Source of the DNA: Clostridia bacterium
GTDB taxonomy: Bacteria > Bacillota > Peptococcia > DRI-13 > UBA5745
Direction of reading: 5' to 3'
Length of the DNA stretch: 64,000 bases
Assembly: GCA_018436095.1 (NCBI GenBank)
Contig: JAHDMJ010000014.1
Span: forward strand, 1 to 64,000
A model generated the notes under the pieces. That model made no database searches. It was not told where the DNA came from and saw nothing but the letters and a program-made list of their open reading frames with translations. A program made the position numbers and the translations under genes. How positions within the stretch are numbered: the first letter of the stretch is position 1; each line of letters begins with the position of its first letter. Positions 1 to 64,000 of the stretch are shown piece after piece.

Positions 1-102
1 AAAAATTCTTCGTCACTGGCCTGGCCTTCATCCTGAGATTTGGGTTTCGGCACTATTCGATGTTTCCTGGAGGTTTGCCCCTTCTTGGGGGGGCGGATTC
101 TT

Positions 103-131
103 ATATTACCACCCTTCTTCTCCTTTTGCAA
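103..131 (-). promoter_or_regulatory. Strong promoter firing leftward off the window edge
   Basis: On the minus strand a -35 box TTGCAA (126-131) lies 17 bp from a -10 box TAATAT (103-108), preceded by an A/T-rich run resembling an UP element. About 100 nt of G-rich leader without an obvious start codon follows to the window edge. This resembles promoters of stable-RNA operons, but the transcribed gene is outside the window, so that reading is inference. Confidence 0.4.
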
Positions 132-174
132 CTACTTTTTTTGCTTTTTTTGAAAAAATTATAAAGCTTTGCAA

Positions 175-463
175 TATACCTTTATATTTTGTAAGGGATT
201 AGGAGGATTAGACGGGGTGTCCGGCTTATCCGTTTCCGGAGGGCTGGGTTGCGGCAGGACCGGAAATTAAACAGACCGGCGGCGGCGATTTCATTAGTAT
301 TGGAAGAAAGCTTCCCGGCTTCTTAATGCTCCGGGGCTTGTCTCCAAAACTCTGCAGGCAATCGCCGCCTGTCCGGTCTCAGCTTTTTCTCACCGCTACT
401 TTTTCTTTTCCGTTTCCTTATAAACCTGGCAATACAGCCGCCTCTATCTATATATTAGGAAGC
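175..463. other. Intergenic stretch without a recognised gene
   Basis: I see no convincing reading frame or RNA family here. The stretch holds GC-rich segments around the sequence downstream of the small membrane-protein gene. Its only clear function is as spacer and possible termination region between that gene and the leftward promoter. Confidence 0.3.
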
Positions 464-574
464 TTACAGGAAGCTGTTCCAGGGGACTAACGGCACTATA
501 ATGGAAAAGATGAAAAATACCAGAATAACGATCACAACGCTTTTAATGAAACGCTCTCTTGTATTTTTAGACAT
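464..574 (-). CDS. Small single-span membrane protein (36 aa)
   Basis: The 36-residue frame starts MSKNTRERFIKS and continues as one hydrophobic helix (about residues 13-30) ending PLVPWNSFL. A short basic N-terminus followed by one membrane span suggests an N-in orientation. The start is supported by an AAGGGG ribosome site 8-9 nt upstream and by a good promoter at 614-642. The overall form recalls the DUF4044/Prli42 class of tiny Firmicute membrane proteins, but I cannot show homology. It is separated from its neighbours and appears monocistronic. Function unknown. Confidence 0.55.
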   Translation of the reverse strand: MSKNTRERFIKSVVIVILVFFIFSIIVPLVPWNSFL

Positions 575-613
575 TGGCCCAACCCCTTAAAGAAATATTG
601 ATAGGCCTATCAT

Positions 614-642
614 ATCATAAAAAATGATATTGGGAAAGTTAA
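614..642 (-). promoter_or_regulatory. Promoter of the 36-aa membrane protein gene
   Basis: Minus-strand -35 TTAACT (637-642) and -10 TATGAT (614-619) are separated by exactly 17 bp, and a second TATGAT overlaps at 609-614. The predicted start lies about 30 nt before the ATG at 574. Confidence 0.5.
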
Positions 643-816
643 AGTGTCAGCATAGCCATGGAGTGTTTATGGAAAAATAGCCATTCAGCTTACTGCACAA
701 AAATTGAGACAGTTCATTAAACGAAAAGAAGGATATACATAATCCAACAATGTCATTTAGTTTAGGCGCAAACAAAAACGGAAAGGGACAGAGCGGCCAC
801 CGATTGGGCAGCTTTT

Positions 817-1036
817 GTTCAATTTTTCCGGTTGTGTGTGGTTTCGGTCACCCGCCTGTGCAATTTTTGCGTTTGTACGTGATTTGCATGCTGGCTTAGA
901 GGTAATTTAGCCAAATTCAGGCCGCTTCTGTGCAAATTTTGCGGTTGTGCGGTAATAACCCTTTTGCATTTCACATACAAACGCAATTTTTGCTCAACCG
1001 GCCCCGCCGATTTTCATACAAACGCAATTTTTGCAC
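817..1036. repeat. Repeat array A: 19-bp motif, two opposing orientations
   Basis: Forward copies lie at 817-835 (degenerate), 858-876 and 930-948; inverted copies lie at 977-995 and 1018-1036. The inverted copies read G(A/T)GCAAAAATTGCGTTTGT on the minus strand. Spacing 817 to 858 and 977 to 1018 is 41 bp in both cases. The motif is related to the arrays at 7547, 34840 and 43653. The surrounding 643-1195 interval has no convincing gene; short frames through the repeats lack ribosome sites. Confidence 0.75.
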
Positions 1037-1195
1037 AGACGGGGGTCAGAGCCGGCAGCGCCGCAGCACCGTCACTACCCGGCGGGCGCCCCATGGTTCA
1101 CCGCTCTTTTCTGGCCACTGAAAAAGTTGGTCAAGCCTGCCCGAATGTATAAAACTTAAACTTTTAAGTAGTTAGTCTGCCGGTAAGACGCCCTA

Positions 1196-2302
1196 TTACA
1201 TGGCTTTGCGCAGTTCTGCCAGCCTTTTTGTCAAAGCTTCAAAACCTTCTGCCGGATCGTCGATAGACAACACCGAGCTTTCAATAGGACAAATGCCGGT
1301 GCCGGTTCGGCCGGTGATCACATCCACGCAAAGACCGTACTGGCAGGGAATGTCTCTGGCTTCCAGGTACTCCCGTGCCGCCTTGCTCATGATTTCGCCA
1401 TAGACAGATTTTGCACCGCCTAAAACTAAAATCATCGCCGCCGCTTTACCGATGATACGGTCCACCACGCAGCTTGCCGCCAGCTTTTCCTTTTCATATA
1501 TAGTCAACAAGGGCGCCACACCTCTGCCGTCGGCAGTATATACAATGCTGCCTTCCTTGATAATTACGCAACTGGTCCCCTCTTCTTTGATCATCTTGCA
1601 GGCTTCCGTTAAAAGCTCCGGCTCCACACCCAGGATTCTTGCCTTTTCATCCATGTCGGCTCCCCTTTTCTCTTCCGCTAATTTATTTGTTTCCATTAAT
1701 GAAAGCTTTTCCGTATCCCTTTGGGCAGTTTGAGCAGTTGTGACAACTTGCCCACTTTTCTCCACCGGCAAAGCCTTAGGAGTTCTTAAATATTTCTCCA
1801 GCCGTTTGACCAAAAAAGGCACCAGCAAAAGCTGGGCAATAATTCCCGGCAAGCCGGCAGCTAAGGCCGCCGTTACCGTCAAGGCCCGCAGGTTGCCGCC
1901 GCCGGCCAAAAACAAGGCCTGGAAGGCCAGAGCATAAAGGCCCCAGCCGCAAATCATGGCTAGAAGCAGCGAGGGATAGATAGGCAGCCGAAAATGGCGA
2001 TAAGCCAAGCCGCCAACCAGAGCAAAGCCAATCAGTGTAGCCAGCATGATGGGCAGCATAGGATAGGCCGGCGGCATGCCCGTCAGCACAGAAGAGATTA
2101 CCGGCGTAACAATAGCGCAAAGCACTCCGTATTTTGGCCCGCAAAGGAGGCCGCAAAGCAGGATGGGCAAATGCATAGGCAGCAAAACCGTGCCCGGCAC
2201 CCCAAACATATGAGCAGTTGCGTAAGGCAAAACCAGCCCCAGAGCCGTCATCAAGGCCGCAGCCGTTAGTTGATGGGAAGAAGACCCGAGTTTGTTTTTC
2301 AT
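1196..2302 (-). CDS. ECF transporter S component fused to a DUF1893 domain
   Basis: The N-terminal ~170 residues form about six membrane spans typical of ECF S components, including a PMHLPILLCGLLCGPKYG segment; these bind a vitamin or precursor and work with an EcfT/EcfA energising module that is not in this window. After a hydrophilic linker, residues ~215-360 match DUF1893, with SIVYTADGRGVAPLL and a GICPIE segment; this family has a deaminase-like fold known structurally but without assigned reaction. The start at 2302 is chosen because AAGGAGTG lies 8 nt upstream; an in-frame ATG at 2326 overlaps that site. An attenuator-like leader precedes it. Substrate unknown; the fusion suggests the domain acts on or senses the imported compound. 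Confidence 0.8.
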   Translation of the reverse strand: MKNKLGSSSHQLTAAALMTALGLVLPYATAHMFGVPGTVLLPMHLPILLCGLLCGPKYGVLCAIVTPVISSVLTGMPPAYPMLPIMLATLIGFALVGGLAYRHFRLPIYPSLLLAMICGWGLYALAFQALFLAGGGNLRALTVTAALAAGLPGIIAQLLLVPFLVKRLEKYLRTPKALPVEKSGQVVTTAQTAQRDTEKLSLMETNKLAEEKRGADMDEKARILGVEPELLTEACKMIKEEGTSCVIIKEGSIVYTADGRGVAPLLTIYEKEKLAASCVVDRIIGKAAAMILVLGGAKSVYGEIMSKAAREYLEARDIPCQYGLCVDVITGRTGTGICPIESSVLSIDDPAEGFEALTKRLAELRKAM

Positions 2303-2326
2303 GTTCGTTACACTCCTTCTTATCAT

Positions 2327-2368
2327 AAAAAAAGATCAAGAATGCCCCCATGCTTGGGTGCCCTGATC
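2327..2368 (-). terminator. Leader terminator (attenuator) of the ECF S/DUF1893 gene
   Basis: In the 5' leader the RNA can form a GATCA-GGGCACCC / GGGGGCAT-TTGATC hairpin followed by seven U residues, ending only 25 nt before the start codon. A competing hairpin GATCC-ATGAA-GGATC (2365-2379) overlaps its 5' arm, and an upstream ATGGATC (2441-2447) can in turn pair with GATCCAT. This is the layout of a termination/antitermination switch. It matches no riboswitch class I recognise; no T-box sequence is present. Confidence 0.6.
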
Positions 2369-2485
2369 CTTCATGGATCTTCTTCATCATCGTTTAGCGC
2401 TTATTCATTTATTCCAAATTATTAAATCCGGATCCATTCTTAGATATCTTGCAGAGCTGCAGCCCCGCTGTTTGCTTATTTACAC

Positions 2486-2512
2486 TTTATACTCTCCGCC
2501 GCCGGCTGTCAA
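2486..2512 (-). promoter_or_regulatory. Probable promoter of the ECF S/DUF1893 leader
   Basis: Minus-strand TTGACA (2507-2512) and TATAAA (2486-2491) with a 15-bp spacer, shorter than ideal. It would give a leader of about 175 nt containing the attenuator. Confidence 0.4.
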
Positions 2513-2617
2513 TTCTATATATAACGACTCAGCAGAAAATTTTCAATTGTAAAGGCACGGCGATTGCCGCAGACGTCTCGTAATATTTGTGGTATGATGT
2601 TGACGGAGGGATGTCTG

Positions 2618-3034
2618 ATGAAAATTGTGATTATCGATGGCCAGGGCGGCAAAATCGGCAGCCTGCTGGTAAGCAAAATCAAAGAAGCAGGTCTGGCGGT
2701 CCGGCTTTTTGCCATCGGCAGCAACAGCATTGCTACGGCCGCTATGCTGAAAGCCGGCGCCGACCACGGAGCCACCGGCGAAAATCCGGTGGTGATTAAT
2801 TGCCGGGACGCCGACTTTATTATTGGCCCTATCGGCATCATTGCCGCCGACGCCCTGCTGGGAGAGATTACCCCTGCCATGGCCGCCGCGGTCAGCCAAA
2901 GTCCGGCACAAAAAATTTTGCTGCCTCTCAACCGCTGCAATCATTATATAGTAGGCGCCCAAGATCTGCCCGTTGCCCAAGCGGTGCCTTTGGCGGTAGA
3001 CGTGCTTAAAGATCTGATGGCCAACAAGTCATAA
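2618..3034 (+). CDS. DUF3842 family protein
   Basis: The 138-residue protein begins MKIVIIDGQGGKIG, a Rossmann-type glycine-rich start, and contains ATAAMLKAGADHGATGEN, IIGPIGIIAADALLGEITP and KILLPLNRCNHYIVG, which are hallmark segments of DUF3842. The family is conserved in Clostridia and has no assigned function. The start is set by GGAGGG at 2605-2610, 7 nt upstream. It is divergent from the ECF gene and convergent with hpf, so it appears to be a single-gene unit. Confidence 0.85.
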   Translation: MKIVIIDGQGGKIGSLLVSKIKEAGLAVRLFAIGSNSIATAAMLKAGADHGATGENPVVINCRDADFIIGPIGIIAADALLGEITPAMAAAVSQSPAQKILLPLNRCNHYIVGAQDLPVAQAVPLAVDVLKDLMANKS

Positions 3035-3072
3035 GCCCTCATTTTCAATTTTATCTTCCATTATCAACTATT

Positions 3073-3170
3073 ATTGTTAAAACAACCCCGCTATTGTTAA
3101 AACAACCCCGCTATTGTTAAAACAACCCCGCTATTGTTAAAACAACCCCGCTATTGTTAAAACAACCCCC
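3073..3170. repeat. Five tandem copies of a 20-bp unit
   Basis: The unit ATTGTTAAAACAACCCCGCT is repeated at 3073, 3093, 3113, 3133 and 3153, the last copy truncated after 17 bp. Copies are identical, implying recent expansion. Each contains the inverted pair TTGTT/AACAA. The array lies between the converging DUF3842 and hpf genes and runs into the terminator hairpin that follows. Confidence 0.95.
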
Positions 3171-3200
3171 GGCGGACCGGTTTGGCGGTTGCCGGGGGTT
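3164..3200. terminator. Bidirectional terminator hairpin
   Basis: CCCCCGGC and GCCGGGGG arms enclose about 18 nt between the convergent DUF3842 and hpf genes. A T-rich stretch follows on the plus strand; on the minus strand the hairpin runs into TTGTTTT. It probably serves both genes. Confidence 0.55.
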
Positions 3201-3280
3201 TGCTTATTGCTTTAGCCGTTGATGCAAATGCTTGTAATACTTCATTAATACCGTAATACCGTTTATGACTGCCCCCTTGT

Positions 3281-3811
3281 TTACATTTCCGGCTCCAATA
3301 AGCCGTAATGGCCGTCATGGCGTCGGTATACCACATTGATGAACCCTGTCTCGGCATTATTGAAAGCAAAGAATGTATGGCCTACCATGTCCATCCGGGT
3401 AATCGCTTCATCCAAATGCATGGGCTTGGCGGAAAACTGCTTGATCCGGACTTTCAGCTCATCGTCGTCATCCCTGGCAGGAGACAAGCCTGCTAAAGTA
3501 GGAAGCTTCGTCACCGAGAGCCGTCCTTTTTTGGAGAATCTTTCTTTGCTGCGAACCAGTTGCTTTTCCAGTTTATCCGAGACTAAATCTATGGCTGTAA
3601 ATAAATCTTCATCCTCTTCTTCTCCTCTTAGGATGAAGCCATTGACCGGTATCGTAATTTCAATTCTCTGCCTGTTTTTCTCTCCGATCAAAGTCGCTGT
3701 AGCTTCCACATCTTTGTCCAAAAGCCTGTCCAACTTACTGAGACGCTTTTCTACATACTCCTTGGCTTTTTCTGATGCTTGAAAATTCCTGGCGCGAATC
3801 TGGATCTTCAT
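3281..3811 (-). CDS. hpf: Ribosome hibernation-promoting factor, long form
   Basis: The 176-residue protein has an N-terminal S30AE/YfiA domain (residues 1-~100, MKIQIRARNFQ...KLDRLLDKDVEATATL) and a C-terminal dimerisation domain (~residues 120-176, PMHLDEAITRMDMVGHTFFAF...YRRHDGHYGLLEP). The two-domain long form of Firmicutes makes 100S ribosome dimers in stationary phase. Start supported by GGAGGTGA upstream of the ATG at 3811. Monocistronic, convergent with DUF3842. Confidence 0.95.
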   Translation of the reverse strand: MKIQIRARNFQASEKAKEYVEKRLSKLDRLLDKDVEATATLIGEKNRQRIEITIPVNGFILRGEEEDEDLFTAIDLVSDKLEKQLVRSKERFSKKGRLSVTKLPTLAGLSPARDDDDELKVRIKQFSAKPMHLDEAITRMDMVGHTFFAFNNAETGFINVVYRRHDGHYGLLEPEM

Positions 3812-3956
3812 CTTAAAGTCACCTCCAAGTAAGTTCGCTTATGATTGCAACCGGCGAAAAACCAAAAGCCGGCCCAATCATGTGCATGAATATAATATTC
3901 CCTATTTTAAAGGAAATTCCTTCTCCAGCCTTAATTCTTCACTAAAAATTCAACTA

Positions 3957-3985
3957 TTGAAATAAGATTTTGACAGTGTTATAAT
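3957..3985 (+). promoter_or_regulatory. Promoter of the FMN riboswitch-ribU unit
   Basis: TTGAAA (3957-3962) and TATAAT (3980-3985) with a 17-bp spacer directly precede the riboswitch aptamer. Confidence 0.65.
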
Positions 3986-4009
3986 AATTAAGGACAATTG
4001 AACAGCGTA

Positions 4010-4120
4010 AGTCTTCAGGGCAGGGTGAAATTCCCGATCGGCGGTACAGTCCGCGAGCGCTTCCGGCGCAGAATTGGTGCAACTCCAATACCGACAGTTA
4101 TAGTCTGGATGAAAGAAGAT
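4010..4120 (+). ncRNA. FMN riboswitch (RFN element)
   Basis: The segment has the conserved RFN blocks: GTCTTCAGGGCAGGGTGAAA at the 5' side, CGGCGGT, the ACAGTCCGCGA segment, and TAGTCTGGATGAAAGAAGA at the 3' side. FMN binding normally switches off the downstream gene. It precedes a terminator hairpin and the riboflavin transporter gene, which fits exactly. Confidence 0.97.
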
Positions 4121-4175
4121 GTTGCCGACCGTAGGTTTGAGCGTTTTTTGTAACGCCTTCAAGCTGTCAGTTTAG

Positions 4176-4210
4176 CACCTGAATGACACAACGTTCAGGT
4201 GTTACTTTTA
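4176..4210 (+). terminator. Expression-platform terminator of the FMN riboswitch
   Basis: CACCTGAA (4176-4183) and TTCAGGTG (4194-4201) form a hairpin followed by TTACTTTTATTT, 19 nt before the ribU start. It is the likely OFF state of the riboswitch. Confidence 0.75.
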
Positions 4211-4228
4211 TTTGCGAGGTGTTTGTAT

Positions 4229-4879
4229 ATGCCGTCCCGTACCAAAATGCTGGTCAATCTGGCCCTTCTCAGCGCAATCTCTTATGTGGTCATGGTTTTC
4301 GGCCGTATTCCCGTCGTCCTTTTCCTTAAGTATGAGGCAAAAGACGTGATCATCGCTATCGGCGGTTTCATCTATGGCCCCTTGGCGGCCCTTTCCATGG
4401 CTGTGGTGGTAGCCTTTATGGAAATGGTCACCGTCAGCGACACCGGTCCAATCGGCTTTGTCATGAATCTGCTGGCCTCCGCTTCCTTTGCCTGCACCGC
4501 CGCCTTCATTTATAAAAAGATGCAAACCTTATCAGGGGCGATTACCGGGCTGATCAGCGGCGGTGTTTTGGCCACTGTCGTCATGATGCTGTGGAATTAT
4601 CTGTTGACCCCTATTTTTATGGGGCTGGCCCGGGATGAGGTGGTCCCTTTGCTGCTGCCGGCTATTCTGCCCTTCAATCTGTTGAAAATGGGGCTGAACT
4701 GCACCCTCACTATACTGATTTACAAGCCGGTGGTCAGGGCTTTACGCAAAGCCAACCTAATCCCTCCCTCTACCGGCGGCCCCCAAGGGGAGAAAAAGCA
4801 CACCGGCGTTTTACTGGTTGCCGCCGTCCTTCTGGCCACCTGCATATTGCTGGTTTTGGCCTTGCAAGGTGTCATTTAA
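4229..4879 (+). CDS. ribU: Riboflavin ECF transporter S component RibU
   Basis: The 216-residue membrane protein has about six spans and the ECF S-component pattern (AAAxxxA-rich helix 1, KYEAKDVIIAIGGFIYGPLAA, TDTGPIGFVMNLLAS-like segment). RibU captures riboflavin and needs the shared EcfAAT module. Location behind an FMN riboswitch fixes the substrate with good confidence. The start at 4229 is supported by GAGGTG 7 nt upstream; an upstream in-frame start would lie inside the terminator hairpin. Confidence 0.93.
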   Translation: MPSRTKMLVNLALLSAISYVVMVFGRIPVVLFLKYEAKDVIIAIGGFIYGPLAALSMAVVVAFMEMVTVSDTGPIGFVMNLLASASFACTAAFIYKKMQTLSGAITGLISGGVLATVVMMLWNYLLTPIFMGLARDEVVPLLLPAILPFNLLKMGLNCTLTILIYKPVVRALRKANLIPPSTGGPQGEKKHTGVLLVAAVLLATCILLVLALQGVI

Positions 4880-4903
4880 TTTTTAATTTTACAACCTTAT
4901 TTA

Positions 4904-4950
4904 GCGTCTCGGGATAGTCCGGCCCGGCCTGTCCCGAGGCGCTTTTTTTG
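4904..4950 (+). terminator. Terminator after ribU
   Basis: GCGTCTCGGGA and TCCCGAGGCGC arms with a GC-rich loop are followed by seven T residues. Confidence 0.9.
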
Positions 4951-4952
4951 TA

Positions 4953-4979
4953 TAAAAAAGGAGCCCTTACCGGGCTCCT
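4953..4979 (-). terminator. Terminator after the cold-shock gene
   Basis: AGGAGCCC/GGGCTCCT stem followed on the minus strand by TTTTTT, 23 nt after the csp stop codon. Confidence 0.9.
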
Positions 4980-5002
4980 GTTTGGTTTCTTTACTTTGTG
5001 CC

Positions 5003-5200
5003 TTAGGCCTTCATTACGTTGGCAGCCTGCAGCCCTTTAGGTCCTTCAACTATATCAAACTCGACAGTTTCACCTTCTTGAAGAGTCTTGAAGCCGTCCT
5101 GCTGAATAGCTGAGAAATGGACAAACACATCATTGCCATCTTCCCGTTCGATGAAACCGAAGCCTTTTTCCTTGTTAAACCACTTTACTTTGCCTTGCAT
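5003..5200 (-). CDS. csp: Cold-shock protein, CspA/CspB family
   Basis: A 65-residue single cold-shock domain with RNP1 (KGFGFIE) and RNP2 (VFVHFS) motifs, beginning [13 protein letters not shown]. It binds single-stranded nucleic acid and acts as an RNA chaperone. GGGAGGAA lies upstream of the ATG. The untranslated leader from the predicted promoter is about 75 nt, as is common for cold-regulated csp mRNAs. Confidence 0.97.
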
Positions 5201-5281
5201 GTTTTAATTCCTCCCAAAACATAATACGGAAATTGAAGACGGCGAAGGCCTTAAAAGCTTTCGCCGCAAGTCATCCATCAG

Positions 5282-5310
5282 AGTATAGCATCGGCAAATG
5301 AAAATGTCAA
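5282..5310 (-). promoter_or_regulatory. Promoter of the cold-shock gene
   Basis: Minus-strand TTGACA (5305-5310) and TATACT (5282-5287) with a 17-bp spacer. Confidence 0.75.
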
Positions 5311-5454
5311 ACGGGAATAACAGCAAAAAAATAGACAAAATTAGCAGTTTAATACTTTTCTATAATTGACATCTGCTGGAATTATTCAACAAAATTGTCC
5401 TCTCCGGGAACACTCCTTTTTCAGATTATAAGCTTTATGCATAGATAGTTTTGT

Positions 5455-5525
5455 TGTGCAAAAGTGTGGATAATGTGGACAACTTTGTGAATAACTTGCC
5501 GTTCTTGAGAAAAATATGTGGAAAA
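5455..5525. other. Cluster of DnaA-box-like 9-mers in an A/T-rich intergenic region
   Basis: Direct 9-mers matching or close to TGTGNATAA occur at 5455 (TGTGCAAAA), 5465 (TGTGGATAA, perfect), 5474 (TGTGGACAA), 5486 (TGTGAATAA, perfect) and 5517 (TGTGGAAAA), all in the same orientation. The A/T-rich DNA from 5526 to 5710 has no gene. Neighbours are csp and comF, not dnaA, so this is not evidently the origin; a DnaA titration or regulatory cluster is possible. Confidence 0.5.
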
Positions 5526-5710
5526 ATACTTCTTGACAAACAGCTTTTATAAAGATTATGTCCATGGATTACATGACTTTTTTACTCTTTGTTTAATGCG
5601 TATAAAAAAGCTGAAATTATTGAAAAAAGTCAGGTTTTATCGAGATTTTTTCCTTGTGAAAAACAGCAAAAACCTATAGAGCATCAGCTTATTTAAGTTT
5701 GATATCTTTT

Positions 5711-6559
5711 TTAGGTTTTTAATGGATATTTTATGCCAGAGCCGCTGCCGCCGGCAAAAGTTAATCCCCATATAGGGTTATAGCCTTGCTGCCGCAAAAT
5801 TTGTCCACAGCTTTCTAAAGTGGCGCCGGTAGTGACTACGTCGTCCACAAGGATAACGGCTGAGTACCGTCTTTTGCCGCTGCGGGGACTTGCCGTTTTG
5901 ATCCCAGCCTCGGCGCCAGCCCATTGAAAGACTTGGTCCAAAACCTGGCGGCGCTGTTTCTTGTCCAAACCTGCCTGCACCTGTCCCGGCAGAGGCCGCC
6001 AAAGGAGTTCTTGCACCGGCAGTTTCAGTTGGCGGCTGATAACCTCAGCCAAAAGGCGGCTTTGATTATATCCTCTGGCCGCTTCCTTTGCCTGATGCAT
6101 AGGCACAGGTACTAAACAAAGTCCGGTATCCGTTGGCAGTTGACGGCCCCGGGCTTCCCAGGTTTTGGACATCAAAAAACCCATAGGCAGGGCCAGCTCC
6201 CGCCGCCCATTGTATTTGAAAGCCATCATCTGCTGCCGGTACAAACCGGTATAGGGTACTGCCGCACTTGTACTGTCCAGGCTGGCCATTTTGCCAATCT
6301 CCCGCCGGCCGCCGCAGGGACCCCGGCAAGGTTGGCCGCTATCGAAGCTGCCGCAGAAAGGGCAGATGACGGCATTCTGCCGGAGCCGCAGCCAATCAAG
6401 GAGGCATTGAGGACAAAGACCGGCAGAAAGCCTGTTTCCCAGAATGCGGCCACCGCAAAATAAGCAGTTGCGCACTTGGGGAAACAGGCTTTCCACCAGA
6501 CTATGCTTGATGACATTGAAAGATAGATTGAAGGGCGAAGGAATCAGTTTCTTATCCAT
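5711..6559 (-). CDS. comF: ComF family phosphoribosyltransferase-like protein
   Basis: The 282-residue protein starts with a cysteine-rich zinc-ribbon region (CLFC, CPQC, CPFC and CRGPC pairs within residues 32-85) and ends with a type I PRTase domain carrying the PRPP motif VILVDDVVTTGATLE and RGYNQSRLLAEVIS. In naturally competent bacteria ComF (ComFC) takes part in handling imported single-stranded DNA. It lies 63 bp after codY on the same strand, so the two may be cotranscribed. No clear ribosome site precedes the ATG at 6559, so the start is less certain. Confidence 0.9.
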   Translation of the reverse strand: MDKKLIPSPFNLSFNVIKHSLVESLFPQVRNCLFCGGRILGNRLSAGLCPQCLLDWLRLRQNAVICPFCGSFDSGQPCRGPCGGRREIGKMASLDSTSAAVPYTGLYRQQMMAFKYNGRRELALPMGFLMSKTWEARGRQLPTDTGLCLVPVPMHQAKEAARGYNQSRLLAEVISRQLKLPVQELLWRPLPGQVQAGLDKKQRRQVLDQVFQWAGAEAGIKTASPRSGKRRYSAVILVDDVVTTGATLESCGQILRQQGYNPIWGLTFAGGSGSGIKYPLKT

Positions 6560-6622
6560 GGTTTAAATATTATCCAGAATATTACATTTCCCTTCCGGAA
6601 TTCCGGCGATCCGGATGTTTAT

Positions 6623-7366
6623 TTAAATTGCCGCCAGCTCCTGATATAGGAAGTCGTTCAATACTTTGATATAGGTACCCTTCATGCCTAAGGAACGGGC
6701 ATCAATGACGCCGGCGCTTTCCAGCTTCCGCAGGGCGTTGACGATCACCGAACGGGTAAGGCGGTACTCCTCGGCCAGCTTGCTGGCTACCAAAAAGCCT
6801 TCGCTGCCGTCGATTTCATTAAAGATGTGTTTGACTGCTTCCAATTCCGAATAAGACAGCACCTCTAAGGCTAGCTGTACTACTGTTTTCTTTCTGGCGT
6901 CCAGTTCCAGCTTCTGCTCCAGATTTCTCTGAATCTGCATGGCCGCTACATTAGCTCCATACTCCGCCAACAACATATCGCCGCTTTCGAAGTTCTTTTC
7001 ATCCCGAATATAGATCACGGTAGCAATCCTGCCGGAAGCTCCCAGAGCCGGCACTACCAGGCAGTAGCCCTCCCGGCCCTTTCTGGCTAAATTGGCCTCG
7101 GCCTTCATCTGATTATTAATCCATTCCAGAGCCTGGGGCTTCATTACCCCCTCTTTAACCTCTTCCGGCAGAATCTGGGTCTGGCTGAATTCACCTTCAC
7201 CTGCTTGTCCCAGCAAATTACCTTTACCATCGAGAATATAGACTTGCGCCTCCGTCAGTATCCTCAGGGACTGGGCCAATTCCGTAAGGCTAATCATCTG
7301 ACCTGCCGCTTTTTGCAGCAATTGATTTAAGCGTCTGGTTTTTTCCAATAAAATTTCAATCTCCAT
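6623..7366 (-). CDS. codY: GTP- and branched-chain amino acid-sensing repressor CodY
   Basis: The N-terminus (LLEKTRRLNQLLQKAAG) and GAF sensor domain (to ~residue 155) are followed by a winged helix with SVIVNALRKLESAGVIDARS and GMKGTYIKVLN, which identify CodY. It represses peptide transport, amino acid synthesis and other genes while GTP and branched-chain amino acids are high. The start at 7366 rather than 7372 gives AAGGAG an 8-nt spacing. I searched the peptide transporter leader by eye for AATTTTCWGAAAATT boxes and found none better than 10/15. Confidence 0.95.
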   Translation of the reverse strand: MEIEILLEKTRRLNQLLQKAAGQMISLTELAQSLRILTEAQVYILDGKGNLLGQAGEGEFSQTQILPEEVKEGVMKPQALEWINNQMKAEANLARKGREGYCLVVPALGASGRIATVIYIRDEKNFESGDMLLAEYGANVAAMQIQRNLEQKLELDARKKTVVQLALEVLSYSELEAVKHIFNEIDGSEGFLVASKLAEEYRLTRSVIVNALRKLESAGVIDARSLGMKGTYIKVLNDFLYQELAAI

Positions 7367-7546
7367 AGTCATATCTCCTTTTATTTTGATTATTTGTTCT
7401 TGTACACAGCATTCCCTTAAATTTCAAATATATACATTACCTGGAATATATCGTTGATAAATTTTTCAGACCGCTGCCTCAAATTGGTTTGAAAGACTAA
7501 ATTTGAGACGGCCTCCTTTGTATTGCGCCACGTCTTGCTTCCACTT

Positions 7547-7768
7547 GAGCAAAAATGCAGGTTTGTTAATCTTTGTCTTCGGAAATGTGCAAAAATGCAG
7601 GTTTGTAGACACCCCTTAGAGCTATGGAGGCCCATAAAACGGGTAGAAAGATATGTCATGGCTGTATTTAGAGTCCTGTCAGAAATCAGTCCACTACCTA
7701 ACTGGCAAAATTACTTAAAATTGCTTCTGGCAGGGTCTGCAAACTAAGACAAACCTGCATTTTTGCAC
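7547..7768. repeat. Repeat array B: 20-bp motif, two opposing orientations
   Basis: Forward copies GNGCAAAAATGCAGGTTTGT lie at 7547-7566 and 7587-7606 (40-bp spacing) and an inverted copy at 7749-7768. The three copies share the local variant AATGCAGG, unlike arrays A and D. The array lies upstream of codY in a gene-free interval (7373-7928). Confidence 0.8.
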
Positions 7769-7792
7769 AAAATTGAGCTTCGGACAAGCTTA

Positions 7793-7895
7793 GTACCCCT
7801 CCCTAGTAGGGAGGGGTACAGCCAAGCGCTCTATATTTGGGATATGCCAATAGATTTAATTTTGGGGGGAATTAGACTATAACCTATTGCCCCCC
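7793..7895. repeat. Two strong inverted repeats between array B and the SRP RNA gene
   Basis: A perfect inverted repeat GTACCCCTCCC/GGGAGGGGTAC spans 7793-7819 with a 5-nt loop. A second G6/C6 pair spans 7864-7895. Neither is followed by a good T-run in either direction. Function unknown. Confidence 0.6.
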
Positions 7896-7928
7896 TTCAG
7901 GTTAACAATAAAAAATTGCGCAAAAAAA

Positions 7929-8195
7929 CCGTACACCCCGGCTTCGAACCAAACCTTCCGGACGTTACCCAGGCAGCCGGCTCAAATCAGGCTGCCCTGC
8001 GGCACACAAAAGAGTTTGCTTACTGCTGCTTCCTTCCGGACCTGACAGGGTTCACAAATTTTTGTTGCGCAGGACCCGATCGTCAACGCTGCTTACCTGG
8101 GTCAGACTCCACAAGGCTGGCCCTGGGCCGGGGAACTCCACCCCGCTAAGGCGGTTTGCGGGTACAGGGCACCGCCAGCTCCCCATGTAGTACGG
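7929..8195 (-). ncRNA. ffs: Signal recognition particle RNA, large type with Alu domain
   Basis: The minus strand contains the conserved SRP apical loop GTCAGGTCCGGAAGGAAGCA. The 5' and 3' ends pair (CCGTAC...GTACGG), giving about 267 nt, the size of the Bacillus/Clostridium scRNA with an Alu domain. A run of seven U follows the 3' end as terminator. The RNA scaffolds Ffh for cotranslational membrane targeting. Confidence 0.95.
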
Positions 8196-8202
8196 TACCG
8201 CT

Positions 8203-8231
8203 ATTATCGCATACTTTCCCGGCAAAGACAA
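8203..8231 (-). promoter_or_regulatory. Promoter of the SRP RNA gene
   Basis: Minus-strand TTGTCT (8226-8231) and GATAAT (8203-8208) with a 17-bp spacer place the start at about the inferred 5' end, 8195. Confidence 0.7.
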
Positions 8232-8254
8232 TTCTTTTTATTTTCCATTACAGT

Positions 8255-8308
8255 AAGAGCATGAGTAAACATCTTGGTAAATAAGCAGGAGGTTTTACTC
8301 ATGCTCTT
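8255..8308. repeat. Inverted-repeat element with 15-bp perfect arms
   Basis: AAGAGCATGAGTAAA (8255-8269) and its exact complement (8294-8308) enclose 24 bp. The same arms, with one mismatch, bound a longer element at 14101-14203, so this is a dispersed family. No T-run suited to a terminator follows. Confidence 0.75.
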
Positions 8309-8345
8309 GCCCGCATTTTTCATCCAATAACATTATCTTTCCATC

Positions 8346-8400
8346 TTGACTTTTTCCCCAACTGTGCATATTATATATATACAGTTAGTTACAGTTATAT
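8346..8400 (+). promoter_or_regulatory. Promoter and candidate operator of the YtrA-type operon
   Basis: TTGACT (8346-8351) and TATTAT (8369-8374) have a 17-bp spacer. Immediately downstream are two direct ACAGTTA repeats 10 bp apart (8381-8387, 8391-8397) inside an alternating TATATA context. GntR regulators of the YtrA group usually repress their own operon, so this is the natural operator candidate. Confidence 0.6.
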
Positions 8401-8455
8401 ACGCAAGGGCCTTTCTGAATTGGCCCTAAGGCAAGCACAATAAGGAGGCCCTGAT

Positions 8456-8824
8456 GTGAATCTTATTTTATCCAACAGCTCACCGGTTCCTTTATATGAG
8501 CAACTGGAGCAGCAACTGAAGACGGCCATCCACAGCGGCGAGCTGCAGCCGGGCCAGCCTTTGCCTTCCATTCGCAGCCTGGCCGCCTCTCTGGCCACCA
8601 GCATTATCACCGTTAAAAGAGCCTATGATGATTTAGAAAAAGAAGGTTATCTATTTACCACTCCCGGCAAAGGCACCTTTGTTTCTGTGGATGGAGTAGC
8701 TGCTTTAACGGAAAGCCATTTGCTTCAGCTGAAAGGAGAATTGGCGGAATTGCTTCGCTCTTTTGAAGATGCTGGCGTCACCAGGTCGGAGGTCTGCCGC
8801 CTGATCCGGGATCAAGAAGTCTAG
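8456..8824 (+). CDS. GntR-family regulator, YtrA subfamily
   Basis: The 122-residue protein has an N-terminal GntR winged helix (VPLYEQLEQQLKTAIHSGEL, LPSIRSLAASLATSIITVKRAYDDLEKEGYL) and only a short C-terminal helix region, as in YtrA. It starts with GTG at 8456; AAGGAGG is 7 nt upstream, and the overlapping ATG at 8454 runs straight into a stop. It heads an operon with the ABC ATPase and permease that follow and probably represses it, with cell-envelope stress as the usual signal in this family. Confidence 0.9.
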   Translation: MNLILSNSSPVPLYEQLEQQLKTAIHSGELQPGQPLPSIRSLAASLATSIITVKRAYDDLEKEGYLFTTPGKGTFVSVDGVAALTESHLLQLKGELAELLRSFEDAGVTRSEVCRLIRDQEV

Positions 8825-8891
8825 CAAAAGCCCTAACAAAAAACCTACTAAGAAATTTAGCAAAATATTTAAAAGAAAGCAGGTATACATA

Positions 8892-9758
8892 ATGACCAAT
8901 GCCATTATCATAAGGGGTCTTGAAAAAGCCCTGGGCAATTTTCATTTATCCATTCCCAGTCTTAACATACCCCAGGGCTATGTCACCGGCTTTATCGGTG
9001 AGAATGGAGCCGGTAAAACCACTACTATCAAGCTGATGATGAACGGGCTATTTCCCGACGCCGGCAAGATTTCCTTGCTGGGTACGGACAGCCGGCAAAA
9101 AGACCAAAGCTTTAAACAGGAAATAGCCTATGTGGGAGACCGGCCCGGTTTTCTGCCCCAGGCCACCTTAGCCCAGATTCAAGCTATATACCGCGCCTTT
9201 TTTCCCAGTTGGGACCAGGAACGCTTTCAACGCCATATCCGCTATTTTGACCTGAATCTCAAAAAGCCTTACAAAAATCTCTCTAGCGGCCAGCAAAAGG
9301 TCTTTGCTCTTTGCCTGGCCCTGGCTCACCATCCCCGGCTTTTACTGATGGATGAACCCACCGCCAATCTGGACCCCCTGATCCGCCAGGAATTTCTGGA
9401 TATTCTGCGGCAGGAGCTGGAGCAGGAGGGCGTCACCGTTTTCTTTTCCAGCCACATCACCTCGGATCTGGACAAAATCGCCGACTACATTCTTTTTATC
9501 CACAAAGGCAAGCTGATGATGGAGCTGACGCCAAAAGACCAGCTGATGGATACCCACCGCCTGGTTAAAGGAGACAGCAAAAATCTGACGGCTGCCTGCC
9601 GCAGCCTGCTGCTAAACATCCAGGACAACGGCTTTGGTTTTTCCGGTCTGACTACGGATTTTCCGGCCTTCCAAGCCTTGGCCGGCGACGCCTTTGTCTA
9701 TGATCTGCCGGCCCTGGAGGATATTTTTATCAATTATATAAGAGGTGAGCAAAAATGA
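8892..9758 (+). CDS. ABC transporter ATP-binding protein, YtrB-like
   Basis: The 288-residue ATPase shows Walker A GENGAGKTT, signature LSSGQ, Walker B LLLMDEPTANLDP and a switch histidine in SSHITSD. The C-terminal ~70 residues are typical of exporters of ABC-2 type. It overlaps the next gene by 4 bp (ATGA), indicating translational coupling with its permease. Substrate unknown. Confidence 0.9.
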   Translation: MTNAIIIRGLEKALGNFHLSIPSLNIPQGYVTGFIGENGAGKTTTIKLMMNGLFPDAGKISLLGTDSRQKDQSFKQEIAYVGDRPGFLPQATLAQIQAIYRAFFPSWDQERFQRHIRYFDLNLKKPYKNLSSGQQKVFALCLALAHHPRLLLMDEPTANLDPLIRQEFLDILRQELEQEGVTVFFSSHITSDLDKIADYILFIHKGKLMMELTPKDQLMDTHRLVKGDSKNLTAACRSLLLNIQDNGFGFSGLTTDFPAFQALAGDAFVYDLPALEDIFINYIRGEQK

Positions 9759-10390
9759 ATCCTGTATTTTCTTTAGTAAAATCCGATTACATCAAGCTGC
9801 TGGCCTTAAAAAGAACTATGCTGCTCTTTGCCGTAGCCAGTCTGGTTTTCAGCGTCATCCCTATACTTTTTAGCGCCGGTATCATCATCAGCGTTTACGC
9901 CGCCGTTTTTTCGGTGCTCTCTTATGACCAGGCCTCCAGCGTCCATCATTTTTATTGCGCCCTGCCGGTAAACCGCAGTCAAATTTATAACTCCAGCTAT
10001 CTCTTCGGCTTTAGCCTCCTGTTTTTTCTCAGCGCAGTTATGGGTCTTGTGGCCTGGCTATCCTCTTTTTTTACCCCGCCGGATTTTACTGCCGGGGGCC
10101 TGGCTATCAACATATTGCTGGGCATCGGCGTAGGGATCATCTATCTGTCGATAATGCTGCCCTTTAATCTCTGCCTGGGCACCCAAAAAGCCAGGATCGT
10201 CAATATCCTGTTTTACGTAGGCTTTTTCATCTTCACGATGAACCACAGAGATGTTCTGTTAGGCATCGCTCTTTATCTATCCGAGCTCCCCTTTTATCTG
10301 GCCTTTTTACCGGTTTTGCTGCTTTTGTTTCTTTTTTACTTCCTAGGTTTAATAATATATAATAAGAAGGAATTCAAAGAGGAAAGCTAA
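9755..10390 (+). CDS. ABC-2 type transporter permease
   Basis: The 211-residue protein has about six hydrophobic segments, an N-terminal cytoplasmic VKSDYIKLLALKR start and a conserved FYCALPVNRSQIYNSSYL loop seen in ABC-2 permeases next to YtrA regulators. It is the membrane half of the exporter encoded with the preceding ATPase. Substrate unknown; possibly a peptide antibiotic or envelope component. Confidence 0.8.
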   Translation: MNPVFSLVKSDYIKLLALKRTMLLFAVASLVFSVIPILFSAGIIISVYAAVFSVLSYDQASSVHHFYCALPVNRSQIYNSSYLFGFSLLFFLSAVMGLVAWLSSFFTPPDFTAGGLAINILLGIGVGIIYLSIMLPFNLCLGTQKARIVNILFYVGFFIFTMNHRDVLLGIALYLSELPFYLAFLPVLLLLFLFYFLGLIIYNKKEFKEES

Positions 10391-10418
10391 CCGATAAATA
10401 ATGAATTGGGGAGGCGCC

Positions 10419-11891
10419 ATGGTTACTCTTGAGAAATTATATAATTCCCTCCATGAAAAAACGGTAAAGGACGTTCTCGATCCCCGGCAGCTCAATTGCC
10501 TGCTGGAGCCCGGCAATCTGCCGCCGGTGTGGCGCAAAGGCCCTTGTGACTGCGAAGAAGCGGACAATGCCAGACAGTCCGGAGAAAAAACAGGCAAGCA
10601 AGCGCCCTGTGAGGCAGTTTGCCCCTTTGACGCCATCAGCCGTGACGATGACAACAACGGCGTTATTGACGGCCAGCACTGCACCGGCTGCGGCCTCTGC
10701 CTCGAGGCCTGCGCCTGCCGGACCAGGCCTTCTGCCGCCGCTAGCCCCCGGTCTTCTCAGGAGCTTGACGAAGAATCTGCCGGAAAAGCTGGCCCAGAAC
10801 CTGCCGGCAGGTCTGCCGGAAAGCCTGTGGCTGGGTCTGCCGGCAGGTCTGCCGGAAAGCCTGTGGCTGGGTCTGCCGGCGAGTCTGCCGCCGCACAAGA
10901 CGCAGAACCGGACACCGATTTGCTCAGAGAGCTAAGAAGCAATTTGGCTGCCCGCAAAGATTTATTTCCGGTATTGGAGCTTTTGCAGCAGCCCGCTCCC
11001 GTATATGCTTTAGTAGCGCCGGCCTTCATCGGCCAATTTGACGGAGATACCGATGAAGACAGCGCCGGGCGGCTGCGGGCGGCCTTCAAAAGTCTGGGCT
11101 TTGCCGGCATGGTGGAAGTGGCGCTTTTTGCCGATATCCTGACCCTCAAGGAAGCCTTGGAATTCGACGAAGCCATAAAAAATGAGGAGGATTACCTGCT
11201 CACCAGTTGTTGCTGTCCCGTTTGGCTGGCGATGATCCGCAAAAAATATGCTCATCTGATTTCCCATATCCCCCCTTCCGTCTCCCCTATGATCGCTGCC
11301 GGACGCACAATCAAGCAATTATTGCCGGAAGCCAAAACCGTTTTTGTTGGACCTTGCCTGGCCAAGAAGGCTGAAGCCCGGGAACCGGATTTGGCGGGGG
11401 CCATCGATCACGTTCTCACTTTTAAGGAAACGGCGGAGCTTTTCCGGGAGGCAGAGATTACTCCTGCCGATTTTACTCCGGATGCCAGGGAAAACACCTC
11501 TGCCGGCGGCAGAATCTACGCCGTCAGCGGCGGCGTCAGCCAAGCCGTCCGGGATACCCTAAGCCGGCTGCGGCCGGGAAGAAAAATCCCTTTAAAAGCA
11601 AAGCAAGCCGACGGTGTCGCCGGCTGCAAAGCATTGCTGGAAGAAGTGCAACAAGGCCTCCAGGGGGCCAACTTTATTGAGGGCATGGGCTGCAACGGCG
11701 GCTGTGCCGGCGGCCCGGCAGTATTGACCGCCAGGGACATCAGCCGGCCTTTGATCACCGCTTACAGCAAAGATGCTCCTTATGAGACTCCCGCCGACAA
11801 CCCCTTTGTTCTGGAGCTTTTAGAAAACCTGGGCATCGCTACCGTAGAAAATCTTCGGGACCCTGATAATCTCTTCCACCGCAAGTTTTAG
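10419..11891 (+). CDS. [FeFe]-hydrogenase-like protein with ferredoxin-type N-terminus
   Basis: After two 4Fe-4S cysteine groups (CEAVCPFDAI and CTGCGLCLEAC, residues ~65-105) comes an Ala/Gly-rich linker, then the hydrogenase large-subunit domain with H-cluster motifs TSCCCPVW, VGPCLAKKAEA and GMGCNGGCAGGP. It probably carries an H-cluster and exchanges electrons with ferredoxin; the maturases HydEFG are not in this window. The GGGGAGG before the ATG at 10419 supports that start over 10401. The linker contains two copies of a 36-bp repeat encoding SAGRSAGKPVAG-type sequence. It lies 28 bp after the ABC permease and may be cotranscribed; the partner subunits of a bifurcating hydrogenase are absent. 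Confidence 0.85.
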   Translation: MVTLEKLYNSLHEKTVKDVLDPRQLNCLLEPGNLPPVWRKGPCDCEEADNARQSGEKTGKQAPCEAVCPFDAISRDDDNNGVIDGQHCTGCGLCLEACACRTRPSAAASPRSSQELDEESAGKAGPEPAGRSAGKPVAGSAGRSAGKPVAGSAGESAAAQDAEPDTDLLRELRSNLAARKDLFPVLELLQQPAPVYALVAPAFIGQFDGDTDEDSAGRLRAAFKSLGFAGMVEVALFADILTLKEALEFDEAIKNEEDYLLTSCCCPVWLAMIRKKYAHLISHIPPSVSPMIAAGRTIKQLLPEAKTVFVGPCLAKKAEAREPDLAGAIDHVLTFKETAELFREAEITPADFTPDARENTSAGGRIYAVSGGVSQAVRDTLSRLRPGRKIPLKAKQADGVAGCKALLEEVQQGLQGANFIEGMGCNGGCAGGPAVLTARDISRPLITAYSKDAPYETPADNPFVLELLENLGIATVENLRDPDNLFHRKF

Positions 11892-13463
11892 CTATCTTTT
11901 GATAAACTCCGTCCGGCCCTGCCGGTAGACCACATTGCCTGCCATAGCCGGGTCAGCGGCAGGATAATCCTCCCGGAAATGAGCCCCCCGGCTTTCTTGC
12001 CGCAAAAGGGCCGAACCTAAAATGGCTTCTGCCGTCAGCAGCAGATTGCCAGCTTCCAGCCAAAGCCGCAGCGATGCGGGCCTTTGGCTTTTTAATTGTT
12101 CGGTCAGAGCCGCCACCAGGGCTTTGGCCTCTTTAAGGGAGGCTTCGCTTCTGATCAGGGAAGCCTTTTCCCACATGGTTTTGCGCAGGGCGGCGATAAT
12201 TGGCCTCGTATCCTCATGGCCCGGCTGCGGGCAGAAAGACTGAACTATCCGGGCAGCTTGCGAGGCCAGTTCTGCAGGCCTCTCGGCCCCCGCCGCCGCC
12301 TGATCCCCTGCCTTTTCTCTCACATATGCCGCCGCTGCCCGGCCGGCTCTGGCTCCGAAAACCGCACACTCCGTAAGAGCGCTGCCGGCAATACGGTTGG
12401 CGCCATGAAGGCCGCCGGTAACTTCTCCGCAACAATACAGGCCCGGCAGGCTGCTGCCGCCGTCGGCCTGCAGGGGGATACCCCCCATCATAAAATGGGC
12501 CACCGGTTTCATCAGGAATTGTTGGGTGTGGTATTTCCGGGCCAAGTCATAAACGGCGCTGCACTCGTTTTTGATATATTCCTGATCGGCGCCGCTGATA
12601 TCAAAAATCACTTCTTTTTGGGCAAACATTTGGCGGGCCAGCACATCCCGGTTCTCCTGCTCTTTTTTAGGAAAGCCGGCCATAAACCGCTCTCCTTTTT
12701 CATTGAGAAAAACAGCCCCATGGTCAAAAACATCGGGAAAAATATTGGCTCTGCCGGGGCTGGCGATGCGGTAAGGATAAAACTGCACAAACTCCATGTC
12801 CTGCAGAGCAAGGCCCGCCCGCAAAGCCAGGCCGTAACCGTCCCCGGTAAGGTCTCTGGTATTGCTGGTGTTTTCGTAGACGAACCCGGCGCCGCCGCTG
12901 GCCAGAATCACGGCCTGGGCGGGCTGCACATAGAACCGTCCTTCCTTTTCCGCCAGCACACCGCAAACAGCGCCATCCCTTATTAACAGCTCAACCGCCA
13001 TGTACCCCGCTTCTTCCCTGACCCGGGGCCGGGAAAGCAGCAGCTCCCGCATAGGCTCCGTCAGCCGGCGGCCGTATTTGGGCCGGCAGCAACTGAGATA
13101 GCGGTACATCTTGCCGTCTGATGCCGGTATTTCCTTTGATTCCAAGGGCAGCCCCAGTTCTTCTAACCCCTTTAATGCCGCCGCTCCCTCGTCCATCAGA
13201 ATCTCCAGTAGGGCCGGATCACCTACTCCCTGGCTGGAAGCCAGAAAGCTGCGTCCGTAATCCTCCCGCAAGCCCGGCTCCTGGGGTGCATAACGGTGCA
13301 CCGACAAGGCCACCAGGGAGGCTCCGGATAAACCCACCGGTTTTTTTGACAGCAGAACTACTTTGGCTTCAGGATTTGCGCCGCTGACAGCCAAAGCTGC
13401 CTCCATGGCCGCCAGGCCGCCGCCGATTATTGCCACATCCGCTTCCTGCAACAGGTTGATCAT
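11892..13463 (-). CDS. FAD-dependent oxidoreductase of the fumarate reductase/L-aspartate oxidase family
   Basis: The 523-residue flavoprotein has the dinucleotide motif VAIIGGGLAAMEAAL, the GGAGFVYENTSNTRDLTGDG segment, HFMMGGI, and the C-terminal RESRGAHFREDYP typical of SdhA/FrdA/NadB proteins. It likely reduces or oxidises a dicarboxylate or imino acid; no iron-sulfur subunit or nadA/nadC lies nearby. GGGAGG precedes the ATG. Its stop codon directly abuts that of the hydrogenase-like gene with no gap or terminator. Exact substrate unknown. Confidence 0.8.
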   Translation of the reverse strand: MINLLQEADVAIIGGGLAAMEAALAVSGANPEAKVVLLSKKPVGLSGASLVALSVHRYAPQEPGLREDYGRSFLASSQGVGDPALLEILMDEGAAALKGLEELGLPLESKEIPASDGKMYRYLSCCRPKYGRRLTEPMRELLLSRPRVREEAGYMAVELLIRDGAVCGVLAEKEGRFYVQPAQAVILASGGAGFVYENTSNTRDLTGDGYGLALRAGLALQDMEFVQFYPYRIASPGRANIFPDVFDHGAVFLNEKGERFMAGFPKKEQENRDVLARQMFAQKEVIFDISGADQEYIKNECSAVYDLARKYHTQQFLMKPVAHFMMGGIPLQADGGSSLPGLYCCGEVTGGLHGANRIAGSALTECAVFGARAGRAAAAYVREKAGDQAAAGAERPAELASQAARIVQSFCPQPGHEDTRPIIAALRKTMWEKASLIRSEASLKEAKALVAALTEQLKSQRPASLRLWLEAGNLLLTAEAILGSALLRQESRGAHFREDYPAADPAMAGNVVYRQGRTEFIKR

Positions 13464-13495
13464 ATCTGCCTCCCTCTTTTCTTCCTTCTATCCTT

Positions 13496-13999
13496 TTAGT
13501 CTATATAACGGACAAACTCTGCCAGGTCTTTGCGGGGCCTTTCCTGGGGTTCTTCACCGGCATAGCCCAAAGGCGTCACCGCCACAATCATATCGGCAGC
13601 CGGAATATCCAGCAGCTCTCTGATTTTGCCGGCGTCAAACATACCCAGCCAGCAAGTGCCTAACCCCAGCTCCGTAGCTTTCAGCATCATCAGCGTCAGG
13701 GCAATGGAGCAGTCGATGGGATTGGCAGCCTGGCCGCACATCATCGTCCGGTTGTTGGTACCGCAAACCACCATAATAGCCGGCGCTCTGACAATCCATT
13801 GCTGCTTGGCAAATGCCTCTTCAAGCTGATTGAGTATCTGAGGATTGCGTAAAAGGATACAGTACCAGTTTTGACTGTTTCTGGATGTAGGCGCCCGCTG
13901 GCCGGCTTCAATAATCTCCCATATTTTCTCATCCTCTACGGGTTGGCTTTTGTATTGGCGGACACTTCTTCTGCTGTTGATAACTTGCGATAGTTCCAT
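13496..13999 (-). CDS. Nitroreductase family protein
   Basis: The 167-residue protein starts MELSQVINSRRSVRQYKSQPV and has the APTSRNSQNW and GLGTCWLG motifs of FMN-dependent nitroreductases, with a C-terminal VTPLGYAGEEPQERPRK. These NAD(P)H enzymes form homodimers with FMN at the interface. GGAGGAAATCCT before the ATG at 13999 supports this start over an in-frame ATG 36 nt upstream. It lies 32 bp upstream of the FAD gene on the same strand. Confidence 0.92.
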   Translation of the reverse strand: MELSQVINSRRSVRQYKSQPVEDEKIWEIIEAGQRAPTSRNSQNWYCILLRNPQILNQLEEAFAKQQWIVRAPAIMVVCGTNNRTMMCGQAANPIDCSIALTLMMLKATELGLGTCWLGMFDAGKIRELLDIPAADMIVAVTPLGYAGEEPQERPRKDLAEFVRYID

Positions 14000-14100
14000 A
14001 GGATTTCCTCCTTCATTATAATAAGGCAATTGCATAATCTATTTTTATCTTACCTTATGGGGCTTCCCCTGTCTACCATTGTCTTCCTTTTCTGCAGGAC

Positions 14101-14203
14101 AAGAGCATGAGTAAAATTTAGCCGGCGGAGAGTGAGCCTAGATGATTTGGCCTTTTTTGCAAAACCTGCCTTCTCGTTTATAAAATATTTTACTCATGCT
14201 TTT
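14101..14203. repeat. Second inverted-repeat element of the AAGAGCATGAGTAAA family
   Basis: Arms AAGAGCATGAGTAAAAT (14101-14117) and its complement with one mismatch (14187-14203) enclose 69 bp. The arms match the element at 8255-8308 while the centres differ. Both lie in intergenic DNA upstream of a plus-strand gene. Confidence 0.75.
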
Positions 14204-14230
14204 GTCGTTTATTGCCCGGGAAATAAACGT

Positions 14231-14272
14231 TTGTTTTTCCGGCAGGTATGATATAATAACCTCTAAAGAGGT
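14231..14272 (+). promoter_or_regulatory. Promoter with palindromic operator before the M19 dipeptidase
   Basis: TTGTTT (14231-14236) and TATAAT (14252-14257) form the promoter with a short 15-bp spacer. A perfect 14-bp palindrome ACCTCTAAAGAGGT (14259-14272) sits at the predicted start point, where a repressor would block transcription. Regulator unknown. Confidence 0.5.
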
Positions 14273-14318
14273 ATCATAAGACCATAGCCATAGTCCCCAA
14301 CTGAAAGGAGATTACACT

Positions 14319-15242
14319 ATGATGAGGATTTTTGATCTGCATTGCGACACACTATTAAAGGGCACCTCTTTTGCAGGCAATACCGGCCATATTGATTTGG
14401 ACCGTCTGCCGGCCAATTCCCAGTATTGTCAATGCTTTGCCATGTTCATCCACGACAGGTACAGGCTGGAGCTGGCTATTGAAGAAGGCGAGAAGCTTTA
14501 CAGCAATTTTCAGCAAAATATGGCGGAGCTGTCGGACAGGATCTGTCAGGTCAGGACAACCAAAGATATCGGCGAGGCTTTTGCCGCCAATAAGGTGGCT
14601 GCCCTGCTGACCATCGAAAACTCTTCGATTTTTGCCGGCGACCTGGACCGCATCAATCTCATGGCTGAACGGGGCGTCCGTCTGGCCAGCCTCACCTGGA
14701 ACGGCGCCAATGAGTTGGCCGGCGGCGCCAGCGGCTATACCGAATGGGGTCTAACCGATTTCGGCAGGCAGGCTATTGGCCGCATGGAAGAGCTAGGTAT
14801 TATTTTGGACGTATCTCACGCCAACGATAAATCCTTCTGGGAAACGGTGGACTTGGCCACTAAGCCTTTCATTGCCAGCCATTCCAATTGCCGCAGCGTC
14901 TGCAATCACCGGCGCAATCTCACCGACGATCAGATCCGGGAAATCGGACGTATGGGCGGTGTGATCGGGTTAAATTATTACATCAACTTCCTGAAAGAAG
15001 ACGGTGAAGTGGCCGGCTGGGATGATTTGCTCCGCCATATAGACCGCATGCTGGAATTGGCCGGCGATAAAGTACCGGCTCTGGGCTCTGACTTTGACGG
15101 CGCCAAAACTCCGCCCTTCTTGCAGTCGGTGGCTGATGAGGCCGGTTTATATGACGCCATTTGCCGGTCCAGCTTGGGCAAAGCTGTTGCCGACCGGGTC
15201 TTCTTTGATAATGCCTACGAATTCTTCAAAAAATTCGATTGA
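14319..15242 (+). CDS. Membrane dipeptidase family protein (peptidase M19)
   Basis: The 307-residue enzyme has the expected zinc residues: DLHCDT near the N-terminus, the bridging Glu in LLTIEN, SHSNCRS and NHRRNL histidines, and GSDFDGA. M19 enzymes hydrolyse dipeptides including those with D-residues and dehydropeptides. There is no signal peptide, so it should act in the cytoplasm on imported dipeptides. GAAAGGAG precedes the start. Confidence 0.93.
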   Translation: MMRIFDLHCDTLLKGTSFAGNTGHIDLDRLPANSQYCQCFAMFIHDRYRLELAIEEGEKLYSNFQQNMAELSDRICQVRTTKDIGEAFAANKVAALLTIENSSIFAGDLDRINLMAERGVRLASLTWNGANELAGGASGYTEWGLTDFGRQAIGRMEELGIILDVSHANDKSFWETVDLATKPFIASHSNCRSVCNHRRNLTDDQIREIGRMGGVIGLNYYINFLKEDGEVAGWDDLLRHIDRMLELAGDKVPALGSDFDGAKTPPFLQSVADEAGLYDAICRSSLGKAVADRVFFDNAYEFFKKFD

Positions 15243-15267
15243 GGTTCGCCGGGTCCCCATTGCCGTC

Positions 15268-15296
15268 TTGACATTTACTGCAATTAGGTATTTAAT
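15268..15296 (+). promoter_or_regulatory. Promoter of the cobalamin riboswitch operon
   Basis: TTGACA (15268-15273) and TTTAAT (15291-15296), 17-bp spacer, 30 nt before the riboswitch. Confidence 0.7.
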
Positions 15297-15324
15297 TGGT
15301 GCAGGAACAACTAAATAGAAAAAA

Positions 15325-15485
15325 CAATCGGTTGCCTTACAGGCATTAATAGGGAATGCGGTTAGAATCCGCAACAGCACACTTTACTGTAAAAGCTACG
15401 AAACACAGATTTGGCCACTGGAATCATTCCGGGAAGGCTTGTGGATTAGGTCTGAAGCTTTGAGTCAGGATATCTGCCGGTTGTT
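15325..15485 (+). ncRNA. Cobalamin riboswitch
   Basis: The leader contains the conserved blocks AATCGGTTGCC, AATAGGGAATGCGGT with AATCCGCAACAG, and the B12 box AGTCAGGATATCTGCC (15463-15478). It precedes an intrinsic terminator and a B12-type ABC importer, so it should shut the operon off when cobalamin is plentiful. Confidence 0.95.
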
Positions 15486-15535
15486 TCTCAAAAATCCTTT
15501 GGTGGTGAAGGGATTTCAGGCTGGCTTTTGCGTTC

Positions 15536-15572
15536 ACCGGGGGTATTCTGACCCCCGGTTTCTTTGTCTTAA
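15536..15572 (+). terminator. Terminator of the cobalamin riboswitch
   Basis: ACCGGGGGT/ACCCCCGGT stem (15536-15559) followed by TTCTTTGTCTT; it lies between the aptamer and the transporter genes. Confidence 0.85.
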
Positions 15573-15708
15573 CGCCTATTTTAAAGTCTTGCTGTGTCCT
15601 TTTGCCGCCGCACCTGCAAGGAGGTGGTCAAAGACTTTTCAGAAAGGCGACGAGACAATAATTTCTATTTCTTGACATCAATAGAATGAAACGCAAAGGA
15701 GAAAATTC

Positions 15709-16824
15709 ATGAAACGCAATATCCTTTCCCTCTTTAGTATCCTGTTGTGCCTGGCCCTGCTTTTATCGGGCTGCGGCGCCGGTCAGCCTGCCGCCCCTGC
15801 GGAGCCCCAGGTCTCCCAGCCCGCCGAGGCCCCTGCCGGCAATGAAACGATCACCCTCACCGATAATATGGGCCGCCAGGTAGAGCTGCCCTACCCCATA
15901 AAAACCGCCGTGGTGGCCAACCGTTACAATAGTGAACTGATCCGGGCCTGCGGCGCCATTGACCGGGTCATTGCCGTGGATACAAATACGGCACAGGACC
16001 GGGATTATTGGGGTATGTTTGACCCTGACAACGTCATTGGCAAAGGCCAAACGGAGCTTAATTACGAAAAAATCGTAGAGCTGAATCCTCAGGTGCTGAT
16101 TCTTCCCGACAACGGCAGCGTCACCGAAGCCGAAGAAAAGTTAGAGCCTTTCGGTATCAAAGTATTTGTCATCTCCGGTTACGATACCGCCGATTTCAAA
16201 AATCAATGCGATAATATCGGCGTCATGTTCGGCGTCGAAGAATCTGCTCAAAAATTCTACAATTACTTTAACGACATTCAAGTTTATATTGAGTCTCAGC
16301 TAAAAGACCAGCCCCAGCGCAGCATGTATCTGGAGACTACCACTAATTATTCTACCGTTGTTCCCGGCAATGCTTTTTACGGCATGAGCCTGGCCTCCCA
16401 TGCTTATAATATTTTCAGCGAAAATATCGATACCATCAACGCCAGTGAAGTGGACCCCGAAGAAGTGATTGTACGCAAGCCCGATTGCATTGTCAAACTG
16501 ATTACTCCGGCTCAGGCCCTGCAGGGAACGGGCCTCTATCATCCCCCGGTTAAGCAGCAATTTATCGACACTGTTGCCGAAATTAAAAGCCGCCCGGGTT
16601 GGGATGAAATCCCTGCCGTGAAAAACAACAATATCTTCCTGATGACTCAGTTTAGCCACGGCGGCGCTTCCAAGCTGGTGGGTGCGGCTTACATCGCCAA
16701 ATGGGTCTATCCTGATCTGCTGCCCGATTTAGACCCCGATGAAGTCTTCCGGGCCTGGATGGAAGACTTCCAAGGTTTTGAAAACATTGAAGGCCACTTC
16801 TTTGCCGCTAAGGAACTTTCCTAA
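15709..16824 (+). CDS. btuF: B12-type ABC transporter substrate-binding lipoprotein
   Basis: The 371-residue protein has a lipoprotein signal with lipobox LLSGC, an Ala/Pro-rich linker, then a periplasmic-binding domain of the iron-siderophore/cobalamin type (ITLTDNMGRQVELPYPIKTAVV). It delivers its ligand to the permease and ATPase that follow. The riboswitch makes cobalamin or a cobamide the likely ligand, though family membership alone would also allow siderophores. AAAGGAG precedes the ATG. Confidence 0.85.
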   Translation: MKRNILSLFSILLCLALLLSGCGAGQPAAPAEPQVSQPAEAPAGNETITLTDNMGRQVELPYPIKTAVVANRYNSELIRACGAIDRVIAVDTNTAQDRDYWGMFDPDNVIGKGQTELNYEKIVELNPQVLILPDNGSVTEAEEKLEPFGIKVFVISGYDTADFKNQCDNIGVMFGVEESAQKFYNYFNDIQVYIESQLKDQPQRSMYLETTTNYSTVVPGNAFYGMSLASHAYNIFSENIDTINASEVDPEEVIVRKPDCIVKLITPAQALQGTGLYHPPVKQQFIDTVAEIKSRPGWDEIPAVKNNNIFLMTQFSHGGASKLVGAAYIAKWVYPDLLPDLDPDEVFRAWMEDFQGFENIEGHFFAAKELS

Positions 16825-16827
16825 GCC

Positions 16828-17901
16828 ATGAAGAAGCCCTTGCTTTCTCAGCACCCTTTGGAACAAGAATATAGCAGGAGCAGCCGCAAAGCCGTGCTGC
16901 TTCTGCTGTTTTGCAGCCTGCTGGTTTTGGTATGCGGCCTTTGGTTCACGGCGGTGGGCACTGCCGACGCTACGCCCTCAGACATTTTCGGCGCTCTGCG
17001 GGGAGCTTTTTTCCAGGGCGGCCGGCTGGAAAACGCCAACCAAAAAATTGTACTGCTGCTGCGGCTGCCCCGTATCTCCCTGGCTATTTTATGCGGGGCC
17101 GGTTTATCGGTATCCGGCGCCGCTTTGCAAGGCGTCACCCGCAACCCCTTGGTAAGCCCCTTTACCGTAGGTATTTCCTCGGCGGCAGCTTTCGGCGCCT
17201 CCTTATCTATCGTTTATGGTGTGGGACCCCTGGGCGGCACCAATACCGGCATCGTCATCAGCGCCTTTGCCTGGTCCCTGCTTTGCGCCGCCGTTGTGTA
17301 TTTTATCGCCAGCCGTGCAGGCATGAGCCCGGAATCGATCATTCTCACCGGCATTGCAACCAACTACCTTTTTAACGCCTGCGACAGCGTGGTAAAGTTC
17401 TTTGCCAACGATTATCAGCTGGCGGCGGCTGTGCAATGGTTGTTTGGCAGCCTCAACGGGGCCGTCTGGCCTCAGGTTTTGGTGGTACTGCTGTTTGCCC
17501 TGCCCTGCCTGGCCGGAATTTATAGCTTTGCCCAGCCCCTTAATATCTTGGCGGGAGGAGATGATGATGTTTCCCGCAGCCTCGGCGTTTCTCCTGCCTT
17601 TGTCCGCATTTCTGTGGGCCTTTTATCCGTATTGCTCACCGCCTCCATCATCAGCTTTACCGGGGTAATTGGCTTCGTGGGCCTGGCCGGGCCTCATATT
17701 GCCCGGCTGCTGATCGGCAGCGATCACCGTTTCCTGTTGCCCTTTTCGGCTCTCAGCGGCGCCCTTCTTGTGCTGGCAGGCGATACCATTGGCCGGATCA
17801 TCCTTTCCCCGGTCAATGTCCCGGTAGGAATTGTGGTTTCTTTTCTGGGCGTCCCCATCTTCATTCACTTGATCTTGAAAGAACGCCGGGAGGTGTCCTG
17901 A
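16828..17901 (+). CDS. btuC: B12-type ABC transporter permease, FecCD family
   Basis: The 357-residue protein has about ten membrane spans and FecCD signatures (PRISLAILCGAGLSVSGAAL, GVTRNPLVSPFTVGISSAAA, FTGVIGFVGLAGPHIARLL, GDTIGR). It forms the homodimeric channel for the binding protein encoded 3 bp upstream and overlaps the ATPase gene by one base. Confidence 0.93.
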   Translation: MKKPLLSQHPLEQEYSRSSRKAVLLLLFCSLLVLVCGLWFTAVGTADATPSDIFGALRGAFFQGGRLENANQKIVLLLRLPRISLAILCGAGLSVSGAALQGVTRNPLVSPFTVGISSAAAFGASLSIVYGVGPLGGTNTGIVISAFAWSLLCAAVVYFIASRAGMSPESIILTGIATNYLFNACDSVVKFFANDYQLAAAVQWLFGSLNGAVWPQVLVVLLFALPCLAGIYSFAQPLNILAGGDDDVSRSLGVSPAFVRISVGLLSVLLTASIISFTGVIGFVGLAGPHIARLLIGSDHRFLLPFSALSGALLVLAGDTIGRIILSPVNVPVGIVVSFLGVPIFIHLILKERREVS

Positions 17902-18665
17902 TGTACCTGCAGATAAAAGACCTGAGTTTTTCTTATGGCGGAACCGCAGTGCTGAGCCATATTTCCTTCTCAGCGCCAAAGGGTCAAGTGGTAGGCCTTT
18001 TGGGACCTAACGGCGCAGGAAAAACCACCCTCCTCAAATGCGTGGGCTGCATGCTCCCCGTCAGGCAAGGGGATATCCTTCTTGATGATAAAAGCCTCTT
18101 GTCTTTGCCCCCCAAAAAACGGGCCCGCAAAATCGGCTATGTGCCCCAAAGCTCCGGCCGGAGCATGGCTTGCCGGGTAGTGGATATCATTATGATGGGC
18201 CGGATTCCTTATCTGCGCTTTCGTCCCAGCAGCCAGGACCGGCAAATCGCTTTTGAAGCTATAGAGCGTTTGCACCTGGAGGCCTTGGCTTTCCGGCAAT
18301 TCGACGGTCTTAGCGGTGGGGAGCGGCAGCGGGTGCTGATGGCCCGGGCTATCGCCCAACAGCCGGAACTGCTTTTGTTGGACGAGCCCACCAGCAATCT
18401 GGATATGAAGTATCAGCTTGAAACCATCCGCCTTGTGCGTAACTATGCGGCAGAAAAGCAAGTAACCACAGTGGTTTCTATCCATGATCTCAACCTGGCC
18501 TCTATCCTCTGCGATCAGGTGGTTTTATTTAAAGACGGCGCCGCTTTCGCCCAAGGGAATAGTCAGCAGGTTTTTACGCCGGAAAACATCCGGCAGGTTT
18601 ACGAGGTGGATGTGGATATCGCTGAATGGCAAGGCCGTAAACAAGTTTTTTTCGCCCGATTGTGA
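17901..18665 (+). CDS. btuD: B12-type ABC transporter ATP-binding protein
   Basis: The 254-residue ATPase has Walker A GPNGAGKTT, signature LSGGERQRV and Walker B LLLLDEPTSNLD, with H-loop VVSIHDLN. It powers the preceding permease; the start codon overlaps the permease stop (TGATG). Last gene of the riboswitch-controlled operon. Confidence 0.93.
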   Translation: MYLQIKDLSFSYGGTAVLSHISFSAPKGQVVGLLGPNGAGKTTLLKCVGCMLPVRQGDILLDDKSLLSLPPKKRARKIGYVPQSSGRSMACRVVDIIMMGRIPYLRFRPSSQDRQIAFEAIERLHLEALAFRQFDGLSGGERQRVLMARAIAQQPELLLLDEPTSNLDMKYQLETIRLVRNYAAEKQVTTVVSIHDLNLASILCDQVVLFKDGAAFAQGNSQQVFTPENIRQVYEVDVDIAEWQGRKQVFFARL

Positions 18666-18669
18666 GCAA

Positions 18670-18699
18670 AAGGGAGCGCCTCATTTGAGGCGCTCCCTT
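18670..18699 (+). terminator. Hairpin between btuD and ald
   Basis: GGGAGCGCCTC (18672-18682) and GAGGCGCTCCC (18687-18697) form a perfect stem between two convergent genes. The T-run is weak on the plus strand; on the minus strand TTGCTC follows. Probable shared terminator. Confidence 0.6.
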
Positions 18700-18736
18700 G
18701 GTATTAAAAACTGCTATGCATATGAAAACATCGGGC

Positions 18737-19852
18737 TTAAAACAATCCGGCCACCGGCGTATATTCCTTACCCTGAGCCTGGGCCACCGGCTGGTAGGTC
18801 AGCTTGCCTTTATATGTGTTAAGTCCCAGCAGCAGGGCCGGGTCATCCTTCAGGGCCTGCTCCGCTCCTTTGCTGGCAATCTGTAAAGCGTAAGGCAAGG
18901 TAGCATTGGTCAACGCAAAGGTGGAGGTCCGGGGCACAGCGCCGGGCATATTAGCCACGGAATAATGAATCACTCCATGCTTGACGAAATAAGGATCTTC
19001 ATGGGTGGTGATGCGGTCAATGGTCTCAATGGATCCGCCCTGGTCAATAGCCACATCCACCAGCACGGAGCCGGGCCGCATGGACTTGACCATTTCTTCC
19101 TTGACCAGCTTGGGGGCCCTGGCTCCCGGGATCAGCACCGCTCCTACCACCAGGTCTGCCTCTTTGACGCATTTGGCGATATTATAATTGTTGGACATTA
19201 ACGTAACAATCCGGCCCATAAACAAGTCATCCAAATAGGCTAAACGGCTGGCGGACACATCCAGCACCGTCACTTGAGCCCCCATGCCCACCGCCATTCT
19301 AATAGCGCTGAGACCTACGTTGCCGCCGCCGATAACCACCACCTTGGCCGGTTCCACGCCGGGAACCCCTCCCAAAAGGATGCCGGCGCCGCCCCAGTTT
19401 TTCTCCAGCAACCGGGCTCCTATCTGAATGGACATGCGGCCGGCCACTTCGCTCATGGGGGATAATAAAGGAAGGGCTTTATTCGGCAGCTGTACAGTTT
19501 CATAGGCTATGCCGATGACCTTCTGCTTCAGCAAGGCTTCCGTCTGCTGCGGGTCCGGCGCTAAGTGCAGATAGGCAAAAAGAATCTGATTTTCCTTCAG
19601 CAAGCCGTATTCCGGGGCTAAGGGCTCCTTTACCTTAATGATCATGTCGGCGGCGCTATATATCTGCCGGGCATCGGCCCGTATTTCACCGCCGGCGGCC
19701 TCGTACTCCGCATCGGTAAAACCGGTCCCCAATCCCGCATTGGTTTCCAAATAGACTTTATGCCCGGCTTTTACGAAAGCATCCACTCCGGCAGGAGTTA
19801 AGCCTACCCGGTTTTCCTGGGCTTTGATTTCCTTTGGTACACCTATAATCAT
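18737..19852 (-). CDS. ald: Alanine dehydrogenase
   Basis: The 371-residue enzyme has the N-terminal [20 protein letters not shown] signature, catalytic Lys in IIKVKEPL, His in AYLHLAPDP and the NAD site [11 protein letters not shown]. It interconverts L-alanine with pyruvate and ammonia, supporting alanine fermentation. It follows the Lrp-type gene by 23 bp on the same strand. Confidence 0.97.
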
Positions 19853-19875
19853 TTCCCTTATCTCCTTTCAAGTAG

Positions 19876-20346
19876 TTAGTCTTTCCTTTTAAGCTCCGGC
19901 AATACGGAAAATTGGTTTTTGGTAGAAGACAATACCACCAGAGTACGGGTCAGAGATACGCCAGGTATAGACTTGATCTGATTGAGCAATTCTGTGAGGG
20001 TATCGGTGGAATTGGTTATCACCTTCAGCAAAAAGTCAAAATCGCCGGTGACATAGCTGCATTCCACAATCTCCGGATTTTTGTTGATTTCGTCAATGAA
20101 TTTATCATTATGCTTTGGATGCTCCAAGCTCACCGAGATAAAGGCGCTAACATCCTTGCCGACTTTCTTGTGGTCCAAAATCACGGTATACTGCCGGATC
20201 ACGCCGGAAGTCTCCAGCTTTCTCATCCGCTCAATGACGGCGGAGACAGACATATTGACCCGCTCTCCAATTTCCGAAGCGTTTATTCTGGCATTCTCCT
20301 TTAGGCACTTAATGATTTGGATATCAATACAGTCAATACGAATCAT
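19876..20346 (-). CDS. Lrp/AsnC family transcriptional regulator
   Basis: The 156-residue protein has an N-terminal helix-turn-helix (IKCLKENARINASEIGERVNMS) and a C-terminal RAM/AsnC effector domain with the CSYVTGDFDFLLKV segment. It is cotranscribed with ald and probably controls it in response to alanine or another amino acid. The ATG at 20346 has only a weak ribosome site. Confidence 0.92.
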   Translation of the reverse strand: MIRIDCIDIQIIKCLKENARINASEIGERVNMSVSAVIERMRKLETSGVIRQYTVILDHKKVGKDVSAFISVSLEHPKHNDKFIDEINKNPEIVECSYVTGDFDFLLKVITNSTDTLTELLNQIKSIPGVSLTRTLVVLSSTKNQFSVLPELKRKD

Positions 20347-20462
20347 TCCTCATCGCCCATCTTCCAAAATTTTTTCTTTATAATAATACTCTGTACGAAA
20401 AAAGTAAATAGAAAACTTTTATTTCCGAAATTATTTTTGAAAAAAATTTTTTCCCGCTAAAA

Positions 20463-20500
20463 AATGAGGTTCAGGTTTTGTCAACCCGCCTCATTTTTTG
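20463..20500 (-). terminator. Bidirectional terminator between ldcA and lrp
   Basis: AATGAGG...CCTCATT with an inner AGGTT/AACCC pair, flanked by T-runs on both strands. It lies just after the ldcA stop codon. Confidence 0.75.
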
Positions 20501-20528
20501 TCAAGCTGCTATTAAGCTAAGTTCCATA

Positions 20529-21476
20529 TCAGGGCCAATGAAAAATGATCTTCGGCTCTTCGCCGCCGGCCGCCGATATCCTGCCGGTTTCTATGGAGCA
20601 AACTGTGCCCAGAGGGATCGTAGACAGGGGAATGCAATGGCCGGATTTCACGTTGTAAATCACCGGCTTATTGTAGCCCGTAAAGAAATCCCGCAGCAGC
20701 TCCTCCACCAGATAGCCGGGATCCCGGGGGTTGCTTTGGCCCCCAAAATCCCCTACGATAACGCCGGCAGCCTGGTCCAGCTTGCCGCTGTATTTCAGGT
20801 GGTAAAGCATCCGGTCCACATGCCAGGTGGTTTCATCCACATCTTCGATAAACAGGATTCTCCCTTTGGTATTGATTTCATAAGGCGTACCCAGCATGGA
20901 GCAGATCAGGGCAAGATTGCCTCCCGCAATAGTTCCCTCAGCCTGGCCGAAGCGCAGGGCTTTAAAAGGCTCTCCCTCAGGATTTTTCAGTTCCAAACTG
21001 CCCGTACTACCCAGGGCCAGAGCCGCCTCGAAAGACTCCTTGGTAAAATCATCATAGTCCTCCAGCATGTTGGCGGAGACCATGGGACCGTGGAAGGTTA
21101 CCATACCGGCTTGCTGGTTCAAAAATACATGAAAATTGGTAATATCGCTATAACCCACAAATATCTTAGGGTTGGAGCGGATCAGCCGCAGGTCCAGCTT
21201 ATCCATGACCTGACAGCTGCCGTCCCCGCCCCGCAGGCAAAAAATAGCCTTGACTGCCGGATCGGCAAACATGGCGTTGATATCCGCCGCCCTGGCTTCT
21301 GCCGGACCGGCCAGGTAGCCGTGAAGGGCACTGTAAATTCCGTTGCCTTCCTTGACTTTATATCCCCAGCTCTCCAAAAGAGCCTTGCAGGCTTCAACCC
21401 GGTCAGCGGGCACCGGAGAAGAAGGAGCAATTAAACCGATGGTATCACCCAATTTTAGAGCCGGTGGAAATATCAT
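20529..21476 (-). CDS. ldcA: LD-carboxypeptidase (peptidase S66)
   Basis: The 315-residue protein has the S66 pattern: LIAPSSPV at the N-terminus, nucleophile serine in GYSDIT, Glu in IEDVDE and His in KSGHCIPL. LdcA cleaves D-alanine from cytoplasmic muramyl tetrapeptides in cell-wall recycling; relatives cleave other LD-peptides or microcin-like peptides. It overlaps the upstream serine hydrolase gene by 4 bp and ends the dpp operon, which fits recycling of imported cell-wall peptides. Confidence 0.93.
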   Translation of the reverse strand: MIFPPALKLGDTIGLIAPSSPVPADRVEACKALLESWGYKVKEGNGIYSALHGYLAGPAEARAADINAMFADPAVKAIFCLRGGDGSCQVMDKLDLRLIRSNPKIFVGYSDITNFHVFLNQQAGMVTFHGPMVSANMLEDYDDFTKESFEAALALGSTGSLELKNPEGEPFKALRFGQAEGTIAGGNLALICSMLGTPYEINTKGRILFIEDVDETTWHVDRMLYHLKYSGKLDQAAGVIVGDFGGQSNPRDPGYLVEELLRDFFTGYNKPVIYNVKSGHCIPLSTIPLGTVCSIETGRISAAGGEEPKIIFHWP

Positions 21477-22333
21477 AGCGCAAACCTTCCTTCCAAAGCT
21501 AAGTATTGATCGAAGAGCAAGCGGCTGACCCGGCCGCCGTAGACATAAGATTCATGGTTCTTGTGATACTGCTTGTCGCTGAAACCTTTGGTAAACAAGG
21601 CCAAGGCATAGCTGCCCCAGGGGGTGCCTACAATGCCGCCGTCATTGCGGCAGGCATTCATGGAGCCGCTTTTGGAAGCCAGGTAAATAGGACTCTCCTT
21701 GCCGTAATTATCCTCGTCAAAATAATAAGGAGGCAATAGATAAGTCAGGGCCGTATTAAAACGCTGCTGTTTAAATATCTCCAGCATTTGCCGGTCCCCC
21801 GGGGAGCCCGTTAATTCCTCTGCGGCCAGCCGCTCAAAGAGACGGCCGTAATCCCGGGGCGTAGTGGTACCCAGCCGGGCCCAGCCCCCTTCCCCCAGCT
21901 TGCAGTAAAGCCGGGTGCCGGTAAAGCCCATTGCGGCGATGGCTTCATTAATCTCGTCCAGCCCTATATAGTCTATGAGCATATTGGTGGCAATATTATC
22001 ACTAATAATAATCATCAGGGTAGCTAAATTTTTGACTGACAGGGCAGTGCCTAATTCCAAAGCCCGCAGCAGACCGCTGCCGTCAATAAAGTTTTCCCGG
22101 GTATAGGCCAGCATGTGATCCAGATTTTTTTTGCCGGCGGCCGCCTTTTGAAAGAGCACTGCCAGAATAAAGGACTTAATGGTGCTGGCCGTCTCAAAGG
22201 GTTCGTCGGCATTTATAGCCACCACCCGGCCCCGCAGGTCCGAGGCGTAGATGCCCATAATTCCGCTGAAGCTCATGATCTCCCGTTCTATGCGTTTTTC
22301 CAAAGTCATTTCCTGCCGCATGCTGTCTTGCAT
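21473..22333 (-). CDS. Class A beta-lactamase-fold serine hydrolase without signal peptide
   Basis: The protein has the serine-hydrolase triad of motifs: STIKS (SxxK), SDN and KSGS (KTG-like). It lacks an N-terminal signal or lipobox and the Glu of the class A omega loop is not evident, so it is unlikely to be a secreted antibiotic-degrading enzyme. It lies between dppF and ldcA and overlaps ldcA by 4 bp, suggesting a cytoplasmic role in processing peptides or muropeptides. Start uncertain: an ATG at 22345 directly abuts AAAAGGA, so 22333 is preferred. Confidence 0.75.
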   Translation of the reverse strand: MQDSMRQEMTLEKRIEREIMSFSGIMGIYASDLRGRVVAINADEPFETASTIKSFILAVLFQKAAAGKKNLDHMLAYTRENFIDGSGLLRALELGTALSVKNLATLMIIISDNIATNMLIDYIGLDEINEAIAAMGFTGTRLYCKLGEGGWARLGTTTPRDYGRLFERLAAEELTGSPGDRQMLEIFKQQRFNTALTYLLPPYYFDEDNYGKESPIYLASKSGSMNACRNDGGIVGTPWGSYALALFTKGFSDKQYHKNHESYVYGGRVSRLLFDQYLALEGRFAL

Positions 22334-22374
22334 TCTTATGACCATTCCTTTTCTTATCGATTCGCCTTAAAGCA

Positions 22375-23370
22375 TCAGGCTGTCACCAAATGGCAAGCTA
22401 CCTGCCGGCCTTCTATGTTTCGTAAAACCGGCACCTCCTGGCTGCAGCGCTGCACAGCCAAGGGGCAGCGGGTATGAAAACGGCATCCTGCGGGAGGCTT
22501 TACGGGGCTGGGCATTTCGCCGGTGAGAAAGGCTTTTTGTTCCTTGCGCAAATGGGGATTGGGTTTAGGCACCGCTTCCAGCAGAAACCTGGTATAAGGG
22601 TGCTTCGGCGCCCGAAAAATCTCCTCCGTAGGCCCTACTTCACAGATCTTACCCAAAAACATGACACAGATCCGGTCGGAGATATAGCGAACCACGCTGA
22701 GGTCATGGGAAATGAAAAGATAGGTAAGCCCCATCTCCTTTTGAAGGTCGTGCAGAAGATTGAGAATCTGGGCCTGAATGGAGACATCCAGGGCGGAGAC
22801 GGGCTCGTCACAGACGATCAGCTTGGGATTTAAAGCCAGGGCCCGGGCAATGCCGATGCGCTGCCTTTGGCCCCCGGAAAACTGATGGGGATAACGGTTG
22901 GTAAATTCCGGCCGGATACCTACTTTTTTCATCAGTTCCTTGACTCTGGCTTCCGTCTCTTTTTGGCTGCCATAGATCTGATGGGTATTTAGAGGCTCGG
23001 CAATAATCTGGGCCACGGTCATCCGGGGATTTAAGGAGGCATAAGGATCTTGAAAAATAATTTGCATCTTCTTACGCAGATGACGCAGCTCTTCTTCCCC
23101 CAGCTCCGCCAGATCCCGGCCTTCAAAACGCACGGTGCCGGCGGTGGGCTCCAAAAGCCGCAGAATCAGCCGGCCCATGGTGCTTTTGCCGCAGCCCGAC
23201 TCCCCCACCATGGCAAGGGTTTCACCTTCATAAATGTTCAAGCTCACATCGGTAACCGCATGAACCACCATCTGGCCCCGGCGGATATTGCCGGAAAGCT
23301 TGAACTCCTTTACCACATTTTCCGCTGCCGCCAAAACCTTGGCTCCATCATGATTTAATGTATTATTCAT
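22375..23370 (-). CDS. dppF: Oligopeptide/dipeptide ABC transporter ATP-binding protein DppF/OppF
   Basis: The ATPase has Walker [10 protein letters not shown], signature FSGGQRQR, Walker [13 protein letters not shown] and the C-terminal oligopeptide-type extension with [10 protein letters not shown] cysteines that may bind an iron-sulfur cluster. It pairs with the preceding DppD to energise peptide import. AAGGAGGCGGCGCCG before the ATG sets the start at 23370; the gene overlaps dppD by 8 bp. Confidence 0.93.
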
Positions 23371-24424
23371 CGGCGCCGCCTCCTTGGTCCTTTTGATAAA
23401 GAAAGCAACGGACCTTATGGTTTTTACCGCAGTCATAAAGCTCCGGTTCCCTCTCCCGGCATTCCGGCATGGCGTATTCGCAGCGGGGAGAAAACCGGCA
23501 GCCCTTAGGCAGCCGCAGCAAATTAGGCACCATACCTTTGATATTATATAGTCTTTGCTTCTCTTCTGTAGGTTTAGGTATGGAATTCAGCAGCCCTTTG
23601 GTGTAGGGATGCTTCGTATGGTCAAACAGCTCAAAAACCGGCGCTTGCTCCATCACCTTGCCGGCATACATAACGTAAACAAAGTCGCAGATTTCCGCCA
23701 CCACTCCCATGTTGTGGGTGATCAGCATAATAGAGGTATTGGACTTCTCTTCCAACCGCCGCATCAGATGGAGAATCTGAGCCTCGATGGTCACATCCAG
23801 GGCGGTAGTAGGCTCATCGGCAATCATCAGCTTGGGCTGACAGACCATGGCCATAGCAATCATTACCCGCTGCCGCAGGCCGCCGGAAAGCTGATGGGGA
23901 AAGGAATTAAAACGCCGCTCCGCCTCGGGAATACCCACGGCTTTAAACATTTCAACAACCTGTTGGCGGGCCTCCTGTTTGCCCACCTGCCGGTGGACAG
24001 TGATAGCTTCGCTAACCTGCCGTCCCACCGTATACACGGGATTCAGGGAGGTCATAGGTTCCTGAAAAATCACGGAGACTTTATTGCCCCGGATATTCCG
24101 CATTTCCTTGACACTTTTGCCCACCAGCTCTTCGCCGTCCAGCATGATGCTGCCGCCGACAATACGTCCCGGCCGGCTGACCAACTGCAAAATCGACATA
24201 GCCGTAACGCTTTTGCCGCAGCCCGATTCCCCCACAATGCCCATAACCTGTTTTTCGGGGATGCGGATGCTGACGCCGTCCACTGCCGGCACTACGCCCT
24301 TTTGAGTAAAAAAGTGGGTCTTTAAATCTGTGATGGCCAGCATTTCCTGAGCCTCTGCCGCCGTATCTGCCGCCATATCCATTATCCTATCGGCTGCCCT
24401 GCCGGCTGCCAAATTCGTCATCAT
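23363..24424 (-). CDS. dppD: Oligopeptide/dipeptide ABC transporter ATP-binding protein DppD/OppD
   Basis: The 353-residue ATPase has Walker [10 protein letters not shown], signature LSGGLRQRV, Walker B LMIADEPTTALD and a C-terminal CRFSPRCEYAMPEC segment. It is the partner of DppF. AGGAGG lies 8 nt upstream of the ATG. Confidence 0.93.
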   Translation of the reverse strand: MMTNLAAGRAADRIMDMAADTAAEAQEMLAITDLKTHFFTQKGVVPAVDGVSIRIPEKQVMGIVGESGCGKSVTAMSILQLVSRPGRIVGGSIMLDGEELVGKSVKEMRNIRGNKVSVIFQEPMTSLNPVYTVGRQVSEAITVHRQVGKQEARQQVVEMFKAVGIPEAERRFNSFPHQLSGGLRQRVMIAMAMVCQPKLMIADEPTTALDVTIEAQILHLMRRLEEKSNTSIMLITHNMGVVAEICDFVYVMYAGKVMEQAPVFELFDHTKHPYTKGLLNSIPKPTEEKQRLYNIKGMVPNLLRLPKGCRFSPRCEYAMPECREREPELYDCGKNHKVRCFLYQKDQGGGADE

Positions 24425-24436
24425 ACTAATCGCCTC

Positions 24437-25375
24437 CTAATCCTTCAGATAGGGATCCAGGGCATCCCGGACACCGTCACCCAAAAAATTGAAAGCCAGC
24501 ACAAAAACCAGAATGGCTACGCCGGGAGCGATGGCCAGCCAGGGATACTCAAATAAAAAGGGTTTGCAGCGGAAGACCATCAGACCCCAGCTGGTGGAAG
24601 GAGGCTGGGCCCCGATGCCGAGAAAGCTGAGGCTGGCCTCGTCCAAAATCGACTCGGGGATATTGAGGGTCAGCAGGACGATTAAATTGGGCAGGCAGTT
24701 GGGCAGGATGTGGCGAAACATAATGGTGCTTTTTTTAACTCCTAAAGAGCGGGCAGCCTCCACAAACTCCTTTTCTTTCATGGACAAGGTCTGAGCCCGG
24801 ATTACCCGGGCCGTCCTGGCCCATTTGACGGCAGCCAGAGCAAGGAAGATGCTGATAATACCGCCTTTTAAAGTATAGGAAACCACCATGGCCAAAAGCA
24901 ATGAAGGAAAGGCCAGCACCACATCGGCCAGCCGCATGATCACAAAATCGATCTTGCCGCCGTAAAACCCGGCAAACAGTCCCAAAACCGTACCGATAAT
25001 CATGGCCACGCTGGTGGGAAAAAGGCCGATCATCACGGAAACCCTGGTGCCGTACAGCAGGCGGGTAAAATGATCCCGGCCCAGTTCGTCGCAGCCCAGG
25101 ATATGCTCCCGGGAAGGAGGAGCCAGCCGGTCCTTCAGGGAGGTTTTGTTGGGCTCATAGGGCGTCAGAAAGGGGGCGAAGGCCGCCGCCAGACACATAA
25201 GAACAATAACTACAAATGAAGCTGCCGCCAATTTGTTTTTGCGCAGCATGGTTTTAATTCTGTCCCCCATGGTCTCGTTATCCAGAAGCTCCGCATCAAT
25301 ATCTTCTGCCGGCGGCAGGCCCAGATCCGGTGGGAGGTTTTGATCATTTAAAATAAGAATATCGCTGTTTTGCAT
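24437..25375 (-). CDS. dppC: Oligopeptide/dipeptide ABC transporter permease DppC/OppC
   Basis: The 312-residue permease has an OppC-type N-terminal domain, HILGCDELGRDHFTRLLYGTR-type segment and the EAA loop EAARSLGVKKSTIMFRHILP. About six membrane spans. Functions as heterodimer with DppB encoded 9 bp upstream. Confidence 0.93.
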   Translation of the reverse strand: MQNSDILILNDQNLPPDLGLPPAEDIDAELLDNETMGDRIKTMLRKNKLAAASFVVIVLMCLAAAFAPFLTPYEPNKTSLKDRLAPPSREHILGCDELGRDHFTRLLYGTRVSVMIGLFPTSVAMIIGTVLGLFAGFYGGKIDFVIMRLADVVLAFPSLLLAMVVSYTLKGGIISIFLALAAVKWARTARVIRAQTLSMKEKEFVEAARSLGVKKSTIMFRHILPNCLPNLIVLLTLNIPESILDEASLSFLGIGAQPPSTSWGLMVFRCKPFLFEYPWLAIAPGVAILVFVLAFNFLGDGVRDALDPYLKD

Positions 25376-25383
25376 GGTATCAC

Positions 25384-26304
25384 CTACTCTACTCGGATTC
25401 TGGGATCAAGGAAGGCATACAGCAGATCCGCCACCATGTTGCCGATAATAATGATTGCAGTGATAAACAGGACGGAGCCCTGCAAAAGGGGCATATCCCT
25501 GGTTCCCATGGCGTCCACCGTAATCCGGCCCAGGCCGGGGATACCAAAAATACTTTCCGTCATCACGGCGCCGCCTAAAAGGCCGGCCACCTGCATAGCC
25601 ATCATGGTTACCACCGGCAGCATGGCATTTTTTAGGGCGTGGCCTACCACCACCACCGTTTCTCCCAGGCCCTTGGCCCTGGCCGTACGGATATAATCAT
25701 TCTTCATGACCTCAAGAAGATTGGAGCGGGTGAGGCGGGCGATAGTACCCGCCGACTGCCAGCCCAGTACGATAGCCGGCAAAATGTAGTACCGGGGGCT
25801 GTAATAGCCGGTTACCGGCAGCCAGCCCAGTTTAAAGGCAAAGAGGTATTGCATCAGCAGGCCGGCCCAGAAAACCGGCAGGGATACCCCCATAAGGGAA
25901 AAGGACATGAAGGCCCTGTCCACCAGCGTATTTTGTTTCACCGCCGATAAGATGCCGGCGGGAATGCCGATGATCCAGGCCACCAAGGCGGCGTAGATAG
26001 CCAGCTTGATCGTATGGGGAAAGGCCTCCCGGATCATGGCCGATACATCACGCTGCAGCTTGTAAGACATGCCGAAATCGCCCCGCAGGGCATTGACCAT
26101 ATATCTGCCGAATTGCACCAAGATGGGATCATTAAGACCCATCCGTTCTCTGAAAACCTCGATAAGCTCCGGCTTGATATGCTCCCGCATCATGACGGTT
26201 ACGGGATCTCCCGGCACCACATTTAGCAGGACAAACAGGATCAAGGATACTGCAATCAAAACCGGAAAAGCTACCAGTATTCGTTTTATTATATATCTAG
26301 CCAT
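25384..26304 (-). CDS. dppB: Oligopeptide/dipeptide ABC transporter permease DppB/OppB
   Basis: The protein begins MARYIIKRILVAFPVLIAVS, contains NVVPGDPV, and carries the EAA-type loop ARAKGLGETVVVVGHALKNA. Six membrane spans. AGGAG 8 nt before the ATG at 26304 selects this start over an in-frame upstream codon. A large stem-loop separates it from dppA. Confidence 0.93.
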   Translation of the reverse strand: MARYIIKRILVAFPVLIAVSLILFVLLNVVPGDPVTVMMREHIKPELIEVFRERMGLNDPILVQFGRYMVNALRGDFGMSYKLQRDVSAMIREAFPHTIKLAIYAALVAWIIGIPAGILSAVKQNTLVDRAFMSFSLMGVSLPVFWAGLLMQYLFAFKLGWLPVTGYYSPRYYILPAIVLGWQSAGTIARLTRSNLLEVMKNDYIRTARAKGLGETVVVVGHALKNAMLPVVTMMAMQVAGLLGGAVMTESIFGIPGLGRITVDAMGTRDMPLLQGSVLFITAIIIIGNMVADLLYAFLDPRIRVE

Positions 26305-26338
26305 ATGATTGCTCCTGTTCAGGCCGGGCAGCAAAGGA

Positions 26339-26427
26339 GCTGTCTCAAGTCAGACCTCAGGCAGTGTTTATAGTCTTCGGTTTAAAACCAACAGGCTATA
26401 AAGCATTTGAGGCGTTGGTGAGACAGC
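26339..26427 (-). other. Large stem-loop between dppA and dppB
   Basis: Nested complementary arms GCTGTCTC/GAGACAGC (outer), CCTCA/TGAGG, TTTATAG/CTATAAA and GGTTT/AAACC (inner) fold 89 nt into one long hairpin. There is no T-run, so it is more likely an mRNA stability element giving extra binding-protein mRNA than a full terminator. Confidence 0.65.
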
Positions 26428-26462
26428 CCCTTCTACCCTGGCAAGGGTTGCGGCTGTTGAGC

Positions 26463-28151
26463 CTAATTCTCGATACGCAAGCCGTCGTAATAATACCAGC
26501 CGTCACTCCAGCCATTCCAGGAAGGCTTGAAGCCTTTAAGGCGATCATTGACCAGGAATACATGCTGTACGCTGTATAAAGGAATCCAGGCGGCTTCCTC
26601 TTGGATAACTGCAATTTCCAAAGCTTGATATTCTTTTTCTCTAGCCACCGGGTCTACGATAGCCCGGGCGTCCACGATCCGTTGGGACAGGGCCGGGTTA
26701 TTGAAATTGAAGGAACGCTTCACCGTGTTGCCGGGGGCGAAGAAGGTATAAATGAAATTGTCCGGATCATTGTAGTCGGCAGACCAGGTGCTGGTGTAAG
26801 CGGGCAGCTTGCCTTCGGCTCTGGTGGCAAACCAGGTGGCGCTGTCCATGGAATCGATGGTAACCTTCAGACCGATATCCTCTAGCAGGGAGGCCAGCAG
26901 CTCCACCCTGGGCAGAGCCGAGGTGCTGGAACTGTCGTGGGCGATGGTCATCTCAAAACCGTCGGGATAGCCGGCTTCGGCCAGCAAAGCCTTGGCCTGC
27001 TCGGGATCATAAGGAATCTCCGGCAGATTAGGATTGTAGCCCATAACGCCGGCGGGGAAGATGCCGTAGCGGGGAGTGCCCCGGCCGCCATTAAGGGCGT
27101 CTACCAAGCCTTGGCGGTCCATGGCCATCTGCAGGGCTTTTCTTACCCGCACATCATCAAAGGGCTTGATCTGCTGGTTAAAAGTGAGGTATAAAATACC
27201 TACCCGGTCACCTGAAATGATATTGTTGGCATATTTAGGACTGTTGGTGAAATACTCCAACTGGCTCAGGGCAAACTCAGTGTCAAAGACGTCCAGCTCC
27301 CCGGCTTCAAACATCATCCGCATGGTTTCGGCGTCGCTGATGATCTTCCAGGAGATGCCCTCCAGCTCCGGCTGCTTATCCCAATAGCCGTCGAAGCGTT
27401 TGACTAAAAGCTCGTCATTGAGCACCCATTTGTCGAAATAATAAGGGCCGGTGCCGATGGTCTTATCCGCCGCCAAACCGAAATCCTTGCCGGCGGCTTC
27501 CGTGGCTTCTTTGTCCAGAATGCCCATGGCCGGGGCAGCCATTGAGGCAATAAAGGGGCCGAAGGGCACTTTCAGCTTCACTTTGATCGTATAATCATCC
27601 ACAATGGTGACGCCGGATAATTCTTTGGTGGTGCCGGCCATAACCTCATCGGAGCCTACGATGGGATCTACGAAGTCCTGGTTTTTGGCGCCGGTTTCCG
27701 GCCAGAGCATCCGCTCAAAGGTGTACTTGACATCTTCTGCCGTAAAATCATTGCCGTTGTGGAATTTAACGTCCTTCCTCAAATAGAAGGTGTACTCCAA
27801 AGCATCTTCGCTGATTTCCCATTTCTCAGCCAGGCTGGGAATCAGCTCGGTTTTGCCGGGGCCGGTGGTGACAGCCTCAGCCAGCCGGTTGAATATCATA
27901 AAATTGACGCAGAAAAACTCTGTGGTCTGCTGGGGGTCGCAGGTGTCCGGCTGAGGATTGGTGACCATCCTCATGATGTTTTCATAGCCGGGAGCCACTT
28001 TGGCGGGAATGCCGGAAGCAGCCGGTTCGGTAGCCGCCGGAGCTGTAGGGGTGGTGGCCGGCGGTGTGGAAGCGGCGGGGCTGCCGCAGCCGGCGAAGGC
28101 GCCTAATACAAAGAGTACCGTTAAAAGTAATGCTAAAGTCTTTTTCTTCAT
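26463..28151 (-). CDS. dppA: Oligopeptide/dipeptide ABC transporter substrate-binding lipoprotein
   Basis: The ~562-residue protein has a signal MKKKTLALLLTVLFVLGAF with lipobox FAGC, a Pro/Thr/Ala-rich linker and a SBP_bac_5 domain (LAEKWEISEDALEYTFYLRK, RKALQMAMDR, PYDPEQAKALLAEAGYPDGF). It captures peptides for the DppBCDF importer. AAAAGGGAGGG upstream of 28151 sets the start. First gene of the operon; CodY control is expected by analogy but no clear box was seen. Confidence 0.93.
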   Translation of the reverse strand: MKKKTLALLLTVLFVLGAFAGCGSPAASTPPATTPTAPAATEPAASGIPAKVAPGYENIMRMVTNPQPDTCDPQQTTEFFCVNFMIFNRLAEAVTTGPGKTELIPSLAEKWEISEDALEYTFYLRKDVKFHNGNDFTAEDVKYTFERMLWPETGAKNQDFVDPIVGSDEVMAGTTKELSGVTIVDDYTIKVKLKVPFGPFIASMAAPAMGILDKEATEAAGKDFGLAADKTIGTGPYYFDKWVLNDELLVKRFDGYWDKQPELEGISWKIISDAETMRMMFEAGELDVFDTEFALSQLEYFTNSPKYANNIISGDRVGILYLTFNQQIKPFDDVRVRKALQMAMDRQGLVDALNGGRGTPRYGIFPAGVMGYNPNLPEIPYDPEQAKALLAEAGYPDGFEMTIAHDSSSTSALPRVELLASLLEDIGLKVTIDSMDSATWFATRAEGKLPAYTSTWSADYNDPDNFIYTFFAPGNTVKRSFNFNNPALSQRIVDARAIVDPVAREKEYQALEIAVIQEEAAWIPLYSVQHVFLVNDRLKGFKPSWNGWSDGWYYYDGLRIEN

Positions 28152-28459
28152 GAAATTCCCTCCCTTTTCAAATGATACCAAGAAATACAAACATTAGAAT
28201 TTTTGGAACACTCCCCCTTATTTTTTTATGATTCTCAATATTCTGCCTTTTGCTTAAGGCTTTTTTGCCATTAATTTCTTTTATTTTATTCGACGGATCA
28301 AGAATAATCCCTTCCCAGAGGATTTATTGCCTTAATCTTTTCGAAATTTCTTTTGTACACCATAAAAAATAAGGCGATTAAGGAGGTAGCGGAAAAGGGA
28401 TAATGCTACAAGGCGAAAGCTGCCGCCTTCGCCTTGCCAATCTCCATCCCAGCGGAATT
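28152..28459. other. Gene-free interval between pyrI and dppA
   Basis: Holds the untranslated leader of dppA (A/T-rich) and, near pyrI, a hairpin CAAGGCGAA/TTCGCCTTG at 28409-28436 that could weakly terminate pyrBI. I found no convincing promoter or CodY box for dppA. Confidence 0.35.
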
Positions 28460-28915
28460 TTATACCTTTGCTTTATTTAGCCAGTCGGGGAGTCCCTGAT
28501 CTTCCTGCTCGCAATAAACGCAGCGGTAACGGGTACCATTTTGCCCCTTCGTCAGCCGGAAAATATGCTCCACCCCTTCTTCTATGCTGGTAATACAACG
28601 GGGGTTTTTGCAACGGATTACATTGCGGAGGATTTCCGGAGGGACCAGGCGTTTCTTTTCAATAATCTTGCCCTCGTCAATGACGGCGATGGTGATGTTG
28701 GGATCGATATAGCCCAGGATATCAAGATTGATATCCAGCATACCTTCGATCTTGATGATATCCTTTTTGCCCAATTTATTGCTGCGGGCATTTTTGATAA
28801 TAGCCACAGTACACTCCAGGCGGTCCAGGTTCAGCAGCTGGTAAAGTCCCATGGCGCTGCCGGCCTTAATGTGATCGATAACAATGCCCCGTTCCAGGCT
28901 GTCAATACTGAGCAT
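28460..28915 (-). CDS. pyrI: Aspartate carbamoyltransferase regulatory subunit
   Basis: The 151-residue protein has the N-terminal nucleotide-binding domain (IDSLERGIVIDHIKAGSAMGLYQLL) and C-terminal zinc domain with CKNPRC and CVYC. It confers allosteric control by nucleotides on PyrB. Its ATG follows the pyrB stop codon with no gap (TAAATG), giving coupled translation of the two subunits. Confidence 0.96.
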   Translation of the reverse strand: MLSIDSLERGIVIDHIKAGSAMGLYQLLNLDRLECTVAIIKNARSNKLGKKDIIKIEGMLDINLDILGYIDPNITIAVIDEGKIIEKKRLVPPEILRNVIRCKNPRCITSIEEGVEHIFRLTKGQNGTRYRCVYCEQEDQGLPDWLNKAKV

Positions 28916-29881
28916 TTACCGCACCTCCTTCTGCAAAGCCCCGGTTCTGGCCCCGGCAGCCACAGGACTGGCCAATTCCAGCAGCATCATGATCAGAGCC
29001 ATCCGGACATAAACACCGTTTTGAGCCTGTTCAAAATAAGCGGCCCGAGGGTCATCATCCACATCAATGGATATTTCATTGACTCTGGGCAGAGGATGGA
29101 GGATAGCCATGCCGGGCTTGGCCGCCGCCAGCTTATCCGGGGTCAGGATATAGGTATCCTTCAAGCGGACGTAGTCTTCTTCGTTGAAGAATCTCTCTTT
29201 TTGCACCCTGGTCATATAAAGAATATCCAACTGATCCATGACCAGCTCCATGTCTTCCGCCTCCACGAAAGGCACCCCTTTATCCCAGAGCACTTCCTCG
29301 ATTACGTAATCCGGCACCCTTAGCTCTTCCGGCGAAATCAGGATGAATTTGACGCCTTCATAACGGGCCAGGGATTTAATCAGGGAATGGACGGTGCGGC
29401 CGAATTTCAAGTCGCCGCAGAGGCCGATGGTAATGTGGCCAAGCTGCTTGCGCCGCTGGCGAATGGTCATGAGATCCGTCAGGGTCTGGGTGGGGTGCTG
29501 GTGACCGCCGTCGCCGGCATTGATCACCGGAATCCGGGAATAGCGGGAGGCCCGTAAGGGTGCGCCTTCCTTGGGATGGCGCATGGCACAGATGTCGGCG
29601 TAGCAGGAGACGGTGCGGATGGTATCCGCCACGCTTTCCCCTTTGGCCGCCGAGCTGCTGTCCGCCGTGGCAAAGCCCAGGACGTTGCCTCCCAGATTCA
29701 GCATAGCCGCCTCAAAGCTCAGGCGGGTTCTGGTACTGGCCTCATAAAAAAGAGTAGCCAATGTCTTGCCTTGACAAACCTGGCGAAATGCCTGACGGTC
29801 TGCCGCAATCTCATCGGCTACATCTAATAGGGCCTCAATTTCTTCTACGGTAAAATCCAAGGGATCAATTAAATGCCGCAT
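28916..29881 (-). CDS. pyrB: Aspartate carbamoyltransferase catalytic subunit
   Basis: The 321-residue enzyme has the carbamoyl phosphate motif [20 protein letters not shown] and the aspartate-binding HPLPRVNEI. It catalyses the first committed step of pyrimidine synthesis. GGAGG 5 nt before the ATG. Regulated by an upstream attenuator. Confidence 0.97.
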
Positions 29882-29952
29882 AAAAACCTCCTCATCTTTA
29901 CAAGCTGCCGGCGAAAGGGTGAAGGTCCGATAAACAGAGGCCCATACTCCAT

Positions 29953-29984
29953 AAAAAACGCCTTGCCGGCTTCGGCAAAGCGTC
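29953..29984 (-). terminator. Leader attenuator of pyrBI
   Basis: ACGCTTTGCCG/CGGCAAGGCGT stem followed by TTTTTT, about 70 nt before pyrB. The RNA also contains GCTTCGGC at its 5' end (30008-30015), complementary to GCCGAAGC in the terminator stem-loop, so an antiterminator can form. No PyrR-binding loop was recognised. Confidence 0.75.
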
Positions 29985-30017
29985 TTAACTTTCGTGTGAA
30001 TGAAACCGCCGAAGCAT
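29985..30017 (-). CDS. Possible 10-aa leader peptide of pyrBI
   Basis: A short frame [10 protein letters not shown] ends right at the terminator stem. The start codon would lie only a few nucleotides after the predicted transcription start, so it would have to be translated almost leaderless with only AAGAAAG upstream. Included as tentative; E. coli pyrBI also has a leader peptide that couples UTP level to attenuation. Confidence 0.25.
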
Positions 30018-30026
30018 TTCTTTCTT

Positions 30027-30056
30027 AGTATAACCTCTGGCGGCGGATTTTGTCCA
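30027..30056 (-). promoter_or_regulatory. Promoter of pyrBI
   Basis: Minus-strand TGGACA (30051-30056) and TATACT (30027-30032), 18-bp spacer. An inverted repeat CCTCTGG/CCAGAGG overlaps the spacer. Confidence 0.65.
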
Positions 30057-30113
30057 GAGGGTTATTTGTATACTTTTTGTAATGTTTTTTGTAAAATAAA
30101 CCTCTCATTCTAC

Positions 30114-30231
30114 AGTGAATAACTAACCAGCCTTAGCGAACCTTCGCAGCCGGCTAAATTTCCTTAATTAAAAAGCTCTTTGATCAGATTTTGCCGGTGA
30201 GAAGTGAGCAGAGGCTGGTTGGCTATTCACT
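30114..30231. repeat. 118-bp element with ~20-bp imperfect terminal inverted repeats
   Basis: Ends GTGAATAACTAACCAGCCT and AGGCTGGTTGGCTATTCAC are complementary except for two positions. The element starts right after the MacB-type stop codon. It may be a miniature inverted-repeat element or an unusually long terminator. Confidence 0.6.
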
Positions 30232-31436
30232 TTATTCGTAACGCAGGGCTTCGATGGGATCGGCGTTGGCAGCCTTGGAAGCAGGATAAAAACCAAAACC
30301 GATGCCCACGGCGGCAGAGAAAGCCACAGCCAAAAGAACGGTGCCGGGATTAACTACCACTGCAATATCCACTACCTTTCCCAAAATCAATACGGTGGCA
30401 AGCCCAATGGCCGTACCGATAATGCCGCCGGCGGCAGAAATGATGGCCGACTCCGTCAGAAATTGAAATTTAATATCCCAGGGCTGAGCCCCCAGGGCTT
30501 TGCGGATACCGATTTCCCTGGTTCGCTCCGTTACCGATACCAGCATGATATTCATGATGCCGATACCGCCCACCAGAAGGGAAATAGCGGCTATAGCGCC
30601 TACAGCCAGGGAAAGGGAGCCCAGCACCATGTCCACCTGCTGCATTTCTTCCGCCACCGTATGCATGGCGATTTCCTCGGGCTGGCGGTTTTTCATTCTG
30701 GCTACCACATTAGTCAGGCGGCGGTGGCCCGCCTCTTTATCTACATCATCGGCAAAATAAACATTGAGAGCCCAGGTTATGTAATTATCTACATTGCGGA
30801 TATAGGAGTAAGGCACATAAGCCGTGGGATTGCCCAGAAGCATCAGGGAAGCGGCGCTCATCTCCTTGCGGTACACGCCTACCACCGTCAGCTCTTGCCG
30901 CTCTCCTTCCACTTCCATTTCAATAACCTTGCCTATGCACTTAGCGGTGCCGAATATCTCCAGAGCAGTCTTTTCCGGCAGCACAATGTGGGGGCGGCGG
31001 CCATTAATGTCGGCGTCATTGATCATCCGGCCTTCAATGATCGTTACATTCATGATATTTTCAAAATGCTTGGCCACTTCCTGCATTTCCACACTAATAT
31101 CAAGGGTTTTTCTCTTAATTGTGCCGTTACTCCAGCCGTTTAGGTCGGCGTAGACCAAATCTCCTGCCATAGCCTCCAGCACCTTATCCAAATCCTCAAC
31201 GGTAAAATAATCGTTTTCCATATAAAAGCCGTCGGCAGGGCGGGTATAAACCATAGCCCTGTTAACGCCCACGTCTTTGTACTGGTCCGTCATAAAATTC
31301 CGCATACTGTCGCCGATGGAAACGATGGTAATAACGGAGCTGATGCCGATAATCACCCCCAGCATAGTAAGGAGGGAGCGCATCTTATTGGCCCGGATAG
31401 CCTGCAGGGACATGAGGAAATTTTCCAGCAGCATCA

Positions 31437-31440
<4 letters not shown>
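30232..31440 (-). CDS. MacB-type ABC transporter permease (export system 1)
   Basis: The 402-residue protein has an N-terminal membrane span with SLLTMLGVIIGISSVI, a large extracytoplasmic MacB_PCD domain and a C-terminal FtsX domain with GIMNIMLVSVTERTREIGIRKALGA. It belongs to MacB-type mechanotransmission exporters. ATG overlaps the stop of the ATPase gene (ATGA); GGAGGGAG lies upstream. Confidence 0.9.
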
Positions 31441-32169
<729 letters not shown>

Positions 32170-32177
<8 letters not shown>

Positions 32178-33435
32178 GGCTTGCCTCCGCCTCCGTTGCC
32201 GCCGCTTCCGGCGCCGCCACCTGCATCCCCTCATGGAGATCGGGAGTTACTATGGTAACGATGGTATCGCCTTCGGCCAGCCGATCGGAGAAAATTTCTG
32301 CCTGGAGATCATTTTCCACCCCCAAGGTAACGTCAATCAGCTCCAGAATACCGGCGGCAGTAACCCGGTAAACCTGCCAAGCCTCGCCGCCTTCGGAACC
32401 CTCCGCCTCAACCAAAGCCTCCAAAGGCACCGTAAACGTATTTTCCGATTTGGCCAAGTGGATAACAGCCTTGGCGTTAATACCGGCAATCAATTGACCG
32501 CTCTCTTCTTTAATATCAATAATGGTAGGAATAATCCGTTCCATACCGCCGCTTTTGCTTTCGCCGGTGGGGGAAATCCTGCTCACCTGGCCCTCTACAG
32601 TTTTGCTTCCCAGAATATCCGCTGTAATAGTGGCCTTCTGCCCCACGGCTACTTCGCCGATATCGTACTCACTGATCTGCACCTTCATCTGCAGCTTGGA
32701 GAGGTCCTCGATAACAAACATGGGGCTTTTGTTTTCCGTCTCGTCGGCAAAGCGCCCCAGACGTACATTGACCCGGGTAACTATGCCATCGATGGGACTT
32801 TTGACCTGAGCCTGAGCCAGCTTATCCTCGGCCTCTTCCAAAGCCTTCTCAAAAATGCTCAGTTGCTTATTCTGGGATGGGGAAAGCACTACGCTATCTT
32901 TTGACACAGAATACGCCGCCGCTTGATTCTCCAAATCCTTAAGGTTGCTTTCGACAGCCTCCAGCTCTTGCAGAGAAAGACTGCCGGCTTCGTACAAGGC
33001 TTGGGACCGCTCATATTGCTTCCGGGCCGCCGCCAGCCCCTCTTTGATCTTAGCATACTGCCGCTGGCTTTCTTTCAACCCTTCCTGGTACTGAAAGCGG
33101 GTAAGCTCCAGTTGATCCCTGGCTTTTTCCACCGCCAGCAGCAAGTCCTTGTCGTCCAGCACCGCCAAAAGCTGATCCTTGGCCACCGGATCCCCTTCTT
33201 CTACCTTCAGCTCCACCACTTCACAATGGAGGCTGGACACTACCTCCGCTTTATCCATGCCCTCCAAAGGCGCTTTCAACGTAATGCTCTTCTCAATATC
33301 GCCTTTGGCCAGCTTCATGGTAGCGATAGACGGCAAAGCTGCGCCGCCCCGCAATTGACCGCCGACGAGGAAAATTAAGCAAAGGGCAACCGCCAGTCCC
33401 CCTGCAATAAGCCATTTTTTCTTTTTACCTTTCAT
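32170..33435 (-). CDS. MacA-type membrane fusion/adaptor protein (export system 1)
   Basis: The ~421-residue protein has a basic start and one N-terminal span (MKGKKKKWLIAGGLAVAL), a lipoyl/barrel-sandwich domain split by a coiled coil (residues ~100-220, rich in Gln/Glu/Leu heptads) and a beta-barrel domain. It links the ABC exporter to the cell exterior or an outer-membrane channel. GGAGGG upstream of 33435 sets the start. First gene of a three-gene operon. Confidence 0.9.
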
Positions 33436-33567
33436 GCCGCTTCCCTCCAGATTATTTCTCAATCATTTTCTTCCTTTAATTTAATCACATAACAATAACA
33501 AATAGAATAAAAAAACATTAAAAGAATCTTAAAAAATACGGTACTTTTTAATAATTACAAGTATTCC

Positions 33568-33597
33568 TTGTATTCCTGTAGGTTTTGTGATTATAAT
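33568..33597 (+). promoter_or_regulatory. Promoter of the cysteine synthase-like gene
   Basis: TTGTAT (33568-33573) and TATAAT (33592-33597), 18-bp spacer. Confidence 0.6.
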
Positions 33598-33635
33598 TGA
33601 CATTGTTAATTCAACAAATAAGGAGCGGGACAAAA

Positions 33636-34568
33636 ATGATCTGTAGTAATGTTTTGGAGGCTATTGGCAATACTCCCGTCATTCGCCTTAACCGGCTGAC
33701 CGGCGAAAATGATGCGGAGGTGCTGGTCAAATTTGAAGGGGTCAATATTGGCGGCTCTATTAAAACCCGTACGGCTTTCAACATGATTCGGGAAGCGGAG
33801 CTGCGGGGCGATATTAAGCCGGACACCATCATCGTGGAGCCTACCAGCGGCAACCAGGGCATTGGCTTAGCTCTTGTGGGAGCGGTAAGGGGCTACAAAA
33901 CGATTATTATTATGCCGGATTCCGTCAGCGAGGAGCGCCGCAAACTGGTGAAAAATTACGGAGCCCAGGTCATCGTTGTCAAAGACAACTGCGATATTGG
34001 CGAATGTATCGATAATTGCCTAAAAACCGCTCTGCAGCTAAAAGCGGAAAATCCCAAGGTCTATGTGCCTCAGCAATTTATTAATCCTGATAATCCCGCT
34101 GTTCACCGGCTGCAAACGGGCCGGGAAATTCTGGAGCAGGTGAATAAGCCCATCCACGGCTTTTGCTCCGGTATCGGCACCGGCGGCTGCATTAGCGGTA
34201 TCGGCCAGGTTTTACGCCAAAGCAATCCCAATATCCTGATTTGGGCTTTGGAGCCGGAAAACGCCGCCATCCTTTCCGGCGGCAAGATTAGCACTCATAT
34301 TCAGATGGGCATCGGCGACGGCTTGATTCCCCACAATCTGGATACGAAAATCTACGATGAAGTGGTGGTCATTACCGACGAGGAGGCCATTCAGACTGCC
34401 AGGGACCTGGCCCGGCTGGAAGGGCTGATGTGCGGTATTTCCAGCGGCACCAACGTAGCCGCCGCTTTGAAAATGGCCAAAAAATTGGGCAAAGGCAAAA
34501 CGGTTATTACCTTGCTGCCGGATACCGGCGAGCGCTATTTCAGCACGCCCTTATTTGATGGAGAATAG
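33636..34568 (+). CDS. cysK: Cysteine synthase family PLP enzyme
   Basis: The ~310-residue fold-type II PLP enzyme begins MICSNVLEAIGNTPVIRLNRL and has the PLP lysine in GGSIKTRTA, the phosphate-binding GTGGCISG loop and a C-terminal PDTGERYFST. The substrate loop reads TSGNQG rather than the usual TSGNTG, and the Lys motif SIKTR rather than SVKDR, so the amino-acid donor may not be O-acetylserine. AAGGAG 10 nt upstream of 33636 sets the start. Single gene with a strong terminator. Confidence 0.85.
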   Translation: MICSNVLEAIGNTPVIRLNRLTGENDAEVLVKFEGVNIGGSIKTRTAFNMIREAELRGDIKPDTIIVEPTSGNQGIGLALVGAVRGYKTIIIMPDSVSEERRKLVKNYGAQVIVVKDNCDIGECIDNCLKTALQLKAENPKVYVPQQFINPDNPAVHRLQTGREILEQVNKPIHGFCSGIGTGGCISGIGQVLRQSNPNILIWALEPENAAILSGGKISTHIQMGIGDGLIPHNLDTKIYDEVVVITDEEAIQTARDLARLEGLMCGISSGTNVAAALKMAKKLGKGKTVITLLPDTGERYFSTPLFDGE

Positions 34569-34732
34569 CCGTTAGGCGCAACTTCAAAATTTGGGCAGCT
34601 AACCCCATAGCCAATGGCAGCAAACGGCAGCAAACGCCGCCTTAGGCGCCTGCGGGATTTTTAGTGAACACACCCTGACCGTTATCGTTCCTGATAAGTC
34701 ACTTCTGACGAATCATTTCGGATGACAAAAAT

Positions 34733-34779
34733 AAAGCTGTCTCTCCTTGGTTTGGTAAACCAGGAGAGCAGCTTTTTTT
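34733..34779 (+). terminator. Terminator after the cysK-like gene
   Basis: AAAGCTG-CTCTCCT-GGTTT and AAACC-GGAGAG-AGCTTT arms form a long stem followed by a T-run. Confidence 0.9.
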
Positions 34780-34839
34780 CTTTGGCGTTTTAGTTTCCGA
34801 TAACGGGCTTATTTCCCGGGTAATGCGAGGGGGGTCCTC

Positions 34840-34859
34840 ACAAACTTGCAATTTTGCAC
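34840..34859 (-). repeat. Single copy of the dispersed 20-bp repeat (locus C)
   Basis: On the minus strand it reads GTGCAAAATTGCAAGTTTGT, identical to the commonest copy of array D at 43.7 kb. It lies in the gene-free interval 34780-35037 before the MocR-like gene, which otherwise shows nothing I recognise. Confidence 0.75.
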
Positions 34860-35037
34860 ATCAGTGCCCCTTGCCCGCGGCACTAAACTCTTTTTCTATG
34901 GACAGTTTTGCCTAAAACACTATATAATAGCAGGGACAGAGATCTGCAGTTCGTATCAACCCAACATTACTAAGTTCTCCTCTCTCTCCGGCAATGGTTC
35001 TTGAGAAAAGCAGACGATTCTTAAAAGCGAAGGTGAT

Positions 35038-36453
35038 ATGATGCTCCTAACCACACTACGGCTGGACCCTCAAGGCAAGCTGCCTATGTACCGCCAATTG
35101 ATCACATTAATTAAAGAGGCTATGCAGGAAGGGGATTTGGTTTCCGGCCAAAAGCTGCCTTCCATCCGCAGCTTGGCTAAAGCTTTAGGCGTCAGCCGCA
35201 TCACGGTGGAAATCGCCTACAGCCAGCTCTTAGAAGAGGGCTTCTTGATCAGCAAGCCAAAGCAAGGCTATTATGCCGCTGATTTACGGGATATCCAGGG
35301 CCGTCTCCCCCTGTTCGCTGAGGCGAAAGAGACGGCACCCCCGGCCAATGAGCCGCCGGTGGTTCGTTATAATTTTCGCAGCTACGGGGTGGAAAACGAT
35401 AGCTTCAATATGTCCGTATGGCGCCGCTACCTTCATAATGCACTGAAACAGCCGGAATTGCTGACCTCCTACGGTCCCTATCAAGGCGAACCCCGGCTGC
35501 TTTACACTTTGGCCAAATATAGCGACGAGGCCCGGGATGTTCGCTGCAGCCCCCAGCAAATCGTAGTGGGAGCCGGCACCCAAAGCCTGCTCCACATCCT
35601 CTGCGGCATTCTGGAAGTCTACAATAGCGGCTTGACCACCATCGGTATTCAGGCCCCCGGCTTTTTTCAAGCGGAGCAGATTTTTCGGGATCACCATTAC
35701 CAAATCCGCTCCTTCTCTTTAGCGGAGCTGGAAGACGAACAAGCCCGGCTGCCGGAGCTAATCTGCATAAACCCTTCCAATCCTTACCGGGGAGAAGCGG
35801 TAACGGCAACCCAGCGCCTTAATCTGCTGGGCCGGGCGGTACAGCAAGGCGCCTTGCTGCTGGAAGACGATTATATTGGCGAATTCCGCTACCTGTTGCG
35901 GCCCTTGCCTTCTTTGCAAAGCCTTGACCGGGGCGAAAGCGTCATTTATCTCGGCTCCTTTTCCCGCACCATGCTGCCTTCTCTGCGGATTAGCTACATG
36001 GTTTTGCCCCATTGTCTTCTGCCGGCCTACCGGGAGATAGGCGCTCGCTACAACCAAACGGCCTCCGGTATGGAGCAGCTTGCCCTGGCGGATTTTATTG
36101 CCGATGGCCATTTAAATCGCCATATTCGGCGGCTGCGGCGCATCTATGATCTAAAAAGCCAACATTTGCGGCAGGCCCTGGCTCATTATTTTCCCCAAGG
36201 CCTTACGGTGCCGTCTTACGAAAGCGGCCTCCGCCTCCTTTTGCTGGCAGCCAGCAAAGAAAACGCCCAGAGCCTGGCGGACCGGGCTCTGGACGAAGGC
36301 GTAGCGCTTATTCCTTTATCGGAAACCATAGAAAACAAAGAAGATCCCAGCCGCCCCTTGCGGCAATTAATGCTTTCTTATACGGCCATTTCGGAAAAAG
36401 ATATTCTTCCCGCTATAGAAAGCTTAAAAAAGGCTTGGGAGCCGGTGCTTTAG
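35038..36453 (+). CDS. MocR/PdxR-like regulator with substituted PLP lysine
   Basis: The 471-residue protein has an N-terminal GntR winged helix (LPSIRSLAKALGVSRITVEIAYSQL) fused to a fold-type I aminotransferase domain (residues ~110-465; GAGTQSLLHIL, NPSNPYRGE, LLEDDYIGEFRY). At the usual Schiff-base position GTFSK the sequence is GSFSR (codon CGC), so covalent PLP binding as in GabR looks impossible unless another Lys serves. It may sense another ligand or bind PLP non-covalently. It starts at an ATG preceded by GAAGGTG and faces gcvH-like/aroA-like genes convergently. Confidence 0.85.
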   Translation: MMLLTTLRLDPQGKLPMYRQLITLIKEAMQEGDLVSGQKLPSIRSLAKALGVSRITVEIAYSQLLEEGFLISKPKQGYYAADLRDIQGRLPLFAEAKETAPPANEPPVVRYNFRSYGVENDSFNMSVWRRYLHNALKQPELLTSYGPYQGEPRLLYTLAKYSDEARDVRCSPQQIVVGAGTQSLLHILCGILEVYNSGLTTIGIQAPGFFQAEQIFRDHHYQIRSFSLAELEDEQARLPELICINPSNPYRGEAVTATQRLNLLGRAVQQGALLLEDDYIGEFRYLLRPLPSLQSLDRGESVIYLGSFSRTMLPSLRISYMVLPHCLLPAYREIGARYNQTASGMEQLALADFIADGHLNRHIRRLRRIYDLKSQHLRQALAHYFPQGLTVPSYESGLRLLLLAASKENAQSLADRALDEGVALIPLSETIENKEDPSRPLRQLMLSYTAISEKDILPAIESLKKAWEPVL

Positions 36454-36517
36454 CCGCTGCTCCGGACGCCGTTGTTCCGGCTGTGCTTCGGCTGCATCTG
36501 CCGGCCTCCATGCGGAT

Positions 36518-36907
36518 TTATTGCTCCGTAGCCAAAAACTGCTGATAATCGCCGGCCTCTAAAAGAGTCTCGTGATCAGTGATCTCCGACACCTCGATCA
36601 TCCACGCCTCATAAGGATCTTTGGCAATCCTGTTCGGATCCGTCAGCAAATCCATGTTTACTTTAGTGATCCGGCCGCTGACCGGACAATAAACGTCAGA
36701 ATCAGCCCGGGCCGAAGCCAACTCAGCAAAGGCCTCCCCGGCTTCGATTTCTTCTTCGTCCGCCGGCAGGGTGATATAAACCAAATCGCCCAATAACTTT
36801 TGGCCATGATGGGTGATGCCGATCAGGGCTTGATGATCATTTAAAAAACGTACCCATTCATGGGATTTGGTAAATTGATAATCCCTCAGGGACTCCAGTT
36901 CTTCCAC
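36518..36907 (-). CDS. GcvH-like protein lacking the lipoyl lysine
   Basis: The 129-residue protein has the full GcvH fold pattern (KSHEWVRFLNDHQALIGITHHGQKLLGDLVYITLP, DSDVYCPVSGRITKVNMDL, AKDPYEAWMIEV). The lipoylated Lys, normally in ESVKAxSD, is Arg here (ASARADSD, codon CGG). It therefore cannot be lipoylated at the usual site. Start is a GTG at 36907 with GGAGGA upstream; this gives the normal GcvH length. It lies 118 bp after the AroA-like gene on the same strand. No other glycine-cleavage genes are in the window. Confidence 0.85.
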   Translation of the reverse strand: MEELESLRDYQFTKSHEWVRFLNDHQALIGITHHGQKLLGDLVYITLPADEEEIEAGEAFAELASARADSDVYCPVSGRITKVNMDLLTDPNRIAKDPYEAWMIEVSEITDHETLLEAGDYQQFLATEQ

Positions 36908-37025
36908 TGTTTTTCTTCCTCCTATCGCCAAAGAAAATTGACGGATAGCACTATTCTTCCCCTTTTTCGCCTTTTTATGAAACTTAAGCCTGCTATAGCC
37001 GGGTTTACTCAAATTTCTGCCCATT

Positions 37026-38504
37026 TCACAAAACTTCTGCCCAGCCGCCCAAACTCCGGTAGTCCTGCCAAAAGCCGGGATAGCTGCCTTCTGCCGCCAG
37101 TGGTTGTTCCAGTACCGCCGGCTTTTCACTCAAAGAAGCGGCTAAAGCCAGCATTAAGGCTATACGGTAATCGCCTTGGGAGCTTACCGTGGCGCTGCCG
37201 GTAAGTTTTGTCACACCCTCGACCAGCAGGTCCTCTTCTTGCACTTCTATCCTGGCTCCCAGCTTATTTAATTCTTCCGCTATAGCCAAAAGCAATGGCC
37301 TTTCTTCCGGCTCCTTTAATGCTTTTTCCCATTCCTTTGCCGGCGGCCCCTGTATACGGGTGCTGCCCGGCGTCAGGGCTGCCAAAAGGGTTAAAGGCGG
37401 CAGCAAGTCCGGCCATAAGCGGCAATCAATGATAATTTCCCCGGCTATTGGGGCAGCGGCGGCGGTATTAGCCACAGCCGGGCCGGTCTGCTCATTTTGC
37501 TCCCCGCCAAAGCTCACTCCCCCATTGGGTCCTTGGCGGGGCTTTTTCCCTTGCCTGGCCAGCAAATCCAGAATCACTCTGTTTTCCTGCAAAGAACCGC
37601 CGGGCAGCCCCTGAACCTCGATTTCCTGGCCTAAAGCTGCCGCTGCAAGATAATAAGCAGCTAGTCCGTAATCCCTTTCAATAATAAATTTTCTGCTTTG
37701 GTAACGTTGGCGGCCGGGCACGAAAAACTCCCGCTCTCCCTGGCGGTTTACCTGGCAGCCGAACTCCGCCATCAGCCGCAGAGTCATAGTCAGCTCCTGC
37801 CGGCAGGCCGGCTCCTCACTGAGACAGACCTGAGAATCGCCTTTTAACAGGGGCAAGGCCAACAGTAAGCCGCTGAGAAACGAGGCGCTTACCTGGGGCG
37901 GCAGCACAAACCGCCCCGGCACAAGCTGCCCCAGGACCTGCACCTCTATATCCAGCTTGTCCTGCCGGCTATCCGCCTGCCGCCGGAATACGGCGGCCTG
38001 GCCGCCAAAAGCTTTCTCATAAGGTTCCAAATCAAGTCCGGCCCAAGCGCCTTCACCGGTAAAGCGCCCGCCGCCGCTGCGCACTAACGCTAAGGGCAAA
38101 AGCAAATCAAAAGCAGCCTGGTATTGGCCGCAAGGGATCAGAGGCTTGTCCGCAAGATTATCCTTTTGGCTGGCGCCCCTTTGATTCCCGTCCCTTTGCT
38201 CACTACCGCCGCCGGCTTCATCGGCCCTGGCGTTAAACTTAGCTGCCCAGCGCTGCCTGTCATCACTGCGCCGGCAGCCGATGATCTCGAGGCGGTCCCC
38301 GTCTTTCTGCCATAAAGCCCCTAAAGCTTTTACTCCGCCTAAAATTATTTGCAGCTCCCGGGCCAAACCGCCGCCGATGGTCAAGCCGGAAGCCCCGGCG
38401 CCCCAGGCGGCGCAGATGATGGCCCGGCAAGCCAGGCTTAAAGCTGCCGGCGGCGCAACCTGCCCTTTTAACTTAGCCGGATAAATCCGATATTTCTCCT
38501 CCAT
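37026..38504 (-). CDS. EPSP synthase (AroA)-like protein with lost active-site residues
   Basis: The 492-residue frame follows the EPSP synthase fold (VSASFLSGLLLALPLLKG, YYLAAAALGQEIEVQGLPGG, IDCRLWPDLLPPLTLLAAL, LNKLGARIEVQEEDLLVEG, YPGFWQDYRSLGG). Signature residues are replaced: the N-terminal GDKSxxHR motif reads APPAALSLACRA, SSQ reads SAS, DHRIA reads DYRIA and the late Lys before FPDFW is absent. A ~40-residue low-complexity insertion lies near residues 85-125. It is unlikely to make EPSP. GGAG before the ATG at 38504 sets the start. Function unknown; the open frame argues for selection. Confidence 0.75.
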   Translation of the reverse strand: MEEKYRIYPAKLKGQVAPPAALSLACRAIICAAWGAGASGLTIGGGLARELQIILGGVKALGALWQKDGDRLEIIGCRRSDDRQRWAAKFNARADEAGGGSEQRDGNQRGASQKDNLADKPLIPCGQYQAAFDLLLPLALVRSGGGRFTGEGAWAGLDLEPYEKAFGGQAAVFRRQADSRQDKLDIEVQVLGQLVPGRFVLPPQVSASFLSGLLLALPLLKGDSQVCLSEEPACRQELTMTLRLMAEFGCQVNRQGEREFFVPGRQRYQSRKFIIERDYGLAAYYLAAAALGQEIEVQGLPGGSLQENRVILDLLARQGKKPRQGPNGGVSFGGEQNEQTGPAVANTAAAAPIAGEIIIDCRLWPDLLPPLTLLAALTPGSTRIQGPPAKEWEKALKEPEERPLLLAIAEELNKLGARIEVQEEDLLVEGVTKLTGSATVSSQGDYRIALMLALAASLSEKPAVLEQPLAAEGSYPGFWQDYRSLGGWAEVL

Positions 38505-38635
38505 GGCAATCTCCTTTTCCCTTTTATGGTTCAGCAAAGCCTTGCTTTGATTTTGCAATCATGGTAGCATAAAGTCAATAGTAGGAAACCGTTACACAAA
38601 ACAACGGGCAAATTATATAAAAAGGGGGCTCTATC

Positions 38636-39496
38636 TTGAAATTACTTTGTTTTTCCGCCGGGGACCAAAATCATTTGGGGTTGAAGCTGACTGATGGCGT
38701 TTTGGACTTGACCGACGCCGGTTATCCCCGGGATCTAAGGAGCACCATCGAAAACTTTGAGGCCGCTAAGAAAGAAATAGACGCAATCAGCCGGCACAAC
38801 ACCTTGCCTCTATTAGATGAAGAAAGCCTTAGCTATCTGCCGCCGGCCTCCCCGGTGAGCAAAATTCTTTGTGTAGGCCAGAATTACAAAGCCCATGTGG
38901 AAGAAATGCATAAAAGCCTGGCCTTGAATTATCCTCCGGAACCGGTATTGTTTTCTAAGTTTAATAATGCCCTGACGGGCCACCGCTCTGCCGTTAAACT
39001 GTCCGCCAATGCTCATTGCTATGATTATGAGGCTGAGCTGGTCATCATCATGGGCAAAGGCGGCATGGATATTGCCGGGGATAAGGCGAAGGATTATATT
39101 TTCGGCTATACCTGCGGCAACGATCTTTCCGCCCGGGAAGCTCAGAAGAAAACCTCCCAGTGGCTAATCGGCAAAAGCCTTCCCGGCTTTGCTCCCGTCG
39201 GGCCCTGGGTAGTTACCGCCGATGAAATCGACCCCTGCAATTTAGACATCTCCTGCCGCCGCGGTGAAGAGCTGGTACAAAGCAGCAATACCAGCCGGAT
39301 GATTTTTGACGTCTACACCATTGTCAGCTACGCCTCCAAGTATATCCGGCTGGAGCCGGGAGACCTTATTTTTACCGGTACGCCGGCAGGGGTTATTTTC
39401 GGTAAGGAAAAGGACCAACAAAATTGGCTTACCGCCGGCGAAGAAGTCACCGTTACCATTGAGAACATCGGCAGCCTGACCATTAAGCTCGTTTAG
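38636..39496 (+). CDS. Fumarylacetoacetate hydrolase family protein
   Basis: The 286-residue protein has the FAH signature: ILCVGQNYKAHVEEM, metal ligands in YDYEAELVIIMGK and NDLSARE, and GDLIFTGTPAGV. Members hydrolyse C-C bonds of 2-oxo acids or decarboxylate oxaloacetate. It starts with TTG at 38636 with AAAGGGGG 7 nt upstream. It is divergent from the AroA-like gene across 131 bp. Confidence 0.9.
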   Translation: MKLLCFSAGDQNHLGLKLTDGVLDLTDAGYPRDLRSTIENFEAAKKEIDAISRHNTLPLLDEESLSYLPPASPVSKILCVGQNYKAHVEEMHKSLALNYPPEPVLFSKFNNALTGHRSAVKLSANAHCYDYEAELVIIMGKGGMDIAGDKAKDYIFGYTCGNDLSAREAQKKTSQWLIGKSLPGFAPVGPWVVTADEIDPCNLDISCRRGEELVQSSNTSRMIFDVYTIVSYASKYIRLEPGDLIFTGTPAGVIFGKEKDQQNWLTAGEEVTVTIENIGSLTIKLV

Positions 39497-39501
39497 TACT
39501 C

Positions 39502-39695
39502 TGTAACCTCTAAAAGTTTACATCTGCTTGTCTATTTTCCACAATACATCTGCGCCCGAAGCAACTTCGGATAGCAGATTGGGTTCGCAGAACCTGCGTT
39601 GTCGTCGCTCACCATAGCTACCGGCTATGCCTCGCTCCTCCGCCTTGCACTTGTGAAAATATTCAGCGCATCTGTGACAACTTTTAGAGGTCACA
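39502..39695. mobile_element. MITE-like element, 194 bp with terminal inverted repeats
   Basis: The ends read TGTAACCTCTAAAAGTT and, on the other strand, TGTGACCTCTAAAAGTT. Each end is itself an inverted repeat (TGTGAC...GTCACA on the right). There is no transposase frame. The right end overlaps the 3' end of the lysozyme gene and supplies its TGA stop codon, consistent with insertion. Confidence 0.7.
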
Positions 39696-40290
39696 AAGCA
39701 CTGGCCTTGAGCAAACCGGGGAAATCCTTCAGGCACAGATTCAAATCCACGGGACCGTTGATTCCCGGCACCCGGCCCTTGGAACTATGCTGCCATAAAT
39801 CAAAATTGCCTTGATATCCGGGTTGGCTCCCCCATTGAGCCAGCCACAGGGTATAAGGCAATTTTTTCATGTCCAGGCGGCAGTTTAGCCATTCTACATT
39901 GGCGTAAATGCCCACAAAATAACCGGCTGCTTCTACCCGGCAGCAAAAGGCTTCGGCAATTGAAGTAGCTTCCTCCCTCGTCAAAGAAGCTTGAGAAGGG
40001 TCTTCCAAGTCATAATACACCGGCATAGAAAAACGAAGGCCTTTTATGGTATCCAGGAAAAAAGCGGCTTCCTGACGAGCCTGTTCCACGGTTTTAGCAT
40101 AGCTGTAATGATAAGCGCCTACATGCAGGCCTGCCTTTTGAGCGCCTTGATAATTGCGGTAAAAAAAAGGGTCCACCTGATGAGCCTCCCGGCCCCAGGA
40201 AGACCGGACGATAGCAAACTCCATGCCGGCAGCCGCCACCTTATCCCACTGGATTTCCCTTTGATACTTGCTTACATCTATTCCTTTCAT
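39691..40290 (-). CDS. Glycoside hydrolase family 25 lysozyme without signal peptide
   Basis: The ~199-residue protein has the GH25 motifs GIDVSKYQ, the catalytic YYDLED (Asp/Glu) and LWQHSSKG with a final PVDLNL strand. It would cleave muramic acid linkages in peptidoglycan. There is no signal peptide, as in phage endolysins or autolysins exported otherwise. The last codons and stop lie in a MITE-like element, so the C-terminus may have been altered by its insertion. Confidence 0.88.
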   Translation of the reverse strand: MKGIDVSKYQREIQWDKVAAAGMEFAIVRSSWGREAHQVDPFFYRNYQGAQKAGLHVGAYHYSYAKTVEQARQEAAFFLDTIKGLRFSMPVYYDLEDPSQASLTREEATSIAEAFCCRVEAAGYFVGIYANVEWLNCRLDMKKLPYTLWLAQWGSQPGYQGNFDLWQHSSKGRVPGINGPVDLNLCLKDFPGLLKASAL

Positions 40291-40443
40291 GCCGCCTGCC
40301 TTCCCTTCTGCCCTTGCTGCCAATCCTTTTCTTGTTTGCCCCGATTATTTGCCGTTTCCTGCATATGTATGCGCCGGAGGGCAAAAAAGTGACGGCATGG
40401 AGAAAGGCCAGGATGCAGGGCGGAAAAATGGCAGGTAATGACC

Positions 40444-41883
40444 TCACTTGATGCCGTAAAGCTTCATTTTGCGGTAAAGGGAAGCCTGACTGATGCCCAG
40501 CGCCCTGGCGCATTCCAGCTTTTCCTCCAAGCTGGTTTTGCCGGCCAGCATCGTCTGAAGAATGCCTTTTTCGTACTCGGCTAGCTGGCCCACCAGCGTA
40601 GTATCGGCTTCTTTTCTCGTCTCGCCATAAACCCCCAGGTTCTCCGGCAGATCGGACAAGCCGATAATGGGCGTCCGGGCCATATTGACCATATATTCCA
40701 CAGCGTTTTCAAGCTGGCGGATATTGCCGGGCCAATCATAACGCTCCATTGCCCGCAGCACCTCCAGCGAAAATTGATGCTTGGCTCCCCCCAGCAGGTG
40801 GTCATGCTTCTCCAAAAAAAACTGGGCCAGCAGAGGAATATCCCGCCGCCGTTTCCTTAAAGGCGGCAGCGTCAAGGGGATCACATGGAGCCTGTAATAC
40901 AGCTCTTCCCGAAACTCGCCGTTTTTTACCATCTTGCCTAAATCTTTATTGGTAGCGGCAATAATCCGCACATTCAAGGGCAGCGGCGTTAAACCGCCCA
41001 GCCGGTCAATGGTCCTTTCCTGCAATACCCGCAGGAGCTTGGGCTGCATGCCGTAAGGCAGATCGCCTATCTCATCCAGAAATAAAGTGCCCTCCTGAGC
41101 CATCTCAAATTTTCCCGGTTTTCCCTTTGGCCCGGCGCCGGTAAAAGCGCCTTTTTCGTAGCCAAAAAGCTCGCTTTCCAGCAGATGCTCCGGGATACCG
41201 GCACAATTGACGGCGATAAAAGGTTTGCTGCTGCGGCTGCCGGCACTATGGATAGCCCGGGCCAGCAGTTCCTTGCCGGTGCCGCTTTCGCCGGTAATCA
41301 AAATGTTGGCATTGCCTGCCGCAGCTTTTTGAGCCTTTTCCAACAGGGCTAAAAAATTAGGCTGATCACCCACCAAATGCTGAAAAGCGTGCTTATCGCT
41401 AAAGGAGCTGATGGCCTCTTCAAACTGCTGGGCCAACAGCCTGTTTTTTGTCAGCAGCTCCAATTTGCTTTGCAGCAGGCTGGACATATTACCTAAAAAA
41501 CCCAGCCACTTTTCACCGTTTTCCTCCATCCTTTTTTGCTGCTCTTTCGTAAAGGCAATCAGGCCCATAACCCCTATCGCCTCGTTGCCTACGACGATGG
41601 GGTAAGCCAAAGTGGCCAGTTCCTGGCAATATTCCTTCTCTTCACATTCCTGGCAAGCAAAAGACTCTCTGTTATCCAGAATGATCTTGGGTACCTTTTC
41701 CACCATAATCTGCCGGTAAAAGGAACCGTGAGGTATGGGCAAGCCCAGGCGGTGGCGGTAGCGGCCGGTGCCGCCCACCCGCAGGCAGTTTTGATCCACG
41801 ATAGTCGTGTCAATTTCCAAAGCCTGGCCGATGGCTTCCGCCGTCTGCTCGATATAGGCCTTTGCTTCCTCCACCAATTGCAT
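40444..41883 (-). CDS. Sigma-54-dependent transcriptional activator
   Basis: The 479-residue protein has an N-terminal GAF-like sensor (residues 1-~160) with a CxxCxxxxxC cluster (residues ~76-85), a central AAA+ domain with ESGTGKE, GAFTGA and GTLFLDEIGDL, and a C-terminal Fis-type helix-turn-helix (ARALGISQASLYRKMKLYG). GAFTGA contacts sigma-54. The adjacent cysteine desulfidase gene has a -24/-12 promoter and three upstream dyads and is the likely target. The cysteines could sense a metal, iron-sulfur cluster or thiol. Confidence 0.93.
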   Translation of the reverse strand: MQLVEEAKAYIEQTAEAIGQALEIDTTIVDQNCLRVGGTGRYRHRLGLPIPHGSFYRQIMVEKVPKIILDNRESFACQECEEKEYCQELATLAYPIVVGNEAIGVMGLIAFTKEQQKRMEENGEKWLGFLGNMSSLLQSKLELLTKNRLLAQQFEEAISSFSDKHAFQHLVGDQPNFLALLEKAQKAAAGNANILITGESGTGKELLARAIHSAGSRSSKPFIAVNCAGIPEHLLESELFGYEKGAFTGAGPKGKPGKFEMAQEGTLFLDEIGDLPYGMQPKLLRVLQERTIDRLGGLTPLPLNVRIIAATNKDLGKMVKNGEFREELYYRLHVIPLTLPPLRKRRRDIPLLAQFFLEKHDHLLGGAKHQFSLEVLRAMERYDWPGNIRQLENAVEYMVNMARTPIIGLSDLPENLGVYGETRKEADTTLVGQLAEYEKGILQTMLAGKTSLEEKLECARALGISQASLYRKMKLYGIK

Positions 41884-41979
41884 GTTTGCCGCCCCCTTGT
41901 CATCCCTTGGATATTATTTGCCGATCCCTGCCCCATATCCGTCTCTTATTTATACTATCCCTTATCCCTGTCTCTTAAT

Positions 41980-43326
41980 TTAAACCGCTTTTTTCTGCAA
42001 TATACCGATCATGGTTCGGTCCAGATTAGGCATGCCTTCCTGGCACAGGATAACCAGATTAGCCACAATGCCCTTTAGGCCCTGGGCCACAATGCCCTCC
42101 TGAGGCCCTACTTCCGTGCCCCCCAAGGCAAGAAAGGCCGCCAACACCGATTCGCAGGCCGAAGAGGTCAGCTTCAAGGCACAGCCATCCTTGGCGCCAT
42201 CGCAGATCATCCCGGCCAGATTCGCCATCATATTTCTGGCAGCTCCTTCGATTTGGGCCAGACTGCCTCCCATCATCCAGGCTACTGCCGCCGATACGCC
42301 CAAACCTGCGGCAATGGCGCAGCCGCAGATGGGGGCCAGTTTGCCGATATGCTGTTTGACGTAGGCTGTGGTCAGATTACCCAAGGCCAGGCCCCGTAAA
42401 AATCTTTCCTTGGACAAGGACTTTTCTTCAGCCACAATAGCAATGGGCAGGGATACCAAAATTCCTTGATTGCCGCTGCCCGTAGTGCTCATTACCGGCA
42501 AGGGCAGCCCTCCCATCCGGCCGTCGCAGGCCGCCGCCACCTCAATGCGTATCTTGGTGATCAGATCATTAGCCAATACCTGATGCTTCATCAGCTCCTG
42601 AAGGCGGTGCCCCAAGCCCAGGCCTGCCGGATGCTCCAGCTCTGCCTTAGCCATATTGCGGTTCATAATAGCGCTTTCTTCCAAAAACGCCAATTCCTCT
42701 ATGGGGATTTGCTCTATAGCTTCCACCAGCTCTCCCATCTCCCTGCCCAACAATGAGCAAGCAGCGGTTTTTGCAGTCCCGCTTCTTCCGGGCCCCCGCT
42801 CCTCATTTGGCTGGCTGCAGCGGCCGTCGAAAAGGGCTTTAACCAAATTGGTATGGTTATCTTCCGTCCAAGTCTCGGCTGCATGTTCAGCCGTTTTGGC
42901 CGTAACATGAATATAAAAGGGCGATGCAGCTTCACATACCGCCTGCACCTTTACTTTATGCCCGGCAATCAGCTCTTGGGCCCCGGCAATTTCTTCTGCC
43001 GTAAGGCTCTCAAAAAGCAGCAGCTCTTTCTTGCTGTCGGCCAGCACGGCCCCAAGGGCTGCCGAAAGCTCCAGCCCGGCTCTTCCTGTACCGGGGATGG
43101 TAACGGCATAAGCGTTTTTATAAATATTGCCGGAAAGCTCCACTTCAAGAGAAGTTAATTTATTCGCGGCCTCCTCAATGCCTGTCCACTGCTGCAAAAC
43201 CTCCATAGTTCTGGCTACGGCCAGAGCAATGGCTGCCGGCTCGGTACAGCCTACCGCAGGCTTCAGTTCCTGACGCAATAAAGCCAAACAGCCCTCACTA
43301 AAGCTTTTCTTGATATCCTGGCTCAT
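41980..43326 (-). CDS. cyuA: L-cysteine desulfidase/L-serine deaminase family protein (CyuA/YhaM, UPF0597)
   Basis: The ~448-residue protein has the CyuA pattern: PAVGCTEPAAIALAV near the N-terminus, PVMSTTGSGNQGI, PICGCAIAAG and ICDGAKDGCALKL, the cysteines being likely [4Fe-4S] ligands. The family breaks cysteine to pyruvate, ammonia and sulfide. AAAGGAG before the ATG at 43326 sets the start. It has a sigma-54 promoter and sits next to a sigma-54 activator, so it is probably induced by cysteine or a related signal. Confidence 0.9.
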   Translation of the reverse strand: MSQDIKKSFSEGCLALLRQELKPAVGCTEPAAIALAVARTMEVLQQWTGIEEAANKLTSLEVELSGNIYKNAYAVTIPGTGRAGLELSAALGAVLADSKKELLLFESLTAEEIAGAQELIAGHKVKVQAVCEAASPFYIHVTAKTAEHAAETWTEDNHTNLVKALFDGRCSQPNEERGPGRSGTAKTAACSLLGREMGELVEAIEQIPIEELAFLEESAIMNRNMAKAELEHPAGLGLGHRLQELMKHQVLANDLITKIRIEVAAACDGRMGGLPLPVMSTTGSGNQGILVSLPIAIVAEEKSLSKERFLRGLALGNLTTAYVKQHIGKLAPICGCAIAAGLGVSAAVAWMMGGSLAQIEGAARNMMANLAGMICDGAKDGCALKLTSSACESVLAAFLALGGTEVGPQEGIVAQGLKGIVANLVILCQEGMPNLDRTMIGILQKKAV

Positions 43327-43374
43327 TTGTTTGCTCCTTTCTGCCACCGCCCGGGCGGCACTGCAGAAATATAT

Positions 43375-43390
43375 AGCAATTTTTGTGCCA
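43375..43390 (-). promoter_or_regulatory. Sigma-54 (-24/-12) promoter of cyuA
   Basis: Minus strand reads TGGCACAAAAATTGCT: TGGCAC, five bases, TTGCT, a full match to the sigma-54 consensus, 49 nt upstream of the cyuA start codon. Confidence 0.85.
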
Positions 43391-43422
43391 AGACCACGCC
43401 TTCTTATTTCCTTACATTTTAG

Positions 43423-43487
43423 TATCAATAATGAAAAAAAGCCAGCCTTTTTTATCTTCGATGATAAAATATTTATCAGTAATGATA
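43423..43487. promoter_or_regulatory. Three dyad sites, probable enhancer for the sigma-54 activator
   Basis: TATCAGTAATGATA (43474-43487), TATCTTCGATGATA (43453-43466) and TATCAATAATGAAA (43423-43436) share TATCN6GATA-type symmetry and are spaced 21 and 30 bp, about two and three helical turns. They lie 33-112 bp upstream of the -24/-12 promoter, where activator sites belong. Confidence 0.7.
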
Positions 43488-43501
43488 AAAAAGGCTGGCC
43501 A
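43434..43501 (-). terminator. Long terminator hairpin downstream of the TolC operon
   Basis: GCCAGCCTTTTTTATC and GATAAAAAAGGCTGGC arms (43441-43456, 43485-43500) are followed on the minus strand by seven T residues. The loop contains two of the enhancer dyads. Confidence 0.7.
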
Positions 43502-43652
43502 AGATTATGTTCTGGGGAACGGGGCTTGCTCCTAAGCGATGAGCCGATGTTGGTAAACTGAAGGAATCAGGGATCACTGCCACGAGGGTGGGGGCTGGGA
43601 GCTGAGTGCTTAAAATCGAAGGTGTGGTTTGTGCTCTGGCGGAAGCCCTTTG

Positions 43653-43883
43653 GTGCAAAATTGCAAGTTTGTACTCTGACGGCACCCCCAAATGTGCAAA
43701 ATTGCAAGTTTGTTTCCAAGGTCGTGGCATTTTGAGCAAAATTGCAGGTTTGTTATCTTTAAATCACTACTTAGGAAGCCTATTTAGCCTGAGAACCCTG
43801 TTTTCAGGCTAAATCACCTATTACAAACTTGCAATTTTGCTCAGTTAGCCGGTGCGAATGGCGACAAACTTGCAATTTTGCTC
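43653..43883. repeat. Repeat array D: five 20-bp copies in two opposing sets
   Basis: Forward copies at 43653, 43694 and 43734 (GTGCAAAATTGCAAGTTTGT twice, GAGCAAAATTGCAGGTTTGT once) are spaced 41 and 40 bp; inverted copies at 43823 and 43864 are spaced 41 bp. Spacers of about 21 bp differ from one another. A hairpin TTTAGCCTGA/TCAGGCTAAA (43783-43813) lies between the two sets. The 43502-43987 interval has no convincing gene. Confidence 0.9.
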
Positions 43884-43987
43884 AGTCACCCCCACGACGG
43901 TCAGTGCCCAACTTGCCGGACTTTTTCAGTGCTCTCAATTGTGCGTTCATTTTGGGGGCTTCCCATGGGCATTCCCCATCTTCCTTT

Positions 43988-45232
43988 CTATACCAATATG
44001 CCTTGCTGCAGCAAAATCACCTTTTTCGCACCTAAATAACCATTATATTGAGCCTGAACATAATCCTGCTGGGCCGTAAGCAGGTTTTTTTCTGCCGTCC
44101 TCATTTCATTTAATGTGATGGCCCCCATATTCATTTTCATTTGGGCCGTCATGTAATCCCGCTGGGCCTGATCCCGCTTTTCTTTGGCCTTCTCCAAAGC
44201 CTCATCCAGCCCCTTAAATTCCTTCACGGCGCTTTCCACCGTTCTCGTCAAGGTTTGCTTCGTCTCTTTCAAAGCCAGATCCTTGGCGGCGCCGCTGGCT
44301 GCCAGCTTTTCCGCCTGGCTGGTTTGGCCCCGGTTCTCATAGCTCTCGATTTTTTTGCTGAGCTCATCCACTTCCCGTTGGGCCTGTTTTAAAGAGAGGG
44401 AGTTTTTCAAAGCCTCCGCCAGCACGTCCTCCTCGTCAAACTCTTTAGCATACTGGCCAAAATCCGGGGGGTTAGCCAGCTTGAACTCCACCTCATCCGC
44501 CAAGTTCAAATATTCCCTCATGGTATTTTTGTTGTCTTTCAAAGTGGTCTTTAAATTTTCCAAAGCATCTTTGGCACTATCCCACTGGGTCTTGGCGCTT
44601 TGCAGTTGGCTTTGGCTATAGGCGCCAAAAGCGCTTTTAACCTTGGCCAGCTCATATTCGGCATTCAGCCTTTGCACTTCCTTTTCCTGAATCTCTATCT
44701 GCACCTCCCCCTGAAGAATATCCAGATACAGCTTTTGGGCCTGATAAGCTACTTTAGGCTTTAGCTTTTCCAGCGCCTCCTCCGCATCCAGATAAGAGTT
44801 GTAGGCGCTTTCGTAACTGTCCTGCAAGCTGTATAAAGAACTTTCGGAAATGCCGGAACTGGGGTTATTGTAATATTGATAGACTTGGGACTGATAATTA
44901 GAAAGCTGGGAATCTTTTGATTGCTCAGCCTGATCCAAAGAGGCCTTCTGGCGGGTAATATCGCTGCCGTTATTTTGAGCGATAGCCCCTACCTCGGCAA
45001 AAGTGTAGGTTCTGATCTGACCGCCGCTTTCTTGTCCGCCGCCGCTATCGGCCAATAAGGCGCCGCCTAAGGGCCGGCTGGCAGCATCCGGCGCAAGCCG
45101 GTTAAGCTTATCCGGCTCTAAAGGCAGGGTGGTCAGCAGCAAACTCAACGCCAGAAATATACCGGCCTGCTGTACCCCTTTACTGCTTTTATTGCTTCTA
45201 TTATCCTTATTGCCTCTATCGCTTTTCTCCAT
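43988..45232 (-). CDS. TolC-like outer membrane efflux family protein
   Basis: The 414-residue protein has an N-terminal hydrophobic segment (GIFLALSLLLTTLPL), then long alpha-helical coiled-coil stretches typical of TolC (AEYELAKVKSAFGAYSQSQLQSAKTQW, and QMKMNMGAITLNEMRTAEKNLLTAQQDYVQAQ near the C-terminus). In diderms TolC forms the exit duct; similar proteins occur in some monoderm Firmicutes with unclear location. AAAGGAGG precedes the ATG. It is the last gene of the second export operon, 23 bp after the permease. Confidence 0.85.
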   Translation of the reverse strand: MEKSDRGNKDNRSNKSSKGVQQAGIFLALSLLLTTLPLEPDKLNRLAPDAASRPLGGALLADSGGGQESGGQIRTYTFAEVGAIAQNNGSDITRQKASLDQAEQSKDSQLSNYQSQVYQYYNNPSSGISESSLYSLQDSYESAYNSYLDAEEALEKLKPKVAYQAQKLYLDILQGEVQIEIQEKEVQRLNAEYELAKVKSAFGAYSQSQLQSAKTQWDSAKDALENLKTTLKDNKNTMREYLNLADEVEFKLANPPDFGQYAKEFDEEDVLAEALKNSLSLKQAQREVDELSKKIESYENRGQTSQAEKLAASGAAKDLALKETKQTLTRTVESAVKEFKGLDEALEKAKEKRDQAQRDYMTAQMKMNMGAITLNEMRTAEKNLLTAQQDYVQAQYNGYLGAKKVILLQQGILV

Positions 45233-45255
45233 TTCTCTATGCCTCCTTTGCAGGT

Positions 45256-46428
45256 TTATTGGTATCGCAAGGCTTCAATAGGATTAAGGCTAGCCGCCTT
45301 ATTTGCCGGATACACTCCAAAAATGATGCCGATGGCCGCGGAGAAACCGAAAGCAATGGCAACTACGGTAAAGGAAACATTGCCGTTGAGACTCTCCACC
45401 AAAGCGCCGGCGGCTTTCGTTATGCCTATGCCCAGGGCTACTCCGATGAGGCCGCCTACGCAGCTTAGAACGATGGACTCCACCAGGAACTGGCTCAGAA
45501 TATGGCGTTTCTTGGCGCCGATGGCTTTACGGATGCCGATCTCCCTGGTTCGCTCCGTTACGGAAACCAGCATGATATTCATGATACCGATACCCCCTAC
45601 CACCAGGGAAATACCGGCTATGCCCCCTACCAGCACCGCCATCATAGCGGTAGTCTCTTGTAAAGTGGACAGCAGCTCCGTCTGATCGAAAATATTGTAG
45701 TAATCCTCACTGCCGTATTTGTCCAACAGTTCCCCTTCCAAAAAAGCTTTTACTTCTTCCACCTGTTCTGCCGTACTTACTCCGATATTGACCTGGCTGA
45801 TCCGGCTTTCCTTTAACAGCCGCTGAGCCGTGGTATAGGGAATAAAAACCCGGGTATCGTTAGAACCCGTCATGCTGGAACCGGCGCTTTCCATAACGCC
45901 CACCACTTTGAAATTATTGCCGCTGATCTTGATATTTTGGCCCAGGGGCTCCTGCCCTTCATAAAGGGTTTCGGCAATTTCCGAGCCGATAAGGGCTACC
46001 TGGGTACGGCCTTCCATATCCATATCCGCCAAACTGCGGCCCGTAGCCAGCTTCAGGGAATTCATCTGCAGGTAGTCGTCGGTAGTCCCGATGAGATTGG
46101 CGCTGGTGCTCTCTGTACCTGCTTTCACCTCCTGGCTGGAATTGATTACGGGGGCCAGGTATTGGACGCCCTCTTCTTCTCTCCATTTATTCATTTCCGC
46201 CTGAGTGAGGCTGCCCTCATTGCCCCGGCCCCGGATGTTCACCGTAAGCAAATTGGAGCCCATACTGGAAATTCTGTCGGTAATCGATTGGGTGGTGCCC
46301 GTGGCCAGCGAAACCAAGACGATAACCGCCGCCACGCCGATAATAATACCCAGCATGGTGAGAATGGAGCGCAGCTTATTGCCGGCAATGCCGCTGAAGC
46401 CCATTTTTAACGCTTGCAATAAATTCAC
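45256..46428 (-). CDS. MacB-type ABC transporter permease (export system 2)
   Basis: The 390-residue protein mirrors the permease at 30.2 kb: SILTMLGIIIGVAAVIVL at the first span, a MacB_PCD domain and a C-terminal FtsX domain with GIMNIMLVSVTERTREIGIRKAIGA. It starts with GTG at 46428 overlapping the ATPase stop (GTGA), with GAAGGTG upstream. Confidence 0.9.
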   Translation of the reverse strand: MNLLQALKMGFSGIAGNKLRSILTMLGIIIGVAAVIVLVSLATGTTQSITDRISSMGSNLLTVNIRGRGNEGSLTQAEMNKWREEEGVQYLAPVINSSQEVKAGTESTSANLIGTTDDYLQMNSLKLATGRSLADMDMEGRTQVALIGSEIAETLYEGQEPLGQNIKISGNNFKVVGVMESAGSSMTGSNDTRVFIPYTTAQRLLKESRISQVNIGVSTAEQVEEVKAFLEGELLDKYGSEDYYNIFDQTELLSTLQETTAMMAVLVGGIAGISLVVGGIGIMNIMLVSVTERTREIGIRKAIGAKKRHILSQFLVESIVLSCVGGLIGVALGIGITKAAGALVESLNGNVSFTVVAIAFGFSAAIGIIFGVYPANKAASLNPIEALRYQ

Positions 46429-47114
46429 CTTTGAATCACCTTCTCATCAGATAAGATATTGCCATCGTATATAGCAATTTTTCTTTGGGCTTCATTGGCC
46501 TGATCCTGGTTATGGGTGATCAGTATAATGGTGTGGCCTTGCTGATGGAGCCTATGCATCAAGTCCGTTACCTCTCTGCCGGACTTGCTGTCCAGATTGC
46601 CGATTGGCTCATCGGCCAGCAAAATCGGGGGGCTGCCGGCCAGAGCCCGGGCAATGGCCACCCGCTGCTGCTGACCTCCCGACAGCTCGGCGGGCTTATG
46701 TCCCGATCTGTCCGCAAGCCCTACTTTTTCTAAAGCCTCAAGGGCATGCCGCCGCCGCTGGTCGGCAGGGATGTTGCGGTAAAGCAGGGGCAGCTCCACG
46801 TTTTCCAGGGCAGTCAATTTCGGCAGCAGATTAAAGCCCTGAAAAATGAAGCCGATTTTTTCATTGCGAATGGCCGCCTGTTGATCGCCGCTCAGATCCG
46901 ATACATCCTTGCCGTCCAGCTTGTAGCTGCCGGCTGTGGGAACATCCAGGCAGCCGATGAGGTTCATCAGCGTGGACTTGCCGGAACCGGAGGGCCCGAT
47001 GATAGCCACAAACTCTCCTTCTGCCACCTCCAGGGAAACATCCTTCAAAGCGTAGAGCTCCTCTTTACCCATTTGATAAACCTTGCTGATGTTTTTCATT
47101 TCCAGAAGGCTCAT
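46425..47114 (-). CDS. ABC transporter ATP-binding protein, MacB/LolD type (export system 2)
   Basis: The 229-residue ATPase has GPSGSGKST, LSGGQQQR and LLADEPIGNLD motifs. AAAGGAGGG precedes the ATG. It pairs with the GTG-started permease by translational coupling. Confidence 0.93.
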   Translation of the reverse strand: MSLLEMKNISKVYQMGKEELYALKDVSLEVAEGEFVAIIGPSGSGKSTLMNLIGCLDVPTAGSYKLDGKDVSDLSGDQQAAIRNEKIGFIFQGFNLLPKLTALENVELPLLYRNIPADQRRRHALEALEKVGLADRSGHKPAELSGGQQQRVAIARALAGSPPILLADEPIGNLDSKSGREVTDLMHRLHQQGHTIILITHNQDQANEAQRKIAIYDGNILSDEKVIQR

Positions 47115-47128
47115 GTTTTACCCTCCTT

Positions 47129-49129
47129 TCAGCGAATGCCGCCGCCACCGGGCCTGGGGCCCGAGGTAGTGACCGTTACGGCGCCCATGCCGCCGCCGGG
47201 CCCCATCATCATGAAGTTTTGCCCTGTGCTATTGGTGGCGGCGGTACCGGTCACCTCGACAATTTGGCCTTCCTCCAAGCCGGAAAGGATTTCAACATGA
47301 GTATCGTTGATGATGCCAGTCTCCACAATGACGGCCCGCTCCGGCAACTGCAAGGACCGCTGCTGGCCGCCGGCTGCCCCGGCTTGCCCGCTGCTGGCAG
47401 GGCTCTCACTGCTGGTGGGTTGCTCACTGCTGGCAGGGCTCTCACTGCTGGCAGGTTGCTCGTTGCTGGCAGGTTGCTCGTTGCTGGCAGGTTGCTCGTT
47501 GCTGGCAGGTTGCTCGTTGCTGGCAGGTTGCTCGCCGCTGATGGGCTGCTCTCCGTCACCGGATTGCTTCCCGCCGCCGTTCATCTTCGGCGTTTCAGGC
47601 CCGTTACTGCTCTGCCCATTGCCGCTGCTTTGTCCGCTGCTGCTGCTTTGCTCTTCAACAGGTTTTTCCCGGATCATGACAGCTCCTGATCCGGCGGCTC
47701 CTGCCCCTGGGCCTCCCGCCCCGGCAGTGCCTGCCCCATTGCTTCCCGGATTGCTTTGATCCGCCGCCAGGATCACATATTTAACTCCCCTGACCGTATG
47801 AACGGCATTAATGGGTACCATCAGGGTGTCCTCAGACTGATCCACCACGATTTCCAGGCTGGTGGTCATGCCCACTTTAAGTCCATCCCATTCTGCCACT
47901 TCGATCAGCACCCAATAATAGGCTACGTTGCCGGAGCTGGAGCCTTCCTGGGCAATTCTGGCCACCCGTCCGGTATATGTTTTATCGGGCAAAGCGTCGG
48001 CCACCACTTTGACCTCCTGGCCCTCCTCCACCTTAGCGATATCCAGCTCGTCTACATTAAAGACGATTTGCATCCTTTCCCCATCTACCACCTTGCCCAG
48101 GCTTTCATTGGCCGTCAGGCTGTCCCCCACTTGCAGGAAGGTATTTTTAGGGCCGGAACCGTCGGCTGCCGCGTAATATATACCGTCAAAATCTGCTGTC
48201 AATGTGGTTTTCTTTTGTTTGAGCTGAGCCATGGCCACCTGCATTTCCGAATTGGCCTCGGAAATCTGCGACTCCAGATTGGTGCTGCTGATTCTATACA
48301 TCAAAGTACCGGCTTTGACGATTTCTCCTTCCGTCACGTTTAATTCATCAAGATAGCCGTCGGCAGGCACTTTAATCAATGTTTCGCTGTTTGGTTTAAG
48401 CATTACCACCGCCTGGCTGCCTAAATCCTGATTATAAGCCTGGCCATAGGTCTCCCCTGCTATGCGCTGGCCTTTATCCAGCTCCAGCGTAAAGGTCAGA
48501 TATTCCATGCCGTTGCTGCTGGCGGCAGTAGGCTGGCCGGCCAGGGTACCGTTTACCGTATTGCCGTATTCCAGCAAAGATACCTGGACTCTCTGGCCCG
48601 CACCCCAGGCCGCACCGTCCTCGGCCGGAACCTGCAAAGTCATGGAGCTGATATCCAGCAATGATAATAATGAACTGTTTTTTGTCAGTTTCTCTCCTGC
48701 CTTGGCCCCAACAGAAGTGATCAGATAGTCCTTATCCGCTTGGCGCTGTAATTCTTCCCGGGCGGCATAATACTCTTCCAGCTGGTACTGATATTGGGAC
48801 AGGGCCTGCTGGGAGGATTCCACCTCGGGGCAATCCAGTACAAAAAGCAGATCGCCTTTTGCCACCTTTTGTCCGTCTTCCACATGAACCTCCAGCAAGG
48901 TGGAAGCCCCGGGAGCGGCAAGGCTCTGCTCTCTGGAAGTGGCTACGGAGCCGCTGCCGGTAACCATAGAGCTGATGCTGCCCCGAATTACGCTGCTGGT
49001 TCTCACAGCGCCGGCAGGGGCGGCAGCCACCGCCGTATTCCCCTTATACAAAAATTTATAACTCCCTGCTGCCGCTGCCGCCAATACTAAAATCACCAGT
49101 AACCACTGCCACTTTTTCTTCACTGCCAT
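47129..49129 (-). CDS. Large MacA/HlyD-type adaptor protein with repetitive C-terminus (export system 2)
   Basis: The 666-residue protein has one N-terminal span (WLLVILVLAAAAAGSYKFLY), lipoyl-like barrel-sandwich halves, a short coiled coil and beta-barrel domain, and a late Ser/Glu/Pro/Gly-rich insertion (residues ~455-605) before a final HlyD-type segment. The insertion holds six-residue repeats of the EQPASN type. Adaptors usually have 350-450 residues, so the extra length is this insertion. GGAGGC lies upstream of the ATG. First gene of the second export operon. Confidence 0.88.
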   Translation of the reverse strand: MAVKKKWQWLLVILVLAAAAAGSYKFLYKGNTAVAAAPAGAVRTSSVIRGSISSMVTGSGSVATSREQSLAAPGASTLLEVHVEDGQKVAKGDLLFVLDCPEVESSQQALSQYQYQLEEYYAAREELQRQADKDYLITSVGAKAGEKLTKNSSLLSLLDISSMTLQVPAEDGAAWGAGQRVQVSLLEYGNTVNGTLAGQPTAASSNGMEYLTFTLELDKGQRIAGETYGQAYNQDLGSQAVVMLKPNSETLIKVPADGYLDELNVTEGEIVKAGTLMYRISSTNLESQISEANSEMQVAMAQLKQKKTTLTADFDGIYYAAADGSGPKNTFLQVGDSLTANESLGKVVDGERMQIVFNVDELDIAKVEEGQEVKVVADALPDKTYTGRVARIAQEGSSSGNVAYYWVLIEVAEWDGLKVGMTTSLEIVVDQSEDTLMVPINAVHTVRGVKYVILAADQSNPGSNGAGTAGAGGPGAGAAGSGAVMIREKPVEEQSSSSGQSSGNGQSSNGPETPKMNGGGKQSGDGEQPISGEQPASNEQPASNEQPASNEQPASNEQPASSESPASSEQPTSSESPASSGQAGAAGGQQRSLQLPERAVIVETGIINDTHVEILSGLEEGQIVEVTGTAATNSTGQNFMMMGPGGGMGAVTVTTSGPRPGGGGIR
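47385..47550. repeat. 18-bp tandem repeats inside the adaptor gene
   Basis: About eight to nine units encode SNEQPA/SSESPA hexapeptides; the four or five central units GCTGGCAGGTTGCTCGTT (plus strand) are identical, indicating recent expansion or contraction. Confidence 0.85.
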
Positions 49130-49310
49130 GCCAATGCCTCCTATAAAATTTATCTCTGCCGGTCAAGCATGAATTCCGCTATTTCCAGTTTAGACCTTTT
49201 ATGTGAAGAGGATGTGAAAGCACTGTGAATAAGCTGCAAAAGGACTGTGGCAAAGTTGAACCCCAACAGGCCGCTCTCCCCCACTGGCGAAGTAAAACTC
49301 TCTCCACCGC

Positions 49311-49344
49311 AAAAAAGACTGCCGCAAAAAAATCTGCGGCAGTC
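49311..49344 (-). terminator. Terminator after hsp20
   Basis: GACTGCCGC/GCGGCAGTC stem followed on the minus strand by TTTTTT. Confidence 0.9.
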
Positions 49345-49369
49345 CCTTTTATTAAGGAGGGTTGGGGTT

Positions 49370-49804
49370 TTACTGGATTTCAATTCTCTTTTTGTAGTCG
49401 ATTTGAGGTTTTTGGGGGATCACAACGGTCAGCACGCCATCATTCAGCTTAGCTTCCACCCCTTCATTATCGGCGTCAGCCAGGTATACGGAACGCTGCA
49501 TGGAGGACTGCCTTCTTTCCCTGTGGATGTAACCTTTCTTCTCCTCTTCGATCTCTTCACTGCGGATAACGGCAATAGTCAGCCTGCCTTCATTAAGCTC
49601 CAGATTGACTTCCTCTTTCTTCACGCCCGGCAAATCCGCTTCTATCGTGTAAGCACCTTCGTTTTCCTTGACGTCCACTTTAAATGTATCACTCAGCAGG
49701 CTCCTTCTCGACAGCCAAGTGTCATTAAAGAAGTCGTCCATCATGTTGAACAGTCTGTCCGTGGAAAGATCTCCCCTTCTGTTGAATGGAATAAGCCCAG
49801 TCAT
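49370..49804 (-). CDS. hsp20: Small heat-shock protein, Hsp20 family
   Basis: The 144-residue protein has an alpha-crystallin domain (residues ~40-135) with DLPGVKKEEVNLELNEGRLTI and the C-terminal AKLNDGVLTVVIPQK. It holds unfolding proteins during stress. It is preceded by a CIRCE operator, so HrcA should repress it in the absence of heat. Confidence 0.95.
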   Translation of the reverse strand: MTGLIPFNRRGDLSTDRLFNMMDDFFNDTWLSRRSLLSDTFKVDVKENEGAYTIEADLPGVKKEEVNLELNEGRLTIAVIRSEEIEEEKKGYIHRERRQSSMQRSVYLADADNEGVEAKLNDGVLTVVIPQKPQIDYKKRIEIQ

Positions 49805-49829
49805 GTTAACAACTCCTTTGCTTTTTATT

Positions 49830-49856
49830 TTAGCACTCTATGACGTTGAGTGCTAA
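49830..49856. promoter_or_regulatory. CIRCE operator (HrcA binding site)
   Basis: A perfect TTAGCACTC-N9-GAGTGCTAA inverted repeat lies between the promoter and the hsp20 start codon. Confidence 0.97.
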
Positions 49857-49867
49857 TCTCTGTCTTT

Positions 49868-49895
49868 ATTATATCACATGGTCAAAGATAGTCAA
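49868..49895 (-). promoter_or_regulatory. Promoter of hsp20
   Basis: Minus-strand TTGACT (49890-49895) and TATAAT (49868-49873), 16-bp spacer, just upstream of CIRCE. Confidence 0.7.
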
Positions 49896-50007
49896 TATCA
49901 AATTTACTTGTTTTTTAAATTTTTTTCTTGTTTTATTTACTGAATTATGCTACATTTCCTCTAAACGATAGAGTTGCCGGCTTTTATTTTTAAAGGGGGT
50001 ACCGATT

Positions 50008-51714
50008 ATGTCAGCCAGCGGTTTCAACGATCCTTCCCAAAAATACAGCCCTTGTATACCGGCGGACCTGCCGGGCCGCACCTGGCCTTCCCGCACCATC
50101 AGCCAGGCCCCCCTCTGGTGCAGCGTAGATCTTAGCGACGGCAGCCAAGCCTTACCCATTGCCATGAGTCTGGAGGAAAAGCTGGATCTCTTTCATCTCC
50201 TTACCAAAATTGGCTTTAAAGAAATTGAGGTAGGTTCTCCCGGAGCAGATCCCTCGGATCATGCCTTTTTGCGCCATCTAATCGATCAGCGGTTGATTCC
50301 CGCCGATGTTGCCTTACAGGTAACAAGCCCCTGTACGGAAAGCTTGATTGTCAAAACCTTTCAGGCCATTGCGGGAGCCCCCCGGGTGATTTTTCATTTT
50401 AGCAGCAATATCAATCCTTCACCCTGGGAGCCGGCCGATAGCGGCGGGCAAGAGGCTATCCTGGCTGCAGCCAGAGCTTGCGCCGGCCAGATTCATGGCC
50501 TGGGCCGGGAAGCCCGGCAAAAAGGGCTGAAACTGACCTATGCTTATTCTTTGGAAGGCTTCACCGAGGCGGAGCCGGCTTTTGCTTTGCGTATTGCGGC
50601 AGAGGTACTGGACGTCCTTGAAGCTGAGGCAGTCCAGCCCGTTATCCTCGGTCTGCCGTCCACCGTTGAAAGATGCACGCCCAATCATTATGCGGATCAA
50701 ATCGAGGGGTTCTGCCAAAACACCGGCAACCGCAGCCGCTTTATCCTTAGCGTTCGCCCTGCCAATGACCGGGGCTCCGCGGTAGCTGCCGCCGAACTGG
50801 CTATGCTGGCCGGGGCTGAGCGCGTAGAAGGCTCTTTATTCGGCAATGGCCCCCGGGCCGGCAACGCCGACCTGATGACCCTGTCTCTTAATCTTTATAG
50901 CCAAGGCATCAATCCCGGCCTAGATTTCAGCGATATCAACAACCTGCGGCAGGTCTATCAAAAAGCCGCCCATCTGCCGGTAAGCCCCCGTCATCCATAT
51001 GCCGGCGAACTGGTCTATACCGCTTTTACCGGCGCTCAGCAGGAAGCTATTCTCAACGCCCTCAGCCAACGCAAAAAACGGCGGCTGACCGACTGGCAAG
51101 TGCCCTATTTGCCTCTGGATCCCGCCGATGTAGGCCGGCAATACGAACCCATCCTCCGTATCAACAGTCATTCCGCCCGGGCCAGCGCCGGCTTTATTCT
51201 GGAAAACCTTTTTGGCTATAAAATTCCAAAAGCTATGCTGCCGGAATTGGGCCAGATGATCAGGGACAGTGCTGACAGAGATGATCTGAAAATCAACGGC
51301 GAGACCCTGCTGGCGATTTTCTCCGAGGAATTTGTCCGGCCCCAGGGGCCCTATGAGCTGAAATCCTTCCGTACCGCTTATCTCAACGAGGCCGACGAAG
51401 AAGACAATGAAGTCCATTTCAGCGGCATCATCAACTATAATGGAGAAGCCAAAGAGGCAGAGGGCAAGGGCAACGGGCCGATTGACGCTCTCTACGACGC
51501 TCTGAAAACCCTGGGCGCCGCCGACTACGACTTCCTTTCTTATGACCAGCATGCCTTAAGCAGCGGCTCCGATTCCCGGGCCGTGGCTTACATCCAGTTA
51601 AGGGATAAACAGGGCCGCAGCCGTTTTGGCGCCGGCACCTCCCGGGATATCCGGAAGGCTTCCCTGCGGGCCCTGATTTCCGCCGTCAACCGCATGAGCA
51701 GGATTCAAGACTAG
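50008..51714 (+). CDS. 2-isopropylmalate synthase (LeuA type 2)-like protein with lost catalytic residues
   Basis: The 568-residue protein matches the long LeuA type throughout, including FKEIEVGSP, ERVEGSLFGNGPRAGNADL, WQVPYLPLDPADVGRQYEP and a C-terminal LeuA regulatory domain (GSDSRAVAYIQL, ASLRALISAVNR). Active-site residues known from the M. tuberculosis enzyme are changed: RDGNQ is SDGSQ, the metal-binding HPHND is RPAND, and SGSHQ is TGAQQ. The metal site therefore keeps only its Asp. It probably does not make isopropylmalate and may be a leucine sensor or altered enzyme. AAAGGGGG lies upstream. No other leu genes adjoin. Confidence 0.85.
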   Translation: MSASGFNDPSQKYSPCIPADLPGRTWPSRTISQAPLWCSVDLSDGSQALPIAMSLEEKLDLFHLLTKIGFKEIEVGSPGADPSDHAFLRHLIDQRLIPADVALQVTSPCTESLIVKTFQAIAGAPRVIFHFSSNINPSPWEPADSGGQEAILAAARACAGQIHGLGREARQKGLKLTYAYSLEGFTEAEPAFALRIAAEVLDVLEAEAVQPVILGLPSTVERCTPNHYADQIEGFCQNTGNRSRFILSVRPANDRGSAVAAAELAMLAGAERVEGSLFGNGPRAGNADLMTLSLNLYSQGINPGLDFSDINNLRQVYQKAAHLPVSPRHPYAGELVYTAFTGAQQEAILNALSQRKKRRLTDWQVPYLPLDPADVGRQYEPILRINSHSARASAGFILENLFGYKIPKAMLPELGQMIRDSADRDDLKINGETLLAIFSEEFVRPQGPYELKSFRTAYLNEADEEDNEVHFSGIINYNGEAKEAEGKGNGPIDALYDALKTLGAADYDFLSYDQHALSSGSDSRAVAYIQLRDKQGRSRFGAGTSRDIRKASLRALISAVNRMSRIQD

Positions 51715-52459
51715 GAGGCTCTGCATCCTCCTGCCAGGCTTTACGCAGGATACAAATAGGCGTCTGCTCGGCGCCTTGGCCCAGGGGGTTGTCCCCAAAC
51801 ACTTCTTTACAGAAATCAATATCAATCTCATCGGGATGAGAACGGCCCAGAACCTCTACGCCCAGATCATTGGCGTCAATAATTACAATCTTTGCGCCAA
51901 TATGGGCGGCCAGTTCTTTAGCCGCTTCATTGGGCCGGCTGGGGGCCAGCTTGGCATAGCGGTTATATGGCGGTATGGTATAATCGCAAGGGCCGTCAAT
52001 GGCCCGGGCTTGCTCTCCCAAAATTCGATAAAATACGCCGTGAATGCCAAACAGTTTGGTGACAGCGGAGCACACTGCCGCAAAAAGGATTTTTAGCAAG
52101 CCAATTTCCCGGATGGCCAGCTCCATGGTGCAAGGCATGCCCAGCCCAATGCCGTGGGCCGATTTCTGGACAAATGAGGACAGAACCTTAGCCCACCGGC
52201 CCGGCTTAATTTCCTCCACAGGAAAAGCCCTGCCTTGGGTGATGGCTACTATTTTCTCGCTGATAAATACATAATCGCCCGGCTGCAAATAGGGCGCAAG
52301 GTAATGATCCAGCACCGGCCGCAAAGAATCCGAGGCCATAATTACATGGGTTTTAACCGGATAGCGTGCAAATACGCCATAATTAGTGGTGATGTTTAAA
52401 CTCTTGCCATGGTTGGGTACAAAAGGCATTGGGGAATCCTCCCCGGCATAACGCATCAT
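51686..52459 (-). CDS. CofE-like protein (F420-0:gamma-glutamyl ligase family)
   Basis: The 257-residue protein has the CofE-type N-terminus (YPVKTHVIMASDSL, GDYVFISEKIVAITQGR) and a conserved GANDLGVEVLG-like segment (DANDLGVEVLGRSHPDEIDI). True CofE adds glutamate to coenzyme F420; no F420 genes are in the window and many anaerobic Firmicutes carry such proteins without F420, so the substrate is uncertain. Its 3' end overlaps the LeuA-like gene by 29 bp on the opposite strand. The ribosome site AAAGGAG lies in the 3' arm of a terminator hairpin. Confidence 0.8.
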   Translation of the reverse strand: MMRYAGEDSPMPFVPNHGKSLNITTNYGVFARYPVKTHVIMASDSLRPVLDHYLAPYLQPGDYVFISEKIVAITQGRAFPVEEIKPGRWAKVLSSFVQKSAHGIGLGMPCTMELAIREIGLLKILFAAVCSAVTKLFGIHGVFYRILGEQARAIDGPCDYTIPPYNRYAKLAPSRPNEAAKELAAHIGAKIVIIDANDLGVEVLGRSHPDEIDIDFCKEVFGDNPLGQGAEQTPICILRKAWQEDAEPPSLESCSCG

Positions 52460-52462
52460 AAA

Positions 52463-52505
52463 AAACTCCTTTCCTGACACTTGGATTGTAGCGGGAAAGG
52501 AGTTT
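52463..52505 (-). terminator. Terminator hairpin whose 3' arm is the cofE-like ribosome site
   Basis: AAACTCCTTTCC and GGAAAGGAGTTT are perfect 12-bp arms with a 19-nt loop, followed by TTTTTT and then the ATG at 52459. It ends the VanRS-type transcript, and in any read-through RNA it hides the ribosome-binding site of the next gene. Confidence 0.8.
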
Positions 52506-52573
52506 GTATGTTTTATGATTAAAGGGTTGCTTTCTTAAGAATTTATTGAGAAAACATAGAGAACTTGTACAAA

Positions 52574-53698
52574 TTAAAGCTTGGGCAGCATAACGGTAAA
52601 TACCGTCTGATTTTTATGGCTCACGGCCGTTATTGTGCCGCCGTGCAAGGCCACAATATCCCTGGCGATGGCAAGACCAAGCCCCGCATTGCCTGTGGCC
52701 GTTTGCCGGGCGTCATCCAGGCGGTAGAATTTTTCAAATATGGTATCCAATTCGCTTCGGGGAATTGCTCCTTCATTCTTAAAATGAATCACCGTATTTT
52801 CCTTATCCGGCTCTCCGCTAATCTCAATTACGCTTCCCGCCTCACTATAAGCAATGGCATTTTTGAAGATGTTGTTAAAAACCCTGGCCAGCTTATCGGA
52901 ATCGGCGTATACCGTTAATTCTTCCGGAATATTGATGGCCGCAGTTTTCCCGTTTTTAGAAAGCTGGGGATAAGCTTCATCCACAATCTGTTCCATCATA
53001 TAGCTTAGGTTAATGCTCTTTTTCTGCAGCGGCACATCCTGGAGATTGTACCGGGTTATTTCAAAGAATTCGCTTACCAGGCATTCCAGACGCTGGGCCT
53101 TGGTTAATGCGATTTGAATATATTTCTGCCTCTGGTCTGCCGGCAACTGGGGGCTTTCATCCAAGAGGCTTAAATAGCCGATAACCGAGGTAAGGGGCGT
53201 CTTTATGTCATGAGCCAGATAAACCACCAGGTCATTTTTGCGTTTTTCCGCCTCTCGTTTAGCTTCGCCGCTGCGGATCAGCTGATCATTTACCTTGTTG
53301 AGCTGAGCTGACACAAAACCCAGCTCCGGGGACATCACAATTTGTCTTTTCTCCCCGCTGGCCAGGGCATTGACGCCGCCGATAATCTCATCAAAGTATT
53401 TCATGAACCAGGATAACAGCAGCCGAATCAGCAGCAGAAAAAAAATGATCATTGTGCCCAGAATAATATAGTCGATATTTTGCCGCACAGTATCATAGTA
53501 TATATATTTTGCAGCGTCCCAGTCCACTTGATAAAATCTGACAATCCCTTTTGTTATCATATTGCCGATATAGCCCCGCCCCAGAGACCGGATCAGCAGA
53601 ATAGCTACGCAAGAAAAAAAAGCAAGCAAGAGCACTTGCCCAAAGACTTTGCGTATCAGTTTGTAATAAGGCTTTCGCCACAGTTTTTTATCCTTCAA
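52574..53698 (-). CDS. Sensor histidine kinase, VanS-like
   Basis: The 374-residue kinase has two membrane spans (residues ~15-38 and ~78-95) flanking a short external loop, a HAMP-like linker, the H-box YLAHDIKTPLTSVIGYLSLL and ATPase boxes (NNIFKNAIAYS, NAGLGLAIARDIVALHGG). It overlaps the regulator gene by 11 bp and starts with TTG. The family name comes from similarity to VanS; no vanHAX genes are present, so a resistance role is not supported. Confidence 0.9.
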   Translation of the reverse strand: MKDKKLWRKPYYKLIRKVFGQVLLLAFFSCVAILLIRSLGRGYIGNMITKGIVRFYQVDWDAAKYIYYDTVRQNIDYIILGTMIIFFLLLIRLLLSWFMKYFDEIIGGVNALASGEKRQIVMSPELGFVSAQLNKVNDQLIRSGEAKREAEKRKNDLVVYLAHDIKTPLTSVIGYLSLLDESPQLPADQRQKYIQIALTKAQRLECLVSEFFEITRYNLQDVPLQKKSINLSYMMEQIVDEAYPQLSKNGKTAAINIPEELTVYADSDKLARVFNNIFKNAIAYSEAGSVIEISGEPDKENTVIHFKNEGAIPRSELDTIFEKFYRLDDARQTATGNAGLGLAIARDIVALHGGTITAVSHKNQTVFTVMLPKL

Positions 53699-54383
53699 TT
53701 TTGTAGCCTACCCCCCACACTGTTTTGATATATTTGGGGTGCGTCCCGCTGTCGCCCAGCTTTTCCCGCAGATGCCGGATATGAGTGGTGATCGTATTGC
53801 TGTTCTTCGTAAAATATTCGTTGCCCCAAATCTTATAAAAGAGAGCTTCCGAGCTTACGACTTTACCCTTTTCTTCACAGAGGATTCTTAAAATGGTAAA
53901 CTCCGTGGGCGTAAGGGGAATCAGCCTTTCATCGAGAGTACATTGGTGAGTGCTTACGTTAATCTCCAGCCCGCCCTGTACCAATACATGGTCGCATACC
54001 GGGGAAGAGGAATTATATTTTTTATATCTGCGCAGTTGAGCCTTTACCCGGGCAACCAGCTCAAGGGGCTTAAAGGGTTTGGTAATATAATCGTCGGCGC
54101 CCAGAGTAAGGCCCGTTATTTTATCCGTTTCTTCTTCCTTAGCCGTCAGCATAATAATTGGGAAAGTGTGCTTCTCTCTTATTTTTTGGCAAAAGTTAAA
54201 GCCACTGCCATCAGGCAGCATTACATCTAAAATGGCCAGATCGATCCTTTGGGTATCTATGGACTGCTGAGCATCCTTTATGCAGTAAAACTTGAGCACC
54301 TGATAATTCTCATTGCACAGATACACCTCAATTAAATCAGCAATTTCGCGCTCATCATCCACAACAAGAACGGTATTGGTCAT
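53688..54383 (-). CDS. Response regulator, OmpR/VanR-like
   Basis: The protein has a receiver domain with the phosphorylation site LAILDVMLPDGSG, the Lys in YITKPF, and a C-terminal winged helix (LTPTEFTILRILCEEKGKVVS, THIRHLREKLGD, VWGVGYKIEG). AAGGTGG 8 nt before the ATG at 54383 supports this start over an in-frame GTG at 54395. Partner of the overlapping kinase. Confidence 0.93.
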   Translation of the reverse strand: MTNTVLVVDDEREIADLIEVYLCNENYQVLKFYCIKDAQQSIDTQRIDLAILDVMLPDGSGFNFCQKIREKHTFPIIMLTAKEEETDKITGLTLGADDYITKPFKPLELVARVKAQLRRYKKYNSSSPVCDHVLVQGGLEINVSTHQCTLDERLIPLTPTEFTILRILCEEKGKVVSSEALFYKIWGNEYFTKNSNTITTHIRHLREKLGDSGTHPKYIKTVWGVGYKIEG

Positions 54384-54491
54384 TGCCTCTACCACCTTCC
54401 GATAAGATAATCATCTCTATTTTACATAATATACGGGTATTTTTTATGACTTCTTACTGGACAAATTCTTAAGATTTTCATAAGGCCTTGT

Positions 54492-54517
54492 AAAAACGCC
54501 GCCCAACTTAGGGCGGC
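54492..54517 (-). terminator. Terminator after the MBL hydrolase gene
   Basis: GCCGCCC/GGGCGGC stem followed on the minus strand by GTTTTTA. Confidence 0.8.
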
Positions 54518-54530
54518 TGTCTTTGCATCA

Positions 54531-55355
54531 CTATAATTCCAAATTCATGCCGGTGGCCAAATAGCGTATTTGCTCGCCCATGTCCTCCTGCAGTAAAGCA
54601 AAGGCTGCTTCGCCGGTACAATGGCAAGTGTAAAAGAGCGTATCTTTCTCCTTTAGCTCGGCAGCAATCCGGCGGATCAGGCTTTCTTCTTCGTTGATCA
54701 TGGTAATGGGATTGAATAAATGGAAGCCGCCGATGACCAGGTCCAACTTCTGTTCCACTAATGCCCGGGCTTTTTCCAGAATATTGACGATGCCGCAATG
54801 AGCGCAGCCCACCAACAAAATATGCTTGCCTTTTTCGCTAATGATCAGATTTTGTTCGTGCTCAAACCGGTCCGGGCCATAATCCCCTTCTCCACGGTCC
54901 TCATACAGAAAGTCATTGGAAAGAGACAGCAGCCGCTGCCTTGGCACATCGGAGAATAAAAGCAAGCCTTCATCGATCTTATGAAGGGAGTCCGTAAAGA
55001 TAATCCGCTCATTGTCCTCCAGATTTGGATCCAGGCCCGCTAGTTTCAACTCCCCTCCTTCTGCGATAAGATGAGGCAGAAAAGCCCTCTTTCTGATATA
55101 GATTTTGGCCCGGTCATTATTAGCCAAAAAGGCGGCTAAACCGCCGCCGTGATCCTGATGGCCATGGGAAATAATCAGGGTATCCACTGCGGCAATATCG
55201 ACGCCCAACTTTTGGGCATTTTCCAAAAAGGACTGATCCTTACCCAAATCAAAAAGGATTTTGTGGCCAAGGGCTTCAATATATAAGCTGAGACCGTGGC
55301 TTGGGGAATACTCCGGTGATATAGTGCGGTTTTCCACTAAGGCAATCAGTTTCAT
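54531..55355 (-). CDS. MBL-fold metallo-hydrolase
   Basis: The 274-residue protein has the metal motif SHGHQDHGGG, FDLGKD, VGCAHCGIVN and a late GGFHLF and TCHCTG, matching the beta-lactamase-fold group annotated near dihydropterin aminobenzene-phosphate synthases. Substrate unknown. The ATG at 55355 is chosen because the conserved domain begins at MKLIALVENR; upstream residues look untranslated. Divergent from the flavodoxin-ferredoxin gene. Confidence 0.85.
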   Translation of the reverse strand: MKLIALVENRTISPEYSPSHGLSLYIEALGHKILFDLGKDQSFLENAQKLGVDIAAVDTLIISHGHQDHGGGLAAFLANNDRAKIYIRKRAFLPHLIAEGGELKLAGLDPNLEDNERIIFTDSLHKIDEGLLLFSDVPRQRLLSLSNDFLYEDRGEGDYGPDRFEHEQNLIISEKGKHILLVGCAHCGIVNILEKARALVEQKLDLVIGGFHLFNPITMINEEESLIRRIAAELKEKDTLFYTCHCTGEAAFALLQEDMGEQIRYLATGMNLEL

Positions 55356-55501
55356 TCTAACGCTCTCTTTCTCCAAGCATTGGATTATATAGGCATTTTT
55401 CTTTAGAATACAGCCCTTGCTTCCTGCCGTCAAGGCAGTATACTATAGCTATATCTTGCCGTAAAGCCTGACGGACTATAGGTGAAAGAAGGAATGCTTA
55501 C

Positions 55502-56290
55502 ATGGCCTATACTATTCATTGTGCCTACTTTAGCCCCACCCATGCCACAGAAAAAATCGTTGAAACGGTCACTGGGGAAATCATGGGCCTGCTCCCCCAG
55601 CCCTCAAAAGGCCAGGTGATCAATCTCACCCCACCCTCGGGCCGCAAGCCCATAGCTGCCTTTGGCCAGGAGGACCTGCTGATTCTGGGAGCGCCGGTCT
55701 ATGCCGGCAGGATACCCGCTATATTGCAGCCTTTTCTCAGCAGCTTAAAGGGCCGCAATACCCCTGCAATAATAGTCTCTGTCTACGGCAACCGCCATTA
55801 TGAGGACAGTCTGCTGGAAATGCAGGATATTCTGCAGGAGGCCGGCTTTATTGCCATAGCTGCCGGGGCTTTTATCGGCGAGCATTCTTATTCTCGTCTG
55901 GCCGCTGCCGGACGGCCCGATAGCCGGGATTTACAGCTAGCCGGAGTATTGGCCGCCAAAGCGGCCCAAAAGCTGCAGGGCAGCGTCTTCCAGCCGATTA
56001 AGCTTCCGGGCAATTATCCTTACCGCACCGGCATGGCGGCGGCTCCCCGCTCCCCCAAGACAAAAGCTGGTTGTACCGCTTGCCTGCTCTGTGCCGGTCT
56101 TTGTCCCAGCGGCGCCATCTCTTTTGAGGACCCTCGCCTGGCTGACAAGGCTGTTTGCATTAGCTGCTGCGCTTGCGTCAAGGCTTGTCCTCAGGAGGCC
56201 AAATATTTTGACGATGAAGGGCTCTTGCAGCGCAAAACTTTAATTGAAAGCAATTTTCTGGAGCGCCGGGAGCCGGAACTGTTTTGCTGA
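55502..56290 (+). CDS. EFR1-type flavodoxin-ferredoxin fusion protein
   Basis: The 262-residue protein combines an N-terminal flavodoxin-like domain (YFSPTHATEKIVE; GAPVYAGRIP; VSVYGNRHYED) with two 4Fe-4S motifs (CTACLLCAGLCP at ~200 and CISCCACVKACP at ~225). It is a soluble electron carrier of anaerobes linking flavin and iron-sulfur chemistry. AAGGA 8 nt before the ATG. Confidence 0.92.
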   Translation: MAYTIHCAYFSPTHATEKIVETVTGEIMGLLPQPSKGQVINLTPPSGRKPIAAFGQEDLLILGAPVYAGRIPAILQPFLSSLKGRNTPAIIVSVYGNRHYEDSLLEMQDILQEAGFIAIAAGAFIGEHSYSRLAAAGRPDSRDLQLAGVLAAKAAQKLQGSVFQPIKLPGNYPYRTGMAAAPRSPKTKAGCTACLLCAGLCPSGAISFEDPRLADKAVCISCCACVKACPQEAKYFDDEGLLQRKTLIESNFLERREPELFC

Positions 56291-56307
56291 AGCGTTATAA
56301 ACAACCG

Positions 56308-56336
56308 GCGGCAGCTTTTAGCTGCCTTTCTTTTTT
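56308..56336 (+). terminator. Terminator after the EFR1-type gene
   Basis: GGCAGC/GCTGCC stem followed by TTTCTTTTTT. Confidence 0.85.
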
Positions 56337-56355
56337 GGCTCTCATCCAGGCCTGT

Positions 56356-56371
56356 TGGCATTATTTTTGCA
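56356..56371 (+). promoter_or_regulatory. Sigma-54 promoter of the TAXI/two-component operon
   Basis: TGGCATTATTTTTGCA has GG and GC at the exact -24/-12 spacing. The operon downstream encodes an NtrC-type activator, suggesting autoregulation. Confidence 0.75.
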
Positions 56372-56444
56372 TGAGAAAAATAATAAGGCCTTTTTGGGCT
56401 TTATTTTCCCCATAACTAAGGCAGGAGGAAGCAACCTCGTTATT

Positions 56445-57485
56445 ATGATGAATTCTACTAAACCCCCTCTTTTTTTCTGGTTAGCCATTTTTCTTGCTGT
56501 TGCCGGCGGCGCTTTATATCTCTGGAGCCCTGCCCTGCTTACCCGTGAGCCGTTGCCGCCGGCGGATAGCCCGCCTTTATTTCAAGAGGAGTTGATCCCT
56601 TACGACCTATTATCCGACGTGCAAGAGGAGTATTCCATCAATATAAAGAGCCAGCTTTCCGAAGATGAGATTTATCAGCCGGCCATGGCCCTTTGTGTCA
56701 TGGTAGAAAAATATGCCGATGAGATGAATTGCCATTTTCAGCAATCAGGCCAGCATCAAGGTCAGCTAGAGCTGATTTCCGAAGCTCTTTTAATCGATCA
56801 GGTCAGCCAGTCAGGCATTTACGGTACTGTTTTAAAAAATCAAAAGCAGATTGTAACTCCTTTATATGCTCTGGCTTTCCAATGTGTGGTGCGAAAAAGC
56901 TCCGGTATCCGCAGGTTATCGGAGCTATCCAATAAAAAGGTGGCCGTAGGGGCCCTTAACAGCGAGGAAGAGCTGCTGACCCGCCGGCTATTGCAGGCTC
57001 ATGGTATCGACTATAGCTTTTTTGAGCCCGTCTATATAGGCTTGACTGCCGCTGTTAAGGCAATGGAAGCAGGGCTCATCGACTGCATCGCCACCCACGC
57101 TGCTTTGCCCAGCCAGCCTATCGCTCAAATGGCCGCAAACTTTGACATTGTTTTGCTGCCCTTGGAAAATGTACAGCTAATTGACGGTATAGAGAGCTTT
57201 TTACCGGGATACAAAATGATCACTGTTCCCTCCCAGACCTATAAAGGCATGGACCGCTACATTCTGACGGCAGCCACTAAAGTAATACTGGCGGCGGAAA
57301 GGGAAACGAAGCTGGTCATTACTTATGAGCTGACGAAAGCCCTTTATGACCATATGGCAGAATATAAATCCGTATTTTTTATTGATCAGGAAATCAAGGG
57401 TAATCAATTGAACGACAAATACCCTCTTTCCTTTCATCAGGGGGCTGTCAAATATTATTGGGAAAGGGATCTCATATGGAATTGA
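56445..57485 (+). CDS. TAXI-family periplasmic solute-binding protein, membrane anchored
   Basis: The ~346-residue protein has an N-terminal hydrophobic segment without lipobox (PLFFWLAIFLAVAGGALYLW) and a TAXI-type receptor domain with CVVRKSSGIRRLSELSNKKVAVG and a late AAERETKLVITYELTKALY. TAXI proteins usually feed TRAP transporters, but no TRAP permease is here. It overlaps the kinase gene by 10 bp, so it may be a ligand-binding partner of that kinase. The start is uncertain: GGAGGA is 15 nt before the ATG at 56445. Confidence 0.75.
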   Translation: MMNSTKPPLFFWLAIFLAVAGGALYLWSPALLTREPLPPADSPPLFQEELIPYDLLSDVQEEYSINIKSQLSEDEIYQPAMALCVMVEKYADEMNCHFQQSGQHQGQLELISEALLIDQVSQSGIYGTVLKNQKQIVTPLYALAFQCVVRKSSGIRRLSELSNKKVAVGALNSEEELLTRRLLQAHGIDYSFFEPVYIGLTAAVKAMEAGLIDCIATHAALPSQPIAQMAANFDIVLLPLENVQLIDGIESFLPGYKMITVPSQTYKGMDRYILTAATKVILAAERETKLVITYELTKALYDHMAEYKSVFFIDQEIKGNQLNDKYPLSFHQGAVKYYWERDLIWN

Positions 57486-59083
57486 AAAAAAAGTTCCCTG
57501 CTCTTTTTCTGGTTTGTTTTATGCTGCTTTGTACCGGTTCCGCACTCAAAGCAGCCCCCTTTGAACAGGAAAACCAAAGCATCAGGGTAGGCGTAGATAT
57601 CAATATGCCGCCTTATTCCTATGTGGACGACAACGGCATGATTAAAGGCTTTAACGTGGATCTCGTCCGGGCCGTAGCCATTGAAATCGGTATGGATATT
57701 GAGCTTTATGCCCAAACCGCCGCCGATTTGAACAACAATCTGCTCTCCCGGGGCCTTGACGCTATTGTCAGCAACCAGGACCATAGTCCAAGCCTGCTGG
57801 CCTCCAAAGAGCTGATTGAAAGTCAGGATACTATCTTCGTCCGGGAGGACAATCAATATATTTCCGACTTGGAAGGCTTTTGGAGCAGTCCCGTGGCCAT
57901 TAATACCCAGAGCCTTACCCCTCTTATCGGCACTTATCTGGATAAATATCCTCTGGAAAGCCCCAAAATCGTCATGAGCCAAGAGCATGGCTTCCTCTTG
58001 CTGATGAATAAGGAAGTGGATTCTTATATCGGCAACAAAAGCGCCGGCATGTACCTGATTCAGAAATGGAATCAGGAAGATTACATTAAAGCTGTGGGCG
58101 AGCCCTTCAATATAAGCTCTTACGCCTTTTACACCAATGCCGCCGATAAAACTCTGATGAGCCAGCTCAACAACGGCTTAGAGGCGGTTTTCAGCAATAA
58201 AAGCTATGAAAAGATTTACGAAAAATGGTTCGGTGAAAGTATAGCTTCTTATAACCGGAAGATCAGAAGCTATTTCTTGGCCATTGCCCTTGTGGCTATA
58301 CTGGCCTTATTAATCATGGCTTTAGCCCTTAAATGGCGAACCACTTTAAAAAAGGAAGTGGAACGCCGGACAGAAGAGCTAAATAAGGCTTATAGTAAAG
58401 AGCGCCAGCTTCAGGAAGAGCTGACAAAGGTGGACAGGATGAAATCCCTGGATCTTTTAGTCTCCGAGTTCGTCCATGAGATACGGACGCCCCTGACTTC
58501 CATCAAGACCATGGCGGAACTTTTGCCCAATAAAATCAACAATGCGGATTTCCGCCGCAATATGACGGAAATCGTCACCATGGAGGTAAGCCGCCTGGAC
58601 AACATGGTATCTTCTTTATCGGAATATGCCAGGCCAAAACCGGCCAATCCTTCCTCTTTTGACATCAAAGTCCTGCTGGATAGCGTTTTATTGCTGTTGC
58701 TGCGCAAATGCAATGAAAAAAGGGTGGCCTTGGATATCAATATGCCGGCATGCTGTCTGGTCTGCGGCGACAGCATGGAGCTGATGCAGGTTTTTATCAA
58801 TCTGATCCTCAACAGCCTGGAATCCATACAAGACGGCGGCGCCATCACCATTGGCAGCCATAAGACCGCCGAAGGCCATATAGCCGTAACCATCAGCGAT
58901 AACGGTCCGGGTATCCCTGAAGAATATATGGAAAAAATAACGGAGCCCTTTTTTACTACCCGCCCCTCAGGCACCGGTTTAGGTCTTTATATTTGCCGCC
59001 GCCTTTTGGAAAAAAACCAGGGCCGGTTGATCTTAGAAAGCCAGATAGGCATCGGCACCAAGGCAACGGTAATTTTGTCCTGA
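57476..59083 (+). CDS. Histidine kinase with periplasmic SBP_bac_3 sensor domain
   Basis: The 535-residue protein has a signal segment (FPALFLVCFMLLCTG), an amino-acid-type solute-binding domain (~30-250; IRVGVDINMPPYSYVDDNG), a membrane span (~265-290), a coiled coil, the H-box FVHEIRTPLTSIKTMAE and ATPase boxes (LILNSLESIQDGG, GTGLGLYICRRLLEK). It senses a solute directly or through the neighbouring receptors and phosphorylates the NtrC-type regulator that follows. AAAGGG precedes the ATG at 57476. Confidence 0.9.
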   Translation: MELKKKFPALFLVCFMLLCTGSALKAAPFEQENQSIRVGVDINMPPYSYVDDNGMIKGFNVDLVRAVAIEIGMDIELYAQTAADLNNNLLSRGLDAIVSNQDHSPSLLASKELIESQDTIFVREDNQYISDLEGFWSSPVAINTQSLTPLIGTYLDKYPLESPKIVMSQEHGFLLLMNKEVDSYIGNKSAGMYLIQKWNQEDYIKAVGEPFNISSYAFYTNAADKTLMSQLNNGLEAVFSNKSYEKIYEKWFGESIASYNRKIRSYFLAIALVAILALLIMALALKWRTTLKKEVERRTEELNKAYSKERQLQEELTKVDRMKSLDLLVSEFVHEIRTPLTSIKTMAELLPNKINNADFRRNMTEIVTMEVSRLDNMVSSLSEYARPKPANPSSFDIKVLLDSVLLLLLRKCNEKRVALDINMPACCLVCGDSMELMQVFINLILNSLESIQDGGAITIGSHKTAEGHIAVTISDNGPGIPEEYMEKITEPFFTTRPSGTGLGLYICRRLLEKNQGRLILESQIGIGTKATVILS

Positions 59084-59138
59084 ACATTTCCCTGTCCGCC
59101 CTATAGTGTCCACCGTTATACGCATAAAGGAGAGCCTC

Positions 59139-60494
59139 ATGAGCAATGTCCTGATTATTGACGACGAAAAAAATATTTGTGTATCCCTGTCTTACGCTCT
59201 GGAGGATGAGCACAAAGTTCATTGGGTTCTGACGCCGGATGAAGCGTTTCATTATCTGGAGAATCAGCCCGTAGACCTTGTTTTGCTGGATTTAAAACTA
59301 GGCTGTCACGACGGCATCCAGGTGCTAAAGCAGCTCAAGCACCGGCATTCTCATATTCCGGTGATCATCATGACAGGCTTCGGCAGTATCGATTCCTCGG
59401 TGGAAGCCGTAAAAGCAGGGGCTTACCATTACGTCAGCAAGCCTATTGTAATGGATGAGCTGAAAAACCTGATGGGTCATGCTTTGGAAAATGCCGGGCT
59501 CAATAAACAAGTGGCTCATTTAAACCAATTGCTGAAGGTCCAAAACGGCAGCAGTGAAATTATCGGCAGATCTGCCGCCATGGAGCCGGTTTTCACCATG
59601 ATTGATAAAGTAAAAAATATCAACTCCACTATTTTAATTTTAGGAGAAAGCGGTACCGGCAAAGATTTAGTGGCGAAAGCCATCCATTATAGCAGCAACC
59701 GTCAAAAGTACCATTATGAAGCCGTCAATTGTACGGCTATTCCTTTCAACCTCTTGGAAAGTGAATTCTTCGGCCATAAAAAAGGGGCTTTTACCGGCGC
59801 CGACAGCGACCGCAAGGGTAAGTTTGAGCTTTGCCATAAAGGCACCTTGTTTTTGGATGAAATCGGCGATATGGATCTATCCCTTCAGGCTAAGCTATTG
59901 CGGGTAATGCAGGATAAGGCCATTACCCCCGTAGGCTCAAACCAGTCTGTACTGGTGGATGTGCGGCTCATTGCCGCCACAAACAAAGATTTAAAAAAGG
60001 CTGTGGAGCAAGGCGCCTTCCGGGAGGACTTATATTACCGCCTGGATGTGATCACCATCAAGGTTCCTCCTCTGCGGCAGCGCAAAGAGGATATCCCCTT
60101 TTTGCTCCAATATTTCATCAAAAAATACAACCGGCAATTCGGCAAGCAGATTACCGGCGCCCACCGGGATGTGTTGTTTTTGCTGGAGCGCTATGATTTC
60201 CCTGGCAACGTCAGGGAGTTGGAAAATATAGCGGAACGGGCGGTGGCTTTATCCGAAGGGCCGGTGCTGACTTTGGCGGATCTGCCCCCATTGGAAGCCA
60301 GTATGTCTGCCGCCTCCGGTTCCGCCGCCGGCACTTTGCCTCCAGGGGCCCTGGCCGGCCGCCGCCTTGATGATATTGAGCGTCAGGCTATATTAGATAC
60401 CTTGCGTTCTACAGCAGGCAGCAGAAAAAAAGCCGCTGCCCTTCTGGGTATTACCGAGCGTACACTTCGTAATAAGCTAAAAGAATACCATTGA
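59139..60494 (+). CDS. NtrC-family sigma-54-dependent response regulator
   Basis: The 451-residue protein has a receiver domain (LIIDDEKNI; phospho-Asp in VLLDLKLG; Lys in VSKPI), an AAA+ domain with ESGTGKD, GAFTGA and GTLFLDEIGDM, and a C-terminal Fis-type helix-turn-helix (AALLGITERTLRNKLKEYH). It should activate sigma-54 promoters such as that at 56356. AAAGGAGAG precedes the ATG at 59139. Confidence 0.95.
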   Translation: MSNVLIIDDEKNICVSLSYALEDEHKVHWVLTPDEAFHYLENQPVDLVLLDLKLGCHDGIQVLKQLKHRHSHIPVIIMTGFGSIDSSVEAVKAGAYHYVSKPIVMDELKNLMGHALENAGLNKQVAHLNQLLKVQNGSSEIIGRSAAMEPVFTMIDKVKNINSTILILGESGTGKDLVAKAIHYSSNRQKYHYEAVNCTAIPFNLLESEFFGHKKGAFTGADSDRKGKFELCHKGTLFLDEIGDMDLSLQAKLLRVMQDKAITPVGSNQSVLVDVRLIAATNKDLKKAVEQGAFREDLYYRLDVITIKVPPLRQRKEDIPFLLQYFIKKYNRQFGKQITGAHRDVLFLLERYDFPGNVRELENIAERAVALSEGPVLTLADLPPLEASMSAASGSAAGTLPPGALAGRRLDDIERQAILDTLRSTAGSRKKAAALLGITERTLRNKLKEYH

Positions 60495-60556
60495 CTATTT
60501 GCCAGGGAAATTTTTTCTCTTTAAGGGGAAATTTTTTCCCAAAGGAGGTCCTCATC

Positions 60557-61657
60557 CTGAAGATAAAAACCTTACTCTGTGGTGTTATTGATATTTGGCA
60601 CAAAAGATGCATATCAAAGAAAATTGTCGGCAGCCTGCTGTTGACGGCCAGCCTTTTAACGAGCGCCGCCTGTTCCCTGCAAAACAGGAGTACTCCGCCT
60701 TTAGAGGAAGGAAATGTGCCCCGGATCCAGCCCATTACCTTTGCCTCCGGCTCCGTCAATGGCCTTTGGGTCTCTATTGCCGCCGCTATAGCCGAAAAAT
60801 CCAATCAGTATTTCCAGGGTTATCCCATTACCGCCACTACCGGCGGCGCCATCGCCAATCCTTATTTGCTGCAAAACGGTCAAGCGGCCATTGGCTTGTC
60901 CCAGGGTTTCCTTCTGGAAAAAGCCCAGGCCGGACTGGCGCCCTATGAGGGCGTGCTGGACAGCATTCAAGGCATTGCTTCTTTGGAAACCACCGTGCTT
61001 TATCTGATTACCGATAAACAAAGTCCGGCCGGTACACTGGAAGATCTGATGGCAAACGGCGGCAAAGCCCGTTTAGGCGTCCTGCCCCGTACGGACAGCA
61101 GTTACTTGATATTGCAATATGTCTTGGCGGGATGCGGCCTAAATGATGCCGGGGATTTGCAGGAACCGGGCACCGACATTTATTTTGCCGAAGGCGGCTC
61201 CTTATTTAAGGCTTATAACGATCTTTACTTTGATCTGCTGGTCATTAATAAGGCTTTGCCCGACGCCGCTCTTTCGGAGTTGTTATCTAAGCGGGAATCG
61301 GTGCTTTTAAGCTTGAAGCCGGATACAATCCGGTCCCTTACCGAAAAGCACGGCTGGAGTCCGGTAACTATCCCTGCCGGCACCTACCCGGGTCAGGAGG
61401 AGGATGTTCTCACCATAGGAATCAAAACTTTACTGATCGTTCATCAAGACCTGCCGGAGGAAGTCGCTTATTATTTGACAAAATCCGTTTATGAAAACAA
61501 GGCCTTTTATGAGATCATCCACGATTCCTACAAAAAAGTAAATGTTAACGATTTCCCTAATGACTTGGTGGTGCCGTTGCACCCGGGAGCCCGGCGCTAT
61601 TACGAAGAAATTGGCCTGCTGGCAAAATCCGCCGGAGATGAGGAGGATGCATTATGA
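60557..61657 (+). CDS. TAXI-family solute-binding protein, probable non-AUG start
   Basis: The protein has a secretory signal ending in a lipobox-like TSAAC (KIVGSLLLTASLLTSAAC) and a TAXI domain (ITFASGSVNGLWVSIAAAIAEK, TATTGGAIANPYLLQNGQAAIGLSQG). No in-frame ATG, GTG or TTG has a ribosome site; AAAGGAGG (60541-60548) lies 8 nt before an in-frame CTG at 60557, which I take as the start. It overlaps the TctC-like gene by 4 bp. It may serve the kinase or the transporter as ligand receptor. Confidence 0.75.
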   Translation: MKIKTLLCGVIDIWHKRCISKKIVGSLLLTASLLTSAACSLQNRSTPPLEEGNVPRIQPITFASGSVNGLWVSIAAAIAEKSNQYFQGYPITATTGGAIANPYLLQNGQAAIGLSQGFLLEKAQAGLAPYEGVLDSIQGIASLETTVLYLITDKQSPAGTLEDLMANGGKARLGVLPRTDSSYLILQYVLAGCGLNDAGDLQEPGTDIYFAEGGSLFKAYNDLYFDLLVINKALPDAALSELLSKRESVLLSLKPDTIRSLTEKHGWSPVTIPAGTYPGQEEDVLTIGIKTLLIVHQDLPEEVAYYLTKSVYENKAFYEIIHDSYKKVNVNDFPNDLVVPLHPGARRYYEEIGLLAKSAGDEEDAL

Positions 61658-62631
61658 AAAAAGCTCTCGTCTTATTGCTTCCTTTTTTCCTCTTTCTAAC
61701 GGCAAGCTGCGGTCAAAGCTCTTTGCGCAGCCCAAAGGAACCATCTTTTCCGGAAAGGCCGCCGGAGATGGTCATCGTTTGGTCCGCCGGCGGCGGCTCC
61801 GATTTAGCGGCCAGGCTCATCGGCGATTACGCCTCCAGGGAATTGGGCCAACCTTTTATCTACAGCAACATCACCGGCGCCAACGGTGATAAAGGCTGGC
61901 AGCAGGCAGTAACGGCGAACCCCGACGGTTACACCATAGCGAACCTGACCTTCGATATCCTCACTAACCAGGCCATGGGCCAAACCAATGTAAAATATAC
62001 GGATTTTGAATTGATCTGCCAGTTTACCGTCCAGCCCATCGGTGTTTTTGTACCGGCGGCAAGCCCCTACCAAACCCTGGACGATCTTCTGGCGGCAGCC
62101 ACCAAAGAGCCTAATACCATAACCATGGCCACCACTCCTTTGGGCGGTTTCTTCCATCAGGCCATAACCTTGCTGGAAAACGCCTCGGATCAGGCCCGCT
62201 TTGATGTGGTTCCCTACAAAGGCTCGGCGGAGATCATTGCCGCTTTAGTCGTCGGCAAAACTGACGCCGCGATCCAAACCCTCACCGGCATGGAGCAGTA
62301 TATGACGGATAACGGCTTGCGGCTTTTAGCGGTTCTGACGGAAGACCGCCTGGCCAATTTCCCCCAGGTGCCTACGGCCAGGGAGTTGGGTTACGATGTC
62401 GTTTACAAAAGCTGGCGGGGCTTCGGCGTTCCCAAAGATACTCCCGAGGATGTCCGGCAAATTTTAGTACAGGCCTTCGAACAGGCTTTCAATCATCCGG
62501 AATTTCAAGAAAAGGCTAAAAAAGCCAAACTGGATCTGGTTTACCTGGGCCCTGAGGATTTCAAAGAGGCCTTGGACCAACAATATCCTTTTGTGGAAAC
62601 CACATTAAAGCAGTTAGGATTTGTTAAATAA
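61654..62631 (+). CDS. tctC: TctC-family solute-binding lipoprotein (copy 1)
   Basis: The 325-residue protein has a lipoprotein signal with LTASC and a Bug/TctC domain (VIVWSAGGGSDLAARLIGDYA, TTPLGGFFHQAI, VPKDTPEDVRQIL). It shares long identical blocks with the next gene, showing tandem duplication. It overlaps the TAXI gene (ATGA), tying it to the sensor operon; it may present ligand to the kinase while copy 2 serves the transporter. Confidence 0.9.
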   Translation: MKKALVLLLPFFLFLTASCGQSSLRSPKEPSFPERPPEMVIVWSAGGGSDLAARLIGDYASRELGQPFIYSNITGANGDKGWQQAVTANPDGYTIANLTFDILTNQAMGQTNVKYTDFELICQFTVQPIGVFVPAASPYQTLDDLLAAATKEPNTITMATTPLGGFFHQAITLLENASDQARFDVVPYKGSAEIIAALVVGKTDAAIQTLTGMEQYMTDNGLRLLAVLTEDRLANFPQVPTARELGYDVVYKSWRGFGVPKDTPEDVRQILVQAFEQAFNHPEFQEKAKKAKLDLVYLGPEDFKEALDQQYPFVETTLKQLGFVK

Positions 62632-62678
62632 TAAAAAGCATTCATACGATTTTTTTGATTGATGGAAGGAGCAAATCC

Positions 62679-63701
62679 ATGAAAAACCTGAAAAAAATCT
62701 TAGCCATTATCTTAATTTGCTTACTCTCTTTTGCTTTAGCAGCCTGCGGCAGTCAGCCTGCCCAAAATAATCCGCCGGCTCAATCCGGCACACAGCCCGC
62801 AGCATCCGCCCCTGCCTATCCTACCAAACCCATGGAAATGATTATCGTCTGGAGCGCCGGCGGCGGTTCCGATCTGGCCGCCCGGTTAATGGGCGATTAC
62901 GCCGCTAAAGAGTTGGGCCAATCCTTCGTCTATCAAAATGTCACCGGCGCCAACGGCGCTATCGGCTGGGATCAGGCGGCCAATTCCCCTGCCGACGGCT
63001 ATACCGTAGCCAACCTCACCTTCGATGTGCTGACTAACCAGGCTATGGGACAAACCCCCATAAAATATGATGATTTTGATCTGATTATGCAGTTCACCAC
63101 CCAGCCCGTCGGCGTCTTCGTCCCCGGCGACAGCCCTTATCAGACCCTGGATGAACTTTTGGCGGCTGCCAAAGAAAAACCGGAAACCCTGCAAATGGGC
63201 ACTACTCCTTTGGGCGGTTTCTTCCACCAAGCCGCCGGCCTTTTGGAAGCCTCTGCCGATGGAGCCAAGTTCAAATATCTTCCCTTTAAGGGCAGCGCCG
63301 AAATCATTGCCGCTTTGTCCGGCAAGCATGTAGACGCCGGCATCCAGACCCTTACCGGTATGGAGCAGCACGTGGAAAACGGTTCCATCCGGGTACTGGC
63401 TATCCTTGCCGAAGAAAGATCCCAGCTCTTCCCCAATACTCCTACAGCCAAAGAGCTGGGTTATGATGTGGCTTGGGAAAGCTGGCGGGGCTTCGCCGTT
63501 CCCAAAGGTACGCCGGAAGAGGTAAGAGCCATTCTGGAGGATGCCTTCAAAAAAGCCTATGATAATCCGGAATTCCAGCAAAAAGCCAAAGAGGCCGGCC
63601 TGGATTTGTACTATCGGGGGGCCGCTGATTTTAAAACCATGCTGGATGAGCAATATCCCAATGTGGAAGCTGTTCTGAAGCAATTGGAATTTATTAAATA
63701 A
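62679..63701 (+). CDS. tctC: TctC-family solute-binding lipoprotein (copy 2)
   Basis: The ~340-residue protein has a lipobox LAAC, a Pro/Ala/Gln-rich linker and a TctC domain closely similar to copy 1 (IIVWSAGGGSDLAARLMGDYA, TTPLGGFFHQAA). It precedes tctB and is the likely receptor of the tripartite tricarboxylate transporter. GGAAGGAG before the ATG at 62679 sets the start. Confidence 0.93.
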   Translation: MKNLKKILAIILICLLSFALAACGSQPAQNNPPAQSGTQPAASAPAYPTKPMEMIIVWSAGGGSDLAARLMGDYAAKELGQSFVYQNVTGANGAIGWDQAANSPADGYTVANLTFDVLTNQAMGQTPIKYDDFDLIMQFTTQPVGVFVPGDSPYQTLDELLAAAKEKPETLQMGTTPLGGFFHQAAGLLEASADGAKFKYLPFKGSAEIIAALSGKHVDAGIQTLTGMEQHVENGSIRVLAILAEERSQLFPNTPTAKELGYDVAWESWRGFAVPKGTPEEVRAILEDAFKKAYDNPEFQQKAKEAGLDLYYRGAADFKTMLDEQYPNVEAVLKQLEFIK

Positions 63702-63714
63702 ATAGAAGGTCTGC

Positions 63715-63772
63715 GGGCCGGCTGCCCCGGCGTTCCAACGGGCCGCCGTACCTCCCTCTCGGCGGCCGGCCC
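63715..63772 (+). other. GC-rich stem-loop between tctC and tctB
   Basis: GGGCCGGC and GCCGGCCC arms bound a 58-nt hairpin with further internal pairing and no T-run. Such intercistronic hairpins commonly raise the level of receptor mRNA over permease mRNA. Confidence 0.6.
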
Positions 63773-63795
63773 TTTGCCCAGAAAGGAATACTGCT

Positions 63796-64000
63796 ATGAA
63801 AGCCGATTTATTCGCCGGTATCAGCGGCCTCTTATTGTCCATCGTAGTTTGGCTGGTTTCTGCCTCATTTCCCGTCTTTGCCGTCAGCAAAGCCGGTCCG
63901 GCCTATTATCCCCGGACCATTGCTTTAATTTTTGCCTTGGTCTGCTTAGGCTTGATTTATGAAAGCCTGAAGAAAAAAGAAATTGGCAATCCCATGACCG
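63796..64000 (+). CDS. tctB: TctB-family small transmembrane subunit (partial, runs off the window)
   Basis: The first 68 codons read MKADLFAGISGLLLSIVVWL, then a GPAYYPRTIALIFALVCLGL segment, which is the TctB pattern of two to four membrane spans with the GPxxxPR motif. AGAAAGGAA precedes the ATG. TctA should follow outside the window. Confidence 0.85.
   Translation, partial: MKADLFAGISGLLLSIVVWLVSASFPVFAVSKAGPAYYPRTIALIFALVCLGLIYESLKKKEIGNPMT

Follow-up and report, generated by a model that had tools for sequence, protein, structure and literature searches.

The analyzed window comprised the first 64 kb of a 177.8-kb contig from a 3.7-Mb genome (G000). It was compared with an independent genome of the same genus (G004) and two genomes of a sister genus (G007 and G008), in a sample of nine genomes of the family; three of the relatives are metagenome assemblies. 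The three adjacent open reading frames reported in the initial annotation were present where it had placed them, and every frame was open. The features of the locus were as follows:

28916..33462, minus strand: MacA-like adaptor, ABC ATPase, permease, and pyrB (TIGR00670), with 47–80% identity and the same order as in G008
33597..34568, plus strand: cysteine synthase-like gene upstream of MocR and outside the relic cluster (TIGR01139, 358 bits; kept in G004)
35038..36453, plus strand: MocR/PdxR-type regulator with a wHTH and an aminotransferase-like domain, Arg310 replacing the PLP lysine
36518..36907, minus strand: GcvH-like protein without the lipoyl lysine (Arg67), a relic of an ancestral gcv operon
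37026..38504, minus strand: AroA-like protein of the EPSP synthase family with an eroded active site, a relic of an ancestral aro operon
38520..38590, minus strand: stretch upstream of the AroA-like gene that is well conserved in G004, a weak candidate promoter region

The AroA-like and GcvH-like genes lay on one strand with 118 nt between them, and were followed by the convergent MocR gene, the cysteine synthase gene, the adaptor, the ATPase, the permease, and pyrB. The same states (GSFSR in the MocR-like protein, SARADSD in the GcvH-like protein, and an eroded AroA) were found in G004, whose proteins showed 91, 91, and 73% identity with the MocR-like, GcvH-like, and AroA-like proteins of the window, respectively. 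Since the residue changes recurred in this independent genome, they were not sequencing errors, and the identical states and gene order also ruled out an assembly artifact. None of the three proteins matched a defense system in PADLOC.

The MocR-like protein scored 366 bits on the NCBIfam PdxR model NF052282 (cut-off, 320) and matched both the GntR wHTH domain (PF00392) and the aminotransferase-like domain (PF00155). Its GSFSR sequence, which the initial annotation had read as a variant of the PLP-lysine motif, aligned with FSK in GabR and in the second MocR structure that was matched (7pq9). Arg310 thus stood at the position of the Schiff-base lysine, Lys312 of GabR, whereas the EDDY motif retained its Asp and Tyr, and the PLP-pocket serines were likewise present (GabR numbering from the available portion of PMC6677901). 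The orthologues of the sister genus, 58–60% identical, likewise had GSFSR, so that all four MocR orthologues found in the family carried arginine. After exclusion of three partial matches, the MocR alignment of 27 rows contained four arginines, one asparagine, and 22 lysines at this site. A wider contig search, in which 80 loci were kept from 139 relatives, gave six arginines, one threonine, one methionine, and 72 lysines, proportions that are biased by an R-type query set. The six arginine loci were those of G004, G007, G008, Phascolarctobacterium faecium, and two distant loci (L172 and L202) in which the arginine probably arose independently.

The gene of the P. faecium Arg-type regulator (49% identity) was divergent from pdxST and had thi-type genes after it. 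In G007 and G008, the Arg-type MocR gene was divergent from an ECF S component gene and pdxST adjoined a second MocR gene with the lysine (GAFSK); the Arg-type regulator is therefore not the pdxST-adjacent one in these genomes. A pdxS search gave no hit in seven of the nine family genomes, G000 and G004 among them, and a pdxJ search gave none in any of the nine. Because G000 and G004 gave no hit for either gene, the Arg-type MocR plausibly takes part in the control of B6 salvage; pdxST, pdxK, and pdxU belong to PdxR regulons according to the accessible text of PMC5320631. The EnuR Lys302His variant is described as a constitutive repressor in the part of PMC8739950 available to us, and by analogy the Arg-type MocR may act constitutively, or else sense B6 through non-covalent binding. 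Since arginine was present in all four family orthologues and in the Phascolarctobacterium regulator, and since GcvH and AroA are canonical in some of these genomes, the MocR arginine is old, and this lineage lost its lysine separately from, and much earlier than, the changes in GcvH and AroA. The MocR gene would thus have a history of its own, that of an ancient lineage resembling PdxR, whose members may sense B6 non-covalently or may not sense it.

The GcvH-like gene probably starts at the GTG at position 36907, which lies behind AGGAGG, gives a protein of 129 amino acids, and is the same in G004. The protein matched the GCV_H domain PF01597 (102.2 bits; cut-off, 22.2) and passed the broader PRK01202 model (118.7 bits; 117 needed), and fell below the NCBIfam equivalog TIGR00527 for gcvH (106.6 vs. 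115.85 bits needed). The ASARADSD reported initially stood in place of ESVKAVSD. Among the fetched GcvH loci, to which the alignment was confined, the lipoyl-site lysine was present in all 29 other rows, and only G000 and G004 had arginine. The protein retained 22 of 29 near-invariant columns; the seven lost included E64, V66, and K67, all three of the ESVKA loop, as well as N95. The sister-genus GcvH proteins (49–50% identity) had a canonical ESVKAVSD. In the phylogenetic tree, the GcvH-like pair of G000 and G004 was grouped with G007, G008, and others, apart from the working GcvH of the same two genomes (support, 99/98), on a stem of 1.14 with tips of 0.02 and 0.08. The ribosome site was conserved between G000 and G004. 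A conserved-looking hairpin preceding this site folded no better than shuffled sequences (z = 0.07 and 0.27) and was rejected.

The AroA-like protein matched the EPSP_synthase domain PF00275 (127.6 bits; cut-off, 22.8) and reached half of the score needed for the curated aroA equivalog TIGR01356 (144.1 vs. 287.25 bits). The motifs SKS, GSTLR, RPM, SSQ, LRLKESDR, and AKSYP were broken, and the PD and DxR motifs were still there. The active-site loss claimed in the initial annotation was therefore real for most EPSP synthase active-site residues but incomplete, because some catalytic-type residues were kept, those corresponding to E. coli R27, D313, and R386. At the 168 columns invariant among four canonical AroA sequences, the protein retained 22 of 56 polar or charged residues vs. 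75 of 112 others (Fisher p = 9e-4), indicating that the core was kept and the cleft-type residues were not. Of the 71 invariant columns lost in G000, 61 had been lost in G004 too, and in 39 of these the replacing residue was identical. The two AroA-like proteins were identical at 34 of the 56 polar columns vs. 96 of the 112 others. Several indels between them were all in frame. The AroA proteins of the sister genus (40–41% identity) had canonical motifs, and the AroA-like pair was placed as their sister with moderate support (82/76), on a long stem of 2.22 with tips of 0.28 and 0.17. The segment upstream of the AroA-like gene showed 76% identity overall between G000 and G004 with a near-identical core; a promoter scan around this region found four candidates vs. 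2.9 expected, which was not significant, and a terminator scan was likewise near chance. AlphaFold models, built from alignments of two and three rows, were of insufficient quality for further use (mean pLDDT, 33 and 50).

The sister genus preserved the cluster from which both genes probably descended. In G008, 17 genes lay on one strand in the order aroF-aroB-aroA-aroC-pheA-aroE-aroK-aroQ-tyrA-gcvT-gcvH-gcvPA-gcvPB-sdaB-sdaA-lplA-lpd, convergent with the Arg-type MocR gene, after which came the ECF S component, a WG-repeat protein, a YtvI-like protein, the MacA-like adaptor, the ATPase, the permease, and pyrB. G007 contained all of these genes on two contigs except sdaA, which falls in the gap between the contigs. 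The window retained only aroA and gcvH of the 17 genes, with their order, orientation, and place unchanged, and a tblastn search of the 64-kb window with the 17 cluster proteins gave no detectable trace of the other 15 at the locus. A weak sdaA match at 41980–43428 was considered as a third relic and rejected, since it is a different gene at a non-syntenic place, encoding a serine-dehydratase-alpha family protein with cysteine motifs, and was taken as ordinary. Canonical gcvH and aroA, which the initial annotation had proposed to look for, were present elsewhere in G000: in both G000 and G004, aro and gcv operons with canonical motifs lay on other contigs, the gcv operon including lplA and lpd. 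The co-occurrence that the annotation had proposed to check was also found, in that the MocR, GcvH-like, and AroA-like variants were adjacent in both genomes. The variant GcvH and AroA were confined to these two among the nine family genomes, and no further carrier was found among 25 genomes of the order at the thresholds used. The adjacency of the three genes is explained by common descent from one ancestral cluster, not by recruitment.

Selection on the three genes was estimated from G000 and G004, between which dS was about 0.5–1.0 over the genes compared and 0.7–0.8 for the GcvH-like and AroA-like genes. The NG86 dN/dS ratio (omega) was 0.066 for MocR (bootstrap, 0.043–0.098), about 0.065 for the GcvH-like gene (0.031–0.139), and about 0.200 for the AroA-like gene (0.151–0.277). 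For comparison, the canonical gcvH and aroA gave about 0.035 and 0.080 (bootstrap for aroA, 0.055–0.129), ten window neighbors gave 0.043–0.126, and six canonical aro/gcv genes gave about 0.036–0.117. The AroA-like value was the highest among the 19 genes compared, exceeded the working aroA by a factor of 2.5, and was again the highest by YN00 (0.33); YN00 gave no estimate for the GcvH-like gene, whose omega rests on NG86. When the observed differences were re-scattered at random, the AroA-like frame stayed open in 0 of 2000 trials and the GcvH-like frame in 236 of 2000. With the GcvH arginine present in G000 and G004 alike, and with 61 of the 71 AroA losses shared between them, most of the losses preceded the selection measured here. 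Both relics, in this one species pair, have thus been under purifying selection since they lost their active sites, strong for the GcvH-like gene and weaker for the AroA-like gene, which indicates that they are not simple pseudogenes. The earlier statement that the changes were "not random decay" was borne out in this respect, dN/dS being far below 1 for all three genes after the residue losses.

The initial annotation had gone further and proposed one repurposed function shared by the three proteins. The adjacency of the genes in G000 and G004 and the purifying selection on all of them would fit such a module, but the MocR arginine occurs with canonical GcvH and AroA in G007 and G008 and beside pdxST in P. 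faecium, and the convergent MocR gene already stood beside the cluster before the losses. Both Lys-to-Arg changes are real; in the orthologues of G007 and G008, GcvH keeps its lysine and MocR carries arginine, so the changes were separate events at different depths. With the arginine of MocR predating the others, the proposed common function did not hold, and a single module is highly improbable. A narrower version limits the new joint function to the GcvH-like and AroA-like proteins, as a two-protein complex or operon. From their arrangement, on the same strand 118 nt apart and retained together from 17 genes in two species, a role shared by this pair only is possible. Their rates are very different, however (omega, 0.065 vs. 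0.20), no third carrier appeared among the 25 genomes of the order, and the spacing and partial intergenic conservation do not establish co-transcription; we regard a joint complex or operon as a rather poor prospect.

Slow decay, in which the GcvH-like and AroA-like genes would be pseudogenes that have not yet met a stop codon, accounts for the eroded active sites, and the AroA-like gene in particular fits it by its elevated omega, by cleft-type columns that differ between G000 and G004, and by its several in-frame indels. On the other hand, the bootstrap ranges of omega exclude 1, both frames are open in two species at dS 0.7–0.8 with every indel in frame, the GcvH-like gene is constrained as much as its neighbors, and the GcvH-like ribosome site and the segment upstream of the AroA-like gene are conserved. 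Decay of the pair is therefore unlikely, while for the AroA-like protein taken singly a scaffold role and slow decay are about evenly balanced.

The probable explanation, in our judgment, is that an aro-gcv supercluster was dismantled here and that the locus is what remains of it, with an aroA and a gcvH that lost their key residues and were kept as non-catalytic binding proteins. The second aro and gcv operons would do the work of the enzymes and would thereby have freed the old copies; the old cluster would have been deleted except for aroA and gcvH; and both old copies lost catalytic or cofactor residues before the split of G000 and G004 and have since been under purifying selection. The relics would persist without catalysis, as putative binding proteins that use the fold they have kept. 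Such persistence is the most likely fate of the pair, and a binding role is the simplest reading for a protein that preserves its family core, has lost its active site, and shows a low omega; pseudoenzymes in general are described with such roles in the available part of PMC11266112. As a working guess, and a doubtful one, the GcvH-like protein might still dock to a partner of the H protein (GcvP, GcvT, Lpd, or LplA), serving as a scaffold or as a competitor that cannot be lipoylated. Equally tentative is a broader picture of conserved pseudoenzymes drawn from the dismantled operon into a new, perhaps regulatory role, in which a non-lipoylatable H-protein, expressed with an EPSP-synthase-fold scaffold, might compete for or organize the glycine-cleavage or lipoylation machinery and, separately, the MocR lineage might sense B6 without the Schiff-base lysine.

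The locus offers a natural experiment in which two enzyme genes survived their operon, lost their defining residues, and were then kept, and the sister genus with the intact cluster supplies the starting state for telling retention from decay. It combines a clean case of retained pseudoenzymes with a MocR lineage without the PLP lysine, which, together with Asp279, is stated to be conserved across all MocR clusters in the accessible portion of PMC6677901. The Arg-type lineage is a test case for PLP sensing without a covalent bond, a matter that the literature, as far as its accessible parts go, regards as settled by this lysine. Among titles and abstract openings, no case like the present one was recognized for a MocR with the lysine missing or replaced, for an EPSP synthase or AroA pseudoenzyme, or for a GcvH pseudogene, GcvH-like lipoylation, or a non-lipoylated H protein.

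Compared with the PdxR/MocR regulators GabR, PdxR, and EnuR, the window protein shares the wHTH and aminotransferase-like domains, passes the PdxR model, and keeps the Asp, Tyr, and Ser of the pocket, but differs in having arginine at the Schiff-base lysine. The chlamydial protein of TIGR03077 (not_gcvH), like the GcvH-like protein, is related to GcvH without belonging to a glycine cleavage operon; the window protein scored only 45.5 of the 144 bits required by this model. With EPSP synthase AroA (PF00275, TIGR01356), the AroA-like protein shares the family match, the hydrophobic and glycine core columns, and aro-operon ancestry, whereas it has lost most substrate-binding residues and a canonical AroA is encoded elsewhere in the genome. 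The GcvH-like protein resembles GcvH (PF01597) in the family match, the 22 of 29 near-invariant columns, and the gcv-operon ancestry given by synteny; it differs in lacking the lipoyl lysine, with N95 and three residues of ESVKA (E, V, and K) gone, and in being encoded by an orphan gene without adjoining gcvT or gcvP in a genome that has a canonical GcvH elsewhere.

An imperfect inverted repeat (window 36907–36960, minus strand) lay ahead of the ribosome site of the GcvH-like gene and was found in both species; its folding energy was at chance level, not better. In the small and incomplete same-genus genomes G001–G003 (about 2 Mb), which were very unlike G000 (the genome of the window) and G004, no AroA match was present, and the divergent GcvH of G001 and G003 retained the lysine.

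Three further genes were noted in the window:

33597–34568, plus strand (as assigned in the earlier part), cysteine synthase-like gene
41980–43428, minus strand, serine-dehydratase-alpha family protein with cysteine motifs
43988–45232, minus strand, TolC-like protein (weak likeness)

The second resembles an L-cysteine desulfidase. The third, with ABC-transporter-type genes as neighbours, hints that this member of the Bacillota possesses an outer membrane.

In other MocR-type proteins that lacked the PLP lysine, its position was occupied by R (L172 and L202), T (L155), M (L207), or N (L087), and these losses were apparently independent. The L202 gene adjoined pdxST. In Phascolarctobacterium faecium (L134:8455–14885), pdxS-pdxT was divergent from the Arg-type MocR gene, which was followed by thiF and by thiG-, thiH-, and thiE-like genes (these three named by eye), with thiW on the upstream side.

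Follow-up and report, generated by a model that had tools for sequence, protein, structure and literature searches.

The window analysed here is a 64,000-bp stretch of DNA (contig C29, positions 1-64000) from the source genome (G000; 3.71 Mb in 38 contigs). It contains three arrays of a 20-bp repeat unit (A, B and D) and a single unit at locus C. By direct inspection, all copies listed in an earlier note for these four loci were present. In array A the positions were right, but its unit is a 19-bp variant and the copies at 817 and 930 are degenerate. The features, in window coordinates, are as follows:

817-835, plus strand: array A, degenerate unit
858-876, plus strand: array A, unit, 19-bp variant GTGCAATTTTTGCGTTTGT
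930-948, plus strand: array A, degenerate unit within the core
977-995, minus strand: array A, inverted unit
1018-1036, minus strand: array A, inverted unit, 41 bp farther outward
1113-1127, plus strand: IS1182-type terminal-repeat-like sequence GGCCACTGAAAAAGT, outside array A
7547-7566, plus strand: array B, unit 1 (GAGCAAAAATGCAGGTTTGT)
7587-7606, plus strand: array B, unit 2, 40 bp after unit 1
7607-7748, unstranded: array B, core of family 2, facing distance 162 bp, shorter than in the 172-bp copies through a deletion of 10 bp
7662-7673, minus strand: array B, internal motif (CTCTAAATACAG; consensus CACTAAATAYAG)
7749-7768, minus strand: array B, inverted unit
34840-34859, minus strand: locus C, single unit; in the sister species this intergenic region holds a simple two-ended element
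43499-43989, unstranded: 490-bp interval containing array D; its sister-species counterpart is 65 bp
43653-43672, plus strand: array D, unit 1 (GTGCAAAATTGCAAGTTTGT)
43694-43713, plus strand: array D, unit 2, 41 bp after unit 1
43734-43753, plus strand: array D, unit 3 (GAGCAAAATTGCAGGTTTGT), 40 bp after unit 2
43754-43822, unstranded: array D, core with a hairpin inside; similar to cores of the family 1 type, with a facing distance of 89 bp
43823-43842, minus strand: array D, inverted unit 1
43864-43883, minus strand: array D, inverted unit 2, 41 bp farther outward
43922-43936, minus strand: IS1182-type terminal-repeat-like sequence GAGAGCACTGAAAAA, a short way outside array D, for which neither a left end that matches nor a duplication was found

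The neighbours of the arrays in the window are ordinary genes, including those for serine dehydratase, an outer-membrane efflux protein, CodY and ECF transporters. Allowing up to two mismatches, nine 16-mers were recovered in the window and none in the reversed window or in 20 shuffles.

Genome-wide, the pattern GNGCAAAAN4-7TTTGT matched G000 335 times (156+179) and the reversed pattern only once (0+1). The genome holds 125 unit pairs about 40-41 bp apart, a pair pattern found in none of the 149 relatives searched. For the layout we used 89 array loci with 399 copies, a sample drawn by the pattern. The fixed period claimed earlier was borne out, as 168 of about 205 same-strand neighbours stand at 40 bp (72 steps) or 41 bp (96 steps). 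The opposing sets were likewise recovered: facing pairs in this sample are overwhelmingly of the > < type, and the commonest unit orders are >><<, >>><<< and >>><<. The genes beside the arrays are many and unrelated, and the arrays are nearly all intergenic. On one 378-kb contig four of six arrays lie entirely outside predicted ORFs and none is found past 150 kb, one stretch of 225 kb being array-free. The identical direct repeats and unique spacers of CRISPR are not what we see; the spacers are of two recurrent types and the units are inverted. Searches of plasmid and viral sequences with an array or a unit as query gave no match, and a match in the genome collection (L029) turned out to be a tandem repeat without relation to the unit.

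The cores between the facing sets group into sequence families. Families 2 and 3 lie inside a larger, composite repeat whose length is about 570-670 bp and whose boundaries are inverted TGTATGGTTTAATTTTGCGGGAA; its copies in G000 are at L009:754-1343, L143:931-1547 and L128:837-1409. In the genome of the sister species (G004), solo copies of this composite repeat also lie near elements.

The spacers had been described as unrelated sequences of about 21 bp, which does not hold, since 73 of the 177 scored spacers end in GCTAACT and two spacer types recur. Exact 41-bp steps account for 70 of these 73, and the remaining spacers belong mainly to 40-bp steps, most of them with a T-run or AAAT ending. 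The suggestion of local homogenisation was right for same-side neighbours, which have an identical unit middle in 46 % of cases vs 24 % in shuffled data (0/5000), but not across facing sides, where the innermost units have identical middles in 18 % vs 17 % of shuffled pairs. Moreover, the two sides of one array often differ in spacer type. As same-side units are alike and facing units are not, units appear to multiply along one side, and the facing sides do not show the match that an RNA stem would need.

The new feature of these arrays is the helical phasing of the facing sites, a regularity stronger than the earlier note saw. The innermost facing distances fall into narrow classes (89; 97-100; 108-111; 118-120; 129-130; 138-141; 162; 171-172 bp) and are quantised in steps of about 10.4 bp. 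When periods between 6 and 25 bp were scanned freely, the best value for G000 was 10.40 bp (R 0.86, n=82), and the same scan had its maximum at about 10.75 bp in the sister species (R 0.90, n=61). None of 2000 jittered distance sets reached the observed phasing. These all-copy statistics overstate independence because of shared descent; a safer, event-level test, in which the cores were clustered and one value was kept per family and length class because copies share descent, gave R 0.81 at 10.4 bp (0/100000 reach this value), with clustered families counted as independent events, which is only approximately true. Within core families, length changed by about one turn in eight cases and by about five turns in one (a 51-bp deletion), with a single exception of 24 bp; array B, shortened from 172 to 162 bp by its 10-bp deletion, is an example.

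The same ladder extends to the internal CACTAAATAYAG motif, located 45, 66 or 87 bp from one site and 25, 36, 46, 56 or 67 bp from the other. Most core families have this motif; family 1, to whose type array D belongs, has none. A-tracts within the cores repeat every ~10.15 bp, at least five times more strongly than in the flanks, a signal to which families 0 and 1 and some small families contribute and families 2 to 4 do not. The 40/41-bp step itself corresponds to 3.9 helical turns, not exactly 4. Among the three ideas offered earlier (a phased protein-binding array, a structured RNA and a recombination substrate), the first is the best supported.

Regarding the distribution of the arrays, we compared G000 with G004, a sister species of the same genus that is about 83 % identical and syntenic with most of the window; the comparison rests on one genome per species. 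Arrays A, B and D are absent from G004 at conserved gene order, with interval lengths (G000/G004) of 560/97 bp for A, 452/79 bp for B and 490/65 bp for D, and the counterpart of locus C is a simple element. Exact empty sites could not be established between the two genomes, as the intergenic DNA is too diverged for the breakpoints to be placed. The simple elements of G004 number about 95 (188 ends). They usually have a single site at each end, and the 20 measured were 112-156 bp long. At C44:387933 and C39:74508, elements of G004 appear to be absent from G000, and one simple element (L097/L160) is apparently common to both genomes. Candidate target duplications of the simple elements at A-tracts, 3-5-bp A/T runs, were suggestive and were set aside as confounded by the surrounding repeats. 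At L189:1568-1800 (G004:C1) the start of a LysR-type gene abuts a truncated element end, beside an ISLre2 copy. G004 also has its own species-specific array version, in which a unit variant (TCAAAATTGCAGGTTTCCCACCC) occurs five times in tandem at exact 41-bp steps (L166:776-955, G004:C33). This tandem array and the same-side homogenisation favour growth in place, by unit duplication from simple elements, over movement by the IS1182 route as the possible origin of the multi-unit arrays A, B and D.

A subset of elements carries the terminal repeat GAGG(G/C)CACTGAAAAA outside the sites. The terminal repeat GAGG(G/C)CACTGAAAAAGT was found in L146, L076, L233, L239, L248 and others, and also in the IS1182 elements L260-L264. 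Elements with these ends are flanked by 9-bp duplications, of which five are exact (CTTAGGCGG, CCTGTCTGG, CTACAAACC, GACTTTTCG and CGATGAACC) and others match at 8/9 positions. The distance from tip to inner site is mostly 17-19, 38-40, 49 or 81 bp, values that are near whole turns apart. The GAGG(G/C)CACTGAAAAA repeat also bounds full-length IS1182-family elements of 1693-2305 bp in unrelated phage contigs, which have 8-9-bp duplications and an IS1182 transposase (NF033551, E=2.9e-110). The proven relatives of the arrays thus have what is expected of IS1182-derived MITEs, namely matching ends and a duplication of the same length, and the MITEs here that combine IS1182-type ends with phased sites are 191-326 bp long. 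The view that no described family is like these arrays was therefore too strong, as their proven mobile relatives have IS1182-family ends. The phage-borne IS1182 copy that we checked (L255) has no 20-bp sites and no internal motif. The sites are thus distinct from the terminal repeat of IS1182 and were apparently added in this genus. Around arrays A, B and D themselves no terminal-repeat pair and no 9-bp duplication was found, and one tip-like sequence is located beside A and one beside D. Mini-elements with IS1182 ends were also seen in unrelated phage contigs (L251:2259-2396, 138 bp; L253:4331-4499, 169 bp; L256:173-290, 118 bp), and their lengths of 118, 138 and 169 bp are about two and about three helical turns apart.

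The array unit is a preferred insertion target. In the sampled G000 sequence, a unit end (ACAAACC/ or GGTTTGTnn/, the slash marking the junction) lies directly beside 27 of the 66 tips, compared with 1.3 % of random positions. The share among tips is inflated by the sampling of loci for arrays, but tip-only loci give the same junctions. The preferred insertion point within the unit is ACAAACC/TGCAATTTTG. At L017 a 234-bp element lies between CTACAAACC and its duplicate, and with the insert removed the flanking units stand 41 bp apart. The idea of a recombination substrate is right in part, in that the units are part of MITE-like DNA and act as hot spots for insertion.

A second, different site, GCACAAAAATCGAAGTTGTG, has the same layout. 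It occurs in the order >><< with 61/62-bp steps in 35/36 cases and facing distances of 66-67, 75-77, 127 and 137-139 bp. In G000, clusters of the >><< type with a 77-bp centre were found at L233:3062-3281 and in 36 other clusters, and the sites fill 319-bp elements with 9-bp duplications. As two site families have one layout, it is the design that recurs rather than one sequence. The GCACAAAAATCGAAGTTGTG site and the 20-bp site have a loose skeleton in common, and a remote common origin is possible on this resemblance.

We found no intact autonomous element and no binding protein in G000 or G004, no Y1/RAYT transposase candidate (PF01797) in G000, and no Tn7- or Mu-type transposase. ISLre2, whose gene lies close to a solo end in G004, was rejected as the mover because its ends (CTCGGTGTAAAATAAATG) are not a match. 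An IS3-type rve gene (L182), the single strong rve match, had no unit and no matching end. G000 contains one frameshifted IS1182-like remnant without matching tips. No active transposase gene with the same ends was found in the G000 assembly, an absence that is not final, as contigs break at repeats; since several of them end at the repeats of the arrays, a transposase copy may be missing.

The arrays are best read, from their sequence, as a large, genus-restricted family of short intergenic MITE-like mobile elements. We consider it fairly probable that they are IS1182-type MITEs and their derivatives, whose phased sites bind a protein and loop the short intervening DNA. Each element consists of two inward-facing sets of the 20-bp site around a non-coding core, and the sites, together with the internal motif in most core families, lie on one helix face. 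A protein, perhaps a transposase or a DNA-architectural partner, would bind the facing sites and loop the 90-170 bp between them. This length is near or under the persistence length of DNA, and in such a loop only whole-turn changes of length should be tolerated and preserve the complex. Short facing sites held in phase are the signature of a protein-joined DNA loop. The likely mover of the IS1182-ended subset is an IS1182-type transposase, now decayed or absent from the assembly, and the multi-unit arrays A, B and D may have moved by the same route. The same elements insert by preference into the array unit, by which arrays become landing pads.

Several other explanations can account for part of these observations. 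The phased units might be host architectural or regulatory sites, bound by a protein of the genus with a nucleoid-associated or regulatory role and kept for chromosome or gene control, with mobile elements only spreading or targeting them. The placement of units on one helix face, the 10.15-bp A-tract phasing in the cores of families 0 and 1, the GCAA..TTGC dyad in the units and the nearly always intergenic position beside many unrelated genes would all suit such sites. However, the same gene junctions have different arrays in the sister species, 225 kb of a 378-kb contig are array-free, the arrays stand in a mixed gene context and no more than two sites are present in the simple versions, and we regard this explanation as unlikely. 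Plain decay, in which the arrays are remnants of the ends of IS1182 or other insertion sequences and the spacing is inherited and not selected, appears quite improbable to us. The IS1182-type tips near A and D, the IS1182-like remnant in the genome and the clear common descent inside core families point towards it, but the phase is kept through independent indels in several core families, and two site families with different steps follow one ladder. The possibility that the arrays are decayed copies of a known insertion element, named beforehand as one that would speak against a distinct repeat family, applies in part to the IS1182-ended relatives and leaves the phasing unexplained.

The idea of a structured RNA, a transcript with a long stem made of the inverted sets, is hardly credible, even though a folding energy of -103.6 kcal/mol (z=-9.2) was obtained for array D. 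Good folding is common to any inverted repeat, the innermost facing arms are alike only at chance level, the two sides often have different spacer types and no Rfam match was found at the arrays. The 10.4-bp helical phasing is a property of double-stranded DNA, and the lack of co-variation between the innermost arms places the constraint on DNA and not on RNA. Spread by a single-strand (Y1/RAYT) transposase, as in REP/BIME-like repeats, is also very improbable. It would explain the high copy number, the intergenic position, the small dyad in the unit and the mosaic arrays, and insertion into units is known for REPs (PMC1525189); on the other hand, the Y1_Tnp gene was not found in the genome, the relatives have double-strand terminal repeats and 9-bp duplications, and B-form phasing would be unexpected for a single-strand hairpin substrate.

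Beyond the looped IS1182-type MITEs that we prefer, we suggest, tentatively, that the phased multi-site cassette may be a nucleoprotein module in its own right. It would serve MITEs whose ends differ, and would have been built on two or more occasions from unlike sites (with 40/41-bp and 61/62-bp steps). Such a module would both loop the element and mark its copies as landing pads, and new insertions would pile into old ones between genes.

Among known systems, IS1182 insertion sequences and MITEs are alike in their GAGG(G/C)CACTGAAAAAGT ends and 8-9-bp duplications, common to the phage-borne L260, L261 and L262 and the elements here; they differ in that the checked phage-borne copy lacks phased sites and the internal motif, and arrays A, B and D lack a demonstrable tip pair. 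Tn7-, Mu- and Tn5053-type ends carry several transposase recognition sites of about 20 bp in inverted sets near both ends. The several ~20-bp sites in inverted sets are similar here, whereas our elements are below 350 bp and have 9-bp duplications, and the strong rve match is IS3-like. The IESs of Paramecium have lengths that peak at intervals of ~10.2 bp, which has been read as DNA looping within the excision complex (PMC3464196), and those of Blepharisma form a parallel length ladder (PMC9942856). Like them, the arrays belong to short elements with a length ladder at the DNA helical repeat. IESs are, however, eukaryotic, developmentally excised, TA-bounded and piggyBac-derived, whereas the elements here are bacterial and intergenic, with 9-bp duplications and internal site arrays, so the resemblance would be one of working and not of membership. 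REP/BIME/REPIN repeats resemble the arrays in being short units that occur between genes by the hundred, in mosaic inverted arrays into which other elements insert (PMC1525189, PMC3116915). Unlike them, the units here are not strong hairpins and no Y1/RAYT gene was found, and the relatives here have double-strand transposon hallmarks and a helical ladder.

If the looping reading is true, the genus would represent a natural helical-twist experiment, in which more than 140 element copies in two species have kept nearly only whole-turn spacings, and the logic of Paramecium IESs would extend to bacterial mini-transposons. The looping step of a small transposition complex could then be tested by a sequence census and simple spacing assays, and a mobile element would be able to steer its own copies to safe intergenic places.

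Other features were also noticed in the window. At 3046-3158 there are tandem repeats of about 20 bp (TTGTTAAAACAACCCCGCTA), with a simple element nearby in the sister species. Rfam models identified an FMN riboswitch at 4007-4124, a large bacterial SRP RNA on the minus strand at 7929-8195 and a cobalamin riboswitch at 15312-15495.
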